From Tardiphaga sp. 709 (GTDB lineage Bacteria > Pseudomonadota > Alphaproteobacteria > Rhizobiales > Xanthobacteraceae), in NCBI RefSeq assembly GCF_032401055.1, contig NZ_CP135529.1, forward strand, positions 5,020,501-5,084,500: DNA of 64,000 nt, given 5' to 3'. Position 1 is the stretch's first letter, and each line of letters opens with the position of its first letter. The notes below the pieces were generated by a model that saw only the letters and a program-made list of their open reading frames with translations, did not search any database and was not told where the DNA came from. A program made the position numbers and the translations under genes. Positions 1 to 64,000 of the stretch are shown here, one piece after another.

Positions 1-72
1 GGAGCCAGCCTTCGGATATTTGTGGCAAACATCCTGGAGATTGAGTGTCCGCTTTGCGCCGGGAGCGGCCAT
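1..72 (-). CDS. possible N-terminal fragment of a gene running out of the window
   Basis: An open frame on the minus strand starts with ATG at 72 and reads without a stop to the window edge (24 codons, beginning MAAPGAKRTL). A GGTGGATGG stretch lies just upstream and could serve as a weak ribosome binding site. It would be the next gene downstream of the hydrolase at 100-1131 and transcribed in the same direction. The fragment is too short to recognise a family; it may also be chance. Confidence 0.2.
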   Translation of the reverse strand, partial: MAAPGAKRTLNLQDVCHKYPKAGS

Positions 73-99
73 CGACCATCCACCACCGCGATACCGGGC

Positions 100-1131
100 T
101 TAATGTCCTGAATCTTTTAACCAGGAGGAAATCGTCTCGTTAAGATAGTCAGGCACTTCATGCTGAATGAAGTGGCCAACTCCAGGCACGATTTTGACCG
201 TGAGATTATCGGGATTTTCCATCCATGACTTTTCAAGATCAAGAGTGCTCAACAAAGCATGGCTCTCCTCGATTCCGTGCACATGCAAGACTGGGCATTT
301 GATAACGGCACCGTAGATTTTCTTCATGGTCGGATCGAAGAGGTTGAGCGCAAACTGAGAGAGACTGTAGTTGGCTTTGTAATAAGCCATTATGGACAAG
401 ACGGACGATTTTGCGAAAGCCTCAATATAACGACGCTTAACCTCTGGATTTACAACCCAGTATGCCAAATCTTCCGCAGTCAGATTGTCGCCCTTGCCTC
501 GAGCGAAGAACCGTGTGGCGTAAGCGCTGGCCCTCGTCTGCGCAACAGGATGATTCCAGGGGAGCAGTTCCTTGGTGATGGCGCCAGGATGAGGAACGCT
601 GAGGACGACAAGTCTTTCGACCAGATCTGGATGTTGCCCGGTGAATAGCCATGACAAGGCGGCGCCCCAGTCGTGCCCGATCAGGATGACCTTACGGCCG
701 TTTCTCTCTGCGTTGATCACGGCGCGGATGTCATCGAGGAGAACCGAAAACTTGTAGTTCTCGACGCCTTGCGGCCGATCGCTCAAATCGTACCCGCGCA
801 GATCAAGAGCGACCACCTGATAACTTGCTGAAAATGCCTGGATCTGATTTCGCCAAGAATACCAAAAGTCCGGAAATCCGTGCACGAACACCATCAGCGG
901 TTTTTGATTGGATCCCATTGTGACGTAGTGGATTTTCGTTCCCGCATTGTCTGCATACTTGTGCAGAAGGTTCGGATCCTTATCGATATCAACGGCAGGC
1001 TCGCTCAAAGCGGCCGGGATTTTATTGTGCCAGACGGCCTCGTCTGAAGTCCCCCCGGAAGCAACCTGAGTGAACATCGCAGTGAACATGGCGGCTCCTA
1101 AAAGCATCAGTGAGCAGGTTCTGGAGGCCAT
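100..1131 (-). CDS. exported alpha/beta hydrolase, epoxide hydrolase-like
   Basis: A 343-residue alpha/beta-hydrolase. Residues 1-26 form a cleavable-looking signal peptide (short basic start, hydrophobic stretch, ending near VASG), so the enzyme should act outside the cytoplasm. HGFPDFW at 84-90 is the oxyanion-hole HGxP motif and GHDWG at 152-156 is the nucleophile elbow with Asp154, the arrangement of epoxide hydrolases and haloalkane dehalogenases rather than serine esterases. GVGHF near 317-321 supplies the likely catalytic His. These features suggest hydrolysis of an epoxide or related substrate through an aspartyl ester; the natural substrate is unknown. It is divergent from the TetR regulator at 1351, so the operator between them may control it. 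Confidence is high for family, low for substrate. Confidence 0.85.
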   Translation of the reverse strand: MASRTCSLMLLGAAMFTAMFTQVASGGTSDEAVWHNKIPAALSEPAVDIDKDPNLLHKYADNAGTKIHYVTMGSNQKPLMVFVHGFPDFWYSWRNQIQAFSASYQVVALDLRGYDLSDRPQGVENYKFSVLLDDIRAVINAERNGRKVILIGHDWGAALSWLFTGQHPDLVERLVVLSVPHPGAITKELLPWNHPVAQTRASAYATRFFARGKGDNLTAEDLAYWVVNPEVKRRYIEAFAKSSVLSIMAYYKANYSLSQFALNLFDPTMKKIYGAVIKCPVLHVHGIEESHALLSTLDLEKSWMENPDNLTVKIVPGVGHFIQHEVPDYLNETISSWLKDSGH

Positions 1132-1284
1132 CTCAGTGATCCCGTTCGCTAGAACAGTTGCCGAAATCGAAGTTCCTCGAACTCATTTGAGTATTTCCTG
1201 CGCGGCAATCTGGGAGAGCTGCATGTGCCCGCGTGCAACTTCTGGATTGCGATTTGATAACGGTGATACGGCGGGACATATTTA

Positions 1285-1319
1285 CTATGGTGATCGCCAT
1301 AGTATGGCGATCACCATAG
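1285..1319. promoter_or_regulatory. double palindromic operator between hydrolase and tetR genes
   Basis: Two 17-base arms (1285-1301 and 1303-1319) are perfect reverse complements separated by one base. Each arm is itself nearly palindromic (TATGGTGATCGCCATA, one mismatched pair), so the site can be read as two adjacent operator copies in mirror orientation. It lies 31 bases before the ATG of the TetR-family gene and in the divergent intergenic space, the typical place for an autoregulatory TetR operator. Binding by that regulator is inferred. Confidence 0.7.
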
Positions 1320-1350
1320 ATGTGTCAAGCGAGGCATGGTATGCTGACGG

Positions 1351-1932
1351 ATGCCCCGTAAGACCGACGCCCGCGATCGCGCGATTGCCACTGCCGAGCG
1401 ACTGTTTCGCATCCAAGGCTACACTGCGACCGGATTGAACCAGATCATTCAAGAGAGCGGCTCGCCTAAAGGATCGTTCTACTTTCACTTTCCGCGCGGC
1501 AAGGCACAGCTCGCCGAAGAAGCAATCGATCATTACGTTGCGAGCAGAATCGCCGTATTGCGGAAGATCTCGGCGAATACGGCGGGCGATGCTCAGAATT
1601 TTGTTCATCAGATTTTCGGCGCGTTCGCCGCCGAAATGGTCGCCTCCGATTTCCAGTACGGATGCCTCATGCAAAATCTGGCGAATGAGCTTCCCGCACT
1701 CGACGCTGATCTGACAAAACGGGTAGCGCGTGGATTTGTTGATTCGACCGAGATAGTTGCGGAGCATTTTAGGGGGTGCGGTTTCACGTCCGCGCGCGCA
1801 TCCTCTACCGCAGCGGCATTGGTAGCCGCCGTCGAAGGCGCGCGAACGATCGCTCGCCTGGAACGCACGCCGGCGATATTCAAGGCTCTGGCGGATGTTA
1901 GTGTCCAGGGGTGGGCTGCCCCCAAAGGGTGA
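1351..1932 (+). CDS. TetR/AcrR family transcriptional regulator
   Basis: A 193-residue protein with the TetR DNA-binding domain at about residues 8-55: DAR-RAIATAERLFRIQGY, then a helix-turn-helix (GLNQIIQESGSPKGSFYFHF) of the usual type with the SFYFHF recognition helix end. The C-terminal two thirds are helical and variable, as expected for the ligand-binding and dimer domain. Members of this family usually repress a neighbouring gene and themselves until a small ligand binds. The divergent epoxide-hydrolase-like gene is the obvious target because the double palindrome at 1285-1319 sits between them. The inducer cannot be told from the sequence. Confidence 0.9.
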   Translation: MPRKTDARDRAIATAERLFRIQGYTATGLNQIIQESGSPKGSFYFHFPRGKAQLAEEAIDHYVASRIAVLRKISANTAGDAQNFVHQIFGAFAAEMVASDFQYGCLMQNLANELPALDADLTKRVARGFVDSTEIVAEHFRGCGFTSARASSTAAALVAAVEGARTIARLERTPAIFKALADVSVQGWAAPKG

Positions 1933-2218
1933 TCCATCAGTGTTAGCGCCCGGCGGCGCAGATAGTAGCTGCGATCCTCGACCGCCTTGGCGCTGCAATT
2001 GCTGCCACCGGACGCCCGTAACGCCTCCTCTCGATAGCGACAATGTCAGCTTCGGGTCATTTCAGACGAATTCAGCGGGACGCGATCTCGTTCGCAACAC
2101 GGTGTCAATATGATCCATCGACCGCTTTGCACCAGAGGCGGACGGCTTTGCTGCCGATCGTTATCGTACCCCGATATTTGCGAACGCAGACGACTGGCGC
2201 GCAATCCTTGCGCAGTCC

Positions 2219-3118
2219 CTACGGAACCAGATCAGACAATTGATGCTTGATGAATTGTCCAGCTGACCTGAGCGCCAACCTTGCGTCTGTAAGACCGCCA
2301 TTCCACAAAGGCCATGCATGGATCATGTCGGGCCATACCTCCAACGTCGTCGCGACGTCGGCTATCGCGGCAGCCTCCGCGAAACGTGTCGAGTCTGCGA
2401 GCAAAGTTTCGGCTGACCCGACCTGAATGAGTGTTGGTGGAAATCCGATGAGGTTCGAGAACAGCGGAGACAGAAACGGGCTCCTGCGGTCGAGCGATGC
2501 CGGAGCAAAGGCGTCAGCCAGTTCCTTGAGGTAGCCACGGTGGATGATCGGATCGATCTGATCCTTGCTTTGTAGCGTCGTCCCGGACATTGAAAGATCA
2601 GTCCAGGGCGAAATAAGCCAAGCGCATGCCGGCGACTCTTCATTGGCGCTGCGCAAGGCATTTATCAGGGTAATTGTGAGATTGCCGCCAGCGCTGTCAC
2701 CGCCAACTACTATATTGCCGGCGTCTATGCCCTGTTGGCGCAGATATCGCCAGGCGCTCATCGCGTCGTCATGAGCGGCAGGAAACGGATTTTCCGGCGC
2801 GAGCCGATAGTCAATCGCCAGGGTGCTTATGCCAGCAGCCCGCCCCGCCTCTGTCACGAGGCGTCGATGACTGAGGATTGATCCCGAACAAAACCCGCCG
2901 CCATGAAAATACAGAAGCACGCGCGTCGTATCTGCCCCCGGTGAGAAGGACCATTCCCCCGCGACATTGCCGCAATCGACAGTCCGCAACTCGACATCGT
3001 CGGCCACCGGCCAGATCGACCCGACTTCATCAAGTCGCTGCCGGCGCTGCTCCCACCCGACCGGGCGGGGCTTTGACAACAGTAGTGCGCGAATATTCGC
3101 AATCTCACTTTCGGCCAA
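2219..3118 (-). CDS. alpha/beta hydrolase of the hormone-sensitive lipase family
   Basis: A 299-residue esterase/lipase. HGGGF at 72-76 is the HSL-type oxyanion hole and GDSAGG at 140-145 is the nucleophile elbow with Ser142; His267 in DMIHAW completes the likely triad. No signal peptide is visible, so it is probably cytoplasmic and cleaves short-chain carboxylic esters. The chosen start is TTG at 3118, preceded at a suitable distance by GGGGGAG; no in-frame ATG exists until well inside the fold, which would destroy the domain. It stands alone between the TetR gene and the divergent methyltransferase gene. Alternative names in this family are acetyl-hydrolase or lactone esterase; the substrate is unknown. 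Confidence 0.85.
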   Translation of the reverse strand: MAESEIANIRALLLSKPRPVGWEQRRQRLDEVGSIWPVADDVELRTVDCGNVAGEWSFSPGADTTRVLLYFHGGGFCSGSILSHRRLVTEAGRAAGISTLAIDYRLAPENPFPAAHDDAMSAWRYLRQQGIDAGNIVVGGDSAGGNLTITLINALRSANEESPACAWLISPWTDLSMSGTTLQSKDQIDPIIHRGYLKELADAFAPASLDRRSPFLSPLFSNLIGFPPTLIQVGSAETLLADSTRFAEAAAIADVATTLEVWPDMIHAWPLWNGGLTDARLALRSAGQFIKHQLSDLVP

Positions 3119-3329
3119 GGATGATCTCCCCCGAACATTGGTGAAAATTGAGCGGCAATGTCAAAACTCGCAGAAGTAAATCTAGAGGGAACGCAGGTGT
3201 TGCGCCAGCAGCGGACAATTCCGCATAATCCTGAATCTGACATCGCGTGGCGCTCGGCGCCCACTTGTAATTCGCCAGTCGTGCTTAACTAGAACGGGGG
3301 CTGTTCTTCACGGAGTGGAGGATGCTGCA

Positions 3330-4391
3330 ATGCGTGAACCAAATCCTGAAAAGCTGAACGCACTCGTAGGAAAGCTGGTCAGCGATCTCGGTATTTCACT
3401 TGGCGGTGCCAGTATACTGCTCGGCGATCGTCTCGGCCTCTACAAGGCAATGGCGGATGGAGATATCTTCACGCCTTCGCAGCTTGCCAAGAAAACCGGC
3501 CTGCACGAGCGTTATGTCCGCGAGTGGCTCTCCGGCCAGGCCGCCTCTGGTTACATCGACTACCACCCTGAAAAAAATGGGTTCTCGCTCTCGGCCGAAC
3601 AAGCGATGGCGTTCGCGGAGGAGGGGTCGCCAGCTTTCTTCGCCGGTGCGTTCGATGTCGTACAGTCCACCTATCTCGACGAACCCAAGGTCGCCGAAGC
3701 ATTTCGAACAGGGAAGGGCGTTGGCTGGCATGAGCATTCGAAGTGCCTTTTCTCGGGCACCGAACGCTTCTTCAGGCCGGGCTATAACGCCAATCTGGTT
3801 TCGAACTGGATTCCGACGCTCGAAGGCGTCGAAGCCAAACTGAAAGCTGGCGCCAGGGTGGCCGATGTCGGATGCGGCCACGGCGCCTCGACCATCGTGA
3901 TGGCGCAGGCGTACCCCAAATCCAGGTTCTTCGGGTTTGATTACCACAAACCTTCAATCGATCGCGCGAAGGTCCTGGCCCAGGAAGCGGGGGTCGGAGA
4001 CCGAATTGAATTCGCGCAGGCCAGTGCCAAGGATTTTCCGGCAAAAGACTACGATCTGGTCGCTTTCTTCGATTGCCTGCATGACATGGGCGACCCCGTT
4101 GGTGCGGGCAAGCATGTCAAGGAAACACTGGCCAAAGACGGGTCGTGGATGATCGTCGAGCCATTTGCTCATGACAATCTCAAGGATAATCTCAACCCGA
4201 TCGGCTCCATTTTCTATCACGCCTCGACATTCATTTGTACACCTGCGTCGCTCTCTCAGGAGGTGGGCTTGGGGCTCGGTGCCCAGGCAGGTGAAGGCAA
4301 ATTGCGTCAGGTCGCGACTGAAGCAGGATTCAAGCGCTTCCGCCGCGCGACCGAGACGCCTTTCAATATGATCTTCGAAGTACGCGCCTGA
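3330..4391 (+). CDS. class I SAM-dependent methyltransferase with N-terminal winged-helix domain
   Basis: A 353-residue protein. Residues about 20-90 look like the winged-helix dimerisation domain seen in O-methyltransferase-like proteins (LGDRLGLYKAMADG, then TGLHERYVREWLSG). The Rossmann SAM-binding motif I is DVGCGHG at 179-185, followed by FFGFDYH as motif II; VAFFDCLHDMGDP is the region that usually carries catalytic residues. I chose ATG 3330 over GTG 3315 because GGAGG at 3317-3321 is spaced 8 bases from it. Relatives are often annotated only as methyltransferase domain 25 proteins and the substrate is not known. The gene is monocistronic, divergent from the esterase. Confidence 0.85.
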   Translation: MREPNPEKLNALVGKLVSDLGISLGGASILLGDRLGLYKAMADGDIFTPSQLAKKTGLHERYVREWLSGQAASGYIDYHPEKNGFSLSAEQAMAFAEEGSPAFFAGAFDVVQSTYLDEPKVAEAFRTGKGVGWHEHSKCLFSGTERFFRPGYNANLVSNWIPTLEGVEAKLKAGARVADVGCGHGASTIVMAQAYPKSRFFGFDYHKPSIDRAKVLAQEAGVGDRIEFAQASAKDFPAKDYDLVAFFDCLHDMGDPVGAGKHVKETLAKDGSWMIVEPFAHDNLKDNLNPIGSIFYHASTFICTPASLSQEVGLGLGAQAGEGKLRQVATEAGFKRFRRATETPFNMIFEVRA

Positions 4392-4714
4392 TCTCTCAGA
4401 CCAACGGTGTGGAGCGACCCGGATGCCGCGGGAAATGCGGCTTCTAGGGGCTGCTTCGCTCCGGATTGATGTCACCTGTCGACAGGACCGCTGCAGATAC
4501 GAAAAGGAGCCGCTGCAAAACCTCTCGAGCATAAAACGTCGCGTAATACGCGGAGTTTTCAATCGGGCGCGCGAAGCGACATTCGGGCTACGGTTGCTGC
4601 CACTGGCGGATTGGCTTGATATCAGTCACGCGTGGCTCAAGTCCGGCGAGGCGTGGGCGGTCGTTTGCGCCAGTAGTCACGGCTGACGTGCCGATCGTCA
4701 GATACGGTAACGGG
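4392..4714. other. 323-base intergenic stretch without a supported gene
   Basis: The methyltransferase gene (plus) and the membrane protein gene (minus) converge here. An 87-codon frame at 4423-4686 has no ribosome binding site and an arginine-rich composition typical of off-frame reading of GC-rich DNA. No clear terminator hairpin with a T-run was found. Confidence 0.4.
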
Positions 4715-5206
4715 TCATCGCTGCGGCGCCAGAGCTTCTTTTGTCCGCAGCGGACGCTCCGCCAGCCACCAGTAAGCGAGCGCCGCAACGCTTCCGCCGC
4801 ACGCCGCTGCGCCGATCAGCCCCCATTCGGTCGGCAGTGAGGAGCCAACAAAGGCGCTGATGCCGAAGAATCCGCCGCCGGTGATGGCGCCGCCGATCAT
4901 GCACATTACCGGCGACATGATGCCGGCCCATCGCGCAAAGAGGATTCCGGGCACGGCGATCAGCACGGCGGCTTTGAATGAACCCGCCACGCCGAAAACG
5001 AGAGTCAGGAGAGCCGCGGTGGCGACCGCGCCGAGATGCGCGGCGAGTCCGCCGGTGGGTCGAAGGCTGAGCTGCAGCAGAATTCCCATGGCCAAGGGCG
5101 CGATGATAATCGCCGCGATCAGGCCGACGATCATGCGCCCGATGTCGATCAGGCATCGCGAGACGCGGGACATGGGAGGGGTGGGGATATCAGACGTCGG
5201 AGACAT
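4715..5206 (-). CDS. small integral membrane protein of unknown function
   Basis: A 163-residue protein with about four hydrophobic segments: residues 24-45 (IVGLIAAIIIAPLAMGILL), 56-75, 79-105 and 113-150. The middle is rich in Gly and Ala (GGAITGGGFFG), as in tightly packed membrane helices. Nothing catalytic is visible and I do not recognise the family. The start is uncertain: ATG 5206 has no good ribosome binding site and the in-frame ATG at 5173 is no better. The codon pattern is consistent with a real gene. It is convergent with the methyltransferase gene and transcribed like the GlsB-type gene upstream of it. Confidence 0.6.
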   Translation of the reverse strand: MSPTSDIPTPPMSRVSRCLIDIGRMIVGLIAAIIIAPLAMGILLQLSLRPTGGLAAHLGAVATAALLTLVFGVAGSFKAAVLIAVPGILFARWAGIMSPVMCMIGGAITGGGFFGISAFVGSSLPTEWGLIGAAACGGSVAALAYWWLAERPLRTKEALAPQR

Positions 5207-5426
5207 GGTGGTGTGTCAGCGAAGCGCGGCTGAACGTTCAATGCCGAATGTGTAGCCCGGATGCACATTGCAACAGCCGGGTTATGCTGTTGAGGCACAA
5301 TCTGAAAAGAGAGAAGGATCGCTACGATCCTCCGAAATATCTGAAGCCGGAAGCGCGGTAACGTTAGGCTAGGGATCATCCCTCAGGCGTGCTGCGCCTT
5401 GCGGAACCGATCGGGGCGCTTCATCG

Positions 5427-5705
5427 CTAGTAGCGACGCGCGAACCCACCGCCACGCACGAGCCGGATGATGAGAAGCAGGACGATCGCGCCGAGTGTTG
5501 CGTTGATGATTGCGCGGACGATTCCCGCCCCCAGATGAATACCGAGCTTGGGTAAAAGCCAGCTTCCGATAAATGCGCCGAGAATGCCGATGATCAGGTC
5601 GCCGATCAGGCCAAAGCCTGCGCCACGAACGATCTGGCCTGCGAGCCAACCCGCGACGATGCCAACGATCAGGATGACAAGAAGACTTTCGCCGGACATG
5701 TTCAT
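5427..5705 (-). CDS. GlsB/YeaQ/YmgE family membrane protein
   Basis: A 92-residue protein with three hydrophobic, glycine-rich helices: LLVILIVGIVAGWLAGQIV, GFGLIGDLIIGILGAFIGSW, and IINATLGAIVLLLIIRLV. The pattern GxxxGWLAGxIVxGxGFGxxGDxxxGxxGAxxG is diagnostic of the transglycosylase-associated (YeaQ/YmgE/GlsB) family, small inner-membrane proteins linked in several bacteria to stress responses; their biochemical role is unknown. The open frame extends 43 codons further upstream, but ATG 5705 is preferred because GGGAGA lies about 10 bases upstream and the extra residues have no family counterpart. ATG 5699, two codons later, is an alternative. Confidence 0.85.
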   Translation of the reverse strand: MNMSGESLLVILIVGIVAGWLAGQIVRGAGFGLIGDLIIGILGAFIGSWLLPKLGIHLGAGIVRAIINATLGAIVLLLIIRLVRGGGFARRY

Positions 5706-5911
5706 TGGAAGTCTTCTCCCGAGGCAGCGGATGCTGATGGAAAGAGAAGTCGTACCGCGGTCAAGAGTTCCAGCTCGCAGGATGGAATAGCGCCGTGTCA
5801 TTCGCCATCGATCACGTGGAGCGGGGTAGCGCAATCCCTGGAGTGTATCGCTGGGCGCATGACGCGTGATCCGTCGGCACTAGCGCCCCGCGAGTATTTT
5901 GAAAATAATCC

Positions 5912-5939
5912 TTGACGTCGTTTCACCTCAGTATATATT
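5912..5939 (+). promoter_or_regulatory. sigma70-like promoter of candidate RNA copy 1
   Basis: TTGACG (5912-5917), 16-base spacer, TATATT (5934-5939), followed by CCC and a predicted start near 5946. Spacer length and the CC-rich stretch after the -10 box match the promoters ahead of the two repeat copies at 26796-26823 and 59607-59634. No gene starts within 400 bases downstream except the small frame at 6423, so it would drive either a noncoding RNA or a very long leader. Confidence 0.6.
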
Positions 5940-5945
5940 CCCATC

Positions 5946-6380
5946 CATCCCGCTCCACTTGAGGGAGCGTTACCGGACGCCGACTGGCGCGGGGCGGGAT
6001 GTGGCGCCTGCGGGCGGGAGGGAGACGTTCCTTTTCGCACTCGGGAGGCCTTGGGTCACCGTCCGGCCCCACTACGGGGGTCTGCCACTCATGCTGGCTG
6101 GACGTGGCATTGGTGAACGGCGGGAAACCGTCGGGATAAGCGGACTGCGGAGGTCTGCGCCATTGCCCGGAAGAACGGTCCCGGGGACAGAAATCGCCAC
6201 GATGGAGCGTCGAAAGGCGTTTCCGCGGCCTCTGCTGTCCGGCGATCCGGACACTACGCTGCGGCACTGTTACCAAGTCGCGCCTTTCGGCGCTTCATCT
6301 CCCTCATTCTTGAGGGAGGCCACCGGGACTGCCACTCACGCGTACAGGCGCGGGCAAGGACGGCGCGTGGCCGTCATCCA
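5946..6380 (+). ncRNA. candidate structured RNA, diverged relative of the 531-base repeat
   Basis: This stretch has no convincing coding frame but is full of hairpins: GCTCC/GGAGC near the 5' end, GTCCGG-cgat-CCGGAC at 6237-6252, GCGCC-tttc-GGCGC at 6280-6293, CTCCCTCA-ttct-TGAGGGAG at 6299-6318 and GACGGC-gcgtg-GCCGTC at 6359-6375. The first eight bases, CATCCCGC, are complementary to GCGGGATG at 5994-6001. Shared with the other two copies are CGCGGGGCGGGATGTGGCG at +43 (copies 2 and 3: +41, differing only by transitions), CTGCCACT at +137 (copy 2: +132) and a 3' GCAAG...GACGGCGC motif. Relationship to the repeat is inferred by eye. It could alternatively be the structured 5' leader of the gene at 6423. 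The 3' end is uncertain; no U-run terminator is present. Confidence 0.45.
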
Positions 6381-6422
6381 AGTCACTCATATCCAGTCAT
6401 CATCGTCACAACGGGAGTTCAC

Positions 6423-6740
6423 ATGATCATCTCGCAACACGACGCCTGGCATCTCGCGCAGCGCGCCAGGGACAAGAGCGACCTGGCGGCCAAGCGGCTG
6501 TCGGATATGATCGTCGCCGCCTGCATCGAGGAGATCGAGCGCGGCAATGCGAACATCCTTCGTACCCATCGCACTTGCGTCATCAAGGCCTGTCGTCGTG
6601 CACACCATTGCACAGGCAGCCGGCCGATCTGTCTGCTGTTTCAACGACGGCGCGTTTTGAATGCAGAGCAGCAGCAAGCGATGCTGGACGAGATGTATTG
6701 GCGTATCTTGGAGGCGCTCGTCGCCAGCGAGGCGGCGTGA
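6423..6740 (+). CDS. small hypothetical protein
   Basis: A 105-residue basic protein starting MIISQHDAWHLAQ, with ACGGGAG correctly placed before the ATG at 6423. The N-terminal half (residues 8-45) is predicted helical and amphipathic; residues 50-75 contain three Cys and many Arg (CVIKACRRAHHC), and the C-terminal helix is acidic (EQQQAMLDEMYWRILEAL). I do not recognise a family. It follows immediately after the candidate RNA at 5946-6380, so it may be translated from the same transcript. Codon use is ordinary for the window. A zinc-binding or nucleic-acid-binding role could be guessed from Cys/His/Arg but is not supported by a known motif. Confidence 0.5.
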   Translation: MIISQHDAWHLAQRARDKSDLAAKRLSDMIVAACIEEIERGNANILRTHRTCVIKACRRAHHCTGSRPICLLFQRRRVLNAEQQQAMLDEMYWRILEALVASEAA

Positions 6741-6860
6741 TGGATTTGTTAACCGGCCTTGCTTCCTGCGGCAGCGTTACCGTGACACCGCGCGTGCGGG
6801 CCGGTATTGTCGCCGGCAACAGAGCGCGGCGATGCGCGCTCGCAGCCGGGGTTTCGCGAC

Positions 6861-7349
6861 ATGCGCGCACTGACGATCACGACGCTTTCTCCTTTGCGCC
6901 CGCGCAGCACGGCGCTTGCTGTCATCGCGGTGCTGGCGCTGCTCGATGTCACGCTGCTGGTGGCGCGCGAATTGCCGAGCGTGCCGGTGTTGCAGAAGGT
7001 CGGCTTCGACATGGAGTCCGCCGGCTTCAAGGCGCGCTTCGCCAACGATGCGGCAGGGAAGGTGGCCTTAAGCAAATTGCCGGCCTATCGCTTCGTCGTG
7101 CACAACACGCCGAAGGGCCCGCGCTATCTCTATGCCGATCCCGCCAAATGCATGTGCACCTTCGTCGGCAATCGCGACAATTATCTCAACTATCAGGATA
7201 TCGTGCGCCGTGGCCTGCCGCAGGCGGATTACGTGGCGCCGGACTACAAGACGCAGGCGAGTGCGCTGCTATCGGACGATCCGATCGCGTCGGACCAGAT
7301 CGACTGGCAGCCGGACAGTCTCGCGGATGCGTTTCGGGATTATTACTGA
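6861..7349 (+). CDS. hypothetical exported or membrane-anchored protein
   Basis: A 162-residue protein from ATG 6861 (an upstream TTG at 6807 adds residues without a counterpart). Residues 16-36 (ALAVIAVLALLDVTLLVA) form a single N-terminal hydrophobic segment, a signal anchor or uncleaved signal peptide, so the rest should be periplasmic. The soluble part has a C-x-C pair (KCMCTF) and a DNYLNYQDIV segment, and ends in AFRDYY. I recall similar short proteins annotated as hypothetical in Bradyrhizobium-type genomes, but no function is known to me. It converges on the binding-protein gene at 7409, with a bidirectional hairpin between. Confidence 0.6.
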   Translation: MRALTITTLSPLRPRSTALAVIAVLALLDVTLLVARELPSVPVLQKVGFDMESAGFKARFANDAAGKVALSKLPAYRFVVHNTPKGPRYLYADPAKCMCTFVGNRDNYLNYQDIVRRGLPQADYVAPDYKTQASALLSDDPIASDQIDWQPDSLADAFRDYY

Positions 7350-7353
7350 TCGC

Positions 7354-7402
7354 GATCTCTCCCCGCGTGGTGAAGCTTTGCTTCGACCGGCGGGGAGAGA
7401 TC
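7354..7402. terminator. bidirectional hairpin between convergent genes
   Basis: GATCTCTCCCCG (7354-7365) pairs perfectly with CGGGGAGAGATC (7391-7402), with a second inner stem GAAGC-ttt-GCTTC. It lies 5 bases after the stop of the hypothetical gene and 7 before the stop of the minus-strand binding-protein gene. No long T-run follows, so it may act as a 3'-end stabiliser rather than a strict intrinsic terminator. The CTCTCCCCG arm is the same core found in the palindromes of the pim operon. Confidence 0.55.
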
Positions 7403-7408
7403 AGAAAA

Positions 7409-8638
7409 TCAGCCGTCGATCTTGCCCGCGATGATCGGGCCGAACAGCTCCCACTTCTCGCCCTTGAAGCGCTGCATCTGCAGCTGCTCGATCGGGTAGA
7501 AGTCGGTGGCCGAGGTCGAGATGGTCACGCCGGGCAGCAACGTGTCGGGCGCGAATTCCTTGAGGTTGGCTGCTTCCTTCATGATGTTCGCGCGGGTCAG
7601 GTTATCACCGGCCTGCTTGAGCACCTGAACGATGGTCTGCGCCTGACCATAGCCATAGACGACCGAACCGTCGCTCCTGTCCATGGTGGGCGCATATTTG
7701 GCGAGGAAAGCGTAGAATTTCTTCATGCCCTCGTCATTGTCCCAGCTGGAATCGGCGCCGTCCTTGGCGTAGTTCGCCGACAGGATGCCCTGGGCGATCT
7801 CGTAACCCGCCGGCTTCATCACGCCGCCGACCGAAGAGCCGACATTGCTCTGGATGAAGGTTGGTTTCCAGCTGAGCTCCGCCACTTTCTTGATCGCCTG
7901 CGCAGCGAATTTTGGCGTGGTGAAGCTGACAAAGGTGTCGGCATTGGTCGACTTCAGCTTGACGATGTGGGACTCGATGGTCGGCTCCGACACTTCATAG
8001 CTTTCCTCGGCGACGATCATCGATGCCGCCTTGGCGCCGAGACCATCCTTCAGACCCTTCAGCATGTCTTTGCCGAAATCGTCGTTCTGGTACATGACCG
8101 CGATCTTGGCGTCGGGCTTTTCCCGCAGCAGATAGGCCGCATAGATCCTGGACTCGCTCTGATAGGCCGGCTGCCAGCCCATGGTCCAGGGGAAGTCCTT
8201 GTAGTCGCCGAACTTGGTCGCGCCGGTGGCCACGAACAGCTGCGGCACCTTCTTCGCATTCATATATTTTTGAATCGCGGAATTCGATGGCGTGCCGAGC
8301 GAGCTGGCGATGAACAGCACTTCGTCGGATTCGACGAGCTTGCGTGCCTGCTCCACGGCCTTCGGCGGCGAGTAGCCATCGTCATAGGTGATGTAATTGA
8401 TCTTGCGGCCGTTGATGCCGCCCTGATCGTTGATCATCTTGAAATAGGCTTCTTCCATCTTGCCGATCACGCCGTAGGCGGAAGCGGGCCCGCTATAGGG
8501 CATGATGTTGCCGATCTTGATCTCGGTATCGCTGGCGCCGGTGTCGTATTTTTTCTGGGCGAAGGCAGTGCTGCCAAGGGCCGCACTGAGGGCTGCGGCA
8601 ACCGTGAACGTCATTGCACGCGAGCTGAACGAAGGCAT
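7409..8638 (-). CDS. ABC transporter substrate-binding protein, Liv/aromatic-acid type (copy 1)
   Basis: A 409-residue periplasmic binding protein of the type-I (leucine/isoleucine/valine-like, Peripla_BP_6) fold. A signal peptide covers residues 1-27 with cleavage expected after AFA. The mature start, YDTGASDTEIKIGNIMPYSGPASAYG, is the standard ligand-entry segment of this family. It is closely similar along its length to the protein at 8957-10186, so the pair arose by tandem duplication. In Rhodopseudomonas palustris a comparable set of binding proteins lies beside the pim operon; there they are thought to bind fatty or dicarboxylic acids, which I infer here. A terminator at 8744-8773 separates it from copy 2, so it probably has its own transcription. 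Confidence 0.9.
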   Translation of the reverse strand: MPSFSSRAMTFTVAAALSAALGSTAFAQKKYDTGASDTEIKIGNIMPYSGPASAYGVIGKMEEAYFKMINDQGGINGRKINYITYDDGYSPPKAVEQARKLVESDEVLFIASSLGTPSNSAIQKYMNAKKVPQLFVATGATKFGDYKDFPWTMGWQPAYQSESRIYAAYLLREKPDAKIAVMYQNDDFGKDMLKGLKDGLGAKAASMIVAEESYEVSEPTIESHIVKLKSTNADTFVSFTTPKFAAQAIKKVAELSWKPTFIQSNVGSSVGGVMKPAGYEIAQGILSANYAKDGADSSWDNDEGMKKFYAFLAKYAPTMDRSDGSVVYGYGQAQTIVQVLKQAGDNLTRANIMKEAANLKEFAPDTLLPGVTISTSATDFYPIEQLQMQRFKGEKWELFGPIIAGKIDG

Positions 8639-8743
8639 TTCTGATCTCCCTGATCATCTGAATAAAACCGCGCGTATTCTTGTTTTTATTGAATGCTGCG
8701 GCGCGTCGGATTGAATACTTTTCCGCTGCAACTAGCAAGAAAA

Positions 8744-8773
8744 AGCCCCTCACGACTTTCGTCGTAAGGGGCT
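8744..8773. terminator. strong bidirectional terminator between the two binding-protein genes
   Basis: AGCCCCT-CACGAC pairs with GTCGT-AAGGGGCT around a TTTC loop with one mismatch. An A-run precedes the stem and GTTTTAT follows it, so on the minus strand the stem is followed by several U residues. It would end transcripts from the upstream genes (8957-13654) before the copy-1 gene. Confidence 0.75.
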
Positions 8774-8795
8774 GTTTTATTGGGCATTATCGCTG

Positions 8796-8948
8796 TCGTT
8801 CCGGGGCGTACGCGCACCTTCGCGCGTGCGAACCTCAGCCGCTCCAATTGGAGTGGCGGGGAACCTTGTAGTGTTCATCAACCATGTCGAGATTCCGGGT
8901 CTGCCCTTCGGTCGACTTCGTCGTCCTACGGGCATCCCGGAATGACGA
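8796..8948. repeat. dispersed palindromic repeat (TTCCGGGG...CCCGGAATGAC type)
   Basis: The unit begins near CGTTCCGGGGCG, contains the hairpin GCGCACCTTCGCGCGTGCG, the palindrome CTCCAATTGGAG (8842-8853) and GAGATTCCGGGT, and ends in CCCGGAATGACGATG. A second, longer copy occurs at 59670-59830, sharing AACCTCAGCC, the CCAATTGG core and the GAGATTCCGGGT block. Such units are common between genes in Bradyrhizobium relatives; function unknown. Confidence 0.75.
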
Positions 8949-8956
8949 TGTTGAGT

Positions 8957-10186
8957 TTACCCGCCGAGCTTGCTGTCGATCGGCGGGCCGAACACGTCCC
9001 ACTTTTCGCCGGTGAAGCGCATCATGCGCAGCTGCTCGATCGGATAGAAATCGGTCGCCGAGGTGTTGATCTTGACGCCCGGCAGCAGTGTGTCGGTCGT
9101 GAAGTCCTTCAGGCTGGCGGCCTGTTTCATGATGTTGGCGCGGGTCAGGTCGTCGCCGGCCTGCTTGAGAACCTGCACCACGGTCTGCGCCTGACCATAG
9201 CCATAGAGTGCCGAGCTTTCGGCCTTATTGGCGAAGGGAGCGTATTTAGCCAGGAAGTCCAGATACTTCTTCATGCCTTCGTCATTGTCCCACTGCGGGT
9301 CGAGCGCGTCCTTGGCGTAAGCCAGCGACAACACGCCCTGGGAGTTCTCGATCCCGGCGGGACGCATCACAGCGCCGACGGAGGAGCCGACATTGCTCTG
9401 GAAGAACATCGGCTTCCAGCCAATCTCGGCCACCTTCTTGATCGCCTGTGCGGCAAACTTCGGCGTTGAAATCGAGATGAAGATGTCTGCGCCCGAGGCC
9501 TTCAGCTTGACGATGTGCGAGTCGATGGTCGGCTCCGACACTTCATAGCTGTCTTCGGCCACGATCATCGAGGCCTTGTCGCCGAGGCCATCCTTGAAGC
9601 CCTTCAGCATGTCCTTGCCGAGGTCGTCGTTCTGATAGAACACGGCGATCTTGCCGTTCGGCTTCTCGCTTATCGCATACTGCGCGAAGATGCGGCCTTC
9701 GCTCTGATAGGCCGGCTGCCAGCCCATCGTCCATGGCGCGGTCTTGTACTCGCCGAACTTGGTCGCGCCGGTGGCGACGAACAGCTGCGGCACCTTCTTG
9801 GCGTTCAGGTACTTCAGGATCGCCGTGTTCGACGGCGTGCCGAGCGGACCGAACACGAACAGAACTTCGTCGGATTCGACCAGCTTGCGGGTCTGCTCCA
9901 CAGCCTTGGCCGGGCTGTAGGCATCGTCATAGCTGACGAAGTTGATCTTGCGGCCGTTGATGCCGCCCTGATCGTTGATCATCTTGAAGTAGGCTTCTTC
10001 CATCTTCCCGATGATGCCGTAGGCGGATGCAGGTCCGCTGTAGGGAATGATGTTGCCGATCTTGATCTCGGTATCGCTCGCCCCGGTGTCGTATTTCTTC
10101 TGGGCATTCGCGGAAGTTGAGAAGGCGAGAAACGCAAACGCCGCGCTCGAGAGCGCGGCGGTGCGCAGAAAGTTTCTGCAGTTCAT
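8957..10186 (-). CDS. ABC transporter substrate-binding protein, Liv/aromatic-acid type (copy 2)
   Basis: A 409-residue paralogue of the protein at 7409-8638, identical in length and with the same mature start (KYDTGASDTEIKIGN). Signal peptide residues 1-28, cleavage after ANA. Differences cluster in the middle and C-terminal lobes, which suggests related but distinct ligands. It is the first binding-protein gene after livM on the minus strand, with only 6 bases between, so it is co-transcribed with the permease and ATPase genes and is probably the main partner of that transporter. Placement beside the pim cluster suggests uptake of dicarboxylic or aromatic-derived acids; this is inference. 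Confidence 0.9.
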   Translation of the reverse strand: MNCRNFLRTAALSSAAFAFLAFSTSANAQKKYDTGASDTEIKIGNIIPYSGPASAYGIIGKMEEAYFKMINDQGGINGRKINFVSYDDAYSPAKAVEQTRKLVESDEVLFVFGPLGTPSNTAILKYLNAKKVPQLFVATGATKFGEYKTAPWTMGWQPAYQSEGRIFAQYAISEKPNGKIAVFYQNDDLGKDMLKGFKDGLGDKASMIVAEDSYEVSEPTIDSHIVKLKASGADIFISISTPKFAAQAIKKVAEIGWKPMFFQSNVGSSVGAVMRPAGIENSQGVLSLAYAKDALDPQWDNDEGMKKYLDFLAKYAPFANKAESSALYGYGQAQTVVQVLKQAGDDLTRANIMKQAASLKDFTTDTLLPGVKINTSATDFYPIEQLRMMRFTGEKWDVFGPPIDSKLGG

Positions 10187-10192
10187 AGGTCC

Positions 10193-11227
10193 TCAGTGTT
10201 TACGTAGTTTGCCTATCAAGCCCTGTGCCAAATAGGCGAGTTGCCTGGCCCCGTTCGGGAGCAGGAAGATGATGATGATCAGGATGACGCCGAACACGGC
10301 GCCAGACAGACCCTTCGAAACGTGTTCCGCAATATTCGGAACGAAGACGATGAAGGCCGCACCGGCCAGCGAGCCCGGCAGCCAGCCAACGCCGCCGACC
10401 ACCATGCCGAGAAACAGCGCGATGGCGAGCTGGATAGTGTAACCATCCGGCGCCACGAACTGCACGGCGATGGCGCCGAGACCGCCGGCAACGCCGGTGA
10501 TGCCGGCGCTGACGCCGAAGGCCAGTGTCTTGTAGAGCGAGACATCCACGCCCATCGCCGAAGCGGCGATTTCGTTGTCACGGATCGCCATCATGGCCCG
10601 GCCGGAGCGCGACTTCAGCAGGTTGACCGAGAGGATGTAGATCAGGATCGTGACCGCGAGGGTGAAGAAGTACAGCCACATGTCCTGCGACACTTTCAGA
10701 CCCAGCGAGGCCAGGATTTCCGGTGCATCAGGCTTGGTGACGACAAGGCCCTGCACGCCGCCGGTCCAGTGTTCGAACACGCCGAGCTTCAAGAGCTGCG
10801 GCATCGCCACCGCGAGGGCGAAGGTCGCCAGCGCGAGGTAGATGCCGGACAGCCGCAGTGCTGGCAGGCCGAACAGGAAGCCGGCGATGAAGCAGACCAA
10901 GCCAGCCACAGGAAGCGTCAGCGCGTAGTTGACGCCGACATGTTCCATGAGGATTGCCGATGTATAGGCGCCGAGGGCGTAGAACGCGCTCTGGCCGAGC
11001 GAGAACTGGCCGCTGGCGCCGGTCAGGATGTTCAGTGCGAGAACTGCGATGGCGTAGATCAGCCACATGGTCATCTGGAAGATGATGAAGTTCTTCACGA
11101 ACAGCGGCGTGACGATGAGCAACGCCAGGATGATCAGCGATGCCAGTGGACCGAGCGCCATTGCCTTTTTGGGAACGGCGGTGACCACAGGAGCAGTGGA
11201 GACGTCTTGAACGGTGCTCATGATCAA
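10193..11227 (-). CDS. livM: branched-chain amino acid-type ABC transporter permease LivM
   Basis: A 344-residue inner-membrane protein with a soluble N-terminal segment of about 25 residues followed by roughly nine to ten hydrophobic helices. LALNILTGASGQFSLGQSAFYALGAYTSA (read in parts) and the EAA-like loop MAIRDNEIAASAMGVDVSLYK are signatures of the LivM family. It forms the translocation channel with LivH, driven by LivF and LivG. Its ATG overlaps the last bases of livH (11224-11227), which points to translational coupling. The name follows the family; the substrate is likely not a branched-chain amino acid, given the pim genes alongside. Confidence 0.92.
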   Translation of the reverse strand: MIMSTVQDVSTAPVVTAVPKKAMALGPLASLIILALLIVTPLFVKNFIIFQMTMWLIYAIAVLALNILTGASGQFSLGQSAFYALGAYTSAILMEHVGVNYALTLPVAGLVCFIAGFLFGLPALRLSGIYLALATFALAVAMPQLLKLGVFEHWTGGVQGLVVTKPDAPEILASLGLKVSQDMWLYFFTLAVTILIYILSVNLLKSRSGRAMMAIRDNEIAASAMGVDVSLYKTLAFGVSAGITGVAGGLGAIAVQFVAPDGYTIQLAIALFLGMVVGGVGWLPGSLAGAAFIVFVPNIAEHVSKGLSGAVFGVILIIIIFLLPNGARQLAYLAQGLIGKLRKH

Positions 11228-12102
11228 ACTCGCTTCACGATGGTACGGCCGAACAGGCCATTGGGCTTGACGACCAGCACGGTGATGATCAACGCCAGCG
11301 CGATGGGCAGCTTCAGCTCGTTACCGACACCCGGGATATAGGTGCCAACGAGGTTCTCGAAGACGCCGACAAGGAACCCGCCAATGACGGCGCCGAGCGG
11401 GCTCGTCAGACCGCCGACGACGGCCGCGGCAAATCCGTAGATCAGGACGCCGCCCATCATGTTGGGCTCAAGGAACACCACCGGAGCGATCAGCATGCCG
11501 GCGATCGAACCGATCGCGGCTGCCATGCCCCAGCCGAGTGCGATCATCCATGACGTGTTGATACCGACCAGCCGTGCCGATTCAGGCAAGGTGGCGGCGG
11601 CACGCATGGCGAGACCGACGCGGGTGTAGCGGAAGAAGATGAACAGCAGGACCAACAGGATCAGCGTCACGCCGATCATGCCGGCCTGATGCGTTGAGAT
11701 CAGCTGGCTGCCGAGGAACGGCGACGAGCCGAACGGGGACGGGAACTGTTTGATGGTGAAGTCCCAGGTCAAGCCCGCAACGCTGTTGATGATGGCGAAC
11801 AGCGCAATGAAACCGGCGACGTGGGTCAGCACCGGTGCCTTGGCGAGTGGCTTGAACAAAGCCCGCTCGATGACGATGCCGCCGACAAAGGAAAAGATCA
11901 GCGTCAGCGCGAAGGCGCCCCAATAGGGAATGCCCCACTGCATCAGCTGCCAGGCAATGAAGGTCGAGAACATCGCCATTTCGCCTTGGGCGAAGTTCAG
12001 GTGGTCGATCGCCTGGTAGATCATCACGACAGCGAGCGCCATACAGGCGTAGATCGCGCCGGTGGCGATGCCAGCCAGGACTTGGTTGGTAAAGAGTTCC
12101 AT
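11224..12102 (-). CDS. livH: branched-chain amino acid-type ABC transporter permease LivH
   Basis: A 292-residue permease with about eight hydrophobic helices. The N-terminal block IATGAIYACMALAVVMIYQA followed by LNFAQGEMAMFSTF is the hallmark of LivH proteins, and AAATLPESARLVGINTSWMI is the cytoplasmic loop that contacts the ATPases. ATG 12102 was chosen because AGGGGAAACG sits just upstream; the longer frame to 12135 would run through the livF stop region and lacks a family counterpart. It pairs with LivM as the membrane part of the transporter. Confidence 0.92.
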   Translation of the reverse strand: MELFTNQVLAGIATGAIYACMALAVVMIYQAIDHLNFAQGEMAMFSTFIAWQLMQWGIPYWGAFALTLIFSFVGGIVIERALFKPLAKAPVLTHVAGFIALFAIINSVAGLTWDFTIKQFPSPFGSSPFLGSQLISTHQAGMIGVTLILLVLLFIFFRYTRVGLAMRAAATLPESARLVGINTSWMIALGWGMAAAIGSIAGMLIAPVVFLEPNMMGGVLIYGFAAAVVGGLTSPLGAVIGGFLVGVFENLVGTYIPGVGNELKLPIALALIITVLVVKPNGLFGRTIVKRV

Positions 12103-12131
12103 ATCGTTTCCCCTAAGAGGCGGCCGCCCCC

Positions 12132-12845
12132 TCAATATCCCAGATACGATTTACGGACGTCTTCATTGTTCGCGATCTCGTCGGCGGTGCCGGACATCAC
12201 AATGCGTCCTGTTTCGATGACATAGGCCTTGTCGGCGAGTTCGAGCGCGAGCTGTGCGTTCTGTTCGACGACGAGGATGCTGACCTTGTCCTCGCGGTTG
12301 ATCTTGCCGAGGATCTTGAACAGATCCCGCACGATCAAGGGCGCAAGGCCGAAGGACGGCTCGTCCAGCAGCATCAGGCGGGGACGCAGCATCAGTGCGC
12401 GGGCGACCGCGAGCATCTGCTGTTCACCGCCGGAGAGCGTGCCGGCCTGCTGGGTATGGCGCTGCTTGAGCACCGGGAAGTGGGCATACATGCGCTCGAT
12501 GTCGTCACCGATCGCCCTGGTGTCCTTGCGGCTGATCGCGCCGAGCTGCAGGTTCTCCTCCACCGTCATGGTGGTGAAGGTGCCGCGGCCCTGCGGAACA
12601 TGGGCGATGCCCAGCCGCACGATGCTTTCGGTCGACTTGTTGTCGAGCTTCTTGCCCTCGAACTCGATCGAGCCCGTGGAGCGGATCATGTTGCAGATCG
12701 ACCGCAGCGTGGTGGTCTTGCCGGCACCGTTGGCGCCGAGCAGGGTGGTCAGGCTGCCTTCCTGCAGTTCGAATTCGAGGCCGTGCAGCGCCTGGACCTG
12801 GCCGTAATACGCACGCAGGTCTTTTACGTGAAGCATCGCGGTCAT
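12132..12845 (-). CDS. livF: branched-chain amino acid-type ABC transporter ATPase LivF
   Basis: A 237-residue ATPase. Walker A is GANGAGKTT at 37-45, the ABC signature is LSGGEQQ near 137, and the Walker B region reads LMLLDEPSFGLAP, the GLAP ending being typical of LivF. It energises transport through LivH and LivM at the cytoplasmic face together with LivG. Its start overlaps the stop of livG (12842-12845), so the two are translationally coupled. Confidence 0.93.
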   Translation of the reverse strand: MTAMLHVKDLRAYYGQVQALHGLEFELQEGSLTTLLGANGAGKTTTLRSICNMIRSTGSIEFEGKKLDNKSTESIVRLGIAHVPQGRGTFTTMTVEENLQLGAISRKDTRAIGDDIERMYAHFPVLKQRHTQQAGTLSGGEQQMLAVARALMLRPRLMLLDEPSFGLAPLIVRDLFKILGKINREDKVSILVVEQNAQLALELADKAYVIETGRIVMSGTADEIANNEDVRKSYLGY

Positions 12846-13654
12846 GAGTCTTTGTCTCCCAGATAGGCCTTGATCACAGCAGGGTCTTTCTGGACGGTAG
12901 CGGGTGTGCCTTCAGCGAGCTTCTTGCCGAAATTCAGCGCGACCACATGGTCGGCGATCGACATCACGAGACCCATGTGATGCTCGACCAGCAGAACCGT
13001 CACGCCGCGATCGTCGCGGATGCGGCGGATCAGGTCGCCAAGGATGTAGACTTCCTCGTGGTTGAGACCGCCTGCGGGTTCGTCGAGCAGCAGGATCTTC
13101 GGCTCAGCGGCGAGCGCGCGCGCGAGTTCGACGCGTTTCTGGGTGCCGAACGGCAGTCCGCTGACGATCGTATCGGCAACGCCATGCAGATCGAGATAAT
13201 CAAGGATGTCGTTGACGTCCTTGTTGATCGCAGCTTCGCCTGATCGAACCCATGGCAGCTTCAGCGAGTCGCTGATGATATCGCTGTTGGTGCGCGCATG
13301 TTTGCCGACGCGGACATTGTCACGCACGGTCAGGTTCGGAAATAGCGCGACGTTCTGGAAAGTACGGCCGATGCCGATCTCGGAAATCTTGTGGGCCGGA
13401 CGATTCAGGATCGTCTGGCCGTCCATCAGGATATCGCCCTTGCTCGGCTGGTAGAGCCGGCTAAGGCAATTGAACAGCGTGGTTTTACCTGCGCCGTTCG
13501 GTCCGATGAGGCCGAGGATATGACCCTTCTGCATGTCGAACGAGACGCCGTTCAACGCAATGATGCCGCCGAACACGACGCTGACGTCGCGAACCGAAAG
13601 CAGCGGCGCCGTCGATGCGACGGGCGCGCGCTCTGCGAGTTGTGCCTGCGTCAT
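12842..13654 (-). CDS. livG: branched-chain amino acid-type ABC transporter ATPase LivG
   Basis: A 270-residue ATPase with an N-terminal extension of about 18 residues. Walker A is GPNGAGKTT at 51-59; Walker B reads ILLLDEPAGGLNHEE. The signature loop reads GLPFGTQKRVE instead of the usual LSGGQ, a substitution commonly seen in LivG-type subunits. The insert after Walker A (IGIGRTFQNVALFPNLTVRDNV) is also LivG-like. It is the first gene of the minus-strand transport operon livG-livF-livH-livM-binding protein, starting 63 bases from the iclR-type gene end. Confidence 0.93.
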   Translation of the reverse strand: MTQAQLAERAPVASTAPLLSVRDVSVVFGGIIALNGVSFDMQKGHILGLIGPNGAGKTTLFNCLSRLYQPSKGDILMDGQTILNRPAHKISEIGIGRTFQNVALFPNLTVRDNVRVGKHARTNSDIISDSLKLPWVRSGEAAINKDVNDILDYLDLHGVADTIVSGLPFGTQKRVELARALAAEPKILLLDEPAGGLNHEEVYILGDLIRRIRDDRGVTVLLVEHHMGLVMSIADHVVALNFGKKLAEGTPATVQKDPAVIKAYLGDKDS

Positions 13655-13717
13655 GTGCGGCGACCCTCGATCGTCTGCTGCGGCGAAGTTTTCCGCAGGT
13701 CACGACGATGAAGGCTG

Positions 13718-14584
13718 TCAGAGCCCTTCAACAATACGTGCAACTTTCCCTCCTGATTTGATTTTTTTGCTGTCGAGTTTTTTTGATTGTGGCGCAGCTG
13801 CTCCCCCGAGCGCCGCTTCGATGTTCCTTACCATCGTCAACAGCCGAGGTCCAATATCGTTGAGCAAGCGCTCTTCCGTGAAACGAAACGCGGGCGCGCC
13901 GCAATTAAAGGCATATGGACCGGTGCCGTCATTTAATGTCATCGCGACACCGGCCGCGTGCACATCGTCCTGCCACTCGCCAGCCGAGATGACGAAGCCA
14001 TGGCGTGCGACCATTTCGCCAGCGCGTTCGAGGCCGTCGCGCATCTTCGACCAGCGATGTCCGTAGTGCTCGCGGAATTCGCGCAATAATTGGGCACGCT
14101 CTTCCGGCGGCAGCGCCCAGAAATAGGCGCGGCCCATCGCCGTGGTTGCAATGGGAATGCGCGAGCCGACGTCGAGTTGAACGCCGACGGTGAGACTGGA
14201 ACGACTCTGCCCGAAATAAATCATGCTCAGCCGATCGCGCGCGCCTACTGCGCAGGCACCGCCAGTCTGCCGCATCAATTCGTCGCGAAACGATTCCGAG
14301 AGATGCTTAACGCCCAAGTTCGCAAGTGCAGCATAACCCAGGGCCATAGCTGCTGGCGCGAGCTGATACTTCTCGAAGCGTGGCACAGGTGTAAGGTAGC
14401 CCAACTTCGTGAGTGTGTAAGTCAATCGCGAGATGGTTGGCTTCGGCAATTTGGTGCGGGCGGCAATCTCCTGATTGCCGAGAAGCCCGTCATTGGGGCG
14501 AAATGCACGCAAGACATCCAGGCCGCGAGCCAATGCGACGACGAAATTGCGATCTGTCGCCACATTCTTCGCTGGACGTTTCAT
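13718..14584 (-). CDS. IclR family transcriptional regulator, divergent from pimF
   Basis: A 288-residue regulator from ATG 14584 (a TTG three codons upstream is possible). Residues about 15-75 are the IclR winged helix (ALARGLDVLRAF, then NQEIAARTKLPKPTISRLTYTL). The remainder is the effector-binding GAF-like domain (residues 95-260). The C-terminal tail is rich in Lys and Ser. IclR proteins often control aromatic or fatty acid catabolism and respond to a pathway intermediate. Position, divergent from the pim operon and upstream of the transporter genes on its own strand, makes it the likely regulator of both; a candidate operator lies at 14690-14704. Confidence 0.88.
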   Translation of the reverse strand: MKRPAKNVATDRNFVVALARGLDVLRAFRPNDGLLGNQEIAARTKLPKPTISRLTYTLTKLGYLTPVPRFEKYQLAPAAMALGYAALANLGVKHLSESFRDELMRQTGGACAVGARDRLSMIYFGQSRSSLTVGVQLDVGSRIPIATTAMGRAYFWALPPEERAQLLREFREHYGHRWSKMRDGLERAGEMVARHGFVISAGEWQDDVHAAGVAMTLNDGTGPYAFNCGAPAFRFTEERLLNDIGPRLLTMVRNIEAALGGAAAPQSKKLDSKKIKSGGKVARIVEGL

Positions 14585-14689
14585 GCTTCCCAAAATTTGG
14601 TTTTGTCAGTTTCATACGATTGCACCACGGCCCTCGTTGACAAGGGACGCTCTTCAAAATAACCCTCCGTGTCAAGATGTGGAATTAAA

Positions 14690-14704
14690 TTTCGCAGTGC
14701 GAAA
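14690..14704. promoter_or_regulatory. candidate IclR operator in the pim promoter region
   Basis: TTTCGC-AGT-GCGAAA is a perfect 6-3-6 inverted repeat in the 161-base divergent region, 41 bases before the pimF start. IclR-family operators are short palindromes in such positions. The assignment to the neighbouring regulator is inferred; no second exact copy was found in the same region. Confidence 0.5.
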
Positions 14705-14745
14705 CTAAGAAAATCAGACCAGTAAACGTAGCCAAGGAGAATGCC

Positions 14746-16833
<2,088 letters not shown>

Positions 16834-16859
16834 TCGAGATGATACGGACGCTGCCTGTT

Positions 16860-16882
16860 CTCCTCCCCCTTGTGGGGAGGAG
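16860..16882. repeat. hairpin between pimF and pimA
   Basis: CTCCTCCCC (16860-16868) pairs with GGGGAGGAG (16874-16882) around CTTGT. It belongs to the same short GC palindrome type as those at 21019-21176 and 22391-22545. No T-run follows, so it is more likely an mRNA-stability element than a terminator. Confidence 0.6.
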
Positions 16883-16922
16883 ACATTGGCATTGTGCCTT
16901 CCCTACGTAAGCAGGCTACTCA

Positions 16923-18611
16923 ATGACCCATCCCGGCGAGCAGCATTACCCACCCGGTGTCACTTGGGACGCACCCATTGCACGCGGCACGCTGCCGGGC
17001 TTGCTGGCGAACGCGGCCGCTCGCTATGGCGACCGCACCGCCATCGAATTTCGTGATCAGCCAATCTCGTTCAACGACCTGCAGGCGCGCGTCGATGTTA
17101 TTGCCGCCGCGCTGATGCGCGCCGGCTACGGCAAAGGCTCCTCCATCGGCATCTTCCTTGGCAATACGCCGGATCATCCGGTCCACTTCTTCGGTGGCCT
17201 CAGGGCCGGCGCGCGTCTCGTGCATCTGTCGCCGCTCGATGGCGAGATCGCGCTGTCGCACAAGCTGAAAGACTCCGGCGCACGCGTGCTCGTGACGAGC
17301 AACCTTGCGGCGTTGCTGCCGATGGCGCTGAAGTTTCTCGACAAGGGCCTGCTCGACAGGCTGATCGTCTGCGAAGACGACGACTGGGGTGCGGTGAACA
17401 ATCCGCAGCTGCCGCTGCCGGTAAATCCCGCGATTGTCACTTTCCGCAATTTCACGACGGGCGTGACACTGCCTGCGCAGTGGCCCGAGATTTCACCGGA
17501 TGACGTCGCGCTGCTGCAATATACCGGCGGCACCACCGGCTTGCCGAAAGGCGCGATGCTCAGCCACGGCAATCTCACCTCGGCGGTCTCGATCTATAAT
17601 ATGTGGGGCGCGCCGGCGCGGGCCAAGCGCAATCGGATCGAGCGCGTCATCTGCGTGCTGCCGCTGTTTCATATCTATGCATTGACCGTGATCCTGCTGA
17701 GCCGCATAAGCCTCGGCGACACCATCTCGCTGCATCAGCGCTTCGACGTCAGCCGCGTGCTCGACGATATCGAGAAGAAGAAAGCCACCGTATTTCCCGG
17801 CGTGCCCACCATGTGGATCGCCATCGCGGCCGATCCTTCGCTGGAAACGCGTGATCTGTCGTCGCTGGCCTCGGCGGCCTCCGGTGGTGCGCCGCTGCCG
17901 GACGAGGTGGCACGTCTGTTCGAACGCAAGACCGGCCTGTCGTTGAAGAGCGGCTGGGGCATGACCGAGACCTGCTCGCCCGGCACCAGCCATCCGCCCG
18001 GTGGCCTTGATAAGCCGGGCTCGATCGGCCTGATGCTACCGGGGATCGAGATTGACGTGGTGTCACTCGATGACCCGACCAGGGTGCTCGGCGTCAACGA
18101 GACCGGCGAAATCCGGATCAAGGGGCCGAACGTCACCAAAGGCTACTGGAACCGCGCGCAGGAGAGTGCCGAATCCTTTGTCGGCGATCGCTTCCTCACC
18201 GGCGATATCGGCTACATGGATGAGGACGGATTCTTCTATCTGGTCGATCGCAAGAAGGACATGATCATCTCCGGCGGCTTCAACGTCTACCCGCAGATGA
18301 TTGAGCAGGCGATTTACGAACATCCTTCCGTACAGGAAGTGATCGTGATCGGCGTCGTCGATCAATATCGTGGTGAAGCGGCCAAGGCCTTCATCAAGCT
18401 GCGCAATGGCGCAACGCCGTTTACCATCGAAGAGTTGCGCGCATTTCTCACCGGCAAGCTCGGCAAGCATGAACTGCCGGCGATGGTCGAATTCGTCGAC
18501 GATTTGCCGCGCACCGCAGTCGGAAAACTCTCGCGTCACGCCTTGCGTGGCCTGCAACCCACGCCCATCATCAGTCAACAACAAACCGCCTCCGGAGGAT
18601 CTCGCCCATGA
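16923..18611 (+). CDS. pimA: AMP-forming acyl-CoA ligase (dicarboxylate/pimelate type)
   Basis: A 562-residue ANL-superfamily ligase that activates a carboxylic acid to its CoA thioester with ATP. The P-loop-like motif TGGTTGLPKG lies around residues 200-209, GWGMTE and the TGDIGYMDEDGFFYLVDRKKDMI segment complete the adenylate site, and PRTAVGKLSR near the C-terminus holds the catalytic Lys. Placement between pimF and pimB matches the pimelate ligase of Rhodopseudomonas palustris, which accepts C7 and other medium to long dicarboxylates; long-chain fatty acids remain possible. Its stop overlaps the start of the thiolase gene by four bases. Confidence 0.87.
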   Translation: MTHPGEQHYPPGVTWDAPIARGTLPGLLANAAARYGDRTAIEFRDQPISFNDLQARVDVIAAALMRAGYGKGSSIGIFLGNTPDHPVHFFGGLRAGARLVHLSPLDGEIALSHKLKDSGARVLVTSNLAALLPMALKFLDKGLLDRLIVCEDDDWGAVNNPQLPLPVNPAIVTFRNFTTGVTLPAQWPEISPDDVALLQYTGGTTGLPKGAMLSHGNLTSAVSIYNMWGAPARAKRNRIERVICVLPLFHIYALTVILLSRISLGDTISLHQRFDVSRVLDDIEKKKATVFPGVPTMWIAIAADPSLETRDLSSLASAASGGAPLPDEVARLFERKTGLSLKSGWGMTETCSPGTSHPPGGLDKPGSIGLMLPGIEIDVVSLDDPTRVLGVNETGEIRIKGPNVTKGYWNRAQESAESFVGDRFLTGDIGYMDEDGFFYLVDRKKDMIISGGFNVYPQMIEQAIYEHPSVQEVIVIGVVDQYRGEAAKAFIKLRNGATPFTIEELRAFLTGKLGKHELPAMVEFVDDLPRTAVGKLSRHALRGLQPTPIISQQQTASGGSRP

Positions 18612-19795
18612 CCGAAGCCGTTATCGTTTCCACCGCCCGTACCCCGATCGGCAAGGCCTTTCGCGGCGCATTGAACGCCACCGAAGGCGCAACGCTGCTC
18701 GGCCATGCGATCGAGCATGCCGTCAAGCGCGCCGGCATCGATCCGAAGGAAGTTGAAGACGTCGTGATGGGCGCAGCCCTGCAGCAGGGCGCGACCGGCG
18801 GCAACATCGCACGCAAGGCGCTGCTCCGCGCCGGCCTGCCGGTCACGGCTGGCGGCACCACCATCGATCGCCAGTGCGCGTCGGGCCTGCAGGCGATTGC
18901 GCTGGCCGCGCGTTCGGTGATCTTCGACGGCGTCGAGATCGCGGTTGGTGGCGGCGGCGAGTCGATCTCGCTGGTGCAGAACGAGCACGCCAACAAGTTC
19001 CACACCGTCGATCCCGAACTGATGAAGATCAAGGGCGACGTCTATATGCCGATGCTCGACACCGCCGAGACGGTGGCCAAGCGCTACAACATCTCGCGCG
19101 AGCGCCAGGACGAGTATTCGCTGGAAAGCCAGCGCCGCACCGCGGCCGCGCAGCAGGGCGGCAAGTTCAACGACGAACTGGCGCCGATCGCGACCAAGAT
19201 GGGCGTCGTCGACAAGGCGACCGGCGAAGTCTCGTTCAAGGACATCACGCTGTCGAAGGATGAAGGTCCGCGTCCGGAAACCACCGCGGAAGGTCTCGCC
19301 GGCCTGAAGGCTGTGCGCGGCGACGGCTTCACCATCACCGCCGGCAATGCGTCGCAGCTCTCGGACGGCGCCAGTGCCACCGTGATCATGAGCGACAAGC
19401 TTGCTGCGCAGAAGGGCCTCAAGCCGCTCGGCATCTTCCGCGGCTTCGTTTCCGCCGGCTGCGAGCCGGACGAAATGGGCATCGGTCCGGTGTTCGCCGT
19501 GCCGCGCCTCTTGAAGCGTCATGGCCTCAAGATCGAGGACATCGATCTCTGGGAGCTCAATGAAGCCTTCGCCGTGCAGGTTCTGTACTGCCGCGACAAG
19601 CTCGGCATCGATCCGGAGAAGCTCAACGTCAATGGCGGCGCGATCTCGGTCGGCCATCCCTATGGTATGTCGGGCGCACGTCTCGCCGGTCACGCGCTGA
19701 TCGAAGGCCGCCGCCGCAAGGCGAAATATGCCGTCGTCACCATGTGCGTCGGCGGCGGCATGGGCTCCGCTGGCCTGCTCGAAATCGTTCACTAA
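18608..19795 (+). CDS. pimB: acetyl-CoA C-acyltransferase (thiolase)
   Basis: A 395-residue thiolase carrying out the final cleavage of 3-oxoacyl-CoA to acetyl-CoA and a shortened acyl-CoA. Cys90 in DRQCASG is the acylated cysteine, NEAFAVQ supplies the Asn, [10 protein letters not shown] the His, and CVGGGMG the second Cys near the C-terminus. All catalytic residues are present and length is normal. A GGAGGA ribosome binding site lies inside the end of pimA, and the ATGA overlap signals coupling. Function in dicarboxylate breakdown is inferred from the operon. Confidence 0.9.
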
Positions 19796-19823
19796 TTACA
19801 AATCTGCTCACAAGGAGGATCCG

Positions 19824-21011
19824 ATGGATCTGAGCTTCAGCAAAGAAGAAACAGCATTCCGCGACGAGGTGCGCACCTTTTTCCGCGAAAGCCTCGACCC
19901 GGCGGTGCGCAAGAAACTGCAGGAAGGTCACCACACCAGCAAGGACGACCTGGTGAACTGGCAGCGCACGCTCAACAAGAAGGGCTGGGCCGTCCCGCAT
20001 TGGCCGCAGGAATATGGCGGCACCGGCTGGAGCGCCGCCAAGCAGTACATCTTCCTGGAAGAGCTGCAGAAGACCCCTGCGCCGCCGCCACTGCCGTTCG
20101 GCGTCAACATGGTCGGCCCGGTGATCTACACCTTCGGCAATGAGCAGCAGAAGAAGCACTTCCTGCCGCGCATTGCCAATATGGACGACTGGTGGTGCCA
20201 GGGCTTCTCGGAGCCGGGCTCGGGTTCGGACCTCGCCTCGCTGAAGACCACGGCGAAGAAGAAGGGCGATACCTATATCGTCAACGGCCAGAAGACCTGG
20301 ACCACGCTCGCGCAGCATGCCGACTGGATCTTCTGCCTTTGCCGCACCGACCCCGATGCGAAGAAGCAGTCGGGCATCTCCTTCATCCTCATCGACATGA
20401 AGTCGAAGGGCATCACCGTTCGCCCGATCCAGACCATCGATGGCGGCGTCGAAGTCAACGAAGTGTTCTTCGATGAAGTCGTGGTGCCGGCCGAGAATCT
20501 CGTCGGTGAAGAGAACAAGGGCTGGGACTACGCCAAATTCCTGCTCGGCAACGAGCGCGTCAACATCGCGCGCGTCGGCATGTCGAAGGAACGCATCCGC
20601 CGCATCAAGGAGCTGGCCTCCAGCGTGAAGTCCGGTGACAAGCCGCTGATCGAGGATCCACAGTTCCGCCAGAAGCTGGCTGCGACCGAGATCGAGCTCA
20701 AGGCGCTCGAACTGACGCAGATGCGCGTCGTCGCGGCCGAAGGCAAGCACGGCAAGGGCAAGCCGGATCCGGCCTCCTCGATCCTCAAGATCAAGGGTTC
20801 GGAAATCCAGCAGACGCTCACCGAGCTGCTGCTCGAAGTCACCGGCCCGTTCGCACTGCCCTTCATGCCGGAAGGCGAGGGGCAGAACGAAGAGGGCGAC
20901 TGGGCCTCGCCGATCGCGCCGACCTATTTCAACTACCGCAAGGTGTCGATCTATGGCGGCTCCAACGAGATCCAGCGCAACATCATCGCGAAAGCGGTGC
21001 TGGGGCTGTGA
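19824..21011 (+). CDS. pimC: acyl-CoA dehydrogenase, large subunit of a pimeloyl-CoA-type enzyme
   Basis: A 395-residue FAD-dependent acyl-CoA dehydrogenase. WWCQGFSEPGSGSDLASLKT is the flavin and substrate loop, and YGGSNEIQRNIIAK the C-terminal FAD-binding segment. ATG 19824 is preceded by AAGGAGGAT at ideal spacing; the upstream extension of the frame overlaps pimB. Paired with the shorter dehydrogenase encoded next, it resembles heteromeric dehydrogenases such as PimCD, which introduce the 2,3 double bond in pimeloyl-CoA. Electrons would pass to electron-transfer flavoprotein. Confidence 0.87.
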   Translation: MDLSFSKEETAFRDEVRTFFRESLDPAVRKKLQEGHHTSKDDLVNWQRTLNKKGWAVPHWPQEYGGTGWSAAKQYIFLEELQKTPAPPPLPFGVNMVGPVIYTFGNEQQKKHFLPRIANMDDWWCQGFSEPGSGSDLASLKTTAKKKGDTYIVNGQKTWTTLAQHADWIFCLCRTDPDAKKQSGISFILIDMKSKGITVRPIQTIDGGVEVNEVFFDEVVVPAENLVGEENKGWDYAKFLLGNERVNIARVGMSKERIRRIKELASSVKSGDKPLIEDPQFRQKLAATEIELKALELTQMRVVAAEGKHGKGKPDPASSILKIKGSEIQQTLTELLLEVTGPFALPFMPEGEGQNEEGDWASPIAPTYFNYRKVSIYGGSNEIQRNIIAKAVLGL

Positions 21012-21018
21012 TTTCTTC

Positions 21019-21176
21019 CTTCTCCCCGCTTGCGGGGAGAAGGTGGTCCGATTGCGCGTAGCGCATTCGGACCGGATGAGGGGGAACCTCCGCCGGCTCG
21101 GTGCCCGCGGATAGTCCCCCTCACCCGAAGGCCCCGCTTCGCTCGCCTTCGACCTCTCCCCGCAAGCGGGGAGAGG
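21019..21176. repeat. palindromic repeat element inside the pim operon (pimC-pimD)
   Basis: The unit opens with CTTCTCCCCGC-tt-GCGGGGAGAAG (21019-21042) and closes with CCTCTCCCCGC-aa-GCGGGGAGAGG (21153-21176). Between them are mutually complementary blocks (GGATGAGGGGGA and TCCCCCTCACCC). The whole can fold into a long cruciform or RNA hairpin. The same design recurs at 22391-22545. Confidence 0.8.
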
Positions 21177-21233
21177 TCAGGGAGCTCAAACACATTCACA
21201 CGCGCGTTACGCGCGATCCGAAAGAGAAAGACC

Positions 21234-22376
21234 ATGGATTTTGATTTGTCGGAGGAGCAACGCCTCCTCAAGGACAGCGTCGACGGCCTGCTGAAATCGT
21301 CTTACGAATTCGAGGCTCGCAAGAAGTACCGCGCTGAGAAGGGCGGCTGGAGCCGCGATGTCTGGGGCAAGTTCGCCGAACAGGGTCTGCTCGGTCTGCC
21401 GTTCTCGGAAGACGACGGCGGCTTCGGCGCCGGTCCGATCGAGACCATGATCGTGATGGAAGCACTGGGTCGCAATCTCGTCGTCGAGCCCTATCTCGAC
21501 ACGGTAGTGCTCGGCGGCGGCTTCCTGCGCCGTGGCTCGGCCGAACAGCGCGCCGCGCATCTGCCAGGCGTGATCGACGGTTCGAAGACGCTGGCCTTCG
21601 CGCAGGTCGAACGCGACTCGCGCTACGATCTCGGTGACGTCGTGACGTCGGCCAAGAAGAGCGGTTCGGGCTACACGTTGTCCGGCGAGAAGTTCGTCGT
21701 CGGTCACGGCGATACTGCCGATACGCTGATCGTCACCGCGCGCACCGCTGGTGGCCAGCGCGATGCCAAGGGCGTCGGCGTATTCCTGGTGCCCGCCAAT
21801 GCCAAGGGCGTCGACATCAAGGGCTATGAGACGCAGGATGGCAGCCGCGCCGCCGATATCAAGCTGAACAATGTCGAGGTCGGCGCTGACGCCGCGATCG
21901 GCAATGCCGAGGATGGCCTGTCGATCGTCAATCAGGTCGTCGATGACGCCCGCATCGCACTGTGTGCCGAAGCGGTCGGCGCGATGGAAGAGGCACTGAA
22001 GATCTCCGTCGAGTACATCAAGGAGCGCAAGCAGTTCGGCGTCGCCATCGGCTCGTTCCAGGCGCTGCAGCACCGCGCGGCCGACATGTTCACCGCGCTG
22101 GAGACCGCGCGCAGCATGTCGTTCCTGGCCTCGATGGCGTCGAGCTTCACCGATCTCGACGAACGCACCAAGACGGTCGCCGCTGCCAAGGTGCAGATCG
22201 GCCGCTCCGCGCGCTTCGTCGGCCAGGGCGGCGTGCAGCTGCATGGCGGCGTCGGCGTGACCATGGAGTACAAGATCGGCCACTACTTCAAGCGGCTGAC
22301 CATGATCGAGCAGCAGTTCGGCGATGCCGATTATCACCTGCGCCGCGTCGCGCAGGCGGGCGGGATCACGGAGTAG
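21234..22376 (+). CDS. pimD: acyl-CoA dehydrogenase, small subunit of a pimeloyl-CoA-type enzyme
   Basis: A 380-residue acyl-CoA dehydrogenase homologue beginning MDFDLSEEQRLLKDSVDG. It keeps the C-terminal four-helix bundle and the QLHGGVGVTMEYKIGHYFKR segment, but the middle flavin loop is less canonical than in PimC (AFAQVERDSRYD), as is usual for the second subunit of heteromeric dehydrogenases. ATG 21234 was chosen because AAAGAGAAAG precedes it and the upstream frame only reads through the palindromic repeat. It should work with PimC on dicarboxyl-CoA. Confidence 0.87.
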   Translation: MDFDLSEEQRLLKDSVDGLLKSSYEFEARKKYRAEKGGWSRDVWGKFAEQGLLGLPFSEDDGGFGAGPIETMIVMEALGRNLVVEPYLDTVVLGGGFLRRGSAEQRAAHLPGVIDGSKTLAFAQVERDSRYDLGDVVTSAKKSGSGYTLSGEKFVVGHGDTADTLIVTARTAGGQRDAKGVGVFLVPANAKGVDIKGYETQDGSRAADIKLNNVEVGADAAIGNAEDGLSIVNQVVDDARIALCAEAVGAMEEALKISVEYIKERKQFGVAIGSFQALQHRAADMFTALETARSMSFLASMASSFTDLDERTKTVAAAKVQIGRSARFVGQGGVQLHGGVGVTMEYKIGHYFKRLTMIEQQFGDADYHLRRVAQAGGITE

Positions 22377-22390
22377 GGCTTGCCTGCTAA

Positions 22391-22545
22391 CCTCTCCCCG
22401 CTTGCGGGGAGAGGTCGTCACTTACATGCGAAGCATGTGAGTGACGGGTGAGGGGGCTCTCCATACGCTCCGAGCTCGCTGAGAGTCCCCCTCACCCGTC
22501 GCGGGCTTCGTCCACGCCACCCTCTCCCCGCAAGCGGGGCGAGGG
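22391..22545. repeat. palindromic repeat element after pimD
   Basis: Opens with CCTCTCCCCGC-tt-GCGGGGAGAGG (22391-22414) and closes with a matching inverted arm ending CAAGCGGGGCGAGGG (to 22545); inside are ACATGC-gaa-GCATGT and complementary GGGTGAGGGGG / CCCCCTCACCC blocks. Same family as the element at 21019-21176. It separates pimD from the SDR gene and may reduce or stabilise downstream transcript. Confidence 0.8.
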
Positions 22546-22590
22546 CACCGCGCGCCGCCGCCACTTCAATCAACAGACAGGAGACCGCCC

Positions 22591-23361
22591 GTGAAAAATC
22601 CCTTCGATCTCACCGGCAAGGTCGCCGTCATCACCGGTTCCAGCCGCGGCATCGGCAAGGCCTCCGCGGAATTGCTCGCCAGCCTCGGTGCCAAGGTTGT
22701 CGTCTCCAGCCGCAAGGCCGATGCCTGTCAGGCCGTGGTCGATGGCATCAAGGCCAATGGCGGCGATGCCCATGTCATTCCCTGCAACATCTCGCGCCGC
22801 GATGAAGTCGAAGCTTTGATCGACGGCACCGTGAAACACTACGGCCCGATCGATATTCTGGTCTGCAATGCCGCGGTGAATCCCTATTACGGCCCGCTGC
22901 TCGATATCGCGGACGAAGCCTTCGACAAGATCATGGGCTCCAACGTCAAGAGCAACATCTGGCTCTGTGCCAAGGCGATCCCGGCGATGGCCGAGCGCGG
23001 CAAGGGCTCCGTCGTCATCATCTCCTCCATCGGCGGCCTGCGCGGCTCCACGGTGATCGGCGCCTACGGCATCTCCAAGGCTGCCGACTTCTCCCTGTGC
23101 CGCAGTCTCGCCGGCGAATGGGGCCCCAAGGGCGTGCGCGTCAATTGCATCGCGCCTGGACTGGTGAAGACCGACTTCGCGAAAGCGCTGTGGGAAGACG
23201 AGGCCAATCTCAAGCGCCGCACCGCGACCACGCCGCTGCGCCGGATCGGCGAGCCCCATGAGATCGCCGGCGCCGTCGCCTATCTCGGCTCGGATTCCTC
23301 CACCTTCATGACCGGCCAGACCATCGTCATCGACGGCGGCGTGACGACCGCATCGGTGTAA
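22591..23361 (+). CDS. short-chain dehydrogenase/reductase
   Basis: A 256-residue classical SDR. TGSSRGIG near residues 15-22 is the NAD(P)-binding Gly motif, NAAVNP follows the NAG position, IISSIGG contains the catalytic Ser region and YGISK (Tyr and Lys) completes the active site; the C-terminus ends in FMTGQTIVIDGG. It starts with GTG at 22591 behind AGGAGAC. It probably belongs to the pim transcription unit and could oxidise a hydroxyacyl intermediate, but SDRs are too broad to name a substrate. Whether it corresponds to the sixth gene of the R. palustris operon (pimE) I cannot tell. Confidence 0.85.
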   Translation: MKNPFDLTGKVAVITGSSRGIGKASAELLASLGAKVVVSSRKADACQAVVDGIKANGGDAHVIPCNISRRDEVEALIDGTVKHYGPIDILVCNAAVNPYYGPLLDIADEAFDKIMGSNVKSNIWLCAKAIPAMAERGKGSVVIISSIGGLRGSTVIGAYGISKAADFSLCRSLAGEWGPKGVRVNCIAPGLVKTDFAKALWEDEANLKRRTATTPLRRIGEPHEIAGAVAYLGSDSSTFMTGQTIVIDGGVTTASV

Positions 23362-23497
23362 TTTCCCGCTTTTCCACTTCCGGTAGCCTGAAACCGTCCG
23401 AAACAAACCTCCGGCGGTAGCCACTTGCCGCCTGCCTCAATCCTTTCCCGTTTTTTAACATTTCGGGCGCACGGATAGCCGCAGCTGGAGAGTTCCC

Positions 23498-24700
23498 GTG
23501 CGGCAGACGGATATCGCGATCATTGGTGGCGGCCTCGCCGGGTCGACGGCTGCGGCGATGCTCGGTCGCGCCGGTGTGTCCGCGATCCTGATCGAGCCGC
23601 ATCAGGTCCATCCGCCTGAGCTCCGCTGCGAGAAGATCAGCGGCGGCGTTCAGCTCGAGCGGTTGCGCAAGACGGGTCTCGTCGATGCCGTGCTCGGTGC
23701 CGCCACCCATGACGACGAGATTTGGATCGCGCGCTTCGGCCGTGTGATCGACAAGCGCCCCAGCCAGCAGCACGGCTTTCTCTACGACACGCTGGTCAAC
23801 ACCGTGCGTGGCCAGATCCCGTCATCTGTCGGAACCATTCACGCCAAGGCGACGTCGATCGCCACATCCGATGATCGCCAGACCATCGGCCTCTCCAATG
23901 GCGAGGAGATTTCCGCGCGTCTCGTTGTGCTCGCCAATGGCGCCAGCGTCAGCCTGCGCAATCAGCTCAATATCGGTCGCCCGGTCATCTCGGCCAATCA
24001 TTCGATCTCGGTGGGCTTCGATATCGCGCCCGTCGGCCGTGAACGTTTCGCCTTTCCGGCGCTGACCTACTTTGCCGAAACCACGGTTCATCGCACCGCC
24101 TATGTCACGCTGTTCCCGATCGGCGACACGATGCGCGGCAACCTGTTCGTCTATCGCGAGACTGACGATCCCTGGATTCGCCAGATGCGCCGGACGCCGG
24201 AGACGGCGCTTGACGCCTGTCTGCCGAAGCTGCGTGCGCTGATCGGTGATTACAAGATATCCGGCGATATCAGGATCCGCCCCATCGATCTCTATGAGAG
24301 CGACAATGTGGTCCAGCCCGGTGTCGTGCTGGTGGGCGATGCGTTTGCGTCGCCATGCCCCGGCAGCGGCTGCGGCACCGACAAGGTGTTCACGGATGTC
24401 GCGCAGCTTTGCAGCGTGCACATCCCGAACTGGCTCGCGACCGATGGCATGGGCGCCGACAAGATCGCGCAATATTACGCCGATCCTCTGAAGCTGGAAT
24501 GCGACGCCTGGGCCACCGGCAAGGCGTTCAAGCTGCGCTCAGTCACTGTCGAGAATTCGCTGTATTGGCGCGCGCAGCGCTGGGCACGTTTCTTCGGCCG
24601 GCTCGGCGAGGGCATGGTGCGGCGGGCCCGCGAGACGCTGCCGCGCGAACTGGCGATGGTCGCGTCCGCTCTGGTCATGATGATCGACTCGGCGACCTGA
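23498..24700 (+). CDS. FAD-dependent oxidoreductase (p-hydroxybenzoate hydroxylase-like fold)
   Basis: A 400-residue flavoprotein. IAIIGGGLAGSTAAAMLGRAG at the N-terminus (split over residues 4-23) is the dinucleotide-binding motif, and VVLVGDAFASPCPGSGCGTDKVF near residue 280 is the second FAD-binding GD motif. This two-motif arrangement belongs to the group containing aromatic-ring hydroxylases and geranylgeranyl reductases. The start is GTG 23498 with CTGGAGAG upstream. It is separated from the SDR gene by 136 bases, so may be independently transcribed. The reaction is not predictable; a monooxygenase or reductase acting on a hydrophobic compound is likely. Confidence 0.75.
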   Translation: MRQTDIAIIGGGLAGSTAAAMLGRAGVSAILIEPHQVHPPELRCEKISGGVQLERLRKTGLVDAVLGAATHDDEIWIARFGRVIDKRPSQQHGFLYDTLVNTVRGQIPSSVGTIHAKATSIATSDDRQTIGLSNGEEISARLVVLANGASVSLRNQLNIGRPVISANHSISVGFDIAPVGRERFAFPALTYFAETTVHRTAYVTLFPIGDTMRGNLFVYRETDDPWIRQMRRTPETALDACLPKLRALIGDYKISGDIRIRPIDLYESDNVVQPGVVLVGDAFASPCPGSGCGTDKVFTDVAQLCSVHIPNWLATDGMGADKIAQYYADPLKLECDAWATGKAFKLRSVTVENSLYWRAQRWARFFGRLGEGMVRRARETLPRELAMVASALVMMIDSAT

Positions 24701-24786
24701 CCGCCGCCGCTTGACGCGCTTGCGCTAATCCGGTTGCCTGCCCCTCCCAACACAACGCGACCACAATCTTTCGGGAAGAAACGCCT

Positions 24787-26286
24787 ATGTCTTTCGTGAT
24801 GGCCATCGATCAGGGCACCACATCCTCGCGCGCGATGATCTTCCGCGCCGACATCTCGATCGCGGCCTCCGCGCAGCAGGAATTCCCGCAGCATTTCCCG
24901 GCCTCCGGCTGGGTCGAGCATGAGCCCGAGGATATCTGGACCTCGACGCTGGCCGTTTGCCGCGAGGCGATGACGAAGGCTGGCGTGACCGCGAAGGATA
25001 TTGCCGCCATCGGTATCACCAATCAGCGCGAGACGGTGGTGGTGTGGGATCGCGTCACCGGCCAGGCCGTGCACCGCGCCATCGTCTGGCAGGACCGCCG
25101 CACGGCCGAGATCTGCGCGCAGATGAAGGCCGACGGCCACGAGCCGTTGATCACGCAGAAGACCGGCCTGATCGTCGATCCGTATTTCTCCGGTACCAAA
25201 GTGGCCTGGATTCTCGATCACGTGCCCGGTGCGCGCGCCCGCGCCGAGCGCGGCGAATTGCTGTTCGGCACCGTCGATTGCTATCTGCTGTGGCGGCTGA
25301 CGGCGGGGAAGGTGCATGCCACCGACGCCACCAATGCCTCGCGCACGCAGCTCTTCAATATCCACACCGGCGAATGGGATGACGAACTGCTGAAGCTGCT
25401 GCGCGTGCCCAAGGCGATGTTGCCGAAGGTACAGGACTCGTCGTCCGATTTCGGCAGCACCGACCTGTTCGGCGGCTCCATCATGATCGGCGGCATCGCG
25501 GGGGATCAACAAGCCGCCACCATCGGGCAGGCATGTTTTGCGCCGGGCATGATCAAGTCCACCTACGGCACCGGCTGTTTCGCATTGCTCAACACCGGCA
25601 CCACTCCAGTAGCGTCGAAGCACAAGTTGCTCACCACGGTTGCCTATCAACTCAACGGCGTGCGCACCTATGCGCTGGAAGGCTCGATCTTTGTCGCCGG
25701 CTCCGCCGTGCAGTGGCTGCGCGATGGTCTCGGCATCATCAAGAGTGCCGCCGAAAGCGGGCCGCTTGCCGACAAGAACGATTCATTGCAGTCGGTCTAT
25801 CTGGTGCCGGCCTTTGTCGGCCTCGGTGCGCCCTACTGGAATCCCGATGTGCGGGGCGCGCTGTTCGGATTGACGCGCAACACCGGCCCGGCCGAACTCG
25901 CCCATGCCGCGCTGGAAAGCGTCTGTTATCAGACGCGTGATCTCTACGCGGCGATGCGCGCCGACTGGCCGGACGTCTCCGCCGCTACTGTTGTTCTGCG
26001 CGTCGATGGCGGCATGACGGCGTCGGACTGGACCATGCAGCGTCTCGCCGATTTGCTGAATGCCCCCGTCGATCGCCCCATGATCCAGGAAACCACCGCA
26101 CTGGGTGCTGCCTATCTCGCCGGTCTCAAGGCGGGCGTATTTCCCGAACCCGCCAAATTCGCTGACAACTGGCGGCTCGAACACCGCTTCCGTCCGGTGA
26201 TGAGTGAAGCTACACGATCCCGCAAGCTCAAGGGCTGGGCGCAGGCGGTGAAGGGCGTATTGGCGAGCGATCCGGGCAAAGATTGA
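24787..26286 (+). CDS. glpK: glycerol kinase
   Basis: A 499-residue FGGY-family kinase that phosphorylates glycerol to sn-glycerol 3-phosphate. The start [19 protein letters not shown] is the phosphate-binding segment of Glp[16 protein letters not shown] and AIVWQDRRT carry glycerol contacts (Arg, Glu), and GGDQQAA-like [13 protein letters not shown] contains the catalytic Asp. [16 protein letters not shown] is the adenosine site region. Length equals that of other GlpK proteins. No glpF or glpD is adjacent, so it seems to be a single-gene unit ended by the hairpin at 26308-26331. Confidence 0.95.
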
Positions 26287-26307
26287 AAATTTGCTCGCGA
26301 AACAGAA

Positions 26308-26331
26308 AGAGCCGCCCGTGCAGGCGGCTCT
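26308..26331. terminator. bidirectional terminator between glpK and a small exported protein gene
   Basis: AGAGCCGCC (26308-26316) pairs with GGCGGCTCT (26323-26331), loop CGTGCA. On the minus strand the stem is followed by TTCTGTTT, giving a better U-tract in that direction. Confidence 0.8.
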
Positions 26332-26373
26332 TCATGATGTTTATGTCAGGTTGATCGCGCCTGATGTTGTTCG

Positions 26374-26625
26374 TTAGCGCCAGCCGCGGTGTCGTCCGCG
26401 CGACCACCCATAGTGATGGCCGCGTCCGCGGCCCCAGCCGTAGTGATGTCCACGCCCGCCGCGATGCATGCCGTGATGTCCGCCGCCATGGCCACCACGA
26501 ACCTGGATGATGTCGCTGGCGGTGCTCGCAGGCGCAAGCCCACCGACCGGCATGGCGTTCGCTGGAAGCATCAAGCCGAGACCCAGGAGCCCCGCCGCCG
26601 CTGCCGCGATCATGGTACGTTTCAT
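26374..26625 (-). CDS. small exported His/Gly-rich protein
   Basis: An 83-residue protein. Residues 1-24 are a signal peptide (MKRTMIAAAAAGLLGLGLML, cleavage near ANA). After a short linker the mature C-terminal half is low-complexity: GHGGGHHGMHRGGRGHH, then two copies of GRGHHYGW and a GRHRGWR tail. ATG 26625 was chosen because GGAGGG sits 5 bases upstream; the longer frame lacks a signal-like start. Such short secreted Gly/His/Arg/Trp-rich proteins are frequent in this family of bacteria and usually annotated hypothetical. A metal-binding or surface role is a guess from the His content. Confidence 0.7.
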   Translation of the reverse strand: MKRTMIAAAAAGLLGLGLMLPANAMPVGGLAPASTASDIIQVRGGHGGGHHGMHRGGRGHHYGWGRGRGHHYGWSRGRHRGWR

Positions 26626-26795
26626 TTCAACCCTCCAAACGCAAACATTGCGCAGGCAACAAGCTATGGTCATCCGCTTTGTTCCATTGCCAGGCGGTTG
26701 AAATAACGGTTACGACGGGGTGGTCAGCAGCGACCGCGGTGCGTTGAGGCGATGACGGCGAGATACGAAGGGTGCAAAATATTCCTTCCCCTTTA

Positions 26796-26823
26796 TTGAC
26801 AATATTCCCTTATGGATTATTAT
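26796..26823 (+). promoter_or_regulatory. sigma70-like promoter of repeat RNA copy 2
   Basis: TTGACA (26796-26801), 16-base spacer, TATTAT (26818-26823). Seven bases later, at 26831, sequence identity with the copy at 59600 begins (GTCCTGCCCC). The spacer sequences of the copies differ while the boxes are kept, which argues for functional selection of the promoter. Confidence 0.7.
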
Positions 26824-26830
26824 CCTCTCT

Positions 26831-27361
26831 GTCCTGCCCCACCGAGAGGGGCGATCGCGATCGTCACGTTCGCGGGGTGGGATGCGGTGGACGCCGGAGA
26901 TGCGGCGTTACGCGGTTTGGGGGTGACGTCTGTCTTCGGGCAGGACGGATCTGCGCCAGCACTGCCACTGGCAAGGAGATGTTTGGCCTTGGGATGGACA
27001 AACCCCTGGACAGTGTGACGGACGACCAAGTCAAAACGCGTCCGGCTTACTCGCTTGAGGCTCCCTGTCCCTCCGCCCTGGGACCATCATTTTGGTGATC
27101 GGATCGTTCGCCAAGGCAAAGTGCAAGCAAGCCGAAAAAACACCGCAGGCGGAACGCTGGGCACTCGCTCGGCGCCTCCGAAAGTCCTGATGCATTACCC
27201 CCTTGCGGAAGACCGCATCGCATCAGGCCCAAGGGTGCAACGGGCACCCGGCGTTCCGCACGCCCTCTCACAAGGGGGCGGGAATGCAAGAGACGACGGC
27301 GCCCCCGCGCCGCAAACAATAGGGGTGATGACGCATGTCTGAAGGGGAGTGGATGTATGAC
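26831..27361 (+). ncRNA. 531-base repeat, candidate structured noncoding RNA (copy 2)
   Basis: Nearly identical over its whole length to the inverted copy at 59069-59600. The 5' GTCCTGCCC pairs with GGGCAGGAC at 26938-26946 to close a first domain that contains GCCCC/GGGGC, CGTCAC/GTGACG and ACGCC/GGCGT helices. Further kept stems are CCTGATGC/GCATCAGG, TGCGG-aaga-CCGCA, GGGTGC/GCACCC, GGCGT/ACGCC and GGCGC-cccc-GCGCC. Small frames in this region show no consistent reading frame between copies and no ribosome binding sites. The end of homology (GTATGAC, 27361) has no U-run. It is not flanked by target-site duplications or a transposase gene. An RNA gene family is the best reading; a non-coding mobile unit (MITE-like) is the alternative. 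Confidence 0.6.
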
Positions 27362-27410
27362 AGTTGAATCGGACGCAACGTGACGCTCCGTCGTCACCCC
27401 ACACCCCGCC

Positions 27411-27494
27411 GTCATGCCCGGCGAATGCCGGGTATCCACGCCTTGGCCGCAAGGGACATAAGACGTGGATGGCCGGGACAAGCCCGGCCATGAC
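27411..27494. repeat. palindromic intergenic repeat (CATGCCCGGC type)
   Basis: GTCATGCCCGGCGAATGCCGGG and its counterpart ending GGCCGGGACAAGCCCGGCCATGAC face each other around ACGCCTTGGCCGCAAGG; each half is itself a hairpin (CCCGGC/GCCGGG; GGCCGGG/CCCGGCC). Such units are widespread in intergenic DNA of Bradyrhizobium relatives. It lies between RNA copy 2 and the end of metH. Confidence 0.75.
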
Positions 27495-27602
27495 GTGGTG
27501 GTAGACCTGAGAGCATCGCGAAGCTCGCTTCGCGCCATCCGGCCATGACGTGTGGAGAGAGCGCAGATCATCACCAAGTGGCGCGTCTCAATCAGGACTT
27601 AT

Positions 27603-30600
27603 CTACTTCGCTCCGACCTTCTTGCCGCGATACATCAAATGCACCGCGCAGTTACATCCTGGCGGATGGGTCGCGAGTTCGTCATTGGCCGGTGCGGGTA
27701 CGGCGACCAGCGCAGGCTCGGCACCGGCACCCGGAATGTAGTTCAGCACCGGCGCCAGCCAGCGTTCCACCTCGGTGACGCTCATGTTCTTGCGCGCGGC
27801 ATATTCCTCGACCTGATCGCGCTCGATCTTGCCAACGCCGAAATAATAGCTTTCCGGATGACTGAAATAGAGCCCGGACACCGACGAGCCCGGCCACATG
27901 GCGTAGCTTTCGGTGAGCGTTACGCCCGCGGTGTTCTCGGCATCGAGCAATTTGAAGATCGTCGCCTTCTCGGTGTGATCGGGCTGCGCGGGATAGCCGG
28001 GAGCAGGGCGGATGCCCTGGTATTTTTCCAGAATCAAATCGTCGGTCGAGATATCCTCGTCCGGCGCATAGGCCCAGAATTCCTTGCGGACGCGCTCATG
28101 CATGCGCTCGGCAAATGCTTCGGCGAGACGGTCGGCCAGTGCTTTGCACAGGATCGACGAATAGTCGTCATTCGCATTCTTGAAGCGGTCGGCGATGATG
28201 TCCTCGCCGATCCCCGCTGTGACGACGAAGGCGCCGATATAGTCCGGCACGTTCGACGACTTCGGTGCGATGAAGTCGGAGAGCGCTGCGTTGAAGCGGC
28301 CCTCGCGCTTCTCGAGCTGCTGGCGCAACGTGTAGAGCGTCGCGATCTCGGTTGAGCGGGTATCATCCGCATAGAGGCGGATGTCGTCGCCCACGGCATT
28401 GGCCGGCCAGAAGCCGATGGTTGCCTTCGCCGTGAACCACTTCTCCTCAACGATCTGCTTGAGCATTTTCTGCGCATCGGCATAGAGCGACGTCGCGACT
28501 TCGCCAACGACGCTATCGGTGAGGATGCCGGGGAAGCGGCCGGACAGTTCCCAGGTCTGGAAGAACGGCGTCCAGTCGATATAGGCCGCAAGTTCTTCGA
28601 GCGAATAATCGCTGAAAGTCCGGATGCCCAGGAAGGTCGGCTTGCGCACCGTCTTGCTGAAGTCCGCGACATGCGCATTGGCGCGCGCTGCGATGAGCGA
28701 GAGGCGCTTCTTGTCCTGCTGGGCGCGGAAATGTGCCGCCGAGATCTTCGCGTAATCGGCCCGCACCTCGGCCGCATAGGCGACGCTCTTCTCAGGCGAC
28801 AGCAGTGACGAAGCAACACCGACGGCGCGGCTGGCATCGTTGACATGCACCACAGCGCCGGCGCGGTAGTTCGGATCGATCTTCACCGCCGTATGGACAC
28901 GGCTGGTCGTCGCGCCGCCGATCAGCAGCGGCATCTTCAGACCCTGCCGTTCCATCTCGCCGGCCAAAAATGTCATCTCGTCCAATGACGGCGTGATCAG
29001 GCCCGAAAGTCCGATGATGTCGGCGCCTTCGGCCTTGGCGGTGTCGATGATCTTCGATGCAGGCACCATGACGCCGAGATCGATGACCTCGAAATTGTTG
29101 CACTGGAGCACAATGCCGACAATGTTCTTGCCGATGTCATGGACGTCGCCCTTCACCGTCGCGAGCACGATCTTGCCGGCATTCTTGCGGCCATCGCCGG
29201 TGATCCCTGCGGCGAGATTGTCGGCCTTCTCCTGCTCCATGAACGGCATCAGGTAAGCCACCGCCTGCTTCATCACGCGGGCCGACTTCACCACCTGCGG
29301 CAGGAACATCTTGCCGTCGCCGAAGAGATCGCCGACGATGTTCATGCCGGCCATCAGCGGGCCTTCGATGACATGCAGCGGGCGCGCGACGGTCAGGCGC
29401 GCGGCTTCGGTGTCTTCGTCGATATATTGGGTAATGCCGTGCACCAGCGCGTGGCTCAACCGCTTCTCCACCGGCCATTCGCGCCAGGTGAGATCCTGTT
29501 CCTTCGCCTGCTTGGTCTGGCCGCGGAATTTCTCGGCCAGTTCGAGCAGCCGTTCGGAGGCGCCGGGATCGCGGTTGAGGATGACGTCTTCGCAGACCTG
29601 GCGCAGCTCGGGATCGATGTCGTCATAGACGATCATCTGGCCGGCATTGACGATGCCCATGTCCATGCCCGCCTTGATGGCGTGATACAGGAACACCGAA
29701 TGCATCGCTTCGCGCACCGGCTCGTTGCCGCGGAACGAGAAGGACAAGTTGGAGACGCCGCCGGAAATATGCGCATGCGGCAGGTTCTGGCGGATCCAGC
29801 GTGTCGCCTCGATGAAGTCGACGCCGTAATTGTTGTGCTCTTCGAGGCCGGTCGCGATGGCGAAAATGTTCGGATCGAAGATGATGTCTTCCGGCGGGAA
29901 GTTCAGCTCACCCACCAGAATGTCGTAAGCGCGTTTGCAGATCTCGGTCTTGCGCGCGAACGTGTCGGCCTGGCCGACTTCGTCGAAGGCCATGACGACC
30001 ACGGCGGCGCCATGGCGCTGCGCGATCTTGGCTTCGTGGATGAATTTCTCCACGCCTTCCTTCATCGAGATCGAATTGACGATCGGCTTGCCCTGAACGC
30101 ATTTCAGGCCGGCTTCGATGACATTGAATTTCGACGAGTCGACCATCACCGGCACGCGGGCGATGTCCGGCTCGGACGCGACGAGATGGAGGAATTCGAC
30201 CATCGCCGCTTCGGAATCCAGCAGGCCTTCGTCCATATTGACGTCGATGACCTGTGCGCCGTTCTCGACCTGGTCGCGCGCCACTTGCAGCGCGGCGGTG
30301 TAGTCGCCGGCGGTGATCAGCTTGCGGAATTTAGCCGAGCCGGTGACGTTGGTGCGCTCGCCGACATTCACGAAGGGAATCGCCGAGGTCAGTTCGAACG
30401 GCTCGAGACCTGACAGGCGCAGGAGCGGTGCGATCTCCGGTACAACGCGCGGCTTGTGCGGCGCGACGGCCTTGGCGATGGCCGCGATATGGTCCGGCGT
30501 GGTGCCGCAGCAGCCGCCGACCACATTGACGAGGCCGCTGGCGGCGAACTCGCCGATCAGCCCGGCCATGAATTCAGGGCTTTCGTCATACTGGCCGAAT

Positions 30601-31448
30601 TCGTTGGGCAGGCCGGCATTCGGATAGGCGCAGACCAGCGTGTCGGCGACGCGGCCGATGTCGGCGATATGCGCGCGCAGGTCTTCGGCGCCGAGGGCGC
30701 AGTTGAAGCCGATGGTCGCGGGCCTGGCGTGCTTCACCGAGTTCCAGAACGCTTCGGGCATCTGGCCCGACAGCAGGCGTCCGGATTTGTCAGTGATGGT
30801 GCCGGAGATCATCACCGGCACGTCGATGCCGCGCGCTTCGCAGATTTCGGCGATGGCATAGAGCGCGGCCTTGGCGTTCAGCGTGTCGAAGATGGTCTCG
30901 ACCAGCAAAAGGTCAGCGCCACCGTCGAGCAAACCGTTGATCTGCTCGCTATAGGCGATCCGCAGATCGTCGAAGGTCACCGCGCGATAGCCGGGATTGG
31001 CGACGTCAGGCGAGATCGAGGCGGTGCGGTTGGTCGGGCCGATGGCGCCGGCGACGAAGCGTGGCTTGCCGTCCTCGGCAGCGACGGTAATGGCAGCGTT
31101 CTTGGCGAGCCGCGCGCCTTCGCGGCTCATCTCATAGGCGATGTCCTGCAGGTCGTAATCGGCCTGCGCGATCGAGGTCGAGGAGAAGGTGTTGGTGGCG
31201 ACGATGTCGGCACCGGCGCGCAGATATTGCGCGTGGATGTCCTCGATGGCGTCGGCCTGCGTCAGGATCAACAGGTCGTTGTTGCCGCGGAGGTCGCGGT
31301 GGAAATTCTTGTAGCGCTCACCGCGGAATGCGGCCTCGTCGAATTGCAGACCCTGGATCATGGTGCCCATAGCACCGTCGAGCACGAGAATGCGCTCGGC
31401 AGCGGCGGCAAGCAGTTCGGTACGCTTCGGCGAAACGGGTACGGTCAT
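27603..31448 (-). CDS. metH: cobalamin-dependent methionine synthase
   Basis: A 1281-residue enzyme transferring a methyl group from 5-methyltetrahydrofolate to homocysteine through B12. Domains in order: homocysteine-binding barrel (residues about 10-340, with zinc ligands in GFNCALG and VVGGCCGTT), pterin-binding barrel (from [12 protein letters not shown] to about 650), the helical cap and B12-binding domain (DVHDIGKN, His near residue 770 as the lower cobalt ligand), and the SAM-dependent reactivation domain (from about 900, with [12 protein letters not shown] near 1170). All domains are complete. It follows metF on the same strand after 4 bases, so methyl donor synthesis and use are co-expressed. 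Confidence 0.97.
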
Positions 31449-31452
31449 GAGA

Positions 31453-32352
31453 TCAGGCAGCTTTCTGCGCGCCGTTCGGCCGGAAGCCCAACAGGTGACT
31501 AATGGCGAAAACGAGATCGGCGCGGTTCATCGTGTAGAAATGGAAATCGGAGACGCCCTGCTTGGCGAGTTTCTGCACCTGGCCAGCGGCGACGGTGGTA
31601 GCCACCAGCTTGCGGGTCTCGGCATCGTGATCGAGGCCGTCGAATTTGGCGGCGAGCCAGTCGGGCACTGTGGTGCCGGCGCGGGTGACGAAGGCTCTCG
31701 CCTGCTTGAAATTATGCATCGGCATGATGCCGGGCAGCACCGGGATATCGATGCCGCGGGAGCGGACCTTGTCGAGGTAGCGGAAGTAGAGATCGTTATC
31801 GAAGAACACCTGGGTGATGGCGCGGGTCGCGCCGGCATCGACTTTGGCCTGCAGCGTATCGATGTCCGCATCGAAGTCGGTGCTCTCCGGATGCTTCTCC
31901 GGATAGGCGGAGACGGTGACGTCGATATCGGGATAACGGTTACGAATACTGGCGACCAGGTCGGCGGAGGTCTTGTAACCGTCGGGGTGCGGTATATATT
32001 CCGTGCCGATGCCCGTGGTCGGATCGCCGCGCAGGGCCACGATGTGGCGAACGCCGGCCTCATGATAGCGGGTCACGACATCGTCGATTTCGCTTTTCGG
32101 CGCGCCGACGCAGGTCAGATGCGCCGCCGGGGTGAGGGCGGTCTCCTTGAGCAGACGGACGATGGTGGCGTGGGTGCGCTCGCGCGTCGACCCACCAGCG
32201 CCATAGGTCACCGACACGAAGGACGGGTTCAGCGGCGCCAGGCGCTCAATGGTGTCCCATAGGGTGCGGTCCATCTCCTCGGTCTTCGGCGGGAAGAACT
32301 CGAAGGAGATATTGGGAAGCTTGGTGGGGGTGGCCGGGTTGATCTCGGTCAT
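31453..32352 (-). CDS. metF: 5,10-methylenetetrahydrofolate reductase
   Basis: A 299-residue flavoprotein reducing 5,10-methylene-THF to 5-methyl-THF, the methyl donor used by Met[13 protein letters not shown] near the N-terminus carries the catalytic Glu, [14 protein letters not shown] the following helix, [11 protein letters not shown] and LRGDPTTG the folate and FAD sites, and [13 protein letters not shown] the C-terminal substrate region. ATG 32352 fits family length; the longer frame to 32451 adds residues unlike the family and lacks a ribosome binding site, whereas GGTGGAG precedes 32352. First gene of the metF-metH operon. Confidence 0.95.
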
Positions 32353-32773
32353 CGCGTCGAACTCCACCGCATGATTAGCGGTACCGGTTGTCTCTAGCGC
32401 CAAGCCCGGGGACTTTGGCCGCACTGCACAAAGATAGTTTAGGTTCGGCATTCAGATAGCCCATCCTGAGCCGTTTTGGGGTGGGAATTGGCCCAACATC
32501 GGTTTTCAAACCCAGATAATCTCAAAGTTTTCTCGATGTGTGGGCAGAGGGGACTCGCCGTCGTGTTCGTCCAAATACGTGCATATTTTGCTTATTTTAG
32601 CTCCAGATGGTTGCTTAGAGGATGTTTTCTAAATGTGGGCAGGTAGTATCGGGATGAAATTATGGCTTAGTATGTCCCACGGTTTGCGCCCTCTTTTGCC
32701 GCTAGCTTGAGGGGAGGGGTGTGTCGCCCAAAACGCTCTTTGCCCTCTCCAGCGCAGGCACTAGCTTGGCGCC
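32353..32773. other. 421-base divergent intergenic region upstream of metF
   Basis: The stretch 32510-32700 is richer in A and T than its surroundings (for example ATTTTGCTTATTTTAG) and carries no convincing open frame. It must contain the metF promoter and that of the luciferase-like gene. I looked for SAM- or SAH-type riboswitch cores and for a regulator gene and saw neither; a structure search would be needed to exclude one. Confidence 0.4.
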
Positions 32774-33790
32774 ATGATCCCATTGTCCATTCTCGACCTC
32801 TCGGTCGTCACGTCAGGCACGCCGCCCGCGGGTGCGCTCCGTAACAGCATCGATCTGGCCGAACATGCCGATCGCCTCGGCTATGTCCGCTACTGGCTGG
32901 CCGAGCACCACAACCTCGCTTCGGTGGCGAGCCCCGCGCCGGAGATCATGATCGGGCAGATCGCCGCGGTAACGCAGCATATCCGCGTCGGCTCCGGCGG
33001 CGTGATGCTGCCGAACCATGCGCCGCTGATGGTGGCCGAGCGCTTCAAGATGCTGGAGGCGCTGTTTCCCGGCCGGATCGATCTCGGTCTCGGCCGTGCG
33101 CCGGGCACCGATGGTGCGACAGCCTATGCGCTGCGCAATCGTCTCGCCGGACGCGAAGGCGATGACTTTCTGGAACGGCTGAGCGAGCTGGTGCTCTGGG
33201 AGACGCGGCAATTCCCGGAAGGTCATCCCTATAACAACGTCGTGGCGATGCCGAATGACGTGCCGCTGCCGCCGCTCTGGCTGCTCGGCTCCAGCGACTA
33301 CAGTTCGGATCTCGCGGCGCAGGTCGGCATGGGCTTCGCTTTTGCGCATCATTTCGCATCCCATGATGCGGCCGACGCGATGGTGCATTATCGTGCGCGC
33401 TTCAAGTCCTCCGGCTGGCGGCAGGCGCCGCATGCGATTCTCGCCGTCGCAGTGATTTGTGCGGAGACGGATGCCGAGGCCGAGCGTCTCGCCTCGTCAG
33501 CCGATCTCAATCGCCTGCGCCGCGACCGCGGCGAATATGCGCCGCTGCCGAGTATCGAAGAGGCGCTGGCCTATCCTTATAGCGACAGCGAAAAAATGAA
33601 GATCGCGCGCAATCGCTCACGGTTGTTCGTCGGCAGTCCATCGACAATCATGGAAAAGCTGCAGCCGCTGATCAGCGAATGCCAGGCCGATGAGTTGATG
33701 GTGATCACCGCGATGTATGATCATGAGGCGCGGAAGCGGTCCTATGATCTGTTGGCGGATGTATTTCAATTGCAGAGAGCAGCAGCCTAG
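32774..33790 (+). CDS. LLM-class (luciferase-like) flavin-dependent monooxygenase
   Basis: A 338-residue single-chain member of the bacterial luciferase-like family in the MsnO8/YhbW branch. LDLSVVTSGTPPAGAL, LAEHHN, GSGGVMLPNHAPLMVAERFKML and RIDLGLGRAPGTDG are the typical conserved blocks, in order over residues 6-115; LLGSSDYS and FAHHFA follow. These enzymes use reduced flavin and oxygen on unknown substrates; many are of unknown physiological role. GCGCC precedes the ATG; the ribosome binding site is weak. Likely followed in the same direction by the VOC and YciI genes. Confidence 0.85.
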   Translation: MIPLSILDLSVVTSGTPPAGALRNSIDLAEHADRLGYVRYWLAEHHNLASVASPAPEIMIGQIAAVTQHIRVGSGGVMLPNHAPLMVAERFKMLEALFPGRIDLGLGRAPGTDGATAYALRNRLAGREGDDFLERLSELVLWETRQFPEGHPYNNVVAMPNDVPLPPLWLLGSSDYSSDLAAQVGMGFAFAHHFASHDAADAMVHYRARFKSSGWRQAPHAILAVAVICAETDAEAERLASSADLNRLRRDRGEYAPLPSIEEALAYPYSDSEKMKIARNRSRLFVGSPSTIMEKLQPLISECQADELMVITAMYDHEARKRSYDLLADVFQLQRAAA

Positions 33791-33832
33791 GCGCAGCGAG
33801 GTCAGCGAGCGCCGCGACAATAGGAGGGGATG

Positions 33833-34276
33833 ATGGCACCTCTGGTGACGCCGCGTGGCCTTGGCGAAGTCGTTTTGCGTGTCAGCGATATGCCGCGCGC
33901 GATCAGTTTCTATCGAGATGTTCTAGGCCTTAGTCTGCTGCGCGCCTTCGACGATCGGATTGTATTTCTCAAAGTGGAGGGTGGCTTTGAAGGCCATCAC
34001 CGCATCATTGGTCTTTTCCGGGCTGATCAGCCGTCCAATCGTGATGACACGGAGTGGCTCGCTCCCGATTTGCGGGCGCCCACTCTGCATCACTTTGCGC
34101 TGGAGATTGCGTTATCGGACTATCAGCCGGCTCTCGATGCCCTGACGAAAGCGGGTCTCAAGCCGAACACCTACGAACACCGATGGATCGGCTGGCGCTC
34201 CATTTATGTCACGGATCCGGACGGCAATATCGTCGAGCTGGTTGCGGTGGATGCGTCGATCTGCAAGGCGTCGTAA
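33833..34276 (+). CDS. VOC family (glyoxalase/dioxygenase fold) protein
   Basis: A 147-residue vicinal-oxygen-chelate protein with two beta-alpha-beta-beta-beta modules. LGEVVLRVSDMPRAISFYRDVLGL is the usual first module, LHHFALEI and the C-terminal YVTDPDGNIVELV (with Glu as metal ligand) the second. It could be a ring-cleavage dioxygenase, glyoxalase or resistance protein relative; metal-ligand His and Glu are present but the substrate cannot be inferred. ATG 33833 is preferred to 33830 because TAGGAGGGG is then 5 bases away. Confidence 0.85.
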   Translation: MAPLVTPRGLGEVVLRVSDMPRAISFYRDVLGLSLLRAFDDRIVFLKVEGGFEGHHRIIGLFRADQPSNRDDTEWLAPDLRAPTLHHFALEIALSDYQPALDALTKAGLKPNTYEHRWIGWRSIYVTDPDGNIVELVAVDASICKAS

Positions 34277-34353
34277 GGTTTCGAGAGGAATGTCGGAATC
34301 GGGACTGCGGAAACGTCCTTGAGGCGGCGCCACCAAGAAACAGAGGATAACCC

Positions 34354-34764
34354 ATGCTCTATGCAATCCTGGCCTATCACGTCGAAGACGTTGTCGTGTC
34401 CTGGACGGCCGATCAGGACACTGCCGTGATGGCTGGTCTTCACGAGATTCACGAGAAACTGACAGCCGATGGCCAGATGGGTCCGGCTGCGCGGCTCGGC
34501 GGCACCAAGGGTGCATTCACCCTGCGCGGACCCGGTGCAGGCGTCGTCATCGACGGGCCCTTTGCGGAGACCAAGGAGCAGTTGCTCGGCTTCTATGTGG
34601 TCGATCGCGCCACCCGCGAGGACGCAATCGCGACCGCGCGCGATCTGCGCCGCGTCAATCCGACTGCGGTCTATGAGATCCGGCCGGTTCAGTTATTCCT
34701 GCCGGGATCGCCGATGGCGGCGACGCATGCGCTGACCGATCATGTCAGGCCGGCGTCGCCCTGA
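34354..34764 (+). CDS. YciI/DGPF family protein
   Basis: A 136-residue ferredoxin-like-fold protein of the YCII-related group. FAETKEQLLGFYVVD and DGPFAE (around residues 65-85) are the defining motif; ILAYHVEDVVVSW is the first strand. Relatives occur alone or fused to ECF sigma factors, and their role is unclear. AACAGAGGATAA upstream contains a usable AGAGG. It converges on pheA with only 6 bases between stops, without a visible terminator. Confidence 0.85.
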   Translation: MLYAILAYHVEDVVVSWTADQDTAVMAGLHEIHEKLTADGQMGPAARLGGTKGAFTLRGPGAGVVIDGPFAETKEQLLGFYVVDRATREDAIATARDLRRVNPTAVYEIRPVQLFLPGSPMAATHALTDHVRPASP

Positions 34765-34770
34765 AATTGC

Positions 34771-35643
34771 TTACGACGTCGGCTCGCCGAAAGTCGCGCG
34801 GAACGGATGCGCCGGATAGACGCCGACGATCCTGAATTCGCGTGAGAAGAACTTCAATTCTTCAAGCGCGAAAGCGAGGCTGCGGTCATCCGGATGACCG
34901 TCGACATCGGCATAGAACTGCGTGGCGAAGAATTCACCGTCGACCATGTAGCTTTCCAGCTTGGTCATGTTGACGCCGTTGGTGGCAAAACCGCCAAGCG
35001 CCTTGTAGAGCGCAGCGGGCAGGTTGCGGACGCGGAATACAAAAGACGTGACGAGCGGTTCGGAGCCCTGCGGCGCCCATTTGGCGTCTTTGGAGAGGAT
35101 GACGAAACGCGTGGTGTTGTGATCCTCGTCCTCGACGTCCTCCGCGAGAATTTCGAGCCCGTAGATATCTGCCGCGAGCCGCGAGGCCAGCGAGGCGCAG
35201 CTCTTGTCGCCGCGTTCGGCAATCGCGCGGGCCGAGCCCGCAGTGTCAGCCGCGACAATGGCCTTGATGCCGAGCTTGCGAATGATGCGGCGGCACTGGC
35301 CGAGCGCGTGGACATGGCTTTCCACCGTCTTGATGTCGGTGAGCTTCGCGCCGGGCAGCGCCATCATCTGGTGGTGAATGGGCAGAAACCACTCACCGAC
35401 GATATGCAGGCCTGACTGCGGCAGCAAATGATGGATGTCGGCGACGCGGCCGGCGATCGAGTTCTCGATCGGGATCATGCCTAGATCGGCCTCGCCCGAG
35501 GTGATCGCGGCCAGCGCATCCTCGAAGGTGGCGCAGGGCAGCGGCTCGGCATTCGGAAATGCCTCGACGATGGCGATATGGGAATTGGCGCCGGGCTCGC
35601 CCTGGAATGCGATCTTCATGATCTGATTTTTGGGAATGGTCAT
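34771..35643 (-). CDS. pheA: prephenate dehydratase
   Basis: A 290-residue monofunctional enzyme converting prephenate to phenylpyruvate for phenylalanine synthesis. KIAFQGEPGANSH near the start, IPIENSIAGRV and AGSARAIAE belong to the catalytic domain (residues 9-190), with the TRF motif (NTTRFVIL); residues about 200-280 are an ACT domain (VTSFVFRVRNLPAALYKAL and YADVDGH), which gives feedback inhibition by phenylalanine. There is no chorismate mutase part. ATG 35619 is an alternative start. It is 21 bases downstream of kdsB on the same strand. Confidence 0.95.
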   Translation of the reverse strand: MTIPKNQIMKIAFQGEPGANSHIAIVEAFPNAEPLPCATFEDALAAITSGEADLGMIPIENSIAGRVADIHHLLPQSGLHIVGEWFLPIHHQMMALPGAKLTDIKTVESHVHALGQCRRIIRKLGIKAIVAADTAGSARAIAERGDKSCASLASRLAADIYGLEILAEDVEDEDHNTTRFVILSKDAKWAPQGSEPLVTSFVFRVRNLPAALYKALGGFATNGVNMTKLESYMVDGEFFATQFYADVDGHPDDRSLAFALEELKFFSREFRIVGVYPAHPFRATFGEPTS

Positions 35644-35664
35644 GGCGGGCCTTGTATCAGTCGC

Positions 35665-36405
35665 TCAGGTTTTTGCCAGCAGGCGGCGGGCAGTTTCGAG
35701 ATCCGCGGGGGTATCGACGCCGAGCGGGACGCTATCGACAATGGCGGCGTCGATCCGCATGCCGGCTTCGAGTGCGCGCAGCTGTTCGAGCTTTTCGCGG
35801 ACCTCCAGCGTGGAGGGGGCGAGCTTGACGAAGGCCTCGAGCGCGCCACGCCGATAGGCGTAGAGCCCGATATGATGGTAGCGGGGCCCGTCGCCATAGG
35901 GCGCCGTGGCGCGGGTGAAATACAGTGCGCGCAGCCGGTCGGGACCGGCCCGCGATCCGATCAGCTTCACCACGCTCGGATTGGTATGTTCGTCATCCTT
36001 GTGGATCTCGGTCGCCAGGGTCGCGATGTCGACCGCGGGGTCGTCGAGCAGCCGCACTGCGGCGCTTATGTCGCCGGGCGGAATAGTGGGCAGGTCGCCC
36101 TGGACATTGACGATGGTCTGGATGTGTCCAGCCGGATCGAGCTTGCACAGGGCCTCAAAGATCCGGTCGGAGCCCGATGGATGGTCCGGGGAGGTCATGA
36201 CCGCCTCGAAACCGTGGGCTGCCACGGCGCTGGCGATGTCGGCCGTATCGGTGGCGATGGCCACACGGCCCAGACCGGCCTCTTTGGCGCGTCGCGCCAC
36301 ATGCACGATCATCGGCAGCCCGCCAATATCGAGCAGCGGCTTGCCGGGCAGGCGGGTGGCCGCCATCCGGGCGGGAATGAGCACCAGGGTGCGTCTGTCT
36401 GTCAT
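35665..36405 (-). CDS. kdsB: 3-deoxy-manno-octulosonate cytidylyltransferase
   Basis: A 246-residue enzyme that activates Kdo with CTP for lipopolysaccharide core synthesis. [18 protein letters not shown] is the N-terminal nucleotide-binding motif, ATDTADIA and [10 protein letters not shown] follow, and [14 protein letters not shown] carries the metal-binding Asp. ATG 36405 was chosen as it matches the family start; the frame continues to 36462 without a counterpart. Presence of kdsB confirms a Gram-negative host with Kdo-containing LPS. Confidence 0.95.
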
Positions 36406-36613
36406 GGCAAAATCGGCTTGGATTCCAGTGATCTTCCCCCCGAAAAGTATGATGCACATCAAAGGGCGCGGCGTTTATACGGGTTGCCAGAGGATGGGCA
36501 AACCGTTATCTCAAAACGGCAGGCCCGAGGGCCGCAGGAACGTGATTCCTGAGTGTGTCGAGGCCGTTGGAGCGGCCTTCCAATGACCTAAAACGGCGTG
36601 GGGCTTTTCGACT

Positions 36614-37162
36614 ATGGACTCCTTCGAACTCAACAAGATTATGGGCGCCATTCTCGGCACCTGCCTGGTCCTGATGGTGACGAATTTCACCGCCCAGGCC
36701 GTGTTTTCGCCGAAGCATATGGAAAAGCCCGGCTTTGATATCGCCGTGAAGGAAGAGGCTGCCGGCGGTGCCAAGGCCGCTGCCGCGCCGTCCGAACCGA
36801 TCGAGAAGCTGCTGCAGACCGCTTCGGTCGAGAAGGGCTCAACCGCAGCCAAGAAGTGCGCCGCCTGCCATACGTTCGAAAAGGGTGGCCCGAACCGCGT
36901 TGGCCCGAACCTGTTCGGCGTCGTCAATGAGAAGGTGGGCGAAGGCAAGGCCGGGTTCAACTTCTCGGCGGGCATGAAGGCCAAGGGCGGCACCTGGACC
37001 TTCGAGGAGCTGAACAAGTTCATCGCCAATCCGAAGGGCACCGTACCAGGCACGGCCATGGGCTTCGCCGGCATTCAAAAGGATAGCGAGCGCGCCGACG
37101 TGATCGCCTATCTGGCAACTCTCGCCGATAAGCCGGTGCCGCTGCCCACTGCAGCGAAATGA
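36614..37162 (+). CDS. cycM: membrane-anchored class I cytochrome c (CycM-like)
   Basis: A 182-residue protein. One N-terminal transmembrane helix (residues about 10-30, GAILGTCLVLMVTNF) acts as an uncleaved anchor, followed by an Ala/Lys-rich linker and a c-type cytochrome domain. The haem site is CAACH at 82-86; the Met ligand lies in GTAMGF. Size, anchor and position match CycM of Bradyrhizobium japonicum, which carries electrons from the bc1 complex to the aa3 terminal oxidase. It is divergent from kdsB and ends in a good terminator. Confidence 0.9.
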   Translation: MDSFELNKIMGAILGTCLVLMVTNFTAQAVFSPKHMEKPGFDIAVKEEAAGGAKAAAAPSEPIEKLLQTASVEKGSTAAKKCAACHTFEKGGPNRVGPNLFGVVNEKVGEGKAGFNFSAGMKAKGGTWTFEELNKFIANPKGTVPGTAMGFAGIQKDSERADVIAYLATLADKPVPLPTAAK

Positions 37163-37207
37163 GGACGGTGTCGTAACGCTGTTCCTTGGTAATTTATCAT
37201 CGATTAA

Positions 37208-37233
37208 ACGGCCAGGCTCAGCCTGGCCGTTTT
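37208..37233 (+). terminator. intrinsic terminator after cycM
   Basis: ACGGCCAGGC (37208-37217) pairs with GCCTGGCCGT (37221-37230) around TCA and is followed by TTT; an A-run precedes the stem. Confidence 0.85.
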
Positions 37234-37396
37234 CGTATCTGCATTACCAAAGCTTAAGCGGGACGTTTGGCCGCAACGCGTTAGGATGCAACCAGCGTGA
37301 CGGGTGGTATCCTGCGGAAAAGCCGGCATAATCGGTCGAACCCTCGCCTTATATGACCGTTCTAATAGACTGCTTCGGTTCACAGGATTCAGCACA

Positions 37397-39298
37397 TTGA
37401 CGATTTCCCGACGCCGCCTTCTCCAGACCAGCGCCTTCGCCGCACTTGCCCCTGTCATCGGTGGTGTGGGCAGCCTCTCCGTCATCGATGCAGCAAGTGC
37501 CCAGTCTGCGGCAAAAGGTGCAGAATGGCGCCATGCGCTGTCCCTGTTCGGGGAGATCAAGTATCCGGCGGACTTTAAGCGCTTCGACTACGTCAATCCG
37601 GAAGCGCCTAAGGGCGGCACCGTCCGCCAGATCGCGATCGGCACCTTCGACAATTTCAACATCGCGGTGGCCGGCGTGAAGGGCAACATCGCCGGCGCCG
37701 TCGGGCTGATCTACGAGTCCCTTACGACAGGATCGCTGGACGAGGTCTCGACCGAATATGGTCTGCTCGCGGAAGCCGTCAGCCATCCCGAGGATTACTC
37801 CTGGGTGTCCTACCGGCTGCGGGCGAATGCCAAGTGGCATGATGGCAAGCCGGTGACCCCGGAGGATGTGATCTTCTCGCTGGAGTCCTTCAAGAAATAT
37901 CACCCGCAATATTCTGCCTATTACCGCCATGTGGTGAAGGCCGAGAAGGTCGGCGAGCGCGAGATCAAGTTCACCTTCGATGCGCCCGGCAACCGCGAAT
38001 TGCCGCAGATCGTCGGCCAGCTCACCGTGCTGCCCAAGCACTGGTGGGAGGGCACGAACGCTTCCGGCGCTAAGCGTGACATCGGCAGCACCACGCTGGA
38101 GATGCCGCTCGGCAGCGCCGCCTATCGCATCAAGGAGTTCGTGCCAGGCCGTTCGGTGTCGGTGGAGCGTGTGAAGGACTATTGGGGGCGCGACCTCAAC
38201 GTGAATGTCGGTCGCAATAATTTCGATGAGCTGCGCTACGAGTATTTCCGTGACGGCACCGTCGCGCTCGAAGCCTTCAAGGGCGATCAGGTCGATTGGC
38301 GCACCGAGAACAGCGCCAAGAACTGGGCGACGGCCTATGACTTTCCTGCAGTTGCCGAGAAGCGCGTTATCCTCGAAGAATTTCTCAATCGCTCGTCGGG
38401 CATCATGCAGGGCTTCGCGCTCAACATCCGCCGCGACAAGTTCAAGGATGCGCGTGTTCGCCGCGCGCTGAACTATGCATTCGACTTCGAGGAGATGAAC
38501 AAGCAGATCTTCTTCGGCCAGTACAAGCGCATCTCCAGCTATTTCGATGGTACCGAACTGGCATCGTCCGGTCTGCCGGAAGGCAAGGAGCTGGAGATTC
38601 TGGAGACCGTGCGCGCCGAGGTGCCGCCGGAAGTGTTCACCAAGCCGTATACGAATCCGGTCGGCGGCAGTGCTGAAAACGTGCGTGGCAATCTTCGCGA
38701 AGCGCTGCAACTGTTCAAGGAAGCGGGCTATGAAGTCCGTGATCGCAAACTGGTCAATGCCAAGACCGGTGCGCCGTTTGAGCTGGAATTGCTCGGCGAG
38801 GATCCCTCTTTCGAGCGCGTGATGCTGTTCTTCAAGCCGTCGCTGGAACGTCTCGGCATCGGCGTGTCGGTCCGCACCATCGATGCCACGCAATATGAGA
38901 ACCGGCTGCGGACCTGGGATTTTGACATCGTCGTGTCGTCCTGGCCGGAGTCGCTGTCGCCTGGTAACGAACAGCGTGAATTCTGGGGTTCGCAGGCTGC
39001 CGATATGGCCGGCTCGCGCAACATCGTCGGCATCAAGAATCCTGCGATCGACAAGCTGATCGATCGCGTGATCTTCACCAAGGACCGCAACGATCTCGTC
39101 GCTGCGACCAAGGCGCTGGATCGTGTGCTGCTGTGGAACAACTTCGTGGTGCCGCAATGGACTTACAACAAGGTCCGCACGGCGCGCTGGGATCGCTTCG
39201 GTCGTCCGCCTGAGCCGCCGAAATACGGGCAGTCGGGTTTCCCCGCCATCTGGTGGTACGACGCCGACAAGGCCGCCAAGATCGGCAAGCGCTCTTGA
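37397..39298 (+). CDS. yejA1: extracellular solute-binding protein, YejA-like (copy 1)
   Basis: A 633-residue family-5 (peptide/oligopeptide type) binding protein. With a TTG start at 37397 it begins MTISRRRLLQTSAFAAL, a twin-arginine-type signal ending near ASAQS; AGGATT is upstream. The frame is open to GTG 37304 but the added residues would precede the RR motif without a family counterpart. HALSLFGEIKYPADFKRFDYVNPEAPKGG (in parts) is the characteristic YejA beginning. It should bind peptides and deliver them to the YejB/E/F importer encoded after the second copy. The start is the least certain part. Confidence 0.85.
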   Translation: MTISRRRLLQTSAFAALAPVIGGVGSLSVIDAASAQSAAKGAEWRHALSLFGEIKYPADFKRFDYVNPEAPKGGTVRQIAIGTFDNFNIAVAGVKGNIAGAVGLIYESLTTGSLDEVSTEYGLLAEAVSHPEDYSWVSYRLRANAKWHDGKPVTPEDVIFSLESFKKYHPQYSAYYRHVVKAEKVGEREIKFTFDAPGNRELPQIVGQLTVLPKHWWEGTNASGAKRDIGSTTLEMPLGSAAYRIKEFVPGRSVSVERVKDYWGRDLNVNVGRNNFDELRYEYFRDGTVALEAFKGDQVDWRTENSAKNWATAYDFPAVAEKRVILEEFLNRSSGIMQGFALNIRRDKFKDARVRRALNYAFDFEEMNKQIFFGQYKRISSYFDGTELASSGLPEGKELEILETVRAEVPPEVFTKPYTNPVGGSAENVRGNLREALQLFKEAGYEVRDRKLVNAKTGAPFELELLGEDPSFERVMLFFKPSLERLGIGVSVRTIDATQYENRLRTWDFDIVVSSWPESLSPGNEQREFWGSQAADMAGSRNIVGIKNPAIDKLIDRVIFTKDRNDLVAATKALDRVLLWNNFVVPQWTYNKVRTARWDRFGRPPEPPKYGQSGFPAIWWYDADKAAKIGKRS

Positions 39299-39312
39299 GG
39301 AGCACATCGCGC

Positions 39313-41169
39313 ATGGCGCAGCTCAATCGTCGGCACGTGCTGGGTCTCGGGATCGGCGCTATCGCGGCGTCACGCTTCAGCCCCGCTTTGGCAGAGGCGC
39401 CGAGAGAAGCCCACGGCATCTCCGCCTTTGGCGATCTGAAATATCCGGCCGATTTTCCGAATTTCGACTACGTCAACGTCAATGCACCGAAGGGCGGCGC
39501 CTTCTCGACGGTGCCGTCGAGCCGTGCATTCAACCAGTCGTTCCAGACCTTCAATTCGCTGAATGCCTATGTTCTGAAGGGCGACGGCGCGCAGGGCATG
39601 GGCATGACCTTCGCCCCGCTGATGGTGCGCGCGGGCGACGAGCCAGACGCGATGTATGGGCTGGTCGCGAAGTCCGTGCAGATCTCTGCCGATGGTCTGA
39701 CTTATCGTTTTACGCTGAGGCCGGAAGCGCGCTTCCACGACGGCAGCAAGCTCACTGCACGTGATGCAGCATTCTCATTGACGGCTCTCAAGACCAAGGG
39801 CCATCCCATCATCACGCAGCAGATGCGCGACATGGTGAAGGCCGAGGCCGTAGACGACCTGACGCTGGTGGTGACATTCGCCGAGAAACGCGGCCGCGAT
39901 GTGCCGCTGTTTGTCGCCGGCATGCCGATTTTCTCGCAGGCCTATTACGATAAGCGCGCATTCGATGAGACGTCGCTGGAGACGCCGCTCGGCAGCGGTC
40001 CCTACAAGGTCGGCCGCTTCGAGGTCGGGCGCTACATCGAATTCGACCGCGTGAAGGACTGGTGGGCCGCGGACCTTCCCGTCAATCGCGGCAGCTATAA
40101 TTTCGATACGGTACGGTTCGATTTTTATCGCGACCGCGACGTGGCCTTCGAAGGTTTCACCGGCCGCAATTATCTGTATCGCGAGGAGTTCACCTCGCGC
40201 ATCTGGAACACGCGTTACGATTTCCCGGCGGTAAAGGATGGCCGGGTCAAGCAGGAGATGTTGCCCGACGACACACCTTCCGGTGCGCAGGGCTGGTTCC
40301 TCAACACACGCCGCGCCAAGTTCAAGGATCCGCGTGTGCGCGAGGCGCTCGGTAACGCATTCGATTTCGAATGGACCAACAAGACGATCATGTATGGCGC
40401 CTATGTGCGCACGGTGTCGCCGTTCCAGAACTCTGACCTGATGGCGACTGGTGCGCCGTCGCTGGAAGAGCTAGCATTGCTGGAGCCGTTCCGCGACAAG
40501 GTGCCGGCCGAGGTTTTTGGAGCGCCCTATCTGCCACCGACATCGGATGGATCAGGTCAGGACCGTGCGCTGCTGCGCAAGGCCATCCAGCTCCTGAACG
40601 ACGCAGGTTGCGCAATGAAGGATGGCAAGCGCATGACGGCGCAGGGCGAGCCGTTCAAGGTCGAGTTTTTGCTCGATGAGCCTGCTTTCCAGGCGCATCA
40701 CATGCCCTATATCAAGAATCTCGGCACGCTCGGCATCGAGGCCAGTGTGCGCCTTGTCGATCCCGTGCAATTCCGCGCACGCCGCGACGATTTCGACTTC
40801 GACGCAGCCATCGAACGTTTCAGCTTTTCCACCATTCCCGGCGATTCCCTGCGTTCGTTCTTCTCGATGCAGTCGGCAGTCACCAAGGGCTCGAATAATC
40901 TCGCCGGCATTTCCGATCCTATCGTCGATGCGCTGATGAACGAAGTCATCGCCGCCGATACGCGCCCCAAGCTGGTCTTCGCGGCGCGGGCGCTGGATCG
41001 TGTCATCCGCGCCGGCCGCTACTGGGTGCCGCAATGGTATGCGGCGTCGCATCGCGTGGCCTATTGGGATGTGTTCGGCCATCCCGCCAATCTGCCGAAA
41101 TATATCGGCGTCGGTGCCCCCGATCTGTGGTGGGCGTCCGCAAAACCTTCAAGCGAGCAGGCCAAATAG
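39313..41169 (+). CDS. yejA2: extracellular solute-binding protein, YejA-like (copy 2)
   Basis: A 618-residue paralogue of the protein just upstream, sharing the YPADFPNFDYVNVNAPKGG-type beginning and overall length. Residues 1-32 form the signal peptide (RRHVLGLGIGAIAASRFSPALA). TTGAGGAGC is placed well before ATG 39313, and the 14-base gap to copy 1 shows co-transcription. Two tandem YejA genes feeding one permease suggests separate ligand ranges; in rhizobia the Yej importer takes up peptides including plant NCR peptides and microcin C-like toxins, which is known for relatives and only inferred here. Confidence 0.88.
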   Translation: MAQLNRRHVLGLGIGAIAASRFSPALAEAPREAHGISAFGDLKYPADFPNFDYVNVNAPKGGAFSTVPSSRAFNQSFQTFNSLNAYVLKGDGAQGMGMTFAPLMVRAGDEPDAMYGLVAKSVQISADGLTYRFTLRPEARFHDGSKLTARDAAFSLTALKTKGHPIITQQMRDMVKAEAVDDLTLVVTFAEKRGRDVPLFVAGMPIFSQAYYDKRAFDETSLETPLGSGPYKVGRFEVGRYIEFDRVKDWWAADLPVNRGSYNFDTVRFDFYRDRDVAFEGFTGRNYLYREEFTSRIWNTRYDFPAVKDGRVKQEMLPDDTPSGAQGWFLNTRRAKFKDPRVREALGNAFDFEWTNKTIMYGAYVRTVSPFQNSDLMATGAPSLEELALLEPFRDKVPAEVFGAPYLPPTSDGSGQDRALLRKAIQLLNDAGCAMKDGKRMTAQGEPFKVEFLLDEPAFQAHHMPYIKNLGTLGIEASVRLVDPVQFRARRDDFDFDAAIERFSFSTIPGDSLRSFFSMQSAVTKGSNNLAGISDPIVDALMNEVIAADTRPKLVFAARALDRVIRAGRYWVPQWYAASHRVAYWDVFGHPANLPKYIGVGAPDLWWASAKPSSEQAK

Positions 41170-41170
41170 C

Positions 41171-42277
41171 ATGGGCGCATATATCGCACGGCGCGTGCTG
41201 CTGATGTTTCCCACGCTGCTGGGAATCCTGTTCGTGTCCTTCGTCGTGGTGCAATTCGCGCCCGGTGGTCCGGTGGAGCGCGTGATCGCGCAGCTCAGCG
41301 GCGCCGATACCGGCGCGTCGCGTGTCTCCGGTTCGTCCGGTGGGGACTTCGGTAATCGGGCACAGCCCGGCGCTGCAGGCGACGCGGTGAATTCGAAGTA
41401 TCGCGGAGCGCAAGGCCTCGATCCGGATTTCGTCAAGAGCCTGGAAAAGCAGTTCGGCTTCGACAAGCCTGCGCCGGAACGCTTCGCGCTGATGTTGTGG
41501 AACTTCGCGCGCTTCGATTTCGGCAAGAGCTATTTCCGCGACACGACGGTGCTGCAGCTCATCAAGGAGAAGCTGCCGGTCTCGATGTCGCTCGGAATCT
41601 GGATGATGCTGATCACCTATCTGATTTCGATCCCGCTCGGCATTCGCAAGGCGGTGCAGGACGGCTCGCGCTTCGACACATGGACCTCGGCGGTCATCAT
41701 TGTCGGTTTCGCCATTCCCGGCTTCCTGTTCGCGATCCTGCTGATCATCCTGTTTTCCGGCGGATCGTTCTGGAGCATCTTCCCGCTGCGCGGCCTGACC
41801 TCGGACGGCTGGAGCCAGTTCCCGTGGTACTGGAAGATCATTGACTACTTCTGGCATATGACGCTGCCGCTGATCTCGATGGTGCTCGGCGCCTTCGCCA
41901 CCATGACATTGTTGACCAAGAACTCGTTCCTCGATGAAATCCGCAAGCAATATGTGATGACCGCGCGCGCCAAGGGCTGCAACGAGCGGCAGGTGCTCTA
42001 TAATCACATCTTCCGTAATGCCATGCTGATCGTCATCGCCGGTTTCCCTGGCGCATTCATCCATGCCTTCTTCTCAGGCTCGTTGCTGATCGAGACGATC
42101 TTCTCGCTTGATGGCCTCGGTCTGCTCGGCTTCGAGAGCGTGCTCAACCGCGATTATCCCGTGGTATTCGGCACGCTGTTTATCTTCTCGCTGGTCGGTC
42201 TCGTTGTGAACCTCCTGTCCGATCTGGCCTATATGTGGATCGATCCGCGGATCGACTTTGAGGCGCGAGAAGTCTGA
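41171..42277 (+). CDS. yejB: peptide ABC transporter permease YejB
   Basis: A 368-residue inner-membrane protein with an N-terminal helix (VLLMFPTLLGILFVSFVV), a periplasmic loop of about 100 residues (including a low-complexity Gly/Ser/Ala segment SGSSGGDFGNRAQPG) and five more helices. TARAKGCNERQVLYNHIFRNA is the EAA loop contacting the ATPase. Length and the long loop are typical of YejB rather than DppB. Its stop overlaps the yejE start (ATGA), and it begins one base after the yejA2 stop. Confidence 0.93.
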   Translation: MGAYIARRVLLMFPTLLGILFVSFVVVQFAPGGPVERVIAQLSGADTGASRVSGSSGGDFGNRAQPGAAGDAVNSKYRGAQGLDPDFVKSLEKQFGFDKPAPERFALMLWNFARFDFGKSYFRDTTVLQLIKEKLPVSMSLGIWMMLITYLISIPLGIRKAVQDGSRFDTWTSAVIIVGFAIPGFLFAILLIILFSGGSFWSIFPLRGLTSDGWSQFPWYWKIIDYFWHMTLPLISMVLGAFATMTLLTKNSFLDEIRKQYVMTARAKGCNERQVLYNHIFRNAMLIVIAGFPGAFIHAFFSGSLLIETIFSLDGLGLLGFESVLNRDYPVVFGTLFIFSLVGLVVNLLSDLAYMWIDPRIDFEAREV

Positions 42278-43455
42278 TGACGATCACAGCGCCCGTGCCC
42301 GTCGAAACCACCACGCTGTCGCCGCTCGGCGAAGCCGTGCCGCCATCGCGTCACCCGCTTGGCATCTCGCCGCTCAACCAGCGTCGCTGGCAGAACTTCA
42401 AGTCCAATCGCCGTGGCTACTGGTCGTTCTGGCTTTTCATGTTCCTGTTCTTCATCTCGCTGTTCGCCGAGGTGATCGCCAATGACCGGCCGTTCTTCAT
42501 CAAGTTCGACGGCAAGATGTATTTCCCGGCTTTCGTCACCTATTCGGAGACGACTTTTGGCGGTGATTTCGAGACGGCCGCCGATTATCGCGACCCGTTC
42601 CTGCAGAAACTGATCGCCGAGAAGAACGGCACGATCCTTTGGCCGCTGATCCGTTATTCCTACGATACGCACAATCTCGATCTGCCGACGCCTGCGCCTT
42701 CGAAGCCGACCTGGATGCTCACTGAAGAACAGTGCAAGCCGGTGGTCGAGAAGAAGGGCCTCAAGAGCTGCCGCGACCTTGAATATAACTGGCTCGGCAC
42801 CGACGATCAGGGCCGCGATGTTGTTGCGCGGCTGATCTACGGCTTCCGCATCTCGGTGCTGTTCGGTCTCGCACTAACGATCATTTCGTCAATCATAGGC
42901 ATCGCCGCAGGCGGTGTGCAGGGCTATTTCGGTGGCTGGGTCGATCTCGCCTTTCAGCGCTTCATCGAGATCTGGAGTGCGATCCCGTCACTCTATCTGC
43001 TGCTGATTCTGTCCTCGGTGCTAGTGCCCGGCTTCTTCGTGCTGCTTGGGATCCTGCTGCTGTTCTCATGGGTGTCGCTGGTCGGTCTCGTGCGCGCCGA
43101 GTTCCTGCGCGGCCGAAACTTCGAATATATCATGGCGGCGCGGGCGCTCGGTGTGTCCAACGCCAAGATGATGATCCGACATCTGCTGCCGAATGCCATG
43201 GTGGCCACCATGACCTTCCTGCCGTTCATCGTCTCGTCCTCGGTGATGACGCTGACTGCGCTGGATTTCCTCGGCTTCGGCCTGCCGCCGGGCTCGCCAT
43301 CGCTCGGCGAACTTCTGTCGCAAGGCAAGGCCAATGTGCAGGCGCCCTGGCTCGGCTTCACCGGCTTCTTCGCGGTGGCGATCATGCTGTCGCTGCTGAT
43401 CTTCATCGGCGAGGGCGTCCGCGATGCCTTCGATCCGCGCAAGACATTCAGGTAG
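42277..43455 (+). CDS. yejE: peptide ABC transporter permease YejE
   Basis: A 392-residue permease. After a cytoplasmic N-terminus rich in Pro, the first helix (FWLFMFLFFISLFAEVIA) is followed by the YejE-specific periplasmic insert with NWLGTDDQGRDVVARLIYG, then five helices. The EAA loop reads MAARALGVSNAKMMIRHLLPNA. It forms the membrane channel with YejB. Confidence 0.93.
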   Translation: MTITAPVPVETTTLSPLGEAVPPSRHPLGISPLNQRRWQNFKSNRRGYWSFWLFMFLFFISLFAEVIANDRPFFIKFDGKMYFPAFVTYSETTFGGDFETAADYRDPFLQKLIAEKNGTILWPLIRYSYDTHNLDLPTPAPSKPTWMLTEEQCKPVVEKKGLKSCRDLEYNWLGTDDQGRDVVARLIYGFRISVLFGLALTIISSIIGIAAGGVQGYFGGWVDLAFQRFIEIWSAIPSLYLLLILSSVLVPGFFVLLGILLLFSWVSLVGLVRAEFLRGRNFEYIMAARALGVSNAKMMIRHLLPNAMVATMTFLPFIVSSSVMTLTALDFLGFGLPPGSPSLGELLSQGKANVQAPWLGFTGFFAVAIMLSLLIFIGEGVRDAFDPRKTFR

Positions 43456-43464
43456 GGCCGCAGC

Positions 43465-45102
43465 ATGGATGCCATCAACCAGCCGCTGCTCGATGTGCGC
43501 GATCTCTCGGTCGCGTTCCACCATGGCGGTAATACATCGGTCGCGGTCGATCGCGTATCGTTCGAGATCAAGCGCGGCGAATGCGTTGCGCTTGTCGGCG
43601 AGTCCGGCTCGGGCAAATCCGTCAGCGCAATGTCGATCCTGCGGCTTTTGCCATATCCGACGGCGTCGCACCCGTCCGGCCATATCCGCTTCAAGGGCCA
43701 TGAGCTCCTGAGCATGTCGGAGCGCGAGATCCGCGGCATCCGCGGCAACGATATCTCCATCATCTTCCAGGAGCCGATGACCTCGCTGAACCCGCTGCAC
43801 ACGATCGGTGCGCAGATCGGCGAGATACTGCAACTCCATAACGGCATCCGCGGCAGCAAGGCGCGCGAACGAACGCTGGAATTGCTGACGCAAGTCGGCA
43901 TTCCAGACCCGGAAACACGCCTCGCCAGCTATCCGCATCAATTGTCGGGTGGTCAGCGCCAGCGCGTGATGATTGCGATGGCGCTCGCCAATGCACCTGA
44001 TCTCCTGATCGCCGATGAGCCGACCACCGCGCTGGACGTCACGGTGCAGGCGCAGATACTCGCTCTGCTGGCCGATATTCGTCAGCGGCTCGGCATGAGC
44101 CTGCTCTTCATTACCCACGATCTCGGCATCGTCCGCCGCATCGCAGACACCGTCTGCGTCATGAACAATGGCAAGATCGTCGAGCAGGGTCCGGTGGAGC
44201 AGGTGTTTACGTCGCCGCGGCATCCCTACACACGCGATCTGCTTGCTGCTGAGCCGAAGCCGGATCCGGCACCCCCACGGCCCGAAGCGCCGGTGGTGAT
44301 GTCGGCGGACGATCTCAAGGTCTGGTTTCCGATCAAGCGGGGATTACTCCGCAAGACGGTGGGCCACGTAAAGGCAGTGGACGGTGTCAGCCTGAAGGTG
44401 CGGCAAGGCGAGACGCTCGGCGTCGTCGGTGAATCCGGCTCCGGCAAGACGACGCTCGGTCTTGCGCTACTGCGCTTAATTTCCTCGCAGGGACCGATCG
44501 TGTTCCTGAGCAAGGATATCCAGGGTCTGCAGTTCAAGGACATGCGGCCGATCCGGCGTGACATGCAGATCGTGTTTCAGGATCCGTTCGGGGCGCTGTC
44601 GCCGCGTATGTCAGTCGGCGATATCGTCGCCGAAGGGTTGAGCGTGCATCAGCCTTCTCTTTCGCCGGAGGATCGTGAGACGCGCGTCGTCAAGGCACTG
44701 CAGGATGTCGGCCTCGATCCCAAGACCCGGTTCCGCTATCCGCATGAGTTCTCCGGCGGCCAGCGCCAGCGCATCAGCATCGCGCGCGCAGCCGTGCTGG
44801 AGCCGAGTTTCGTCGTTCTGGACGAGCCCACCAGCGCGCTCGACATGCTGTTCCAGGCGCAGATGGTGGACCTCCTGCGCGAGCTGCAGCGCAAGCGCGA
44901 TCTCACTTATATGTTCATCTCGCACGACCTGCGCGTGGTCGCGTCACTGGCCAGCCACCTCATCGTGATGCGGCACGGCAAGGTGGTCGAAGAGGGCCCG
45001 GCGGCTGAGCTGTTCAAGAATCCGAAGAGCGACTACACCCGCGCGCTGTTTGCCGCAGCGTTCAGGATCGAAACGGCGCCGGGCGGGGATGCTGCGCAGT
45101 AG
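43465..45102 (+). CDS. yejF: peptide ABC transporter ATPase YejF (two fused nucleotide-binding domains)
   Basis: A 545-residue protein with two complete ATPase domains. Domain 1: Walker A GESGSGKS near residue 45, signature LSGGQRQRV, Walker [16 protein letters not shown]. Domain 2: Walker [10 protein letters not shown] near 325, signature FSGGQRQRI, Walker [15 protein letters not shown]. The fused architecture is standard for YejF and DppDF-type fusions. It powers the YejB/E channel. It closes the five-gene operon and the Nudix gene follows after 6 bases. Confidence 0.95.
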
Positions 45103-45108
45103 GATACG

Positions 45109-45765
45109 ATGACGAAAGACAACGATCACCGTCCCACCATTACGGACCGTGCTGCCGATGTCGCTGTCTCGGCTCCGACGGTGGTCGGACGCGGCTTCAT
45201 GACCTACGAACGGTACGATATCGCGATCATTCGCGCGGGCGATGAGACACTGCGGCAGCAGCGTGACATACTCCGTGCCAGCAAAGTGGCCGCAGTTCTT
45301 CCGATCGATCTTGCGCGCGGCGAAGTCGTGCTGATTCACCAGTTTCGTTTGCCGGCGCATCTCGCCACGGGGCGTGGTGAGATGGTCGAGATCGTCGCCG
45401 GACGCGTTGATGAGGATGAAACGCCGCTCGTTGCCGCTGCGCGAGAATGTGCGGAAGAAATCGGTGTAACGCTGCAGCGTTTGCTCGAGCTCTATAGCGT
45501 GCTGCCGACGCCGGGCTTCACCGACGAGTATGTCACATTCTTTCTCGGCTTCGTTGACAGCAGCAAGGTACCCACCCGGGGTGGTCTCGTCGGAGAGACC
45601 GAGGATACGCGGCCCTTCGTGGTCTCCATCGACGAGGCGATCGCGGCACTGGATAGCGGCGCAATTCACAACGGCCTGATGGTGAGTGCTCTGCAGTGGC
45701 TGGCGCTGCATCGTGCCCGACTGCAGGATTACTACGAGCGCGCGGTGCCTAATCCAGCCGTCTGA
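45109..45765 (+). CDS. Nudix hydrolase, ADP-ribose pyrophosphatase-like
   Basis: A 218-residue hydrolase cleaving a nucleoside diphosphate linked to another moiety. The full Nudix box GX5EX7REUXEEXGU occupies residues 98-120 (GRVDEDE...ARECAEEIGV). The region just before, VLIHQFRLPAHLATG, and the YSVLPTPGFTDEYVTFFLG that follows resemble NudF-type ADP-ribose pyrophosphatases. Six bases after yejF, it may be part of that operon. Its last 17 bases overlap the end of the convergent NlpC/P60 gene. Confidence 0.9.
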   Translation: MTKDNDHRPTITDRAADVAVSAPTVVGRGFMTYERYDIAIIRAGDETLRQQRDILRASKVAAVLPIDLARGEVVLIHQFRLPAHLATGRGEMVEIVAGRVDEDETPLVAAARECAEEIGVTLQRLLELYSVLPTPGFTDEYVTFFLGFVDSSKVPTRGGLVGETEDTRPFVVSIDEAIAALDSGAIHNGLMVSALQWLALHRARLQDYYERAVPNPAV

Positions 45766-46600
45766 TGCTGGTGATATCGCTGCCGGCCGCCTTGATCCGC
45801 GCGATGGCGCCTTTCGTGTCCTCGATGGCCGTTGCCATGTGATGCGCATTGGCATGCACGATCGTGTCGGCATCGCGGGCGATGGCAACGTGGCCCTTCC
45901 AGAAAATCAGGTCGCCGCGCTTCAGATGCTGCATCTCGGCGTCGGACAAGGCGCGGCCGAGGCCGCTCTCCTGCATGTCGCTGTCGCGCGGGCAGCCGGT
46001 GCCTGATGCGGTCAGTGCGATTTGCACCAGCCCGGAGCAATCGATACCGAGGCTGCTCTTGCCGCCCCATAGATAGGGCGTGCCGACGAAGCGCTCGGCG
46101 ACCGCAACGAAATCGTTTTCGAACGCATCGATCTCCGCGACATGCCGCCTCGGTACGCAATGTCCGGCATTCGTCATCACAAATGCATCGGTCATCTTGA
46201 CGATGGCCAGGCGCGCGCCTAGCGGCAGCGTATCTGTCGGCGGCAGTTTGATGGAGGGCCCAGGAAAAAGGAACGTCCGGAGCGCGGTCACTTTGTGTGT
46301 CGGTGTCGGCCCGCGTGGATAGAGTGCGAGATCCGAGAGCCAGCCGACATAGCCGTCGCCATTGAGTTGGCCCCAGGCCCAGCCTTCTTCGTTGCGGTCG
46401 TAGATGGTGAAACGCTCGCCCTTCAAGGCCTGCGTATTCATTTCGGCGCCGGAGAATGGTTGGAGCCGCATGGAGGTGACGCCATCGGCAACCTCGAATT
46501 CTTCGCCGTCGACGAAACGTGCGGCCTCGACCTGACCTTCAAGATATCGCGCAGCCACGTCCGGGCGCGCAGGAGTGAGCCGGGGATCTCGTTTATCCAT
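45749..46600 (-). CDS. NlpC/P60 family cysteine endopeptidase with N-terminal SH3-like domains
   Basis: A 283-residue cell-wall peptidase candidate. Residues about 35-145 form two bacterial SH3-like modules (WAWGQLNGDGYVGWLSD is typical). The catalytic domain follows: YLWGGKSSLGIDCSG with Cys188, then GHVAI with His237 and a polar third residue near H249. Such enzymes cut gamma-D-Glu-diaminopimelate bonds in peptidoglycan peptides. No signal peptide is visible, so it may act on recycled or imported muropeptides in the cytoplasm. It overlaps the aminopeptidase gene upstream by 8 bases, which suggests joint peptide degradation. Confidence 0.9.
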   Translation of the reverse strand: MDKRDPRLTPARPDVAARYLEGQVEAARFVDGEEFEVADGVTSMRLQPFSGAEMNTQALKGERFTIYDRNEEGWAWGQLNGDGYVGWLSDLALYPRGPTPTHKVTALRTFLFPGPSIKLPPTDTLPLGARLAIVKMTDAFVMTNAGHCVPRRHVAEIDAFENDFVAVAERFVGTPYLWGGKSSLGIDCSGLVQIALTASGTGCPRDSDMQESGLGRALSDAEMQHLKRGDLIFWKGHVAIARDADTIVHANAHHMATAIEDTKGAIARIKAAGSDITSIRRLD

Positions 46601-47975
46601 AGCGCTGGCTCAATAGCTGATAGATCGCTCGTGCCGCCTGGCATTCGCCGCCTTCGGGGCGTGCTGGCTTCGCCGATGGCGTCCAACCATAGATATCTAC
46701 ATGGAGCCAGCTCCTGGCGGCTTCGACAAAGCGCTGCAGAAACAGCGCGCATGTGATCGAGCCGGCAAAGCCGCCGGAGGGCGCATTGTTGATATTGGCC
46801 ACCTTGGAGTCGAGCCAGGCATCGTAGGGAGCCCAGAGCGGCAGCCGCCACAGCGGATCGTTCTGCTCCTTCGCACAGCGCGCGACGTCGAGCGCCAGCG
46901 TCTCGTCATTGGTGTAGTAGGGCGGTAGATCGGGGCCGAGCGCCACGCGTGCGGCGCCGGTCAGCGTGCCCAGATCGACCAGCAGGTCCGGCTTCTCCTC
47001 ATCGGCATAGGCCAGCGCATCGGCCAGCACCAACCGGCCTTCGGCGTCTGTGTTTCCGATTTCGACCGTCGGCCCCTTGCGCGACTTGAAAATATCGAGA
47101 GGGCGGAATGCGTTGCCGGCGACGGCGTTTTCCACCGCAGGGATCAGCACGCGCAACCGCACTTTCAGCTTGGCGTCCATCACCATCAGCGCCAGCGCCA
47201 GGACATTGGCGGCGCCGCCCATATCCTTCTTCATGATCAGCATGCCGCTTGAGGGCTTGAGGTCGAGGCCGCCGGTGTCGAAGCAGACGCCTTTGCCGAC
47301 CAGCGTCACCTTCGGATGCGACGGGGCACCCCAGGAGAAATCGATCAGCCGTGGCGCGCGCGTCGAGGCCATGCCCACGGCGTGGATCAATGGAAAATTC
47401 TGCTGCATGAGGTCATCGCCCACGATGCATTTGAAGTCTGCACCAAAACGCGTGGCGAGTTCCTTGGCGGCCGCGGCGAGCTCTTCCGGCCCCATATCGT
47501 TCGACGGCGTATTGATGAGATCGCGCGCCAGTGCTGCAGCCTCGGCCATGCGGCTGATATCGGCGACATCGATGCCATCCGGCGGCACCAGCTTCACCTT
47601 GGGCTCATCATTCTTGCGATAGCGGCCGAAACGATAGCTGCCGAGTGCAAAAGCCAGTACGGCGAGGCGGACGTCATGTGGCGCGTTGGCGAAACGGTAG
47701 GTGCCCGGTGGCAGCAGGCCGGGCAATTGCCCCGGGCGGAACAGGTCGCGGAAGGTCGCGCCGTCGTCTTCCAGCCCGAAGATGACCTGGGCGATGGCGC
47801 CATCTTCCGTCGGCAACGCCAGCCAGGCGCCGGGCTTCGCTGCAAAACCGTTGGCCGCGGCGAAAGCTTTCGCCGGTCCGGGCAGTGCCGCGCTGATCTC
47901 GGGCCAGGTCGTCTTGCTCGCGAAGGTGATCGGAATAGCCGATGCGGCGGCGGTCATGTCGAAGGCGGAATGCAT
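46593..47975 (-). CDS. leucyl aminopeptidase family (M17) peptidase
   Basis: A 460-residue metallopeptidase. VGKGVCFDTGGLDLKPSS (Lys and Asp metal ligands near residues 228-240), MKKDMGGAA and NTDAEGRLVLADAL are the M17 metal and bicarbonate sites. It removes N-terminal residues from peptides. N-terminal 130 residues are the variable domain. Shorter than E. coli PepA (503 residues) and of the subgroup common in alphaproteobacteria. Alternative start ATG at 47957. Together with the NlpC gene and the neighbouring Yej importer the setting suggests peptide uptake followed by breakdown; this is inference from position. Confidence 0.93.
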   Translation of the reverse strand: MHSAFDMTAAASAIPITFASKTTWPEISAALPGPAKAFAAANGFAAKPGAWLALPTEDGAIAQVIFGLEDDGATFRDLFRPGQLPGLLPPGTYRFANAPHDVRLAVLAFALGSYRFGRYRKNDEPKVKLVPPDGIDVADISRMAEAAALARDLINTPSNDMGPEELAAAAKELATRFGADFKCIVGDDLMQQNFPLIHAVGMASTRAPRLIDFSWGAPSHPKVTLVGKGVCFDTGGLDLKPSSGMLIMKKDMGGAANVLALALMVMDAKLKVRLRVLIPAVENAVAGNAFRPLDIFKSRKGPTVEIGNTDAEGRLVLADALAYADEEKPDLLVDLGTLTGAARVALGPDLPPYYTNDETLALDVARCAKEQNDPLWRLPLWAPYDAWLDSKVANINNAPSGGFAGSITCALFLQRFVEAARSWLHVDIYGWTPSAKPARPEGGECQAARAIYQLLSQRYG

Positions 47976-48148
47976 ATGCAGAATCTCATGAAATTGAACG
48001 GCAATGACACCCGAAGCGCAAAGGGCGTCAAGCGACGGTATGGGAGGATATGGCGCAGTCTGCGCCGATTAACCAGCCATTAGGGTTAACACTCTATTGC
48101 TGAAGGCATCCGGCCCGCCCGTTCGCTCCATTGTTGAGTCAACCTGTC

Positions 48149-48952
48149 ATGCGTCAGCCCCCTTGTCTTGCCCGGCTTTTGACGACCGCGGCGGTGACCG
48201 CGATCCTGGCCGCAGGCCTTGCCGGCTGCAAGACGGCGGGCATGTCCGATATCACCGGTTCCCTTGGCGCTCGGGCGGAAGCATCAGCCGATGCCGATCC
48301 CGCCCGTGCCGTCGAAGTCTATGGCGAACGCTACCGGGCGAACCCGAAGGACGCCGACATAGCCTTGCGCTACGGCCAGGCGCTGCGCGCCAATGGCCAA
48401 CGCGCCCAGGCTGTGTCCGTGTTCGAACAAGCGACCCTGACGAATCCCGGCAACAGGCCGCTGCTGGCAGGCTACGGCCGCGCGCTGGCCGACGCCGGCA
48501 GCTTCCAGCGCGCCTTCGACGTTCTGACCACCGCGCATAGCCCGGCCAATCCGGACTGGCGCATCCTCTCGGCACAAGGCGCCGTCCTTGACCAGATGGG
48601 GAGGCATGACGAAGCCCGCCGTTATTACGACAGCGCTCTGAAGATCAGGCCGGAGGAGCCGTCCGTGCTCTCCAATCTCGGTCTGTCCTATATGCTCTCG
48701 AAGGATCTGCCGCAGGCCGAGGCGACGCTGCGCCGCGCGCAGGGCCGCGGCAATGTCGATCCGCGCGTCCGCCAGAATCTCGGTCTCGTGGTTGGCCTGC
48801 AGGGCCGGTTCGGTGAAGCGGAATCCATCGTGCGGGCTGACCTGCCGCCAGACGAAGCAGCGGCGAATGTCGCCTATCTCAAGCAGATGCTGAGCAGTAA
48901 GGGCACGCCGCGTTTGGGCGCCCGGGACGACGACGCACTGCGTCGGTCGTAA
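48149..48952 (+). CDS. tadD: TadD-type TPR lipoprotein of the pilus locus
   Basis: A 267-residue lipoprotein. The signal peptide ends in the lipobox LAGC (Cys near residue 28), followed by four to five TPR units (for example ANPKDADIALRYGQALRANGQ, GRHDEARRYYDSALKIRPEEPSVLSNLGLSYM read in parts). TadD proteins aid assembly of the secretin in tad pilus systems, probably on the outer-membrane inner face. I prefer ATG 48149 over TTG 48131. It is transcribed away from the tad operon on the other strand, with converging ends against tadC. Confidence 0.87.
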   Translation: MRQPPCLARLLTTAAVTAILAAGLAGCKTAGMSDITGSLGARAEASADADPARAVEVYGERYRANPKDADIALRYGQALRANGQRAQAVSVFEQATLTNPGNRPLLAGYGRALADAGSFQRAFDVLTTAHSPANPDWRILSAQGAVLDQMGRHDEARRYYDSALKIRPEEPSVLSNLGLSYMLSKDLPQAEATLRRAQGRGNVDPRVRQNLGLVVGLQGRFGEAESIVRADLPPDEAAANVAYLKQMLSSKGTPRLGARDDDALRRS

Positions 48953-49006
48953 TTTCTCGCAGGTCAAATTTCGCAATGACGTTGAGCAAGGCCAAGCTCA
49001 CCGGCC

Positions 49007-49981
49007 TCACTGCATCGCTGCGACCTTGATGCCCGTCGGGCCGAGAATGACGACGAACAGAACTGGCAGGAAGAACAGGATCATCGGCACGGTCAGTTTG
49101 GGCGGCAGCGCGGCGGCCTTCTTCTCAGCCTCGTTCATTCGCATGTCGCGGTTTTCCTGCGCCATCACGCGAAGGCTCTGACCGAGCGGGGTGCCGTAGC
49201 GTTCAGATTGCATGAGCGCCAGACAGACCGATTTGACACCTTCAAGTCCGGTGCGCTTTGCGAGGTTCTCATATGCGACCTTGCGATCCTGCAGGTAAGA
49301 CAGTTCGGCCGTGGTCAGCGTGAATTCCTCGGCCAGCGCCACCGACTGTGAGCCGATCTCGATGGACACGCGGCGAAATGCGACTTCGATGGACATGCCG
49401 GATTCGATACAGATCAGCAGCAGATCGAGAGCGTCCGGAAATGCGCGGCGGATCGATAGCTGGCGCTTGGAGATCGCATTCTTGAGAAAGATCATCGGCG
49501 CCTGCAGGCCAAGATAGGCGGCACCGAGGCACATGCCGATCTTGATGGGCATCGATTGCTCCATCCGCGAGATCACGAACACGTAGAGGATCGCGAAGAC
49601 CAGGAACACGATCGGTGTCACGGCGCGGAAGAACAGGAAGGTGATATAGGGCGCCTGGCCGCGATAGCCGGCCATGACCAGCTTGTCGAGCGCGGCTTCC
49701 TGCGCCAGCCACTTGCCGAGGTTGAAGTCGGTCACGACCTTGGAGACGAGTTGCTTCGGCGTCTGGCGCAGCGACACTCTCTCGCCTTTCGCCATGCGGT
49801 CCCGCTCGCGTTGCCGCAACCGCTCCCGCTCGCTGGCGACCGCCTTCATGCGCTTGGCGAGGCCATCGCCGGCGAACAACGGCGTGAGCAGGCTGTAAGC
49901 CGTCGCCGCAACAGCTATCGCTGCCAGCATCATCGTCATGAAACGAACGTCGTGGAGCTTTGCTATCAGGATATCGATCAT
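49007..49981 (-). CDS. tadC: Tad pilus inner-membrane platform protein TadC
   Basis: A 324-residue protein of the GspF/TadC family. A first helix (MMLAAIAVAATAYSLLTPLF), a basic cytoplasmic region (SERERLRQRERDR), two central helices, then the conserved cytoplasmic T2SSF domain (FPDALDLLLICIESGMSIEVAFRRV) and C-terminal helix (VPMILFFLPVLFVVILG). It forms, with TadB, the membrane base that the CpaF ATPase works on. It is last in the minus-strand operon, 10 bases after tadB. Confidence 0.93.
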   Translation of the reverse strand: MIDILIAKLHDVRFMTMMLAAIAVAATAYSLLTPLFAGDGLAKRMKAVASERERLRQRERDRMAKGERVSLRQTPKQLVSKVVTDFNLGKWLAQEAALDKLVMAGYRGQAPYITFLFFRAVTPIVFLVFAILYVFVISRMEQSMPIKIGMCLGAAYLGLQAPMIFLKNAISKRQLSIRRAFPDALDLLLICIESGMSIEVAFRRVSIEIGSQSVALAEEFTLTTAELSYLQDRKVAYENLAKRTGLEGVKSVCLALMQSERYGTPLGQSLRVMAQENRDMRMNEAEKKAAALPPKLTVPMILFFLPVLFVVILGPTGIKVAAMQ

Positions 49982-49991
49982 GTCAGCACCA

Positions 49992-50969
49992 TCAGAAGTC
50001 GAAGTTGATCATGCGCTTCATGACGAAGATGCCACAGGACATCCAGACCACGCAGGCCGCCAGCATCAGGCGGCCCGTCGGATGAGTCCACAGCAGCGAA
50101 ATATACTCAGGCGTGCTGAGATAGACGAGCAACATCACGATCGGCGGCAGCGAGCCGATGATGCCGGCGGACGCTTTGGCCTCCATCGACATCGCCTGGA
50201 TTTTTTCGGCCATCTTCTTGCGGTCGCGCAGCACCTTGGAGAGATTGCCGAGAGCTTCCGAGAGGTTGCCACCCGACTTCTGCTGAATCGCGACGACGAT
50301 GCCGAAGAAGTTAGCCTCCGGAAGCGGCATGCGCTCATAGAGCCGCGCACAGGCCTCGCCGAGCGGCATACCGATCGTCTGAGTTTCGATGATGGCAAGA
50401 AATTCGCTGCGTAGGGGTTCCGACGCGTCGGCGGCGACAACCTTGATCGAATCGAACAGTGGCAGGCCGGCCTTGATACCGCGAACGATGACGTCGACGG
50501 CATCTGGAAGTGCTTTGAGGAAGGCCGCCTCGCGCCGCTTCTTGAGAAAGCCGAGAATCCAGCGCGGCAGGCCGAAGCCGGCGGCGAATCCGAGACCGGC
50601 GGCCGCGAGCAGACCACCGCCAAATATAATGGTCATCAGGAAGCTTCCGCCTCCCAGAATGCCAGAGATCACCATGAATTTCTGGTCGCTCCAGTCGAGG
50701 CCGGCCTGCGCGATTCGGATTCCGAGCGGAACCTTCTTTTCCTTCTGAAGGCGTGCTTCGACTTCCTTGAGCGATCCTTCGACCTGCTCGCGCCGGGAGC
50801 GCTGGTTTCTGTCGACCTGGCGCGCCACGGGCTCCGTCCGCGCGACCGATGCACGGCGGGTTTCGGCCTTCTTCTCGCCGGACAACAGCGGATAGAGAAA
50901 AACCCAGGCCAGACCGCCGACAGCGATGCTGGCCATGAATGCCAATGCGAGCGCCTGCATGTTCATCAT
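49992..50969 (-). CDS. tadB: Tad pilus inner-membrane platform protein TadB
   Basis: A 325-residue paralogue-like partner of TadC. Helices at the N-terminus (ALALAFMASIAVGGLAWVFLYPLL), a charged cytoplasmic stretch, a Gly-rich helix pair (GGGLLAAAGLGFAAGFGLPRW), the T2SSF domain (LPDAVDVIVRGIKAGLPLFDSI) and a C-terminal helix pair. GAGGAGCG lies directly before the ATG. Together with TadC it holds the base of the pilus. Confidence 0.93.
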   Translation of the reverse strand: MMNMQALALAFMASIAVGGLAWVFLYPLLSGEKKAETRRASVARTEPVARQVDRNQRSRREQVEGSLKEVEARLQKEKKVPLGIRIAQAGLDWSDQKFMVISGILGGGSFLMTIIFGGGLLAAAGLGFAAGFGLPRWILGFLKKRREAAFLKALPDAVDVIVRGIKAGLPLFDSIKVVAADASEPLRSEFLAIIETQTIGMPLGEACARLYERMPLPEANFFGIVVAIQQKSGGNLSEALGNLSKVLRDRKKMAEKIQAMSMEAKASAGIIGSLPPIVMLLVYLSTPEYISLLWTHPTGRLMLAACVVWMSCGIFVMKRMINFDF

Positions 50970-50976
50970 TCGCTCC

Positions 50977-52434
50977 TCAGTTCGGCGCTATGACTTCAGC
51001 AGCATCGAGCGCCGCCGCGAGCCGCTTCTCCTCGCCGTAATAGCGGGCACGATCCCAGAACCGCGGGCGGCCAATGCCGGTCGAGCGGTGCCGTCCGATG
51101 ATGTTGCCGTTGGCGTCTTCGCCGACCATGTCGTAGACGAACAGGTCCTGTGTAATGATGGTGTCGCCTTCCATGCCCATCACCTCGGTGATGTGCGTGA
51201 TGCGGCGCGAACCGTCGCGCAGACGGGCGGCCTGAACGATGACGTCGATCGACGCGCAGATCATTTCGCGAATGGTGCGCGAGGGTAGCGAGAAGCCGCC
51301 CATGGTGATCATGGATTCGCAGCGCGACAGCGCTTCACGCGGATTGTTGGCGTGGAGGGTGCCCATCGAGCCGTCATGGCCGGTATTCATCGCCTGTAAC
51401 AGGTCGAATGCCTCGGGTCCGCGGACTTCGCCGACGATGATCCGCTCCGGACGCATGCGCAGACAGTTGCGCACCAGTTCGCGCATCGTGACCTGGCCTT
51501 CGCCCTCGATGTTCGGCGGTCGGGTTTCGAGCCGCACCACGTGGGGCTGCTGCAGCTGAAGTTCAGCGGCGTCTTCGCAGGTGATGATGCGCTCGTCGTC
51601 GTCGATATAGTTGGTGAGGCAGTTCAGCAGGGTGGTCTTGCCCGAACCGGTACCGCCGGAGATCAGCACGTTGGCGCGGCAGCGGCCGATGATCTGGAGG
51701 ATCTGGGCGCCGTCCGGGGAGATCGCGCCGAATTTGACCAGCTGCTCGAGCGTCAGCTTGTCCTTCTTGAACTTACGAATCGTCAGCGCGGGACCATCGA
51801 TGGCCAGCGGTGGTACGATGGCGTTGACGCGTGAACCGTCGGCAAGACGAGCGTCGCAGATCGGTGAAGATTCGTCGACACGGCGGCCGACCTGGCTGAC
51901 GATGCGCTGGCAGATATTCAGCAGCTGCTGATTGTCACGGAAACGGATGCCGGTCTTCTGGATCTTGCCGGCGACTTCGATGAACACCGTGCCGGCGCCG
52001 TTGACCATGATGTCGGCGATGTCGTCGCGCGCCAGAAGCGGCTCGAGCGGCCCGTAACCGAGCACGTCGTTGCAGATGTCGTCGAGCAGTTCTTCCTGCT
52101 CGGCAATGGACATCACGATGTTCTTGATCGCTATGATCTCGTTGACGATGTCGCGGATTTCCTCGCGCGCGGATTCGCCGTCGAGCTTGGCCAACTGCGC
52201 GAGGTCGATCGCCTCGATCAGGGCGCCGAAAATCGTCGCTTTGACCTGATAGTAATTTTCGGAGCGGCGCTCTGCGATGACGGGGGCCGCAGGTGCGGCG
52301 CGCGCGGGTGACAGCGGCGGCGATGACACAGCCGGTGGCGCAGACGCAGCCAGCGCGCCGGGAGAGGGCTCCGGCGCGCCGGCGGGCTTGACGGCCCGGA
52401 CATCGGTATCTGTTCCGCTACGCTTACCAAACAC
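50977..52434 (-). CDS. cpaF: Tad pilus secretion ATPase CpaF/TadA
   Basis: A 485-residue hexameric-type ATPase. The first 45 residues are low-complexity Pro/Ala, followed by the N-terminal domain and the RecA-like domain with Walker [11 protein letters not shown] near residue 263, the Asp box ([22 protein letters not shown]), Walker B ([13 protein letters not shown]) and the His box ([18 protein letters not shown]). It drives pilus extension (and probably retraction). GTG start at 52434 with GGAGTG upstream. It is 7 bases upstream of tadB. Confidence 0.96.
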
Positions 52435-52455
52435 GACAACACTCCATGCGGTGAA

Positions 52456-53724
52456 TTACTTCGACCGCAATTTCTCCAGGAACGGACCCAGGAAGGATCC
52501 TCGTGGCTTCTTGGCCTCGCCGCGGCCGGTCAGCCGCTGCGCAATTTGCAGAAAGAGTTCGGTGGTGCGATGGCCGGCGGCAATTTCGGCAATCATCTGA
52601 CCATTGTTGGCCGCCGAGCCGAACATCTGCGGATCGAACGGGATCGTAACGATCGGCGGTGTCTCGATGGCCTTGGCGAATTCGCTGGCGCTGATTTCGG
52701 GCCGCTTTGGAACGCCGACCTGATTGAGGCAGTACAGGGGTGCGCGATCATTGGGGCGCGAGGCCTTGATCAGATCGTACATGTTCTTGGTATTGCGCAG
52801 GTTGGCGAGATCCGGCGCCGCGACGATCAGGATGTCATCCGCGCCGATCAGTGCCCGCTTGGTCCAGCCCGACCATTGATGCGGAACGTCGAGCACGATG
52901 CAGGGCATCGTCGAGCGCAGTGTGTCAAAGATCGAGTCGAAGGCTTCGCTGCCAAAGTCGTAGACGCGGTCCAGCGTGGCGGGGGCAGCCAGCAGGCTGA
53001 GATGATCTGTGCATTTCGACAGCAGTCGGTCGATGAAGGCGGTGTCGACACGATCCGGCGAGAACACTGCGTCGGCGATGCCCTGCGGTGGGTCCTGGTT
53101 GTAGTCCAGCCCGGCAGTTCCAAAAGCGAGATCGAGATCGGCGACAACGGAGTCCAGCGCCAGATCGCGCGCGATCGCCCAGGCGACGTTGTGAGCGATG
53201 GTGGACGCGCCGACGCCGCCCTTGGCACCGACCACGGCAATGATGCGGCCGACCGCCTTGGCTTCCGGCGCCGAGAACAGTCCGCAGATCGAACGAACGA
53301 CGTCGATCGTCGCAACAGGCGCGATCACGTAGTCGCTGACGCCGCGACGAACGAGCTCGCGGTAGAGCGTGACATCGTTGACCTTGCCGATCACCACAAC
53401 GCGGGTACCGGCATCGCAAACCGTCGCCAGTTGATCAAGGCCAGCGAGAATGTCGCCGCGCGGCTCGGTCTCGAGAACAATGACGTTCGGCGTCGGTGCC
53501 GATCGATAGGCCTCGATGGCCGCAGGCATGCCGCCCATCTGGATCTTGATGTGAGCCTTGCCCAAACGCCTGTCTTCGGCAGCGGCCTGCACAGCGGCAG
53601 CGGTTTCCACTGTCTCGCAGAACGCCTGCACCGACACGCGCGGTGCCGGCGCAATATGCTCCTCTGCCGCGGGTGTTGCGGCGGAGGGCTGCTCGTCTGC
53701 GGTTTTCTGCGCGTAGCTAATCAT
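52456..53724 (-). CDS. cpaE: Tad pilus localisation ATPase CpaE/TadZ
   Basis: A 422-residue protein. Residues about 28-150 are a degenerate response-receiver-like domain (VIVLETEP, VVVIGKVNDVTLYRELVRRGVSDYVIAP). The C-terminal half is a ParA/MinD-type ATPase with a deviant Walker A, GAKGGVGAST at 166-175, in which the usual C-terminal Lys is kept as the signature Lys of KGG. In relatives it places the pilus at the cell pole. ATGA overlap with cpaD upstream shows translational coupling. Confidence 0.93.
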   Translation of the reverse strand: MISYAQKTADEQPSAATPAAEEHIAPAPRVSVQAFCETVETAAAVQAAAEDRRLGKAHIKIQMGGMPAAIEAYRSAPTPNVIVLETEPRGDILAGLDQLATVCDAGTRVVVIGKVNDVTLYRELVRRGVSDYVIAPVATIDVVRSICGLFSAPEAKAVGRIIAVVGAKGGVGASTIAHNVAWAIARDLALDSVVADLDLAFGTAGLDYNQDPPQGIADAVFSPDRVDTAFIDRLLSKCTDHLSLLAAPATLDRVYDFGSEAFDSIFDTLRSTMPCIVLDVPHQWSGWTKRALIGADDILIVAAPDLANLRNTKNMYDLIKASRPNDRAPLYCLNQVGVPKRPEISASEFAKAIETPPIVTIPFDPQMFGSAANNGQMIAEIAAGHRTTELFLQIAQRLTGRGEAKKPRGSFLGPFLEKLRSK

Positions 53725-54461
53725 TGGCCCACATTGCTGATTTTGGTCTTGTCTTCGGGATAGGTCGTCGCGGTGCTCTCACCCTTGCGATACTTGTCCA
53801 GCACGACGGTACGTCGGCCGGCATAGACAGGGGTCTCGGCGCGCGGCTGAACCAGGTCCGAAGGATTGGCGACCATGGCGGCGAGATTGCGTTGCTGCGA
53901 GCAGCCGAGATTGTAATACGGCTTGTTCGCGAGATAGCCCTTGTTCTTGATCGATGACGCAAGGTCGTCGGGCCAGGTGCCACACGGACCGGCCGAAGCC
54001 CCGATCAGCGGATAGCTGACGCGGATGGTCGGCAACATACGCGGATCGCTCGGCTGATAGCTGCGCATCAGGACGCCGTTCTGCGGCACGCCGATCGCCA
54101 TCAGGAGTGAATGAACCTCACGATAAGACTCTTTGGCGGCGCGTGCATTCGGTGTATTGACCGGCACCTCCGCGGTGATGACACCGGTGCCTTCGCGCAA
54201 CCAGTCCTGACCGAGCGATATGACATCCGCGCGCTGTGTGGCAGACAGGCCGCCGCGCTGGCTGCCGACGAAGACCTCGGTGGTCTTGGCCCGTTCTTCG
54301 ACAACGATGGGATGCCGCAGCCGGTAATCGTCCGGTATGCTCGACGTGGCGTCCTGCGCAACGGTCTTGCAGCCACCGAGCGCAAGCGCCAGGAACAGCA
54401 GCGCGCCCGTGGCAGTCCGCGTGCGCGAAGAATGTATCGCTGTGTGATTGATCATGGTCAT
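53721..54461 (-). CDS. cpaD: Tad pilus lipoprotein CpaD
   Basis: A 246-residue lipoprotein from ATG 54461 (TTG 54482 and ATG 54455 are alternatives). The signal ends at the lipobox LALGGC. The body matches CpaD/TadG-like pilus biogenesis lipoproteins: DYRLRHPIVVEE near residue 45, GDGYLRE-like VISLGQDWLREGTG, and GCSQQRNLAAMVANPSDL towards the C-terminus. Such proteins stabilise the CpaC secretin in the outer membrane. Confidence 0.9.
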   Translation of the reverse strand: MTMINHTAIHSSRTRTATGALLFLALALGGCKTVAQDATSSIPDDYRLRHPIVVEERAKTTEVFVGSQRGGLSATQRADVISLGQDWLREGTGVITAEVPVNTPNARAAKESYREVHSLLMAIGVPQNGVLMRSYQPSDPRMLPTIRVSYPLIGASAGPCGTWPDDLASSIKNKGYLANKPYYNLGCSQQRNLAAMVANPSDLVQPRAETPVYAGRRTVVLDKYRKGESTATTYPEDKTKISNVGQ

Positions 54462-54478
54462 CTGATACTTGCCCCGTC

Positions 54479-55933
54479 TCAATCCGTGATGAAGCCGAAA
54501 ACGCCGCGATAGCTGCGCATCGGTTGGGTCGGCTCGGTGCGGTGCGGTGCGCCATAGATGCGGTTGACGTTGCCGAGCAGATCGGCCTGCGGATCGGACG
54601 CATCCACGAAGCCGTCATCCGGACGCGAGAGATCCTTCTGCGCGACAGCGCGGACCACATAGGGCGTGACCAGGACCATCAGTTCGGTGTTGTTGTTGAC
54701 GTAATCCCGGCTGCGGAACAGCGTGCCCAGCACAGGCAATTGCGACATGCCCGGTAGGCCGCTGATGGCCGCTTTGGTCTGCTGCTTGATAAGGCCGGCC
54801 ATTACCATCGAACCGCCGGACGGAATCTCGAGCGTGGTGTCCGCACGGTTGACCTTGATCGCCGGGATCGACGTTCCGCTGATCGTGACGGAATTTTCCT
54901 GCGATAGCTCGGAGACTTCGGTGCCGACACGCAGGCTGATACGACCTTCGCTCAGAACCACCGGCGTAAAGCCCAGCGAAATGCCGAATTTCTTGAAGGT
55001 AATCTGCGTCGTACAGATCCGCGTTGTGGGATCGCAGGTATTGCCGCCGGGGACCGGAAATTCGCCACCCGCAAGGAAATTGGCGGTCTCGCCGGAGATC
55101 GCGGTCAGCGTGGGCTCGGCGAGCGTCCGGATGACGCCGGCGTTTTCCATCGCCTTCAGCGTCGCCGTGACGGATGGCGTCGATCCGAAGGATGCCTTGA
55201 GGGCATTATCGGAGACCAGGCTGCTGCCGCGCGCCGTGAACGGGTTGCTATTGTTGAAGTTGACGACGGACGTCCCGTAGCTCATCGATGCCGACAGATC
55301 AACGCCGAGTTGCTTGACGATGTTGCGCTGGACTTCGGCGACGGTGACCTTGAGCATGACCTGATCACGCCCGCGCACCGAGATGCTGTTCACGACCTTG
55401 TCCATGCCGCCGGCGAGGCGCGCCGCGAGGTCCGCGGCCTGCTGCGCTTCGACCTGGCTCGATGCCGTACCCGACAGCATTACGCCATCGCCGAGACCTT
55501 CGATGCGAATATCCGAATTGGGCATGGTCTGCTTGAGCGCGGCCCGAATACCGTTCAGGTCGCGCGTGACGGCGATATCGTAGGCGGCGATCTGCTGGCC
55601 GGTGACGTCGAAGAATACGATGTTGGTCTGGCCTACGGTCGCGCCGATGATGTAGGCGCGCTGCGCCGAACGCACGACGGCGTTGGCGATCTTGGGATCG
55701 GCGACCAGCACATCCTTGATGTCGCGCGGCAGGTCGATGACGATCGACTTGCCGATGCCGAGCGGCAGGAATTTTGCGTTCAAGGGGCCGGCGCTGCCGG
55801 CTTGCATAGACGTGGCGTCGGCCGCGAAAACTGGCGTCAATACGGGATTGATCGCGAGCGCCGTGATGGCGGTGAGCGACAGCGCGTGGGCTGCAAGAGC
55901 CCGCATCGATCCGCCTGTTGTGATGCGCTTCAT
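54479..55933 (-). CDS. cpaC: Tad pilus secretin CpaC/RcpA
   Basis: A 484-residue outer-membrane channel protein. After the signal peptide, the N-terminal pilus-assembly domain (LGIGKSIVIDLPRDIKDVLVADPKIANAVV, read in parts) and a BON-like domain (DIRIEGLGDGVMLSGTASS) precede the secretin domain, with the VPGG-like FPVPGGNT and LEIPSGGSMVMAGLIKQQ signature. ATG 55933 is chosen for the GAGAGGA upstream; GTG 55954 is the upstream alternative that overlaps the cpaB stop. It forms the pore through which the pilus leaves the cell. Confidence 0.93.
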   Translation of the reverse strand: MKRITTGGSMRALAAHALSLTAITALAINPVLTPVFAADATSMQAGSAGPLNAKFLPLGIGKSIVIDLPRDIKDVLVADPKIANAVVRSAQRAYIIGATVGQTNIVFFDVTGQQIAAYDIAVTRDLNGIRAALKQTMPNSDIRIEGLGDGVMLSGTASSQVEAQQAADLAARLAGGMDKVVNSISVRGRDQVMLKVTVAEVQRNIVKQLGVDLSASMSYGTSVVNFNNSNPFTARGSSLVSDNALKASFGSTPSVTATLKAMENAGVIRTLAEPTLTAISGETANFLAGGEFPVPGGNTCDPTTRICTTQITFKKFGISLGFTPVVLSEGRISLRVGTEVSELSQENSVTISGTSIPAIKVNRADTTLEIPSGGSMVMAGLIKQQTKAAISGLPGMSQLPVLGTLFRSRDYVNNNTELMVLVTPYVVRAVAQKDLSRPDDGFVDASDPQADLLGNVNRIYGAPHRTEPTQPMRSYRGVFGFITD

Positions 55934-55950
55934 CGCCTGCGTCCTCTCGA

Positions 55951-56736
55951 TCACTTCGTCATGGTCGCGGTCGACGGGATGCCGTAACGCACGATGCTAA
56001 TGCTGTCGCGCTTGCCGCTATTGGGATCTTCAACCGGCGGAGGCGCGTTGGCGTCGACCAGGGCCCGCAACGCCAGCGAGATCGTGCCGCTCTGCCGCGC
56101 GCGGGCGAGCAACTCGGCCTGTTCGGGCTTTAATTCGAGCGTTGCGGTCTTGCCGACGACTGAATTCTGCCCGTCCTTTTCCTTGGGCGCCTGATCGATG
56201 GCGAGAATGCGGATATTGTTCAAGATGATCTCGGAGCTTATGACCTCCATGCCGCCGCGATCACCGCCGCGTTCGCGCTTCGACAGGATCACGTCGACGC
56301 GGTCGTTCGGCAGAATGAAACCGCCGGCGCCGGTTTCCGGCGAAATTTCGGTGGAGACGGCACGCATGCCGGTCGGCAGAACGGCGGCCATGAAGCCAGC
56401 GCCATTTGCGCGCACAAGTTTCGGTTCACGGATCGGTTCGCCGGCAATGAAGGCCGAACGCGCGATGGAGCCGGCGATTTGCGCCGCGGCGTCCGGGCGG
56501 CTGTTACGGCTGATGACGTTGGTGCTCGCCGCCGATGCGGGCCAAGACTGCCACTGGACATCATCGGGACCTAGTGCCTGACCGAGCGCGATATCGGCCT
56601 TGGCAACGAGGACGTCAGTTGTCGGGGCCTCGGCGACCTGAGGGGGGGGCGGTGCGTCCGATGTGCTCGCAAGATATAGCGCCACACTGCCAGCGCCGAG
56701 TGCAATGGCGAGGACCACAATGCGTGCGGTATTCAT
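55951..56736 (-). CDS. cpaB: Tad pilus assembly protein CpaB/RcpC
   Basis: A 261-residue protein with one N-terminal transmembrane helix (IVVLAIALGAGSVALYLA), a Pro-rich linker, and a SAF domain (VLVAKADIALGQALGPDDVQW) found in CpaB and in antifreeze-like proteins that bind sugars or peptidoglycan. The rest is the RcpC-type domain with FILPNDRVDVILSKR. ATG 56736 is preferred; ATG 56754 is six codons upstream. It probably contacts the secretin from the periplasm. Confidence 0.92.
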   Translation of the reverse strand: MNTARIVVLAIALGAGSVALYLASTSDAPPPPQVAEAPTTDVLVAKADIALGQALGPDDVQWQSWPASAASTNVISRNSRPDAAAQIAGSIARSAFIAGEPIREPKLVRANGAGFMAAVLPTGMRAVSTEISPETGAGGFILPNDRVDVILSKRERGGDRGGMEVISSEIILNNIRILAIDQAPKEKDGQNSVVGKTATLELKPEQAELLARARQSGTISLALRALVDANAPPPVEDPNSGKRDSISIVRYGIPSTATMTK

Positions 56737-56856
56737 ACGCTTCACTTTCCACATTACGCCGCGACGCTGCCGCCGCTGTAACGGGAGTTGACCAGTTATT
56801 CGTCAAAGCATGGTTAATGAGCGGTATCTAAATCGCGTTAATAGAAAGTTCCGATT

Positions 56857-57381
56857 TTAGTGAAGCGCGAAACGTGCCAGGTTGATCGTCTTCACCCATC
56901 CGGTGTCGGGGTAAACGAGCAGTGCGCCGAGGGCGAGGGCAATACCGTAGGGGATGCCGGTTTCCTTGTGATGCAAACGCATCAGCCAGGCCTGGCCGCC
57001 GAGCGCGTAGGGCAGTGGCCACTGACGGAATTGCAGCAGCAGCAACGTGAGCGCGCCGCCGAACAGCGAGGCGTAAACGAGGTAGTTCACGAGATGGTCG
57101 AAGCCGAACCACAGTCCCGCCGCTGCGGCGAGCTTGGCATCGCCGCCACCGATCCAGCCGAACGCGAAACAGGTAAAAGCGACCACCAGCACCAATGCCC
57201 CTGCTCCGAGATGCGACAGCGCACCCTGCAGACCCATTCCGCCAAAGATCGCCAATACGGCGAAGCCCGCCACCAGCAGCAGCGAGATGCGGTTCGAAAT
57301 GGTCATCGTGAAAAGGTCGCTGATCGCCGCATAGGCCATCAGGCCCGGGAACAGCAGAAGGCGCGTCAAATCGAGGATCAT
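56857..57381 (-). CDS. cpaA: prepilin peptidase CpaA/TadV
   Basis: A 174-residue A24-family aspartic peptidase with about six transmembrane helices. The two catalytic aspartates are in DLFTMTISNR (near residue 22) and GGGDAKLAAAAGLW (GxGD, near residue 80). It removes the leader of the Flp prepilin and pseudopilins at the membrane. It lacks the methyltransferase-type N-terminal domain of PilD, as usual for TadV. It is the first of the cpaB-oriented genes but separated from cpaB by 120 bases. Confidence 0.92.
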   Translation of the reverse strand: MILDLTRLLLFPGLMAYAAISDLFTMTISNRISLLLVAGFAVLAIFGGMGLQGALSHLGAGALVLVVAFTCFAFGWIGGGDAKLAAAAGLWFGFDHLVNYLVYASLFGGALTLLLLQFRQWPLPYALGGQAWLMRLHHKETGIPYGIALALGALLVYPDTGWVKTINLARFALH

Positions 57382-57456
57382 GGCTTCAAAGGCCCGTTGC
57401 GGCGACGACGGAAAACCTAGCCAGCAGAAATGAACAATCGGACAACAAGAAAGAAT

Positions 57457-57591
57457 TTACCAAACGCTGGCGATCCGGATCGCAACGGCGACCAGCGCGA
57501 GGATCAATGCGGCGCAGACCAAGCCGGCAGGGTCGCGGAGCGAGATCTGAAGTCCCTGCAGGACGGAGCGGGGAATGTCGGGGTGTCTCAT
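57457..57591 (-). CDS. 44-residue small membrane protein between flp and cpaA
   Basis: Reads MRHPDIPRSV then LQGLQISLRD and a hydrophobic helix (AGLVCAALILALVAVAIRI) ending ASVW-stop. One transmembrane segment preceded by a short polar region resembles small pilus-accessory proteins. AGGATC lies 12 bases upstream of the ATG, a weak site. No homologue was recognised. It sits in the same direction as flp and cpaA in the 303-base gap between them, downstream of the flp terminator, so it would need its own start or read-through. Confidence 0.4.
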   Translation of the reverse strand: MRHPDIPRSVLQGLQISLRDPAGLVCAALILALVAVAIRIASVW

Positions 57592-57641
57592 ACGCAGAAC
57601 GATCCTGAAGGCGACGGTCAGCAGCATTCGGAAACAAAAAA

Positions 57642-57660
57642 GGCTCCGGACACCGGAGCC
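57642..57660 (-). terminator. intrinsic terminator downstream of the flp pilin gene
   Basis: GGCTCCGG and CCGGAGCC form a perfect 8-base-pair stem with loop ACA; on the minus strand it is followed by TTTTTTGTTTC. A partial terminator here usually allows high pilin expression with lower expression of the following cpa genes. Confidence 0.9.
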
Positions 57661-57684
57661 TTTTGGTGCACTCGTAACAGTCGC

Positions 57685-57849
57685 TTACTTGAGCGAGGTG
57701 TTGATCTGACCGAACTTGCCGTTCAGGTTCGAGCCGAGGCCGTTAACGATTGCGATGATGGCCAGCGAGATGCCGGCAGCAATCAGGCCGTATTCGATAG
57801 CAGTGGCGCCGGACTCATCCTTCATGAAACGCGAAACGAGGTTCTTCAT
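57685..57849 (-). CDS. flp: Flp/Fap-type pilin
   Basis: A 54-residue prepilin that forms the tad pilus shaft. MKNLVSRFMKDESG is the leader; cleavage by CpaA is expected between Gly14 and Ala15 (G-ATAIEYGLIA), with the conserved Glu and Tyr of IEYGL at positions 5-6 of the mature part. A hydrophobic helix follows (AAGISLAIIAIVNGL) and a short polar tail. ATG 57849 is preceded by GGAG; the longer frame to 57936 is not expected. It is followed by a strong terminator. Confidence 0.95.
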   Translation of the reverse strand: MKNLVSRFMKDESGATAIEYGLIAAGISLAIIAIVNGLGSNLNGKFGQINTSLK

Positions 57850-58134
57850 AATACAAAACTCCATATGTGCACGTGGCTGTCGATCGTGATGCCTGGTCTC
57901 CCCGGCGTTCTCAGCACCGTGACCATGAGGGAACACTAGGAGTGGGGAATTGCAGTGCGGTTAATTCGATTGATGAAAGTCGGTCGCATTTGTCTCTTCT
58001 TTTGCACGGTAAATACCTACTTAAGACGATTTTAGAATGACTTGGGTTTGATGACACCACGCGTGTCCTTTTCGCTTCATTGCTCCTTAAGCATACCGCG
58101 GTAACTCTTGGCCTTCGAATACCGCGAGGCCGCG

Positions 58135-58962
58135 ATGACGACACTCCCCTTCGATATCCTGAATATGTTCGGTGAGACCATCATGAAGGTGGTCCCGATC
58201 ACACTGGCTCTGGCCGTGGTCTTTACGGTGCTGACGCATTTCTGGGCCTGCAATCCCGGCAAGCACTGGTGGCGCAAGACGGAGATCGTAACCGACGTGG
58301 TCTACTGGTTCTTCGTGCCGCTGATCACCCGCGTCGTGCGGATCGGACTCCTCGTGGTCGGCGCTGCCGTCGTCTTCAATATTCACGATGCCGATGAACT
58401 GATCGCCTTCTACGACAATGGCCACGGGCCGCTGGCGCAGATGCCGCTCTGGGTACAGGCGATCTTCTTCCTCGTGGCGTCCGACTTCATGCTGTACTGG
58501 CTGCACCGGATGTATCACGGCGGCGGATTCTGGAAATACCACGCGATCCATCACTCGTCGGAAGAGGTGGACTGGATCTCCGCTGCACGGTTTCATCCGG
58601 TCAACCTGTTTCTCGGTACCGTCGCCGTCGACGTGCTGCTATTGATGGCGGGTATCTCGCCGAACATCATGCTGTGGGTCGGACCGTTCACGACCTTCCA
58701 CTCGGCTTTCGTGCACGCCAATCTGAACTGGACCCTCGGGCCGTTCAAATATGTGCTGGCGACGCCGGTGTTTCATCGTTGGCACCACACCTCGCAGGAG
58801 CGCGGCGGCAACACCAATTTCGCCGGCACGTTTCCGATCTGGGACATCATGTTCGGGACCTTCCGCATGCCGAAGGGCGAACTGCCGGACAATTACGGTG
58901 TTGATGGCGAGCCGTTGCCCACTGAATTCACCGGCCAGCTGGTCTATCCGTTCAAGCAGTAG
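58135..58962 (+). CDS. sterol desaturase / fatty acid hydroxylase family protein
   Basis: A 275-residue membrane diiron enzyme with about five hydrophobic segments. Three His boxes bind the diiron centre: HRMYH at 124-128, HAIHH at 136-140 and HRWHH at 213-217 (plus His152-type HP). This set defines the family of sterol desaturases, carotenoid and alkyl hydroxylases. ATG 58135 was chosen with GAGG at 58125-58128; TTG 58108 upstream has no counterpart. Substrate unknown; lipid hydroxylation or hopanoid modification are possible. It is the plus-strand neighbour of the flp promoter, 285 bases from the flp start. Confidence 0.87.
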   Translation: MTTLPFDILNMFGETIMKVVPITLALAVVFTVLTHFWACNPGKHWWRKTEIVTDVVYWFFVPLITRVVRIGLLVVGAAVVFNIHDADELIAFYDNGHGPLAQMPLWVQAIFFLVASDFMLYWLHRMYHGGGFWKYHAIHHSSEEVDWISAARFHPVNLFLGTVAVDVLLLMAGISPNIMLWVGPFTTFHSAFVHANLNWTLGPFKYVLATPVFHRWHHTSQERGGNTNFAGTFPIWDIMFGTFRMPKGELPDNYGVDGEPLPTEFTGQLVYPFKQ

Positions 58963-58977
58963 GGCGCTCTTCCTTCT

Positions 58978-59030
58978 CTCTCCCCCAAGCGGCGGAGCCA
59001 CGGCGCATTGCTAAACAATGCTTGAGGGAG
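58978..59030. repeat. imperfect inverted repeat after the hydroxylase gene
   Basis: CTCTCCCCCAAGC pairs with GCTTGAGGGAG (one mismatch) and encloses GCATTG-ctaaa-CAATGC (59005-59021). It begins 16 bases after the stop codon. It has no T-run. The TTGAGGGAG arm resembles hairpins in the candidate RNA at 5946-6380. Confidence 0.5.
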
Positions 59031-59068
59031 GGATGCATCTGGCGCCTGTGCGTCGTTGCGCATTCAAA

Positions 59069-59600
59069 GTCAAACAGCCACTGCGCTTCAGACATGCGTC
59101 ATCACCCCTGTTGTTTGCGGCGCGGGGGCGCCGTCGTGTCTTGCATTCCCACCCTCCTGTGAGAGGGCGTGCGGAACGCCAGGTGCCCGTTGCACCCTTG
59201 GGCCTGATGCGAATGCGGTCTTCCGCAATTGAGCGTGCATCAGGACTTTCGGAGGCGCCGAGCAAGTGCCCGACGTTCCGCATACGGTGTTTTTTCAGCC
59301 TGCTTGCACTTTGCCTTGGCGAACGGTCCGATCACCAAAATGATGGTCCCACGGCGGAGGGACAGGGAGCCTCAAGCGAGTAAGCCGGACGCGTTTCGAT
59401 TTGGTCGTCCGTCACACTGTCCAGGGGTCTTTCCATCTCAAGGCCGGCCGTCTCCTTGCCAGTGGCAGTGCTGGCGCAGATCCGTCCTGCCCGAAGACAG
59501 ACGTCACCCCATGAACCGCGTAACGCCGCATCTCCGGCGTCCACCGCATCCCACCCCGCGAACGTGACGATCGCGATCGCCCCTCTCGGTGGGGCAGGAC
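59069..59600 (-). ncRNA. 532-base repeat, candidate structured noncoding RNA (copy 3)
   Basis: Inverted copy of the element at 26831-27361, nearly the same length. Read on the minus strand, it begins GTCCTGCCCC at 59600 and keeps GGGCAGGAC for the closing helix, the CGCGGGGTGGGATGCGGTG motif at +41 (59542-59560), and the CCTGATGC/GCATCAGG, TGCGG/CCGCA, GGCGT/ACGCC and GGCGC/GCGCC stems. Differences from copy 2 lie mostly in loops or single-stranded parts. A protein product is unlikely, as frames differ between copies and there is no ribosome binding site. It ends before the sterol desaturase gene, convergent to it. End not sharply defined. Confidence 0.6.
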
Positions 59601-59606
59601 GAAGGG

Positions 59607-59634
59607 AATATAAACCTTTTGGGGATGTTGTCAA
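59607..59634 (-). promoter_or_regulatory. sigma70-like promoter of repeat RNA copy 3
   Basis: On the minus strand TTGACA (59634-59629), 16-base spacer, TATATT (59612-59607), then six bases to the conserved start at 59600. Same architecture as at 26796-26823; the spacer sequences differ. Confidence 0.7.
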
Positions 59635-59669
59635 CGGAAAATAGGAAAAATGTTCGGGTGCTGCTTGCC

Positions 59670-59928
59670 GCCCCACACTGTCATTCCGGGGCGGCTGCGC
59701 GCCTTCGCGCAGACGAACCTCAGCCACTCCAATTGGTGTGGTTGGGAATCTCGACCTGTTCAGCGCAAAACACACCGAGATTCCGGGTTCGCGTCCGGCA
59801 AGTGCGGGCAGCGCCCCGGAATGACGAGCTTGGATCAGGATTCTCTGCCACTCCAATTGGAGTGCTGAGGTTCGAACTGCAGTGGCTTCGCCGCCTTCGT
59901 GCGCCCTCAGGCAAACCAATTGGTTTGC
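59670..59928. repeat. cluster of dispersed palindromic repeats with CCAATTGG cores
   Basis: Starts at TCATTCCGGGGCGG and holds the hairpin CGCGCCTTCGCGC, CTCCAATTGGTGTGG, GAGATTCCGGGTTCGCG and GCCCCGGAATGACGAG, matching the repeat at 8796-8948. Two perfect palindromes follow: CACTCCAATTGGAGTG (59849-59864) and GCAAACCAATTGGTTTGC (59911-59928). No gene is supported from 59635 to 60096. Confidence 0.7.
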
Positions 59929-60096
59929 CGGGCAATGGCCCGTCAATCTAGGCTTCCTAAGCCGGGACAGCGTCCATCATGCACCCCGCCACCGCCGTTT
60001 CCAGTTCCTTCATCAATTAACGGCACATTTGCCATGTCGGGCGCCGGCACCGCTGCGTATCTGCTTTTGTCGGCTTGTATCGTCCCGGAGTACAGG

Positions 60097-60603
60097 ATGT
60101 CGTTTCAGTCGAAGCGCGCGCGGATGCGTGCGGTGTTTGTGGCCCGTGCCTTGGTGGCAGGGACCATGCTGTTGCCGGTGGGCGGTCTTGCGGCCCCTGC
60201 GGACGATCTGATCGCGGTCAGCGTCGATCAGGCCAAGCTCGTCAAATTTCCTGAGAAGATCGCCACCATTGTGGTCGGCAACCCCCTGATTGCAGATGTG
60301 ACGCTACAGCCCGGCGGCATGGTCGTGGTGACCGGCAAGGGCTATGGCGCCACCAATGTGATCGCAATGGATCGTACGGGCGCTGTCCTGATGGATCGGC
60401 TGGTTCAGGTCGAAGGTCCGACCGACAAACTCGTCACCGTCTATCGTGGTGTCGAGCGTGAGACTTATACCTGTACGCCGGAATGTCAGCGACGCGTGAG
60501 GCTGGGTGACGGTGAGACCTTCTTCAGATCCGCGATTGGGCAGGCCGGGACTCTCAGTACTCAGGCCATAACGGCAGGAAATGCCGCCAGGCTCAACAAC
60601 TGA
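60097..60603 (+). CDS. pilus assembly protein with CpaC-like N-terminal domain only
   Basis: A 168-residue exported protein from ATG 60097, with CGGAG placed 6 bases upstream. Residues 1-30 form the signal peptide (ending VGGLAAPA). The rest, ISVDQAKLVKFPEKIATIVVGNPLIADVTL and GKGYGATNVIAMDRTG (in parts), is the N-terminal domain found in the CpaC/RcpA secretins, but the secretin channel domain is absent. Three Cys in CTPECQRR are unusual. Such standalone proteins occur near tad loci in Bradyrhizobium relatives. It may help or modulate the secretin in the periplasm. Confidence 0.8.
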   Translation: MSFQSKRARMRAVFVARALVAGTMLLPVGGLAAPADDLIAVSVDQAKLVKFPEKIATIVVGNPLIADVTLQPGGMVVVTGKGYGATNVIAMDRTGAVLMDRLVQVEGPTDKLVTVYRGVERETYTCTPECQRRVRLGDGETFFRSAIGQAGTLSTQAITAGNAARLNN

Positions 60604-60782
60604 CCTGTGATCTCGTAAACGCGCAAATGGTGCCGCATCCCATGCGGTATCGTTCAGCGGAGACATGGTCAACAGTGGGTTAACCCATCGAGCCGTCTTG
60701 TCTCGATCCGGCGAAACACTTCAACAATCTGTTTCCGATACATCTCGGTGGTAGCTATTTCCTATCACCGAGGCACTTGCAG

Positions 60783-61331
60783 ATGCTGTTACCGCTGATC
60801 TCGATGGCGATGCTCGCCAGGCGGCTGCGCCGCTTCGGCCACGACAGCGGCGGCTCGGCCGCAGTCGAATTCGCGATGATCGCGCCGATCTTTTTCGCGC
60901 TGATTTTCGCCATCATGGAAACCGGCATGGTGTTTCTGGCGGGGCAGGTCCTTGAAACCGGCGTCCAGGATGCTGCGCGGTCGGTTTATACGTGTTCCGC
61001 TGCAGCTACAGCCGTCGATTTCAAGACGTCGATCTGCGCGCGCGCATCGGCATTGATGGATTGCACCAAGCTCGACATCGATGTGCGGTCATACGATCCC
61101 GGCACCGCGATCACGATTTCGGATCCGATCGACGCCAGCGGCAACTATGTGTCGACGAATCTCGTCTACCAGCCGCCGGCCTGTCCGACCAGCAAGACGG
61201 TGGTCGTGCGCGGCTTCTATCAGTGGCCGCTTTATGTGACTGGCCTGGGCTACAATATCGCCAATATCAGTCGTGGAACGACGAGCAGCAAGCGCCTGCT
61301 GGCCGCGACGGCGGCTACCGGGCCGCAGTGA
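60783..61331 (+). CDS. tadE: TadE/TadG-like pseudopilin
   Basis: A 182-residue protein from ATG 60783. A basic leader (RRLRRFGHDSGG) precedes SAAVEFAMIAPIFFALIFAIMETG, the TadE-type hydrophobic segment with conserved Glu; processing by CpaA is likely between Gly and Ser/Ala. The rest is periplasmic with several Cys (CSAAATAV, SICARA, DCTKLD). TadE and TadF are minor pseudopilins of the tad system. It overlaps the next gene (TGATG), so the two are coupled. Confidence 0.88.
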   Translation: MLLPLISMAMLARRLRRFGHDSGGSAAVEFAMIAPIFFALIFAIMETGMVFLAGQVLETGVQDAARSVYTCSAAATAVDFKTSICARASALMDCTKLDIDVRSYDPGTAITISDPIDASGNYVSTNLVYQPPACPTSKTVVVRGFYQWPLYVTGLGYNIANISRGTTSSKRLLAATAATGPQ

Positions 61332-61972
61332 TGGCAGGGATCGGGACAATGCGCGTGCGTATGGCAGCACTGGCAGCCTGGCGACAGGCCTTGCTGTTGC
61401 GAGACGATACGAGAGGCGTCTCCGCGGTCGAGTTCGCGATGATCATTCCGCTGATGTTCCTGATGTTCTTCGGCATGCTGGATGTTTCCAACGGTTTTGC
61501 CGTTGATCGCAAGGTCAGCCAGATCTCACAGGGGCTGGCCGATCTTGCGTCGCGCTACACGACGCTGGCGGAAACCGATGTCTCGAATTTCTTCATCATC
61601 GCCGATGCGATGCTGACGCCTTATGACAAGACGCAGCTCAAGGCGTCGATCAGTCAGGTCTATATCGATCCGTCGACCAAGATCGCCAAGGTGGTGTGGA
61701 CGCGCGGCGATTTTCCCACCGGGAAAGTGAATGGCAATGATGTGGTCAGGAAAGTGAACGATATCGTATCGGTTCCCACCAATCTGATCGTCAAGGACGC
61801 CAATGGGAACTATCTGCCGAACCAGTATCTGATCCTCGGCGAGGCCAACTATACATACGTGCCGACGATCGGCTGGGTCGTGCCGAAGGGCGGGCTCACG
61901 CTGTCCGATGCGATGTACACGCGACCGCGTCAAACCTCATGCGTCGTGATGGTGACGAGCTGCACGCCGTAA
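61331..61972 (+). CDS. TadE/TadG-like pseudopilin, second protein
   Basis: A 213-residue protein from ATG 61331. LLLRDDTRGVSAVEFAMIIPLMFLMFFGMLDVS is the pseudopilin hydrophobic segment; the rest is periplasmic and Tyr/Asp/Thr-rich (DKTQLKASISQVYIDPSTKI, in parts) with two Cys near the end (SCVVMVTSCTP). It belongs to the TadE/TadF/TadG-like group, with no clear vWA domain visible, so TadF-like rather than full TadG. Coupled to the preceding gene. Confidence 0.85.
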   Translation: MAGIGTMRVRMAALAAWRQALLLRDDTRGVSAVEFAMIIPLMFLMFFGMLDVSNGFAVDRKVSQISQGLADLASRYTTLAETDVSNFFIIADAMLTPYDKTQLKASISQVYIDPSTKIAKVVWTRGDFPTGKVNGNDVVRKVNDIVSVPTNLIVKDANGNYLPNQYLILGEANYTYVPTIGWVVPKGGLTLSDAMYTRPRQTSCVVMVTSCTP

Positions 61973-62046
61973 TTTGCGATCATGCGCCGCGTATTTGTAG
62001 TTGCAGCGAACGATCGTCGATCCAGTTTTTGGATCATGCTTCAGCA

Positions 62047-62076
62047 AAAAGGCCGCGCTCAAGAGCGCGGCCTTTT
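62047..62076. terminator. bidirectional terminator between pseudopilin and cspA genes
   Basis: GGCCGCGCT (62051-62059) pairs with AGCGCGGCC (62064-62072) around CAAG, with AAAAA before and TTTT after, usable in both directions for the convergent genes. Confidence 0.9.
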
Positions 62077-62122
62077 CGTATTCAGTCGATCAGTTCGCAA
62101 GCATCAAGCTTGCGAGTGACGT

Positions 62123-62335
62123 TTAGCCTGCGGCGCGGAGATTGTCGGCCGACGACTTGCCGGAACGACGGTCAGCAACGATTTCGTAGCTGATCTTCTG
62201 GCCTTCACGCAGGGTGCCGAGACCGGCACGCTCAACGGCGCTGATGTGAACGAACACGTCGTTGCCACCATCGTCCGGCTGAATGAAGCCGAAGCCCTTG
62301 GTCGCGTTAAACCACTTCACTGTTCCCATGCTCAT
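62123..62335 (-). CDS. cspA: cold shock protein
   Basis: A 70-residue single-domain cold-shock protein. [22 protein letters not shown] carries the RNP1 motif KGFGFI, and [10 protein letters not shown] is RNP2; these bind single-stranded RNA or DNA. ATG 62335 and ATG 62329 are both possible starts. It should melt mRNA structure at low temperature or under stress; the symbol denotes the family, as several paralogues are usual. It is downstream of the infA-like gene on the same strand. Confidence 0.93.
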
Positions 62336-62365
62336 GGGGGTAGTCCCTTCTCAAAGATATAGTGT

Positions 62366-62388
62366 AGCCCACGCAACAAATGTGGGCT
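62366..62388 (-). promoter_or_regulatory. hairpin in the cspA 5' leader
   Basis: AGCCCAC (62366-62372) pairs with GTGGGCT (62382-62388) around nine bases. It lies 30 bases upstream of the cspA start and may be part of a temperature-responsive leader; this is inference. Confidence 0.35.
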
Positions 62389-62555
62389 GGTGACATCGAA
62401 TTTTTGGAAGGGTCGTCAGTCTAGACCGGCTGCACCGGGGGATAGATAATGTCGTCCGGCCGAAAATCGATTAACTCATATTAGGGGAAGCGCCCCCTCA
62501 AAACAATCCTGACGCGCACGATTTTTTGATTGCGCACGAACGGTCAGGAACGCTT

Positions 62556-62629
62556 ACCCATCCGCGCATCGCGAGTGATCCGATGCGCGGATGGGTTGTC
62601 GTTGCGCTTTAAACTGTCGACAGTTTAAA
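62556..62629 (-). terminator. two strong palindromes after infA
   Basis: A perfect 16-base stem (ACCCATCCGCGCATCG, 62556-62571, with 62581-62596) and a 22-base perfect palindrome at 62608-62629 (TTTAAACTGTC and its complement). The latter lies 12 bases past the infA stop. Neither is followed by a clear U-run, so they may protect the transcript end or attenuate transcription into cspA. Confidence 0.5.
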
Positions 62630-62641
62630 CGCTGGATGCGC

Positions 62642-62920
62642 TTAGCGGCGACGGAACTGACCGCGCGGCGGTGCGCCACGCGGAGGACCGCCGGGACGCT
62701 CGTCCTTGTGGCGGAAAATCAGACGACCCTTTTCGAGATCGTAAGGCGACATCTCGATGGTCACGCGGTCGCCGGCCAGCGTCTTGATGCGGTTCTTCTT
62801 CATCTTGCCGGCGGTGTAGGCGACGATTTCGTGTCCTGCGTCCAATTGCACGCGATAGCGTGCATCGGGGAGGATTTCGGTCACCAGTCCTTCGAACTGG
62901 ATCAGCTCTTCTTTGGCCAT
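62642..62920 (-). CDS. infA: translation initiation factor IF-1 with C-terminal extension
   Basis: A 92-residue protein. Residues 1-72 are a full IF-1 S1-like fold: [55 protein letters not shown]. The last 20 residues ([19 protein letters not shown] region) are an Arg/Gly/Pro-rich tail absent from most IF-1 proteins, which are about 72 residues long. The tail resembles RNA-binding RGG extensions. It follows the helicase gene after 24 bases on the same strand. Confidence 0.92.
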
Positions 62921-62944
62921 TGTTAGCTCCAGATCGATCGGCTG

Positions 62945-64000
62945 TTAGCGTGGCCGCTGGGTGCGGTTCGGGGTTGTATTCGGTCGGCTTTCGCGGTGCA
63001 GGAAGGCAACGCCCTGCATCCCTTCTTTAGTCGCGGTTCCAGCCTGGTTGGCCGGACGTGAGATCGGCTCATGCCGTGCATTCTCGTGTCTCGCATTCTC
63101 GTTCCGACCATGATCGCGGTTCGGCTGCGATGCGCCGCCGTTGCCGCCATGAGGGCGACGACGATTGCGCGCGTTCTTGCCGGGCGCTCCGTCATTGCTG
63201 CGTGGTGCGTGCGGGGCGGAGCGACCGTTGCGCTGACCGCCACGGTTCTGGGAAGGCGACGGCCCCACGTCGTTGCGGCCTGGGGTGCGGCGGTCTTCCT
63301 TCGGAAGCGAAATGCGGATCAGCTTTTCAATATCGCGCAGATACGCCATTTCCTCGCCCGCGCAAAGCGAGATTGCGATGCCTTCGCGTCCGGCACGGGC
63401 CGTACGGCCGATTCGGTGGACATAGGTTTCCGGGATATTCGGCAGGTCGAAGTTCACCACATGGGTGATGCCGTCGACGTCGATGCCGCGGGCGGCGATG
63501 TCGGTGGCCACTAGGGTGCGGATTTCGCCGGTGCGGAACTGGGCCAGCGTACGCTCGCGATGGTTCTGCGACTTGTTGCCGTGGATCGCGGCGGCGGCGA
63601 TGCCGGCGCGCTCGAGGCCCTTCACGACCTTGTCGGCGCCGTGCTTGGTGCGGGTGAACACCAGTGCGCGATCGACCGTCTCGGTCTTGAGGATCTGGGC
63701 GAGGATCGTCGGCTTGGCGGAGTGATCGACCAGCATGATCCGCTGGCTGATGCGCTCCACGGTGGAGGCAACCGGGGTCACCGCAACGCGGGCCGGATCC
63801 TTGAGCATTGCTTCGGCAAGATCGGCGATGTCCTTCGGCATGGTGGCCGAGAAGAACAGCGTCTGGCGCTTGATCGGGAGCTTGGCGACGACTTTGCGGA
63901 TGTCGTTGATGAAGCCCATGTCGAGCATGCGGTCGGCTTCGTCGAGCACCAGGAACTCAACCATGTTGAGCTTGAGGCCGTTGCTCTGCACGAGGTCGAG
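62945..64000 (-). CDS. DEAD-box RNA helicase, RhlE-like (C-terminal part; 5' end beyond window)
   Basis: The frame runs on past the window edge, so only the C-terminal part is present. Visible motifs are FLVLDEADRMLD (motif II), FSATMP (SAT, motif III), RALVFTRTKHGADKVV (motif IV), VATDIAARGIDV (motif V) and HRIGRTARAG (motif VI), followed by a long Asn/Arg/Gly/His-rich tail (RNGRSAPHAP, NRRRPHGGNGG). This tail is typical of RhlE-type helicases that act in ribosome assembly and RNA decay at low temperature. The neighbours (IF-1, CspA) fit this. Confidence 0.92.
   Translation of the reverse strand, partial: LDLVQSNGLKLNMVEFLVLDEADRMLDMGFINDIRKVVAKLPIKRQTLFFSATMPKDIADLAEAMLKDPARVAVTPVASTVERISQRIMLVDHSAKPTILAQILKTETVDRALVFTRTKHGADKVVKGLERAGIAAAAIHGNKSQNHRERTLAQFRTGEIRTLVATDIAARGIDVDGITHVVNFDLPNIPETYVHRIGRTARAGREGIAISLCAGEEMAYLRDIEKLIRISLPKEDRRTPGRNDVGPSPSQNRGGQRNGRSAPHAPRSNDGAPGKNARNRRRPHGGNGGASQPNRDHGRNENARHENARHEPISRPANQAGTATKEGMQGVAFLHRESRPNTTPNRTQRPR

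Follow-up and report, generated by a model that had tools for sequence, protein, structure and literature searches.

A dispersed multicopy family of predicted long structured RNAs in Tardiphaga sp. 709 and related bacteria

Features of the locus

We analysed a stretch of 64,000 nucleotides of Tardiphaga sp. 709 (the window). On its forward strand, a unit at 26831-27369 is very probably the gene for a structured, apparently non-coding RNA of about 540 nucleotides that belongs to a dispersed multicopy family, judging from the comparisons below. A second copy lies on the opposite strand at 59600-59068. The two are 91-93% identical, and both start just 3' of a TTGACA-16-TATWWT promoter; in the BLAST search against the genome, the 59 kb copy matches at 91% over query bases 17-590 and at 93% over the inner 520. 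They were originally described as near-identical: the likeness is real and chance is excluded, but the wording is slightly strong for this level of identity. The start point was read directly from the sequence, where the TATTAT box is followed by seven bases and then by GTCCTGCCCC from 26831, as predicted. The copy on the opposite strand is also where it had been placed, starting at 59600 after TTGACA-16-TATATT. According to the alignment of the copies in this genome, the shared unit extends to about 27369. The original prediction overlooked its boxA-like end and a second subfamily (B) present at 5.9 kb in the window. All features are listed in Table 1.

The neighbouring genes of the two subfamily A copies in the window are unrelated, glpK-like and metH-like genes in one case and a sterol-desaturase-like gene in the other (names assigned by eye).

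Table 1. Features of the RNA family in the window. R1 is a covariance model of the first 70 bases (5' domain) and R2 a covariance model of the 3' core.
Feature	Position	Strand	Basis and details
Subfamily B promoter, TTGACG-16-TATATT	5912-5939	+	Read from sequence; directly 3' of AAAATAATCC
Subfamily B RNA copy (predicted)	5947-6400	+	R1 29.7 bits at 5947-6016; 3' limit approximate
Gene for 105-residue Cys4/Arg-rich protein (C-x4-C-R-R-x3-C-x6-C)	6423-6740	+	Behind the B RNA; GGGAG upstream of ATG
A/T-rich upstream motif AAAATATTCC	26776-26785	+	5' of the -35 box; alignments of copies in this genome
-35 box TTGACA	26796-26801	+	TTGAC at this place in 28/28 copies of this genome
-10 box TATTAT	26818-26823	+	Spacer of 16 in 28/28 copies of this genome
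Subfamily A RNA gene (predicted)	26831-27369	+	Predicted transcript from 26831; conservation ends near 27369; 28 genomic copies, alignments
5' terminal hairpin	26831-26883	+	GTCCTGCCCC 26831-26840 with GGGGTGGGAT 26874-26883; conserved GAGAGGGGCG and CGCGATCGTCACG inside; 42-sequence alignment
GCGGTGG	26884-26890	+	Proposed to pair over a long distance with ACACCGC (27140-27146) and to close the central domain; pairing count
3' core	27131-27310	+	Covariance model; R2 match, 133 bits
P1 arms	27145-27158 with 27250-27263	+	14 pairs, 97.2% of cells paired, two-sided changes at 4 pairs
P2 arms CCTGATGC / GCATCAGG	27186-27193 with 27220-27227	+	4 pairs counted, 97.4% of cells paired, 3 with two-sided changes
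P3 arms GGGTGC / GCACCC	27233-27238 with 27244-27249	+	99.1% of cells paired, 2 pairs with two-sided changes
boxA-like 3' end GGATGTATGACA, then GTTGAAT	27351-27369	+	Alignment; two changes from GGCTGTTTGACA
Second subfamily A copy (predicted)	59068-59600	-	boxA-like GGCTGTTTGACT, one change, at 59079-59068

Promoter, fold and spread of the family

A sigma-70-like promoter is found at 28/28 copies of this genome, with a spacer of 16 bases in all of them, compared with 2.7 on average after base-shuffling of the upstream regions, and at 39/45 copies of other genomes against 3.8 expected. The boxes are kept across copies while the spacer sequence varies. It had been stated that upstream of the unit the two window copies differ except for these boxes; the boxes are indeed kept, but 27/28 copies of this genome also score for a motif rich in A and T (AAACATTTTTTCC) that lies 5' of the -35 box, as do 19/45 copies of other genomes and 21/30 of G289, a closed Bradyrhizobium-like genome. 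Only 8/30 G289 copies pass the test for TTGACA/TATAAT (1.3 expected) because the box sequences differ there. The layout in G289 is AAAAATATTCCGCTT ... CAAATCA ... CATAAC, with AAATCA kept in all 30 copies read (L200, L209-L237). This layout, different yet conserved, suggests that another regulator or sigma factor may be used.

The fold was examined at both ends of the unit. At the 5' end, R1 matches 26831-26899 with 88.9 bits. The 9-base-pair closing stem that was originally predicted (26831-26839 with 26938-26946) is complementary in sequence but did not hold up, as 18/656 cells are broken and there are no two-sided changes among 73 Tardiphaga copies. For the local 5' hairpin, Table 1, only 3 of 729 cells are broken in the same 73 copies, and one pair shows a two-sided change; in an alignment of 42 sequences two-sided changes occur at 4/20 predicted pairs. 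The long-range helix between GCGGTGG and ACACCGC can form at least 6/7 pairs in 95/96 copies, but permuted partners pair equally well, so this count is uninformative.

The analysis of the 3' core started from 96 excised copies (7 more were omitted as the anchors were not found), which were thinned to 58. In these, 97.7% of the cells at 24 pairs are paired. The number of two-sided cells is 93, compared with 28 in shuffles and 0-12 when the partners are slid. By contrast, the nine pairs that show such a change are not exceptional in number, as 48/500 shuffles reach this count. The sequence of P2 varies between genera, and the helix arms change between genera, for instance GCGGAACGCC/GGCGTTCCGC, CAGGGAAGGCC/GGTCTTCCCTG and GGGGCGCC/GGCGTCCC. 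Compensatory base changes, which had been proposed as a check of the prediction, are thus found both in the 5' hairpin and in the 3' core helices, and in these alignments they are strongest in the 3' core. Read on the promoter strand, G-U far exceeds A-C at the predicted pairs (98:0 and 86:13), which argues that the RNA lies on that strand.

That no coding frame is kept agrees with our analysis: no frame of at least 60 codons is common to the 28 copies of this genome, the most widely shared one being present in 13/28. A comparison with Rfam 15 returned no match at the gathering score, neither in the window nor in 15 loci with copies or candidate relatives. A known Rfam RNA was therefore rejected, the sub-threshold matches being weak and mostly to unrelated microRNAs. 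By these searches the family appears to be an uncatalogued one of Bradyrhizobium-related bacteria. A set of small RNAs from Bradyrhizobium and Rhodopseudomonas, BjrC1505 and others, was reportedly described in 2012, and the family could overlap one of these. No account of the family was found in the literature searched, which included parts of PMC5082802 and PMC4842269. On the Bradyrhizobium plasmid NZ_CP100605.1, a "hypothetical protein" is annotated antisense over a partial copy (L312:666-1769); it is probably a spurious frame called on the RNA gene.

The family was correctly described as multi-copy, but the number of copies in this genome is at least 28 and not two. A BLAST search with the unit finds 28 subfamily A copies with 88-100% identity, and R1 finds the same 28 places plus two weaker ones. 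The proposed search of related genomes was also productive, with R1 matches in 154/291 genomes and in 18/41 genera of the family to which Tardiphaga belongs. When searched alone, G289 has 43 R1 matches, and in the large genus g48, probably Bradyrhizobium, many genomes have at least 17; outside this genome and G289 the copy numbers are mostly lower bounds, and the E-values of our custom covariance models are rough.

Across 297 genomes of the order, R2 gives 20 matches, 12 in the same family and 8 elsewhere, the latter weak. One genome of another family (G412) contains both domains in order, with 47.5 bits for R1 and 46 bits for R2. A further family (f34) shows by eye a similar anatomy, with an upstream TTGAC, a 5' hairpin, GCAYTATGACGGGG and a long core stem; 8/18 of its genomes match one such copy, and G502 has 26 BLAST matches, some of them pieces of a single copy. 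Among 20 stretches examined from f34 (18 from G502), 15 are closely similar, one is divergent and four are without the anchor. From these matches, weaker relatives appear to exist in other families of the order. A match in family f6 resembles coding sequence and was taken as chance.

In draft Tardiphaga genomes many matches are located at contig ends (G010:C1/C7, G010:C57, G005:C11 and others), and the RNA family appears to break draft assemblies.

The 3' boxA and the genomic places of the copies

The rRNA leader of this genome carries GGGCTGTTTGACA, the last 12 bases of which are the boxA GGCTGTTTGACA. This exact sequence occurs 20 times in the genome: 16 times at A copies, once in the rRNA leader (2915983) and three times just 3' of B copies (1233498, 4394231 and 4912322). 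That is, 19 of the 20 are 3' ends of the RNA family, while a reversed control pattern has three matches in the genome. That boxA coincides with the 3' ends of the family speaks for many members making contact with the Nus machinery. Among the A copies read, the exact boxA is found in 16/28 here, 10/10 in G006, 4/5 in G014 and 2/4 in G011 and G013, and it is scarce elsewhere, with 0/6 in G033 (one of them cut by a contig end), 0/4 in G017 and 1/30 in G289. A near-match lies 3' of the core in genus g15 and an exact one in g49. As boxA is absent from all copies read in some genomes, it looks like a module that is added or lost and not like the core function. In spite of the common boxA, a BLAST comparison of the element with the rrn locus yields chance matches only, and derivation from an rRNA operon was rejected.

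Action of Nus factors at boxA is established for Escherichia coli (PMC4807359; PMC5725501), and by analogy they would act likewise in the bacteria studied here. That the RNA family acts through boxA and Nus factors is a tentative proposal, which we put somewhat below an even chance. Alternatively, boxA could work in cis only, making the polymerase Rho-resistant beyond the RNA or tagging its 3' end for processing, while the RNA itself would do another job. This agrees with boxA being the last conserved element, followed in many copies by REP-like palindromes. We nevertheless find it unlikely, since boxA in rrn stands ahead of the RNA that is protected and not at its 3' end, and since no common sequence apart from these palindromes is found downstream of the copies.

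The genomic places of the copies were compared with those in four same-genus genomes, T. robiniae Vaf-07 (G001), T. robiniae LMG 26467 (G010), Tardiphaga sp. P9-11 (G002) and Bradyrhizobium sp. NFR13 (G005). For 26/28 copies the place is occupied in a sister species with at least one flank matched, and a separate comparison gave the same for copies 12 and 27. In P9-11, the place of copy 12 holds other sequence without the element, and that of copy 27 a truncated copy. Orthologous copies are hardly more similar than non-orthologous ones, with identities of 0.908 vs 0.903 against NFR13 (flanks 93%) and 0.836 vs 0.827 against P9-11 (flanks 91.5%). The difference is at most 0.014 in 8/10 species pairs, the exceptions being LMG 26467 with NFR13 (+0.038, 2 pairs) and with Vaf-07 (+0.016, 1 pair). 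Divergent sister copies are under-represented in these figures because the sister copies were chosen by an exact 34-base 5' pattern. By eye, the alleles form mosaic blocks across copies, and this, together with the small advantage of orthologs, argues for gene conversion. On the sequence comparison, the copies are in concerted evolution at fixed places, and recent transposition is improbable as their source. rRNA genes undergo concerted evolution, and to our knowledge it is mainly for these genes that it is known on such a scale in bacteria.

Dispersed copies would also be given by a mobile or selfish repeat that is non-autonomous (MITE-like, REP-associated or RNA-spread), with a structure and promoter that serve its own propagation. 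Multi-copy motifs, especially with inconsistent orientation to the neighbouring genes, are often placed among the mobile or repeat candidates (PMC11109978). The REP-type palindromes beside many copies and the P9-11 site without the element fit this explanation as well, but it is improbable for several reasons. All 28 places are occupied in at least one sister species; the flanking direct repeats of the 28 copies are no longer than in a swapped-partner control, with no target-site duplication beyond it; and the promoter boxes are held although the spacer varies. Further, blastn at E 0.001 found no match in 50,697 phage records, and the A and B copies of the window have no match in 72,556 plasmid records. 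The longest terminal inverted repeat in three copies examined, without a control, is 7 bases. A G289-type copy matches four plasmid records, one of them partially (22% of the query, 72.8%) on a Bradyrhizobium plasmid; the other three are 32-35 base matches 3' of the R2 core, in what is by eye REP-like sequence. Given the occupied places and the absence of target-site duplication above control, a transposable element was rejected, as was phage or plasmid cargo from the record searches.

In summary of the comparative evidence, the lack of an Rfam match, of a common frame and of target-site duplication above control, the compensatory changes, the G-U excess and the promoter support the original reading, in which long structured non-coding RNAs are encoded by a multi-copy family that has its own promoter.

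Convergent genes surround 15/26 classified copies in this genome, a context that is not repeated in G289 (7/23 copies).

Subfamily B, its linked protein and the possible function

Subfamily B has at least nine further matching places in this genome (15 candidates scored), and it has matches in 19/41 genomes searched, this one included. From 26 distinct cores cut out, 19 from loci other than that of the window were aligned and seven, cut short by the anchor, were omitted. The predicted fold is branched, with 90 pairs of which 30 have two-sided changes, though the structure was drawn from the same 19-core alignment and without a shuffle control. In this alignment 122/1685 cells are unpaired, and the ratio of G-U to A-C is 165:45.

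A gene for a Cys4/Arg-rich protein with C-x4-C-[RQ]-R-x3-C-like spacing follows 13/28 B cores read, in 12 genomes including this one; the 28 cores are mostly the best B match per genome and not a random sample. C52, C57, R59, C63 and C70 are invariant in 12 aligned members. No credible match to the protein was found in Pfam, NCBIfam, PHROGs or PDB sequences. The fold of the 105-residue protein, predicted without an alignment, has a mean pLDDT of 60.6. This protein is the best candidate partner of the RNA family.

The linked gene could instead mean that the RNA is a cis-acting leader or terminator, controlling the downstream gene as an attenuator or autogenous leader, and copy c26 of this genome is also followed by a co-directional frame that overlaps it in the gene call; however, the gene downstream of the A copies is antisense in 21/27 cases here and the two window copies have unrelated neighbours, and we regard this as very unlikely. 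Equally unlikely is a nucleoid-associated, chromosome-organising role. In Escherichia coli, naRNA4/REP325 comprises many dispersed structured RNAs that are bound by HU and bridge DNA, and the dispersed copies adjoining REP-like elements, the strong hairpins and a dose set by copy number would suit such a role, but sequence and fold look more conserved than it needs, and the promoter, the boxA and the protein-linked paralogue are left unexplained.

Our preferred explanation, which we consider rather probable as a whole, is that the copies form a dispersed family resembling rRNA genes, whose large RNA products act in trans and are linked to the Nus machinery; we infer the transcription, the action in trans, the Nus binding and the protein partnership. 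Each A copy would be a separate transcription unit with a sigma-70-type promoter, and the copies, which stay at fixed, dispersed places, would be homogenised by gene conversion, as rRNA genes are. The many genes, their homogenisation and the conserved promoter argue that the product is needed in quantity. Most likely the product works in trans, either as a folded, stable RNA or as an RNP, in a dose that would need many genes. Three parts are predicted for the fold of the RNA: a hairpin at the 5' end, a central domain and a long stem in the 3' core. In copies that have boxA at the 3' end, it may bind the NusB-S10 (NusE) and SuhB machinery that reads the boxA of the rRNA leader, and the RNA pool would then compete with, or report on, rRNA antitermination. 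The paralogous B RNA can precede the gene for the Cys4/Arg-rich protein, a possible partner of the family.

A bolder version, which we regard as doubtful, is that order-wide large RNAs, with dozens of homogenised genes per genome, form a dedicated RNP with the Cys4/Arg-rich protein, and that by means of the 3' boxA they serve as a titratable decoy for the Nus antitermination complex, or as its sensor, setting rRNA synthesis where rRNA operons are few. The genome studied here has one 16S match. Bradyrhizobium and related bacteria serve as models of nitrogen fixation and photosynthesis. An RNA gene of about 0.5 kb, present 28 times here and 43 times in G289 and without an Rfam model, would be an unassigned RNA gene family of unusually large size, and the terminal boxA and the linked Cys4 protein provide two direct, testable handles on its function.

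With rRNA operons the family shares homogenisation within a genome, a sigma-70-like promoter and boxA. It differs in having no rRNA-like sequence, in the position of boxA at the 3' end and in its 28 copies compared with the single 16S match. According to PMC12286853, OLE, GOLLD and ROOL are likewise long, highly structured non-coding RNAs in a similar size range whose function is poorly understood; phages and prophages carry the genes for ROOL and GOLLD, whereas the present family matched no phage record. The lack of an Rfam match, dozens of chromosomal copies, concerted evolution, the promoter and the terminal boxA set it apart from all three. The control of suhB by Nus factors is an example of boxA in a non-ribosomal RNA recruiting the Nus complex (PMC5725501). 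There, boxA is in a gamma-proteobacterial mRNA leader, while here it is at the 3' end of a stand-alone RNA; the boxA list of that study, by its own account, did not consider non-coding RNAs. The Rhizobiales-1 motif is another RNA candidate of Rhizobiales, tabulated without an Rfam number in PMC2864571.

REP-type palindromes flank many copies (L001-L028), GAGATTCCGGGTTCGC...CCCCGGAATGAC upstream and TCATGCCCGGC...GTGGATGGCCGGG downstream. Near the window copies they are located at 27400-27500 and 59660-59850, and they resemble published Br-REP sequences. Br-REP1 and Br-REP2 of Bradyrhizobium are repeated intergenic palindromes of the same bacteria, and REP-like sequences stand beside many copies of the present family; according to PMC5082802 the Br-REPs are short palindromes, whereas the family described here is a unit of about 540 bases with its own promoter.
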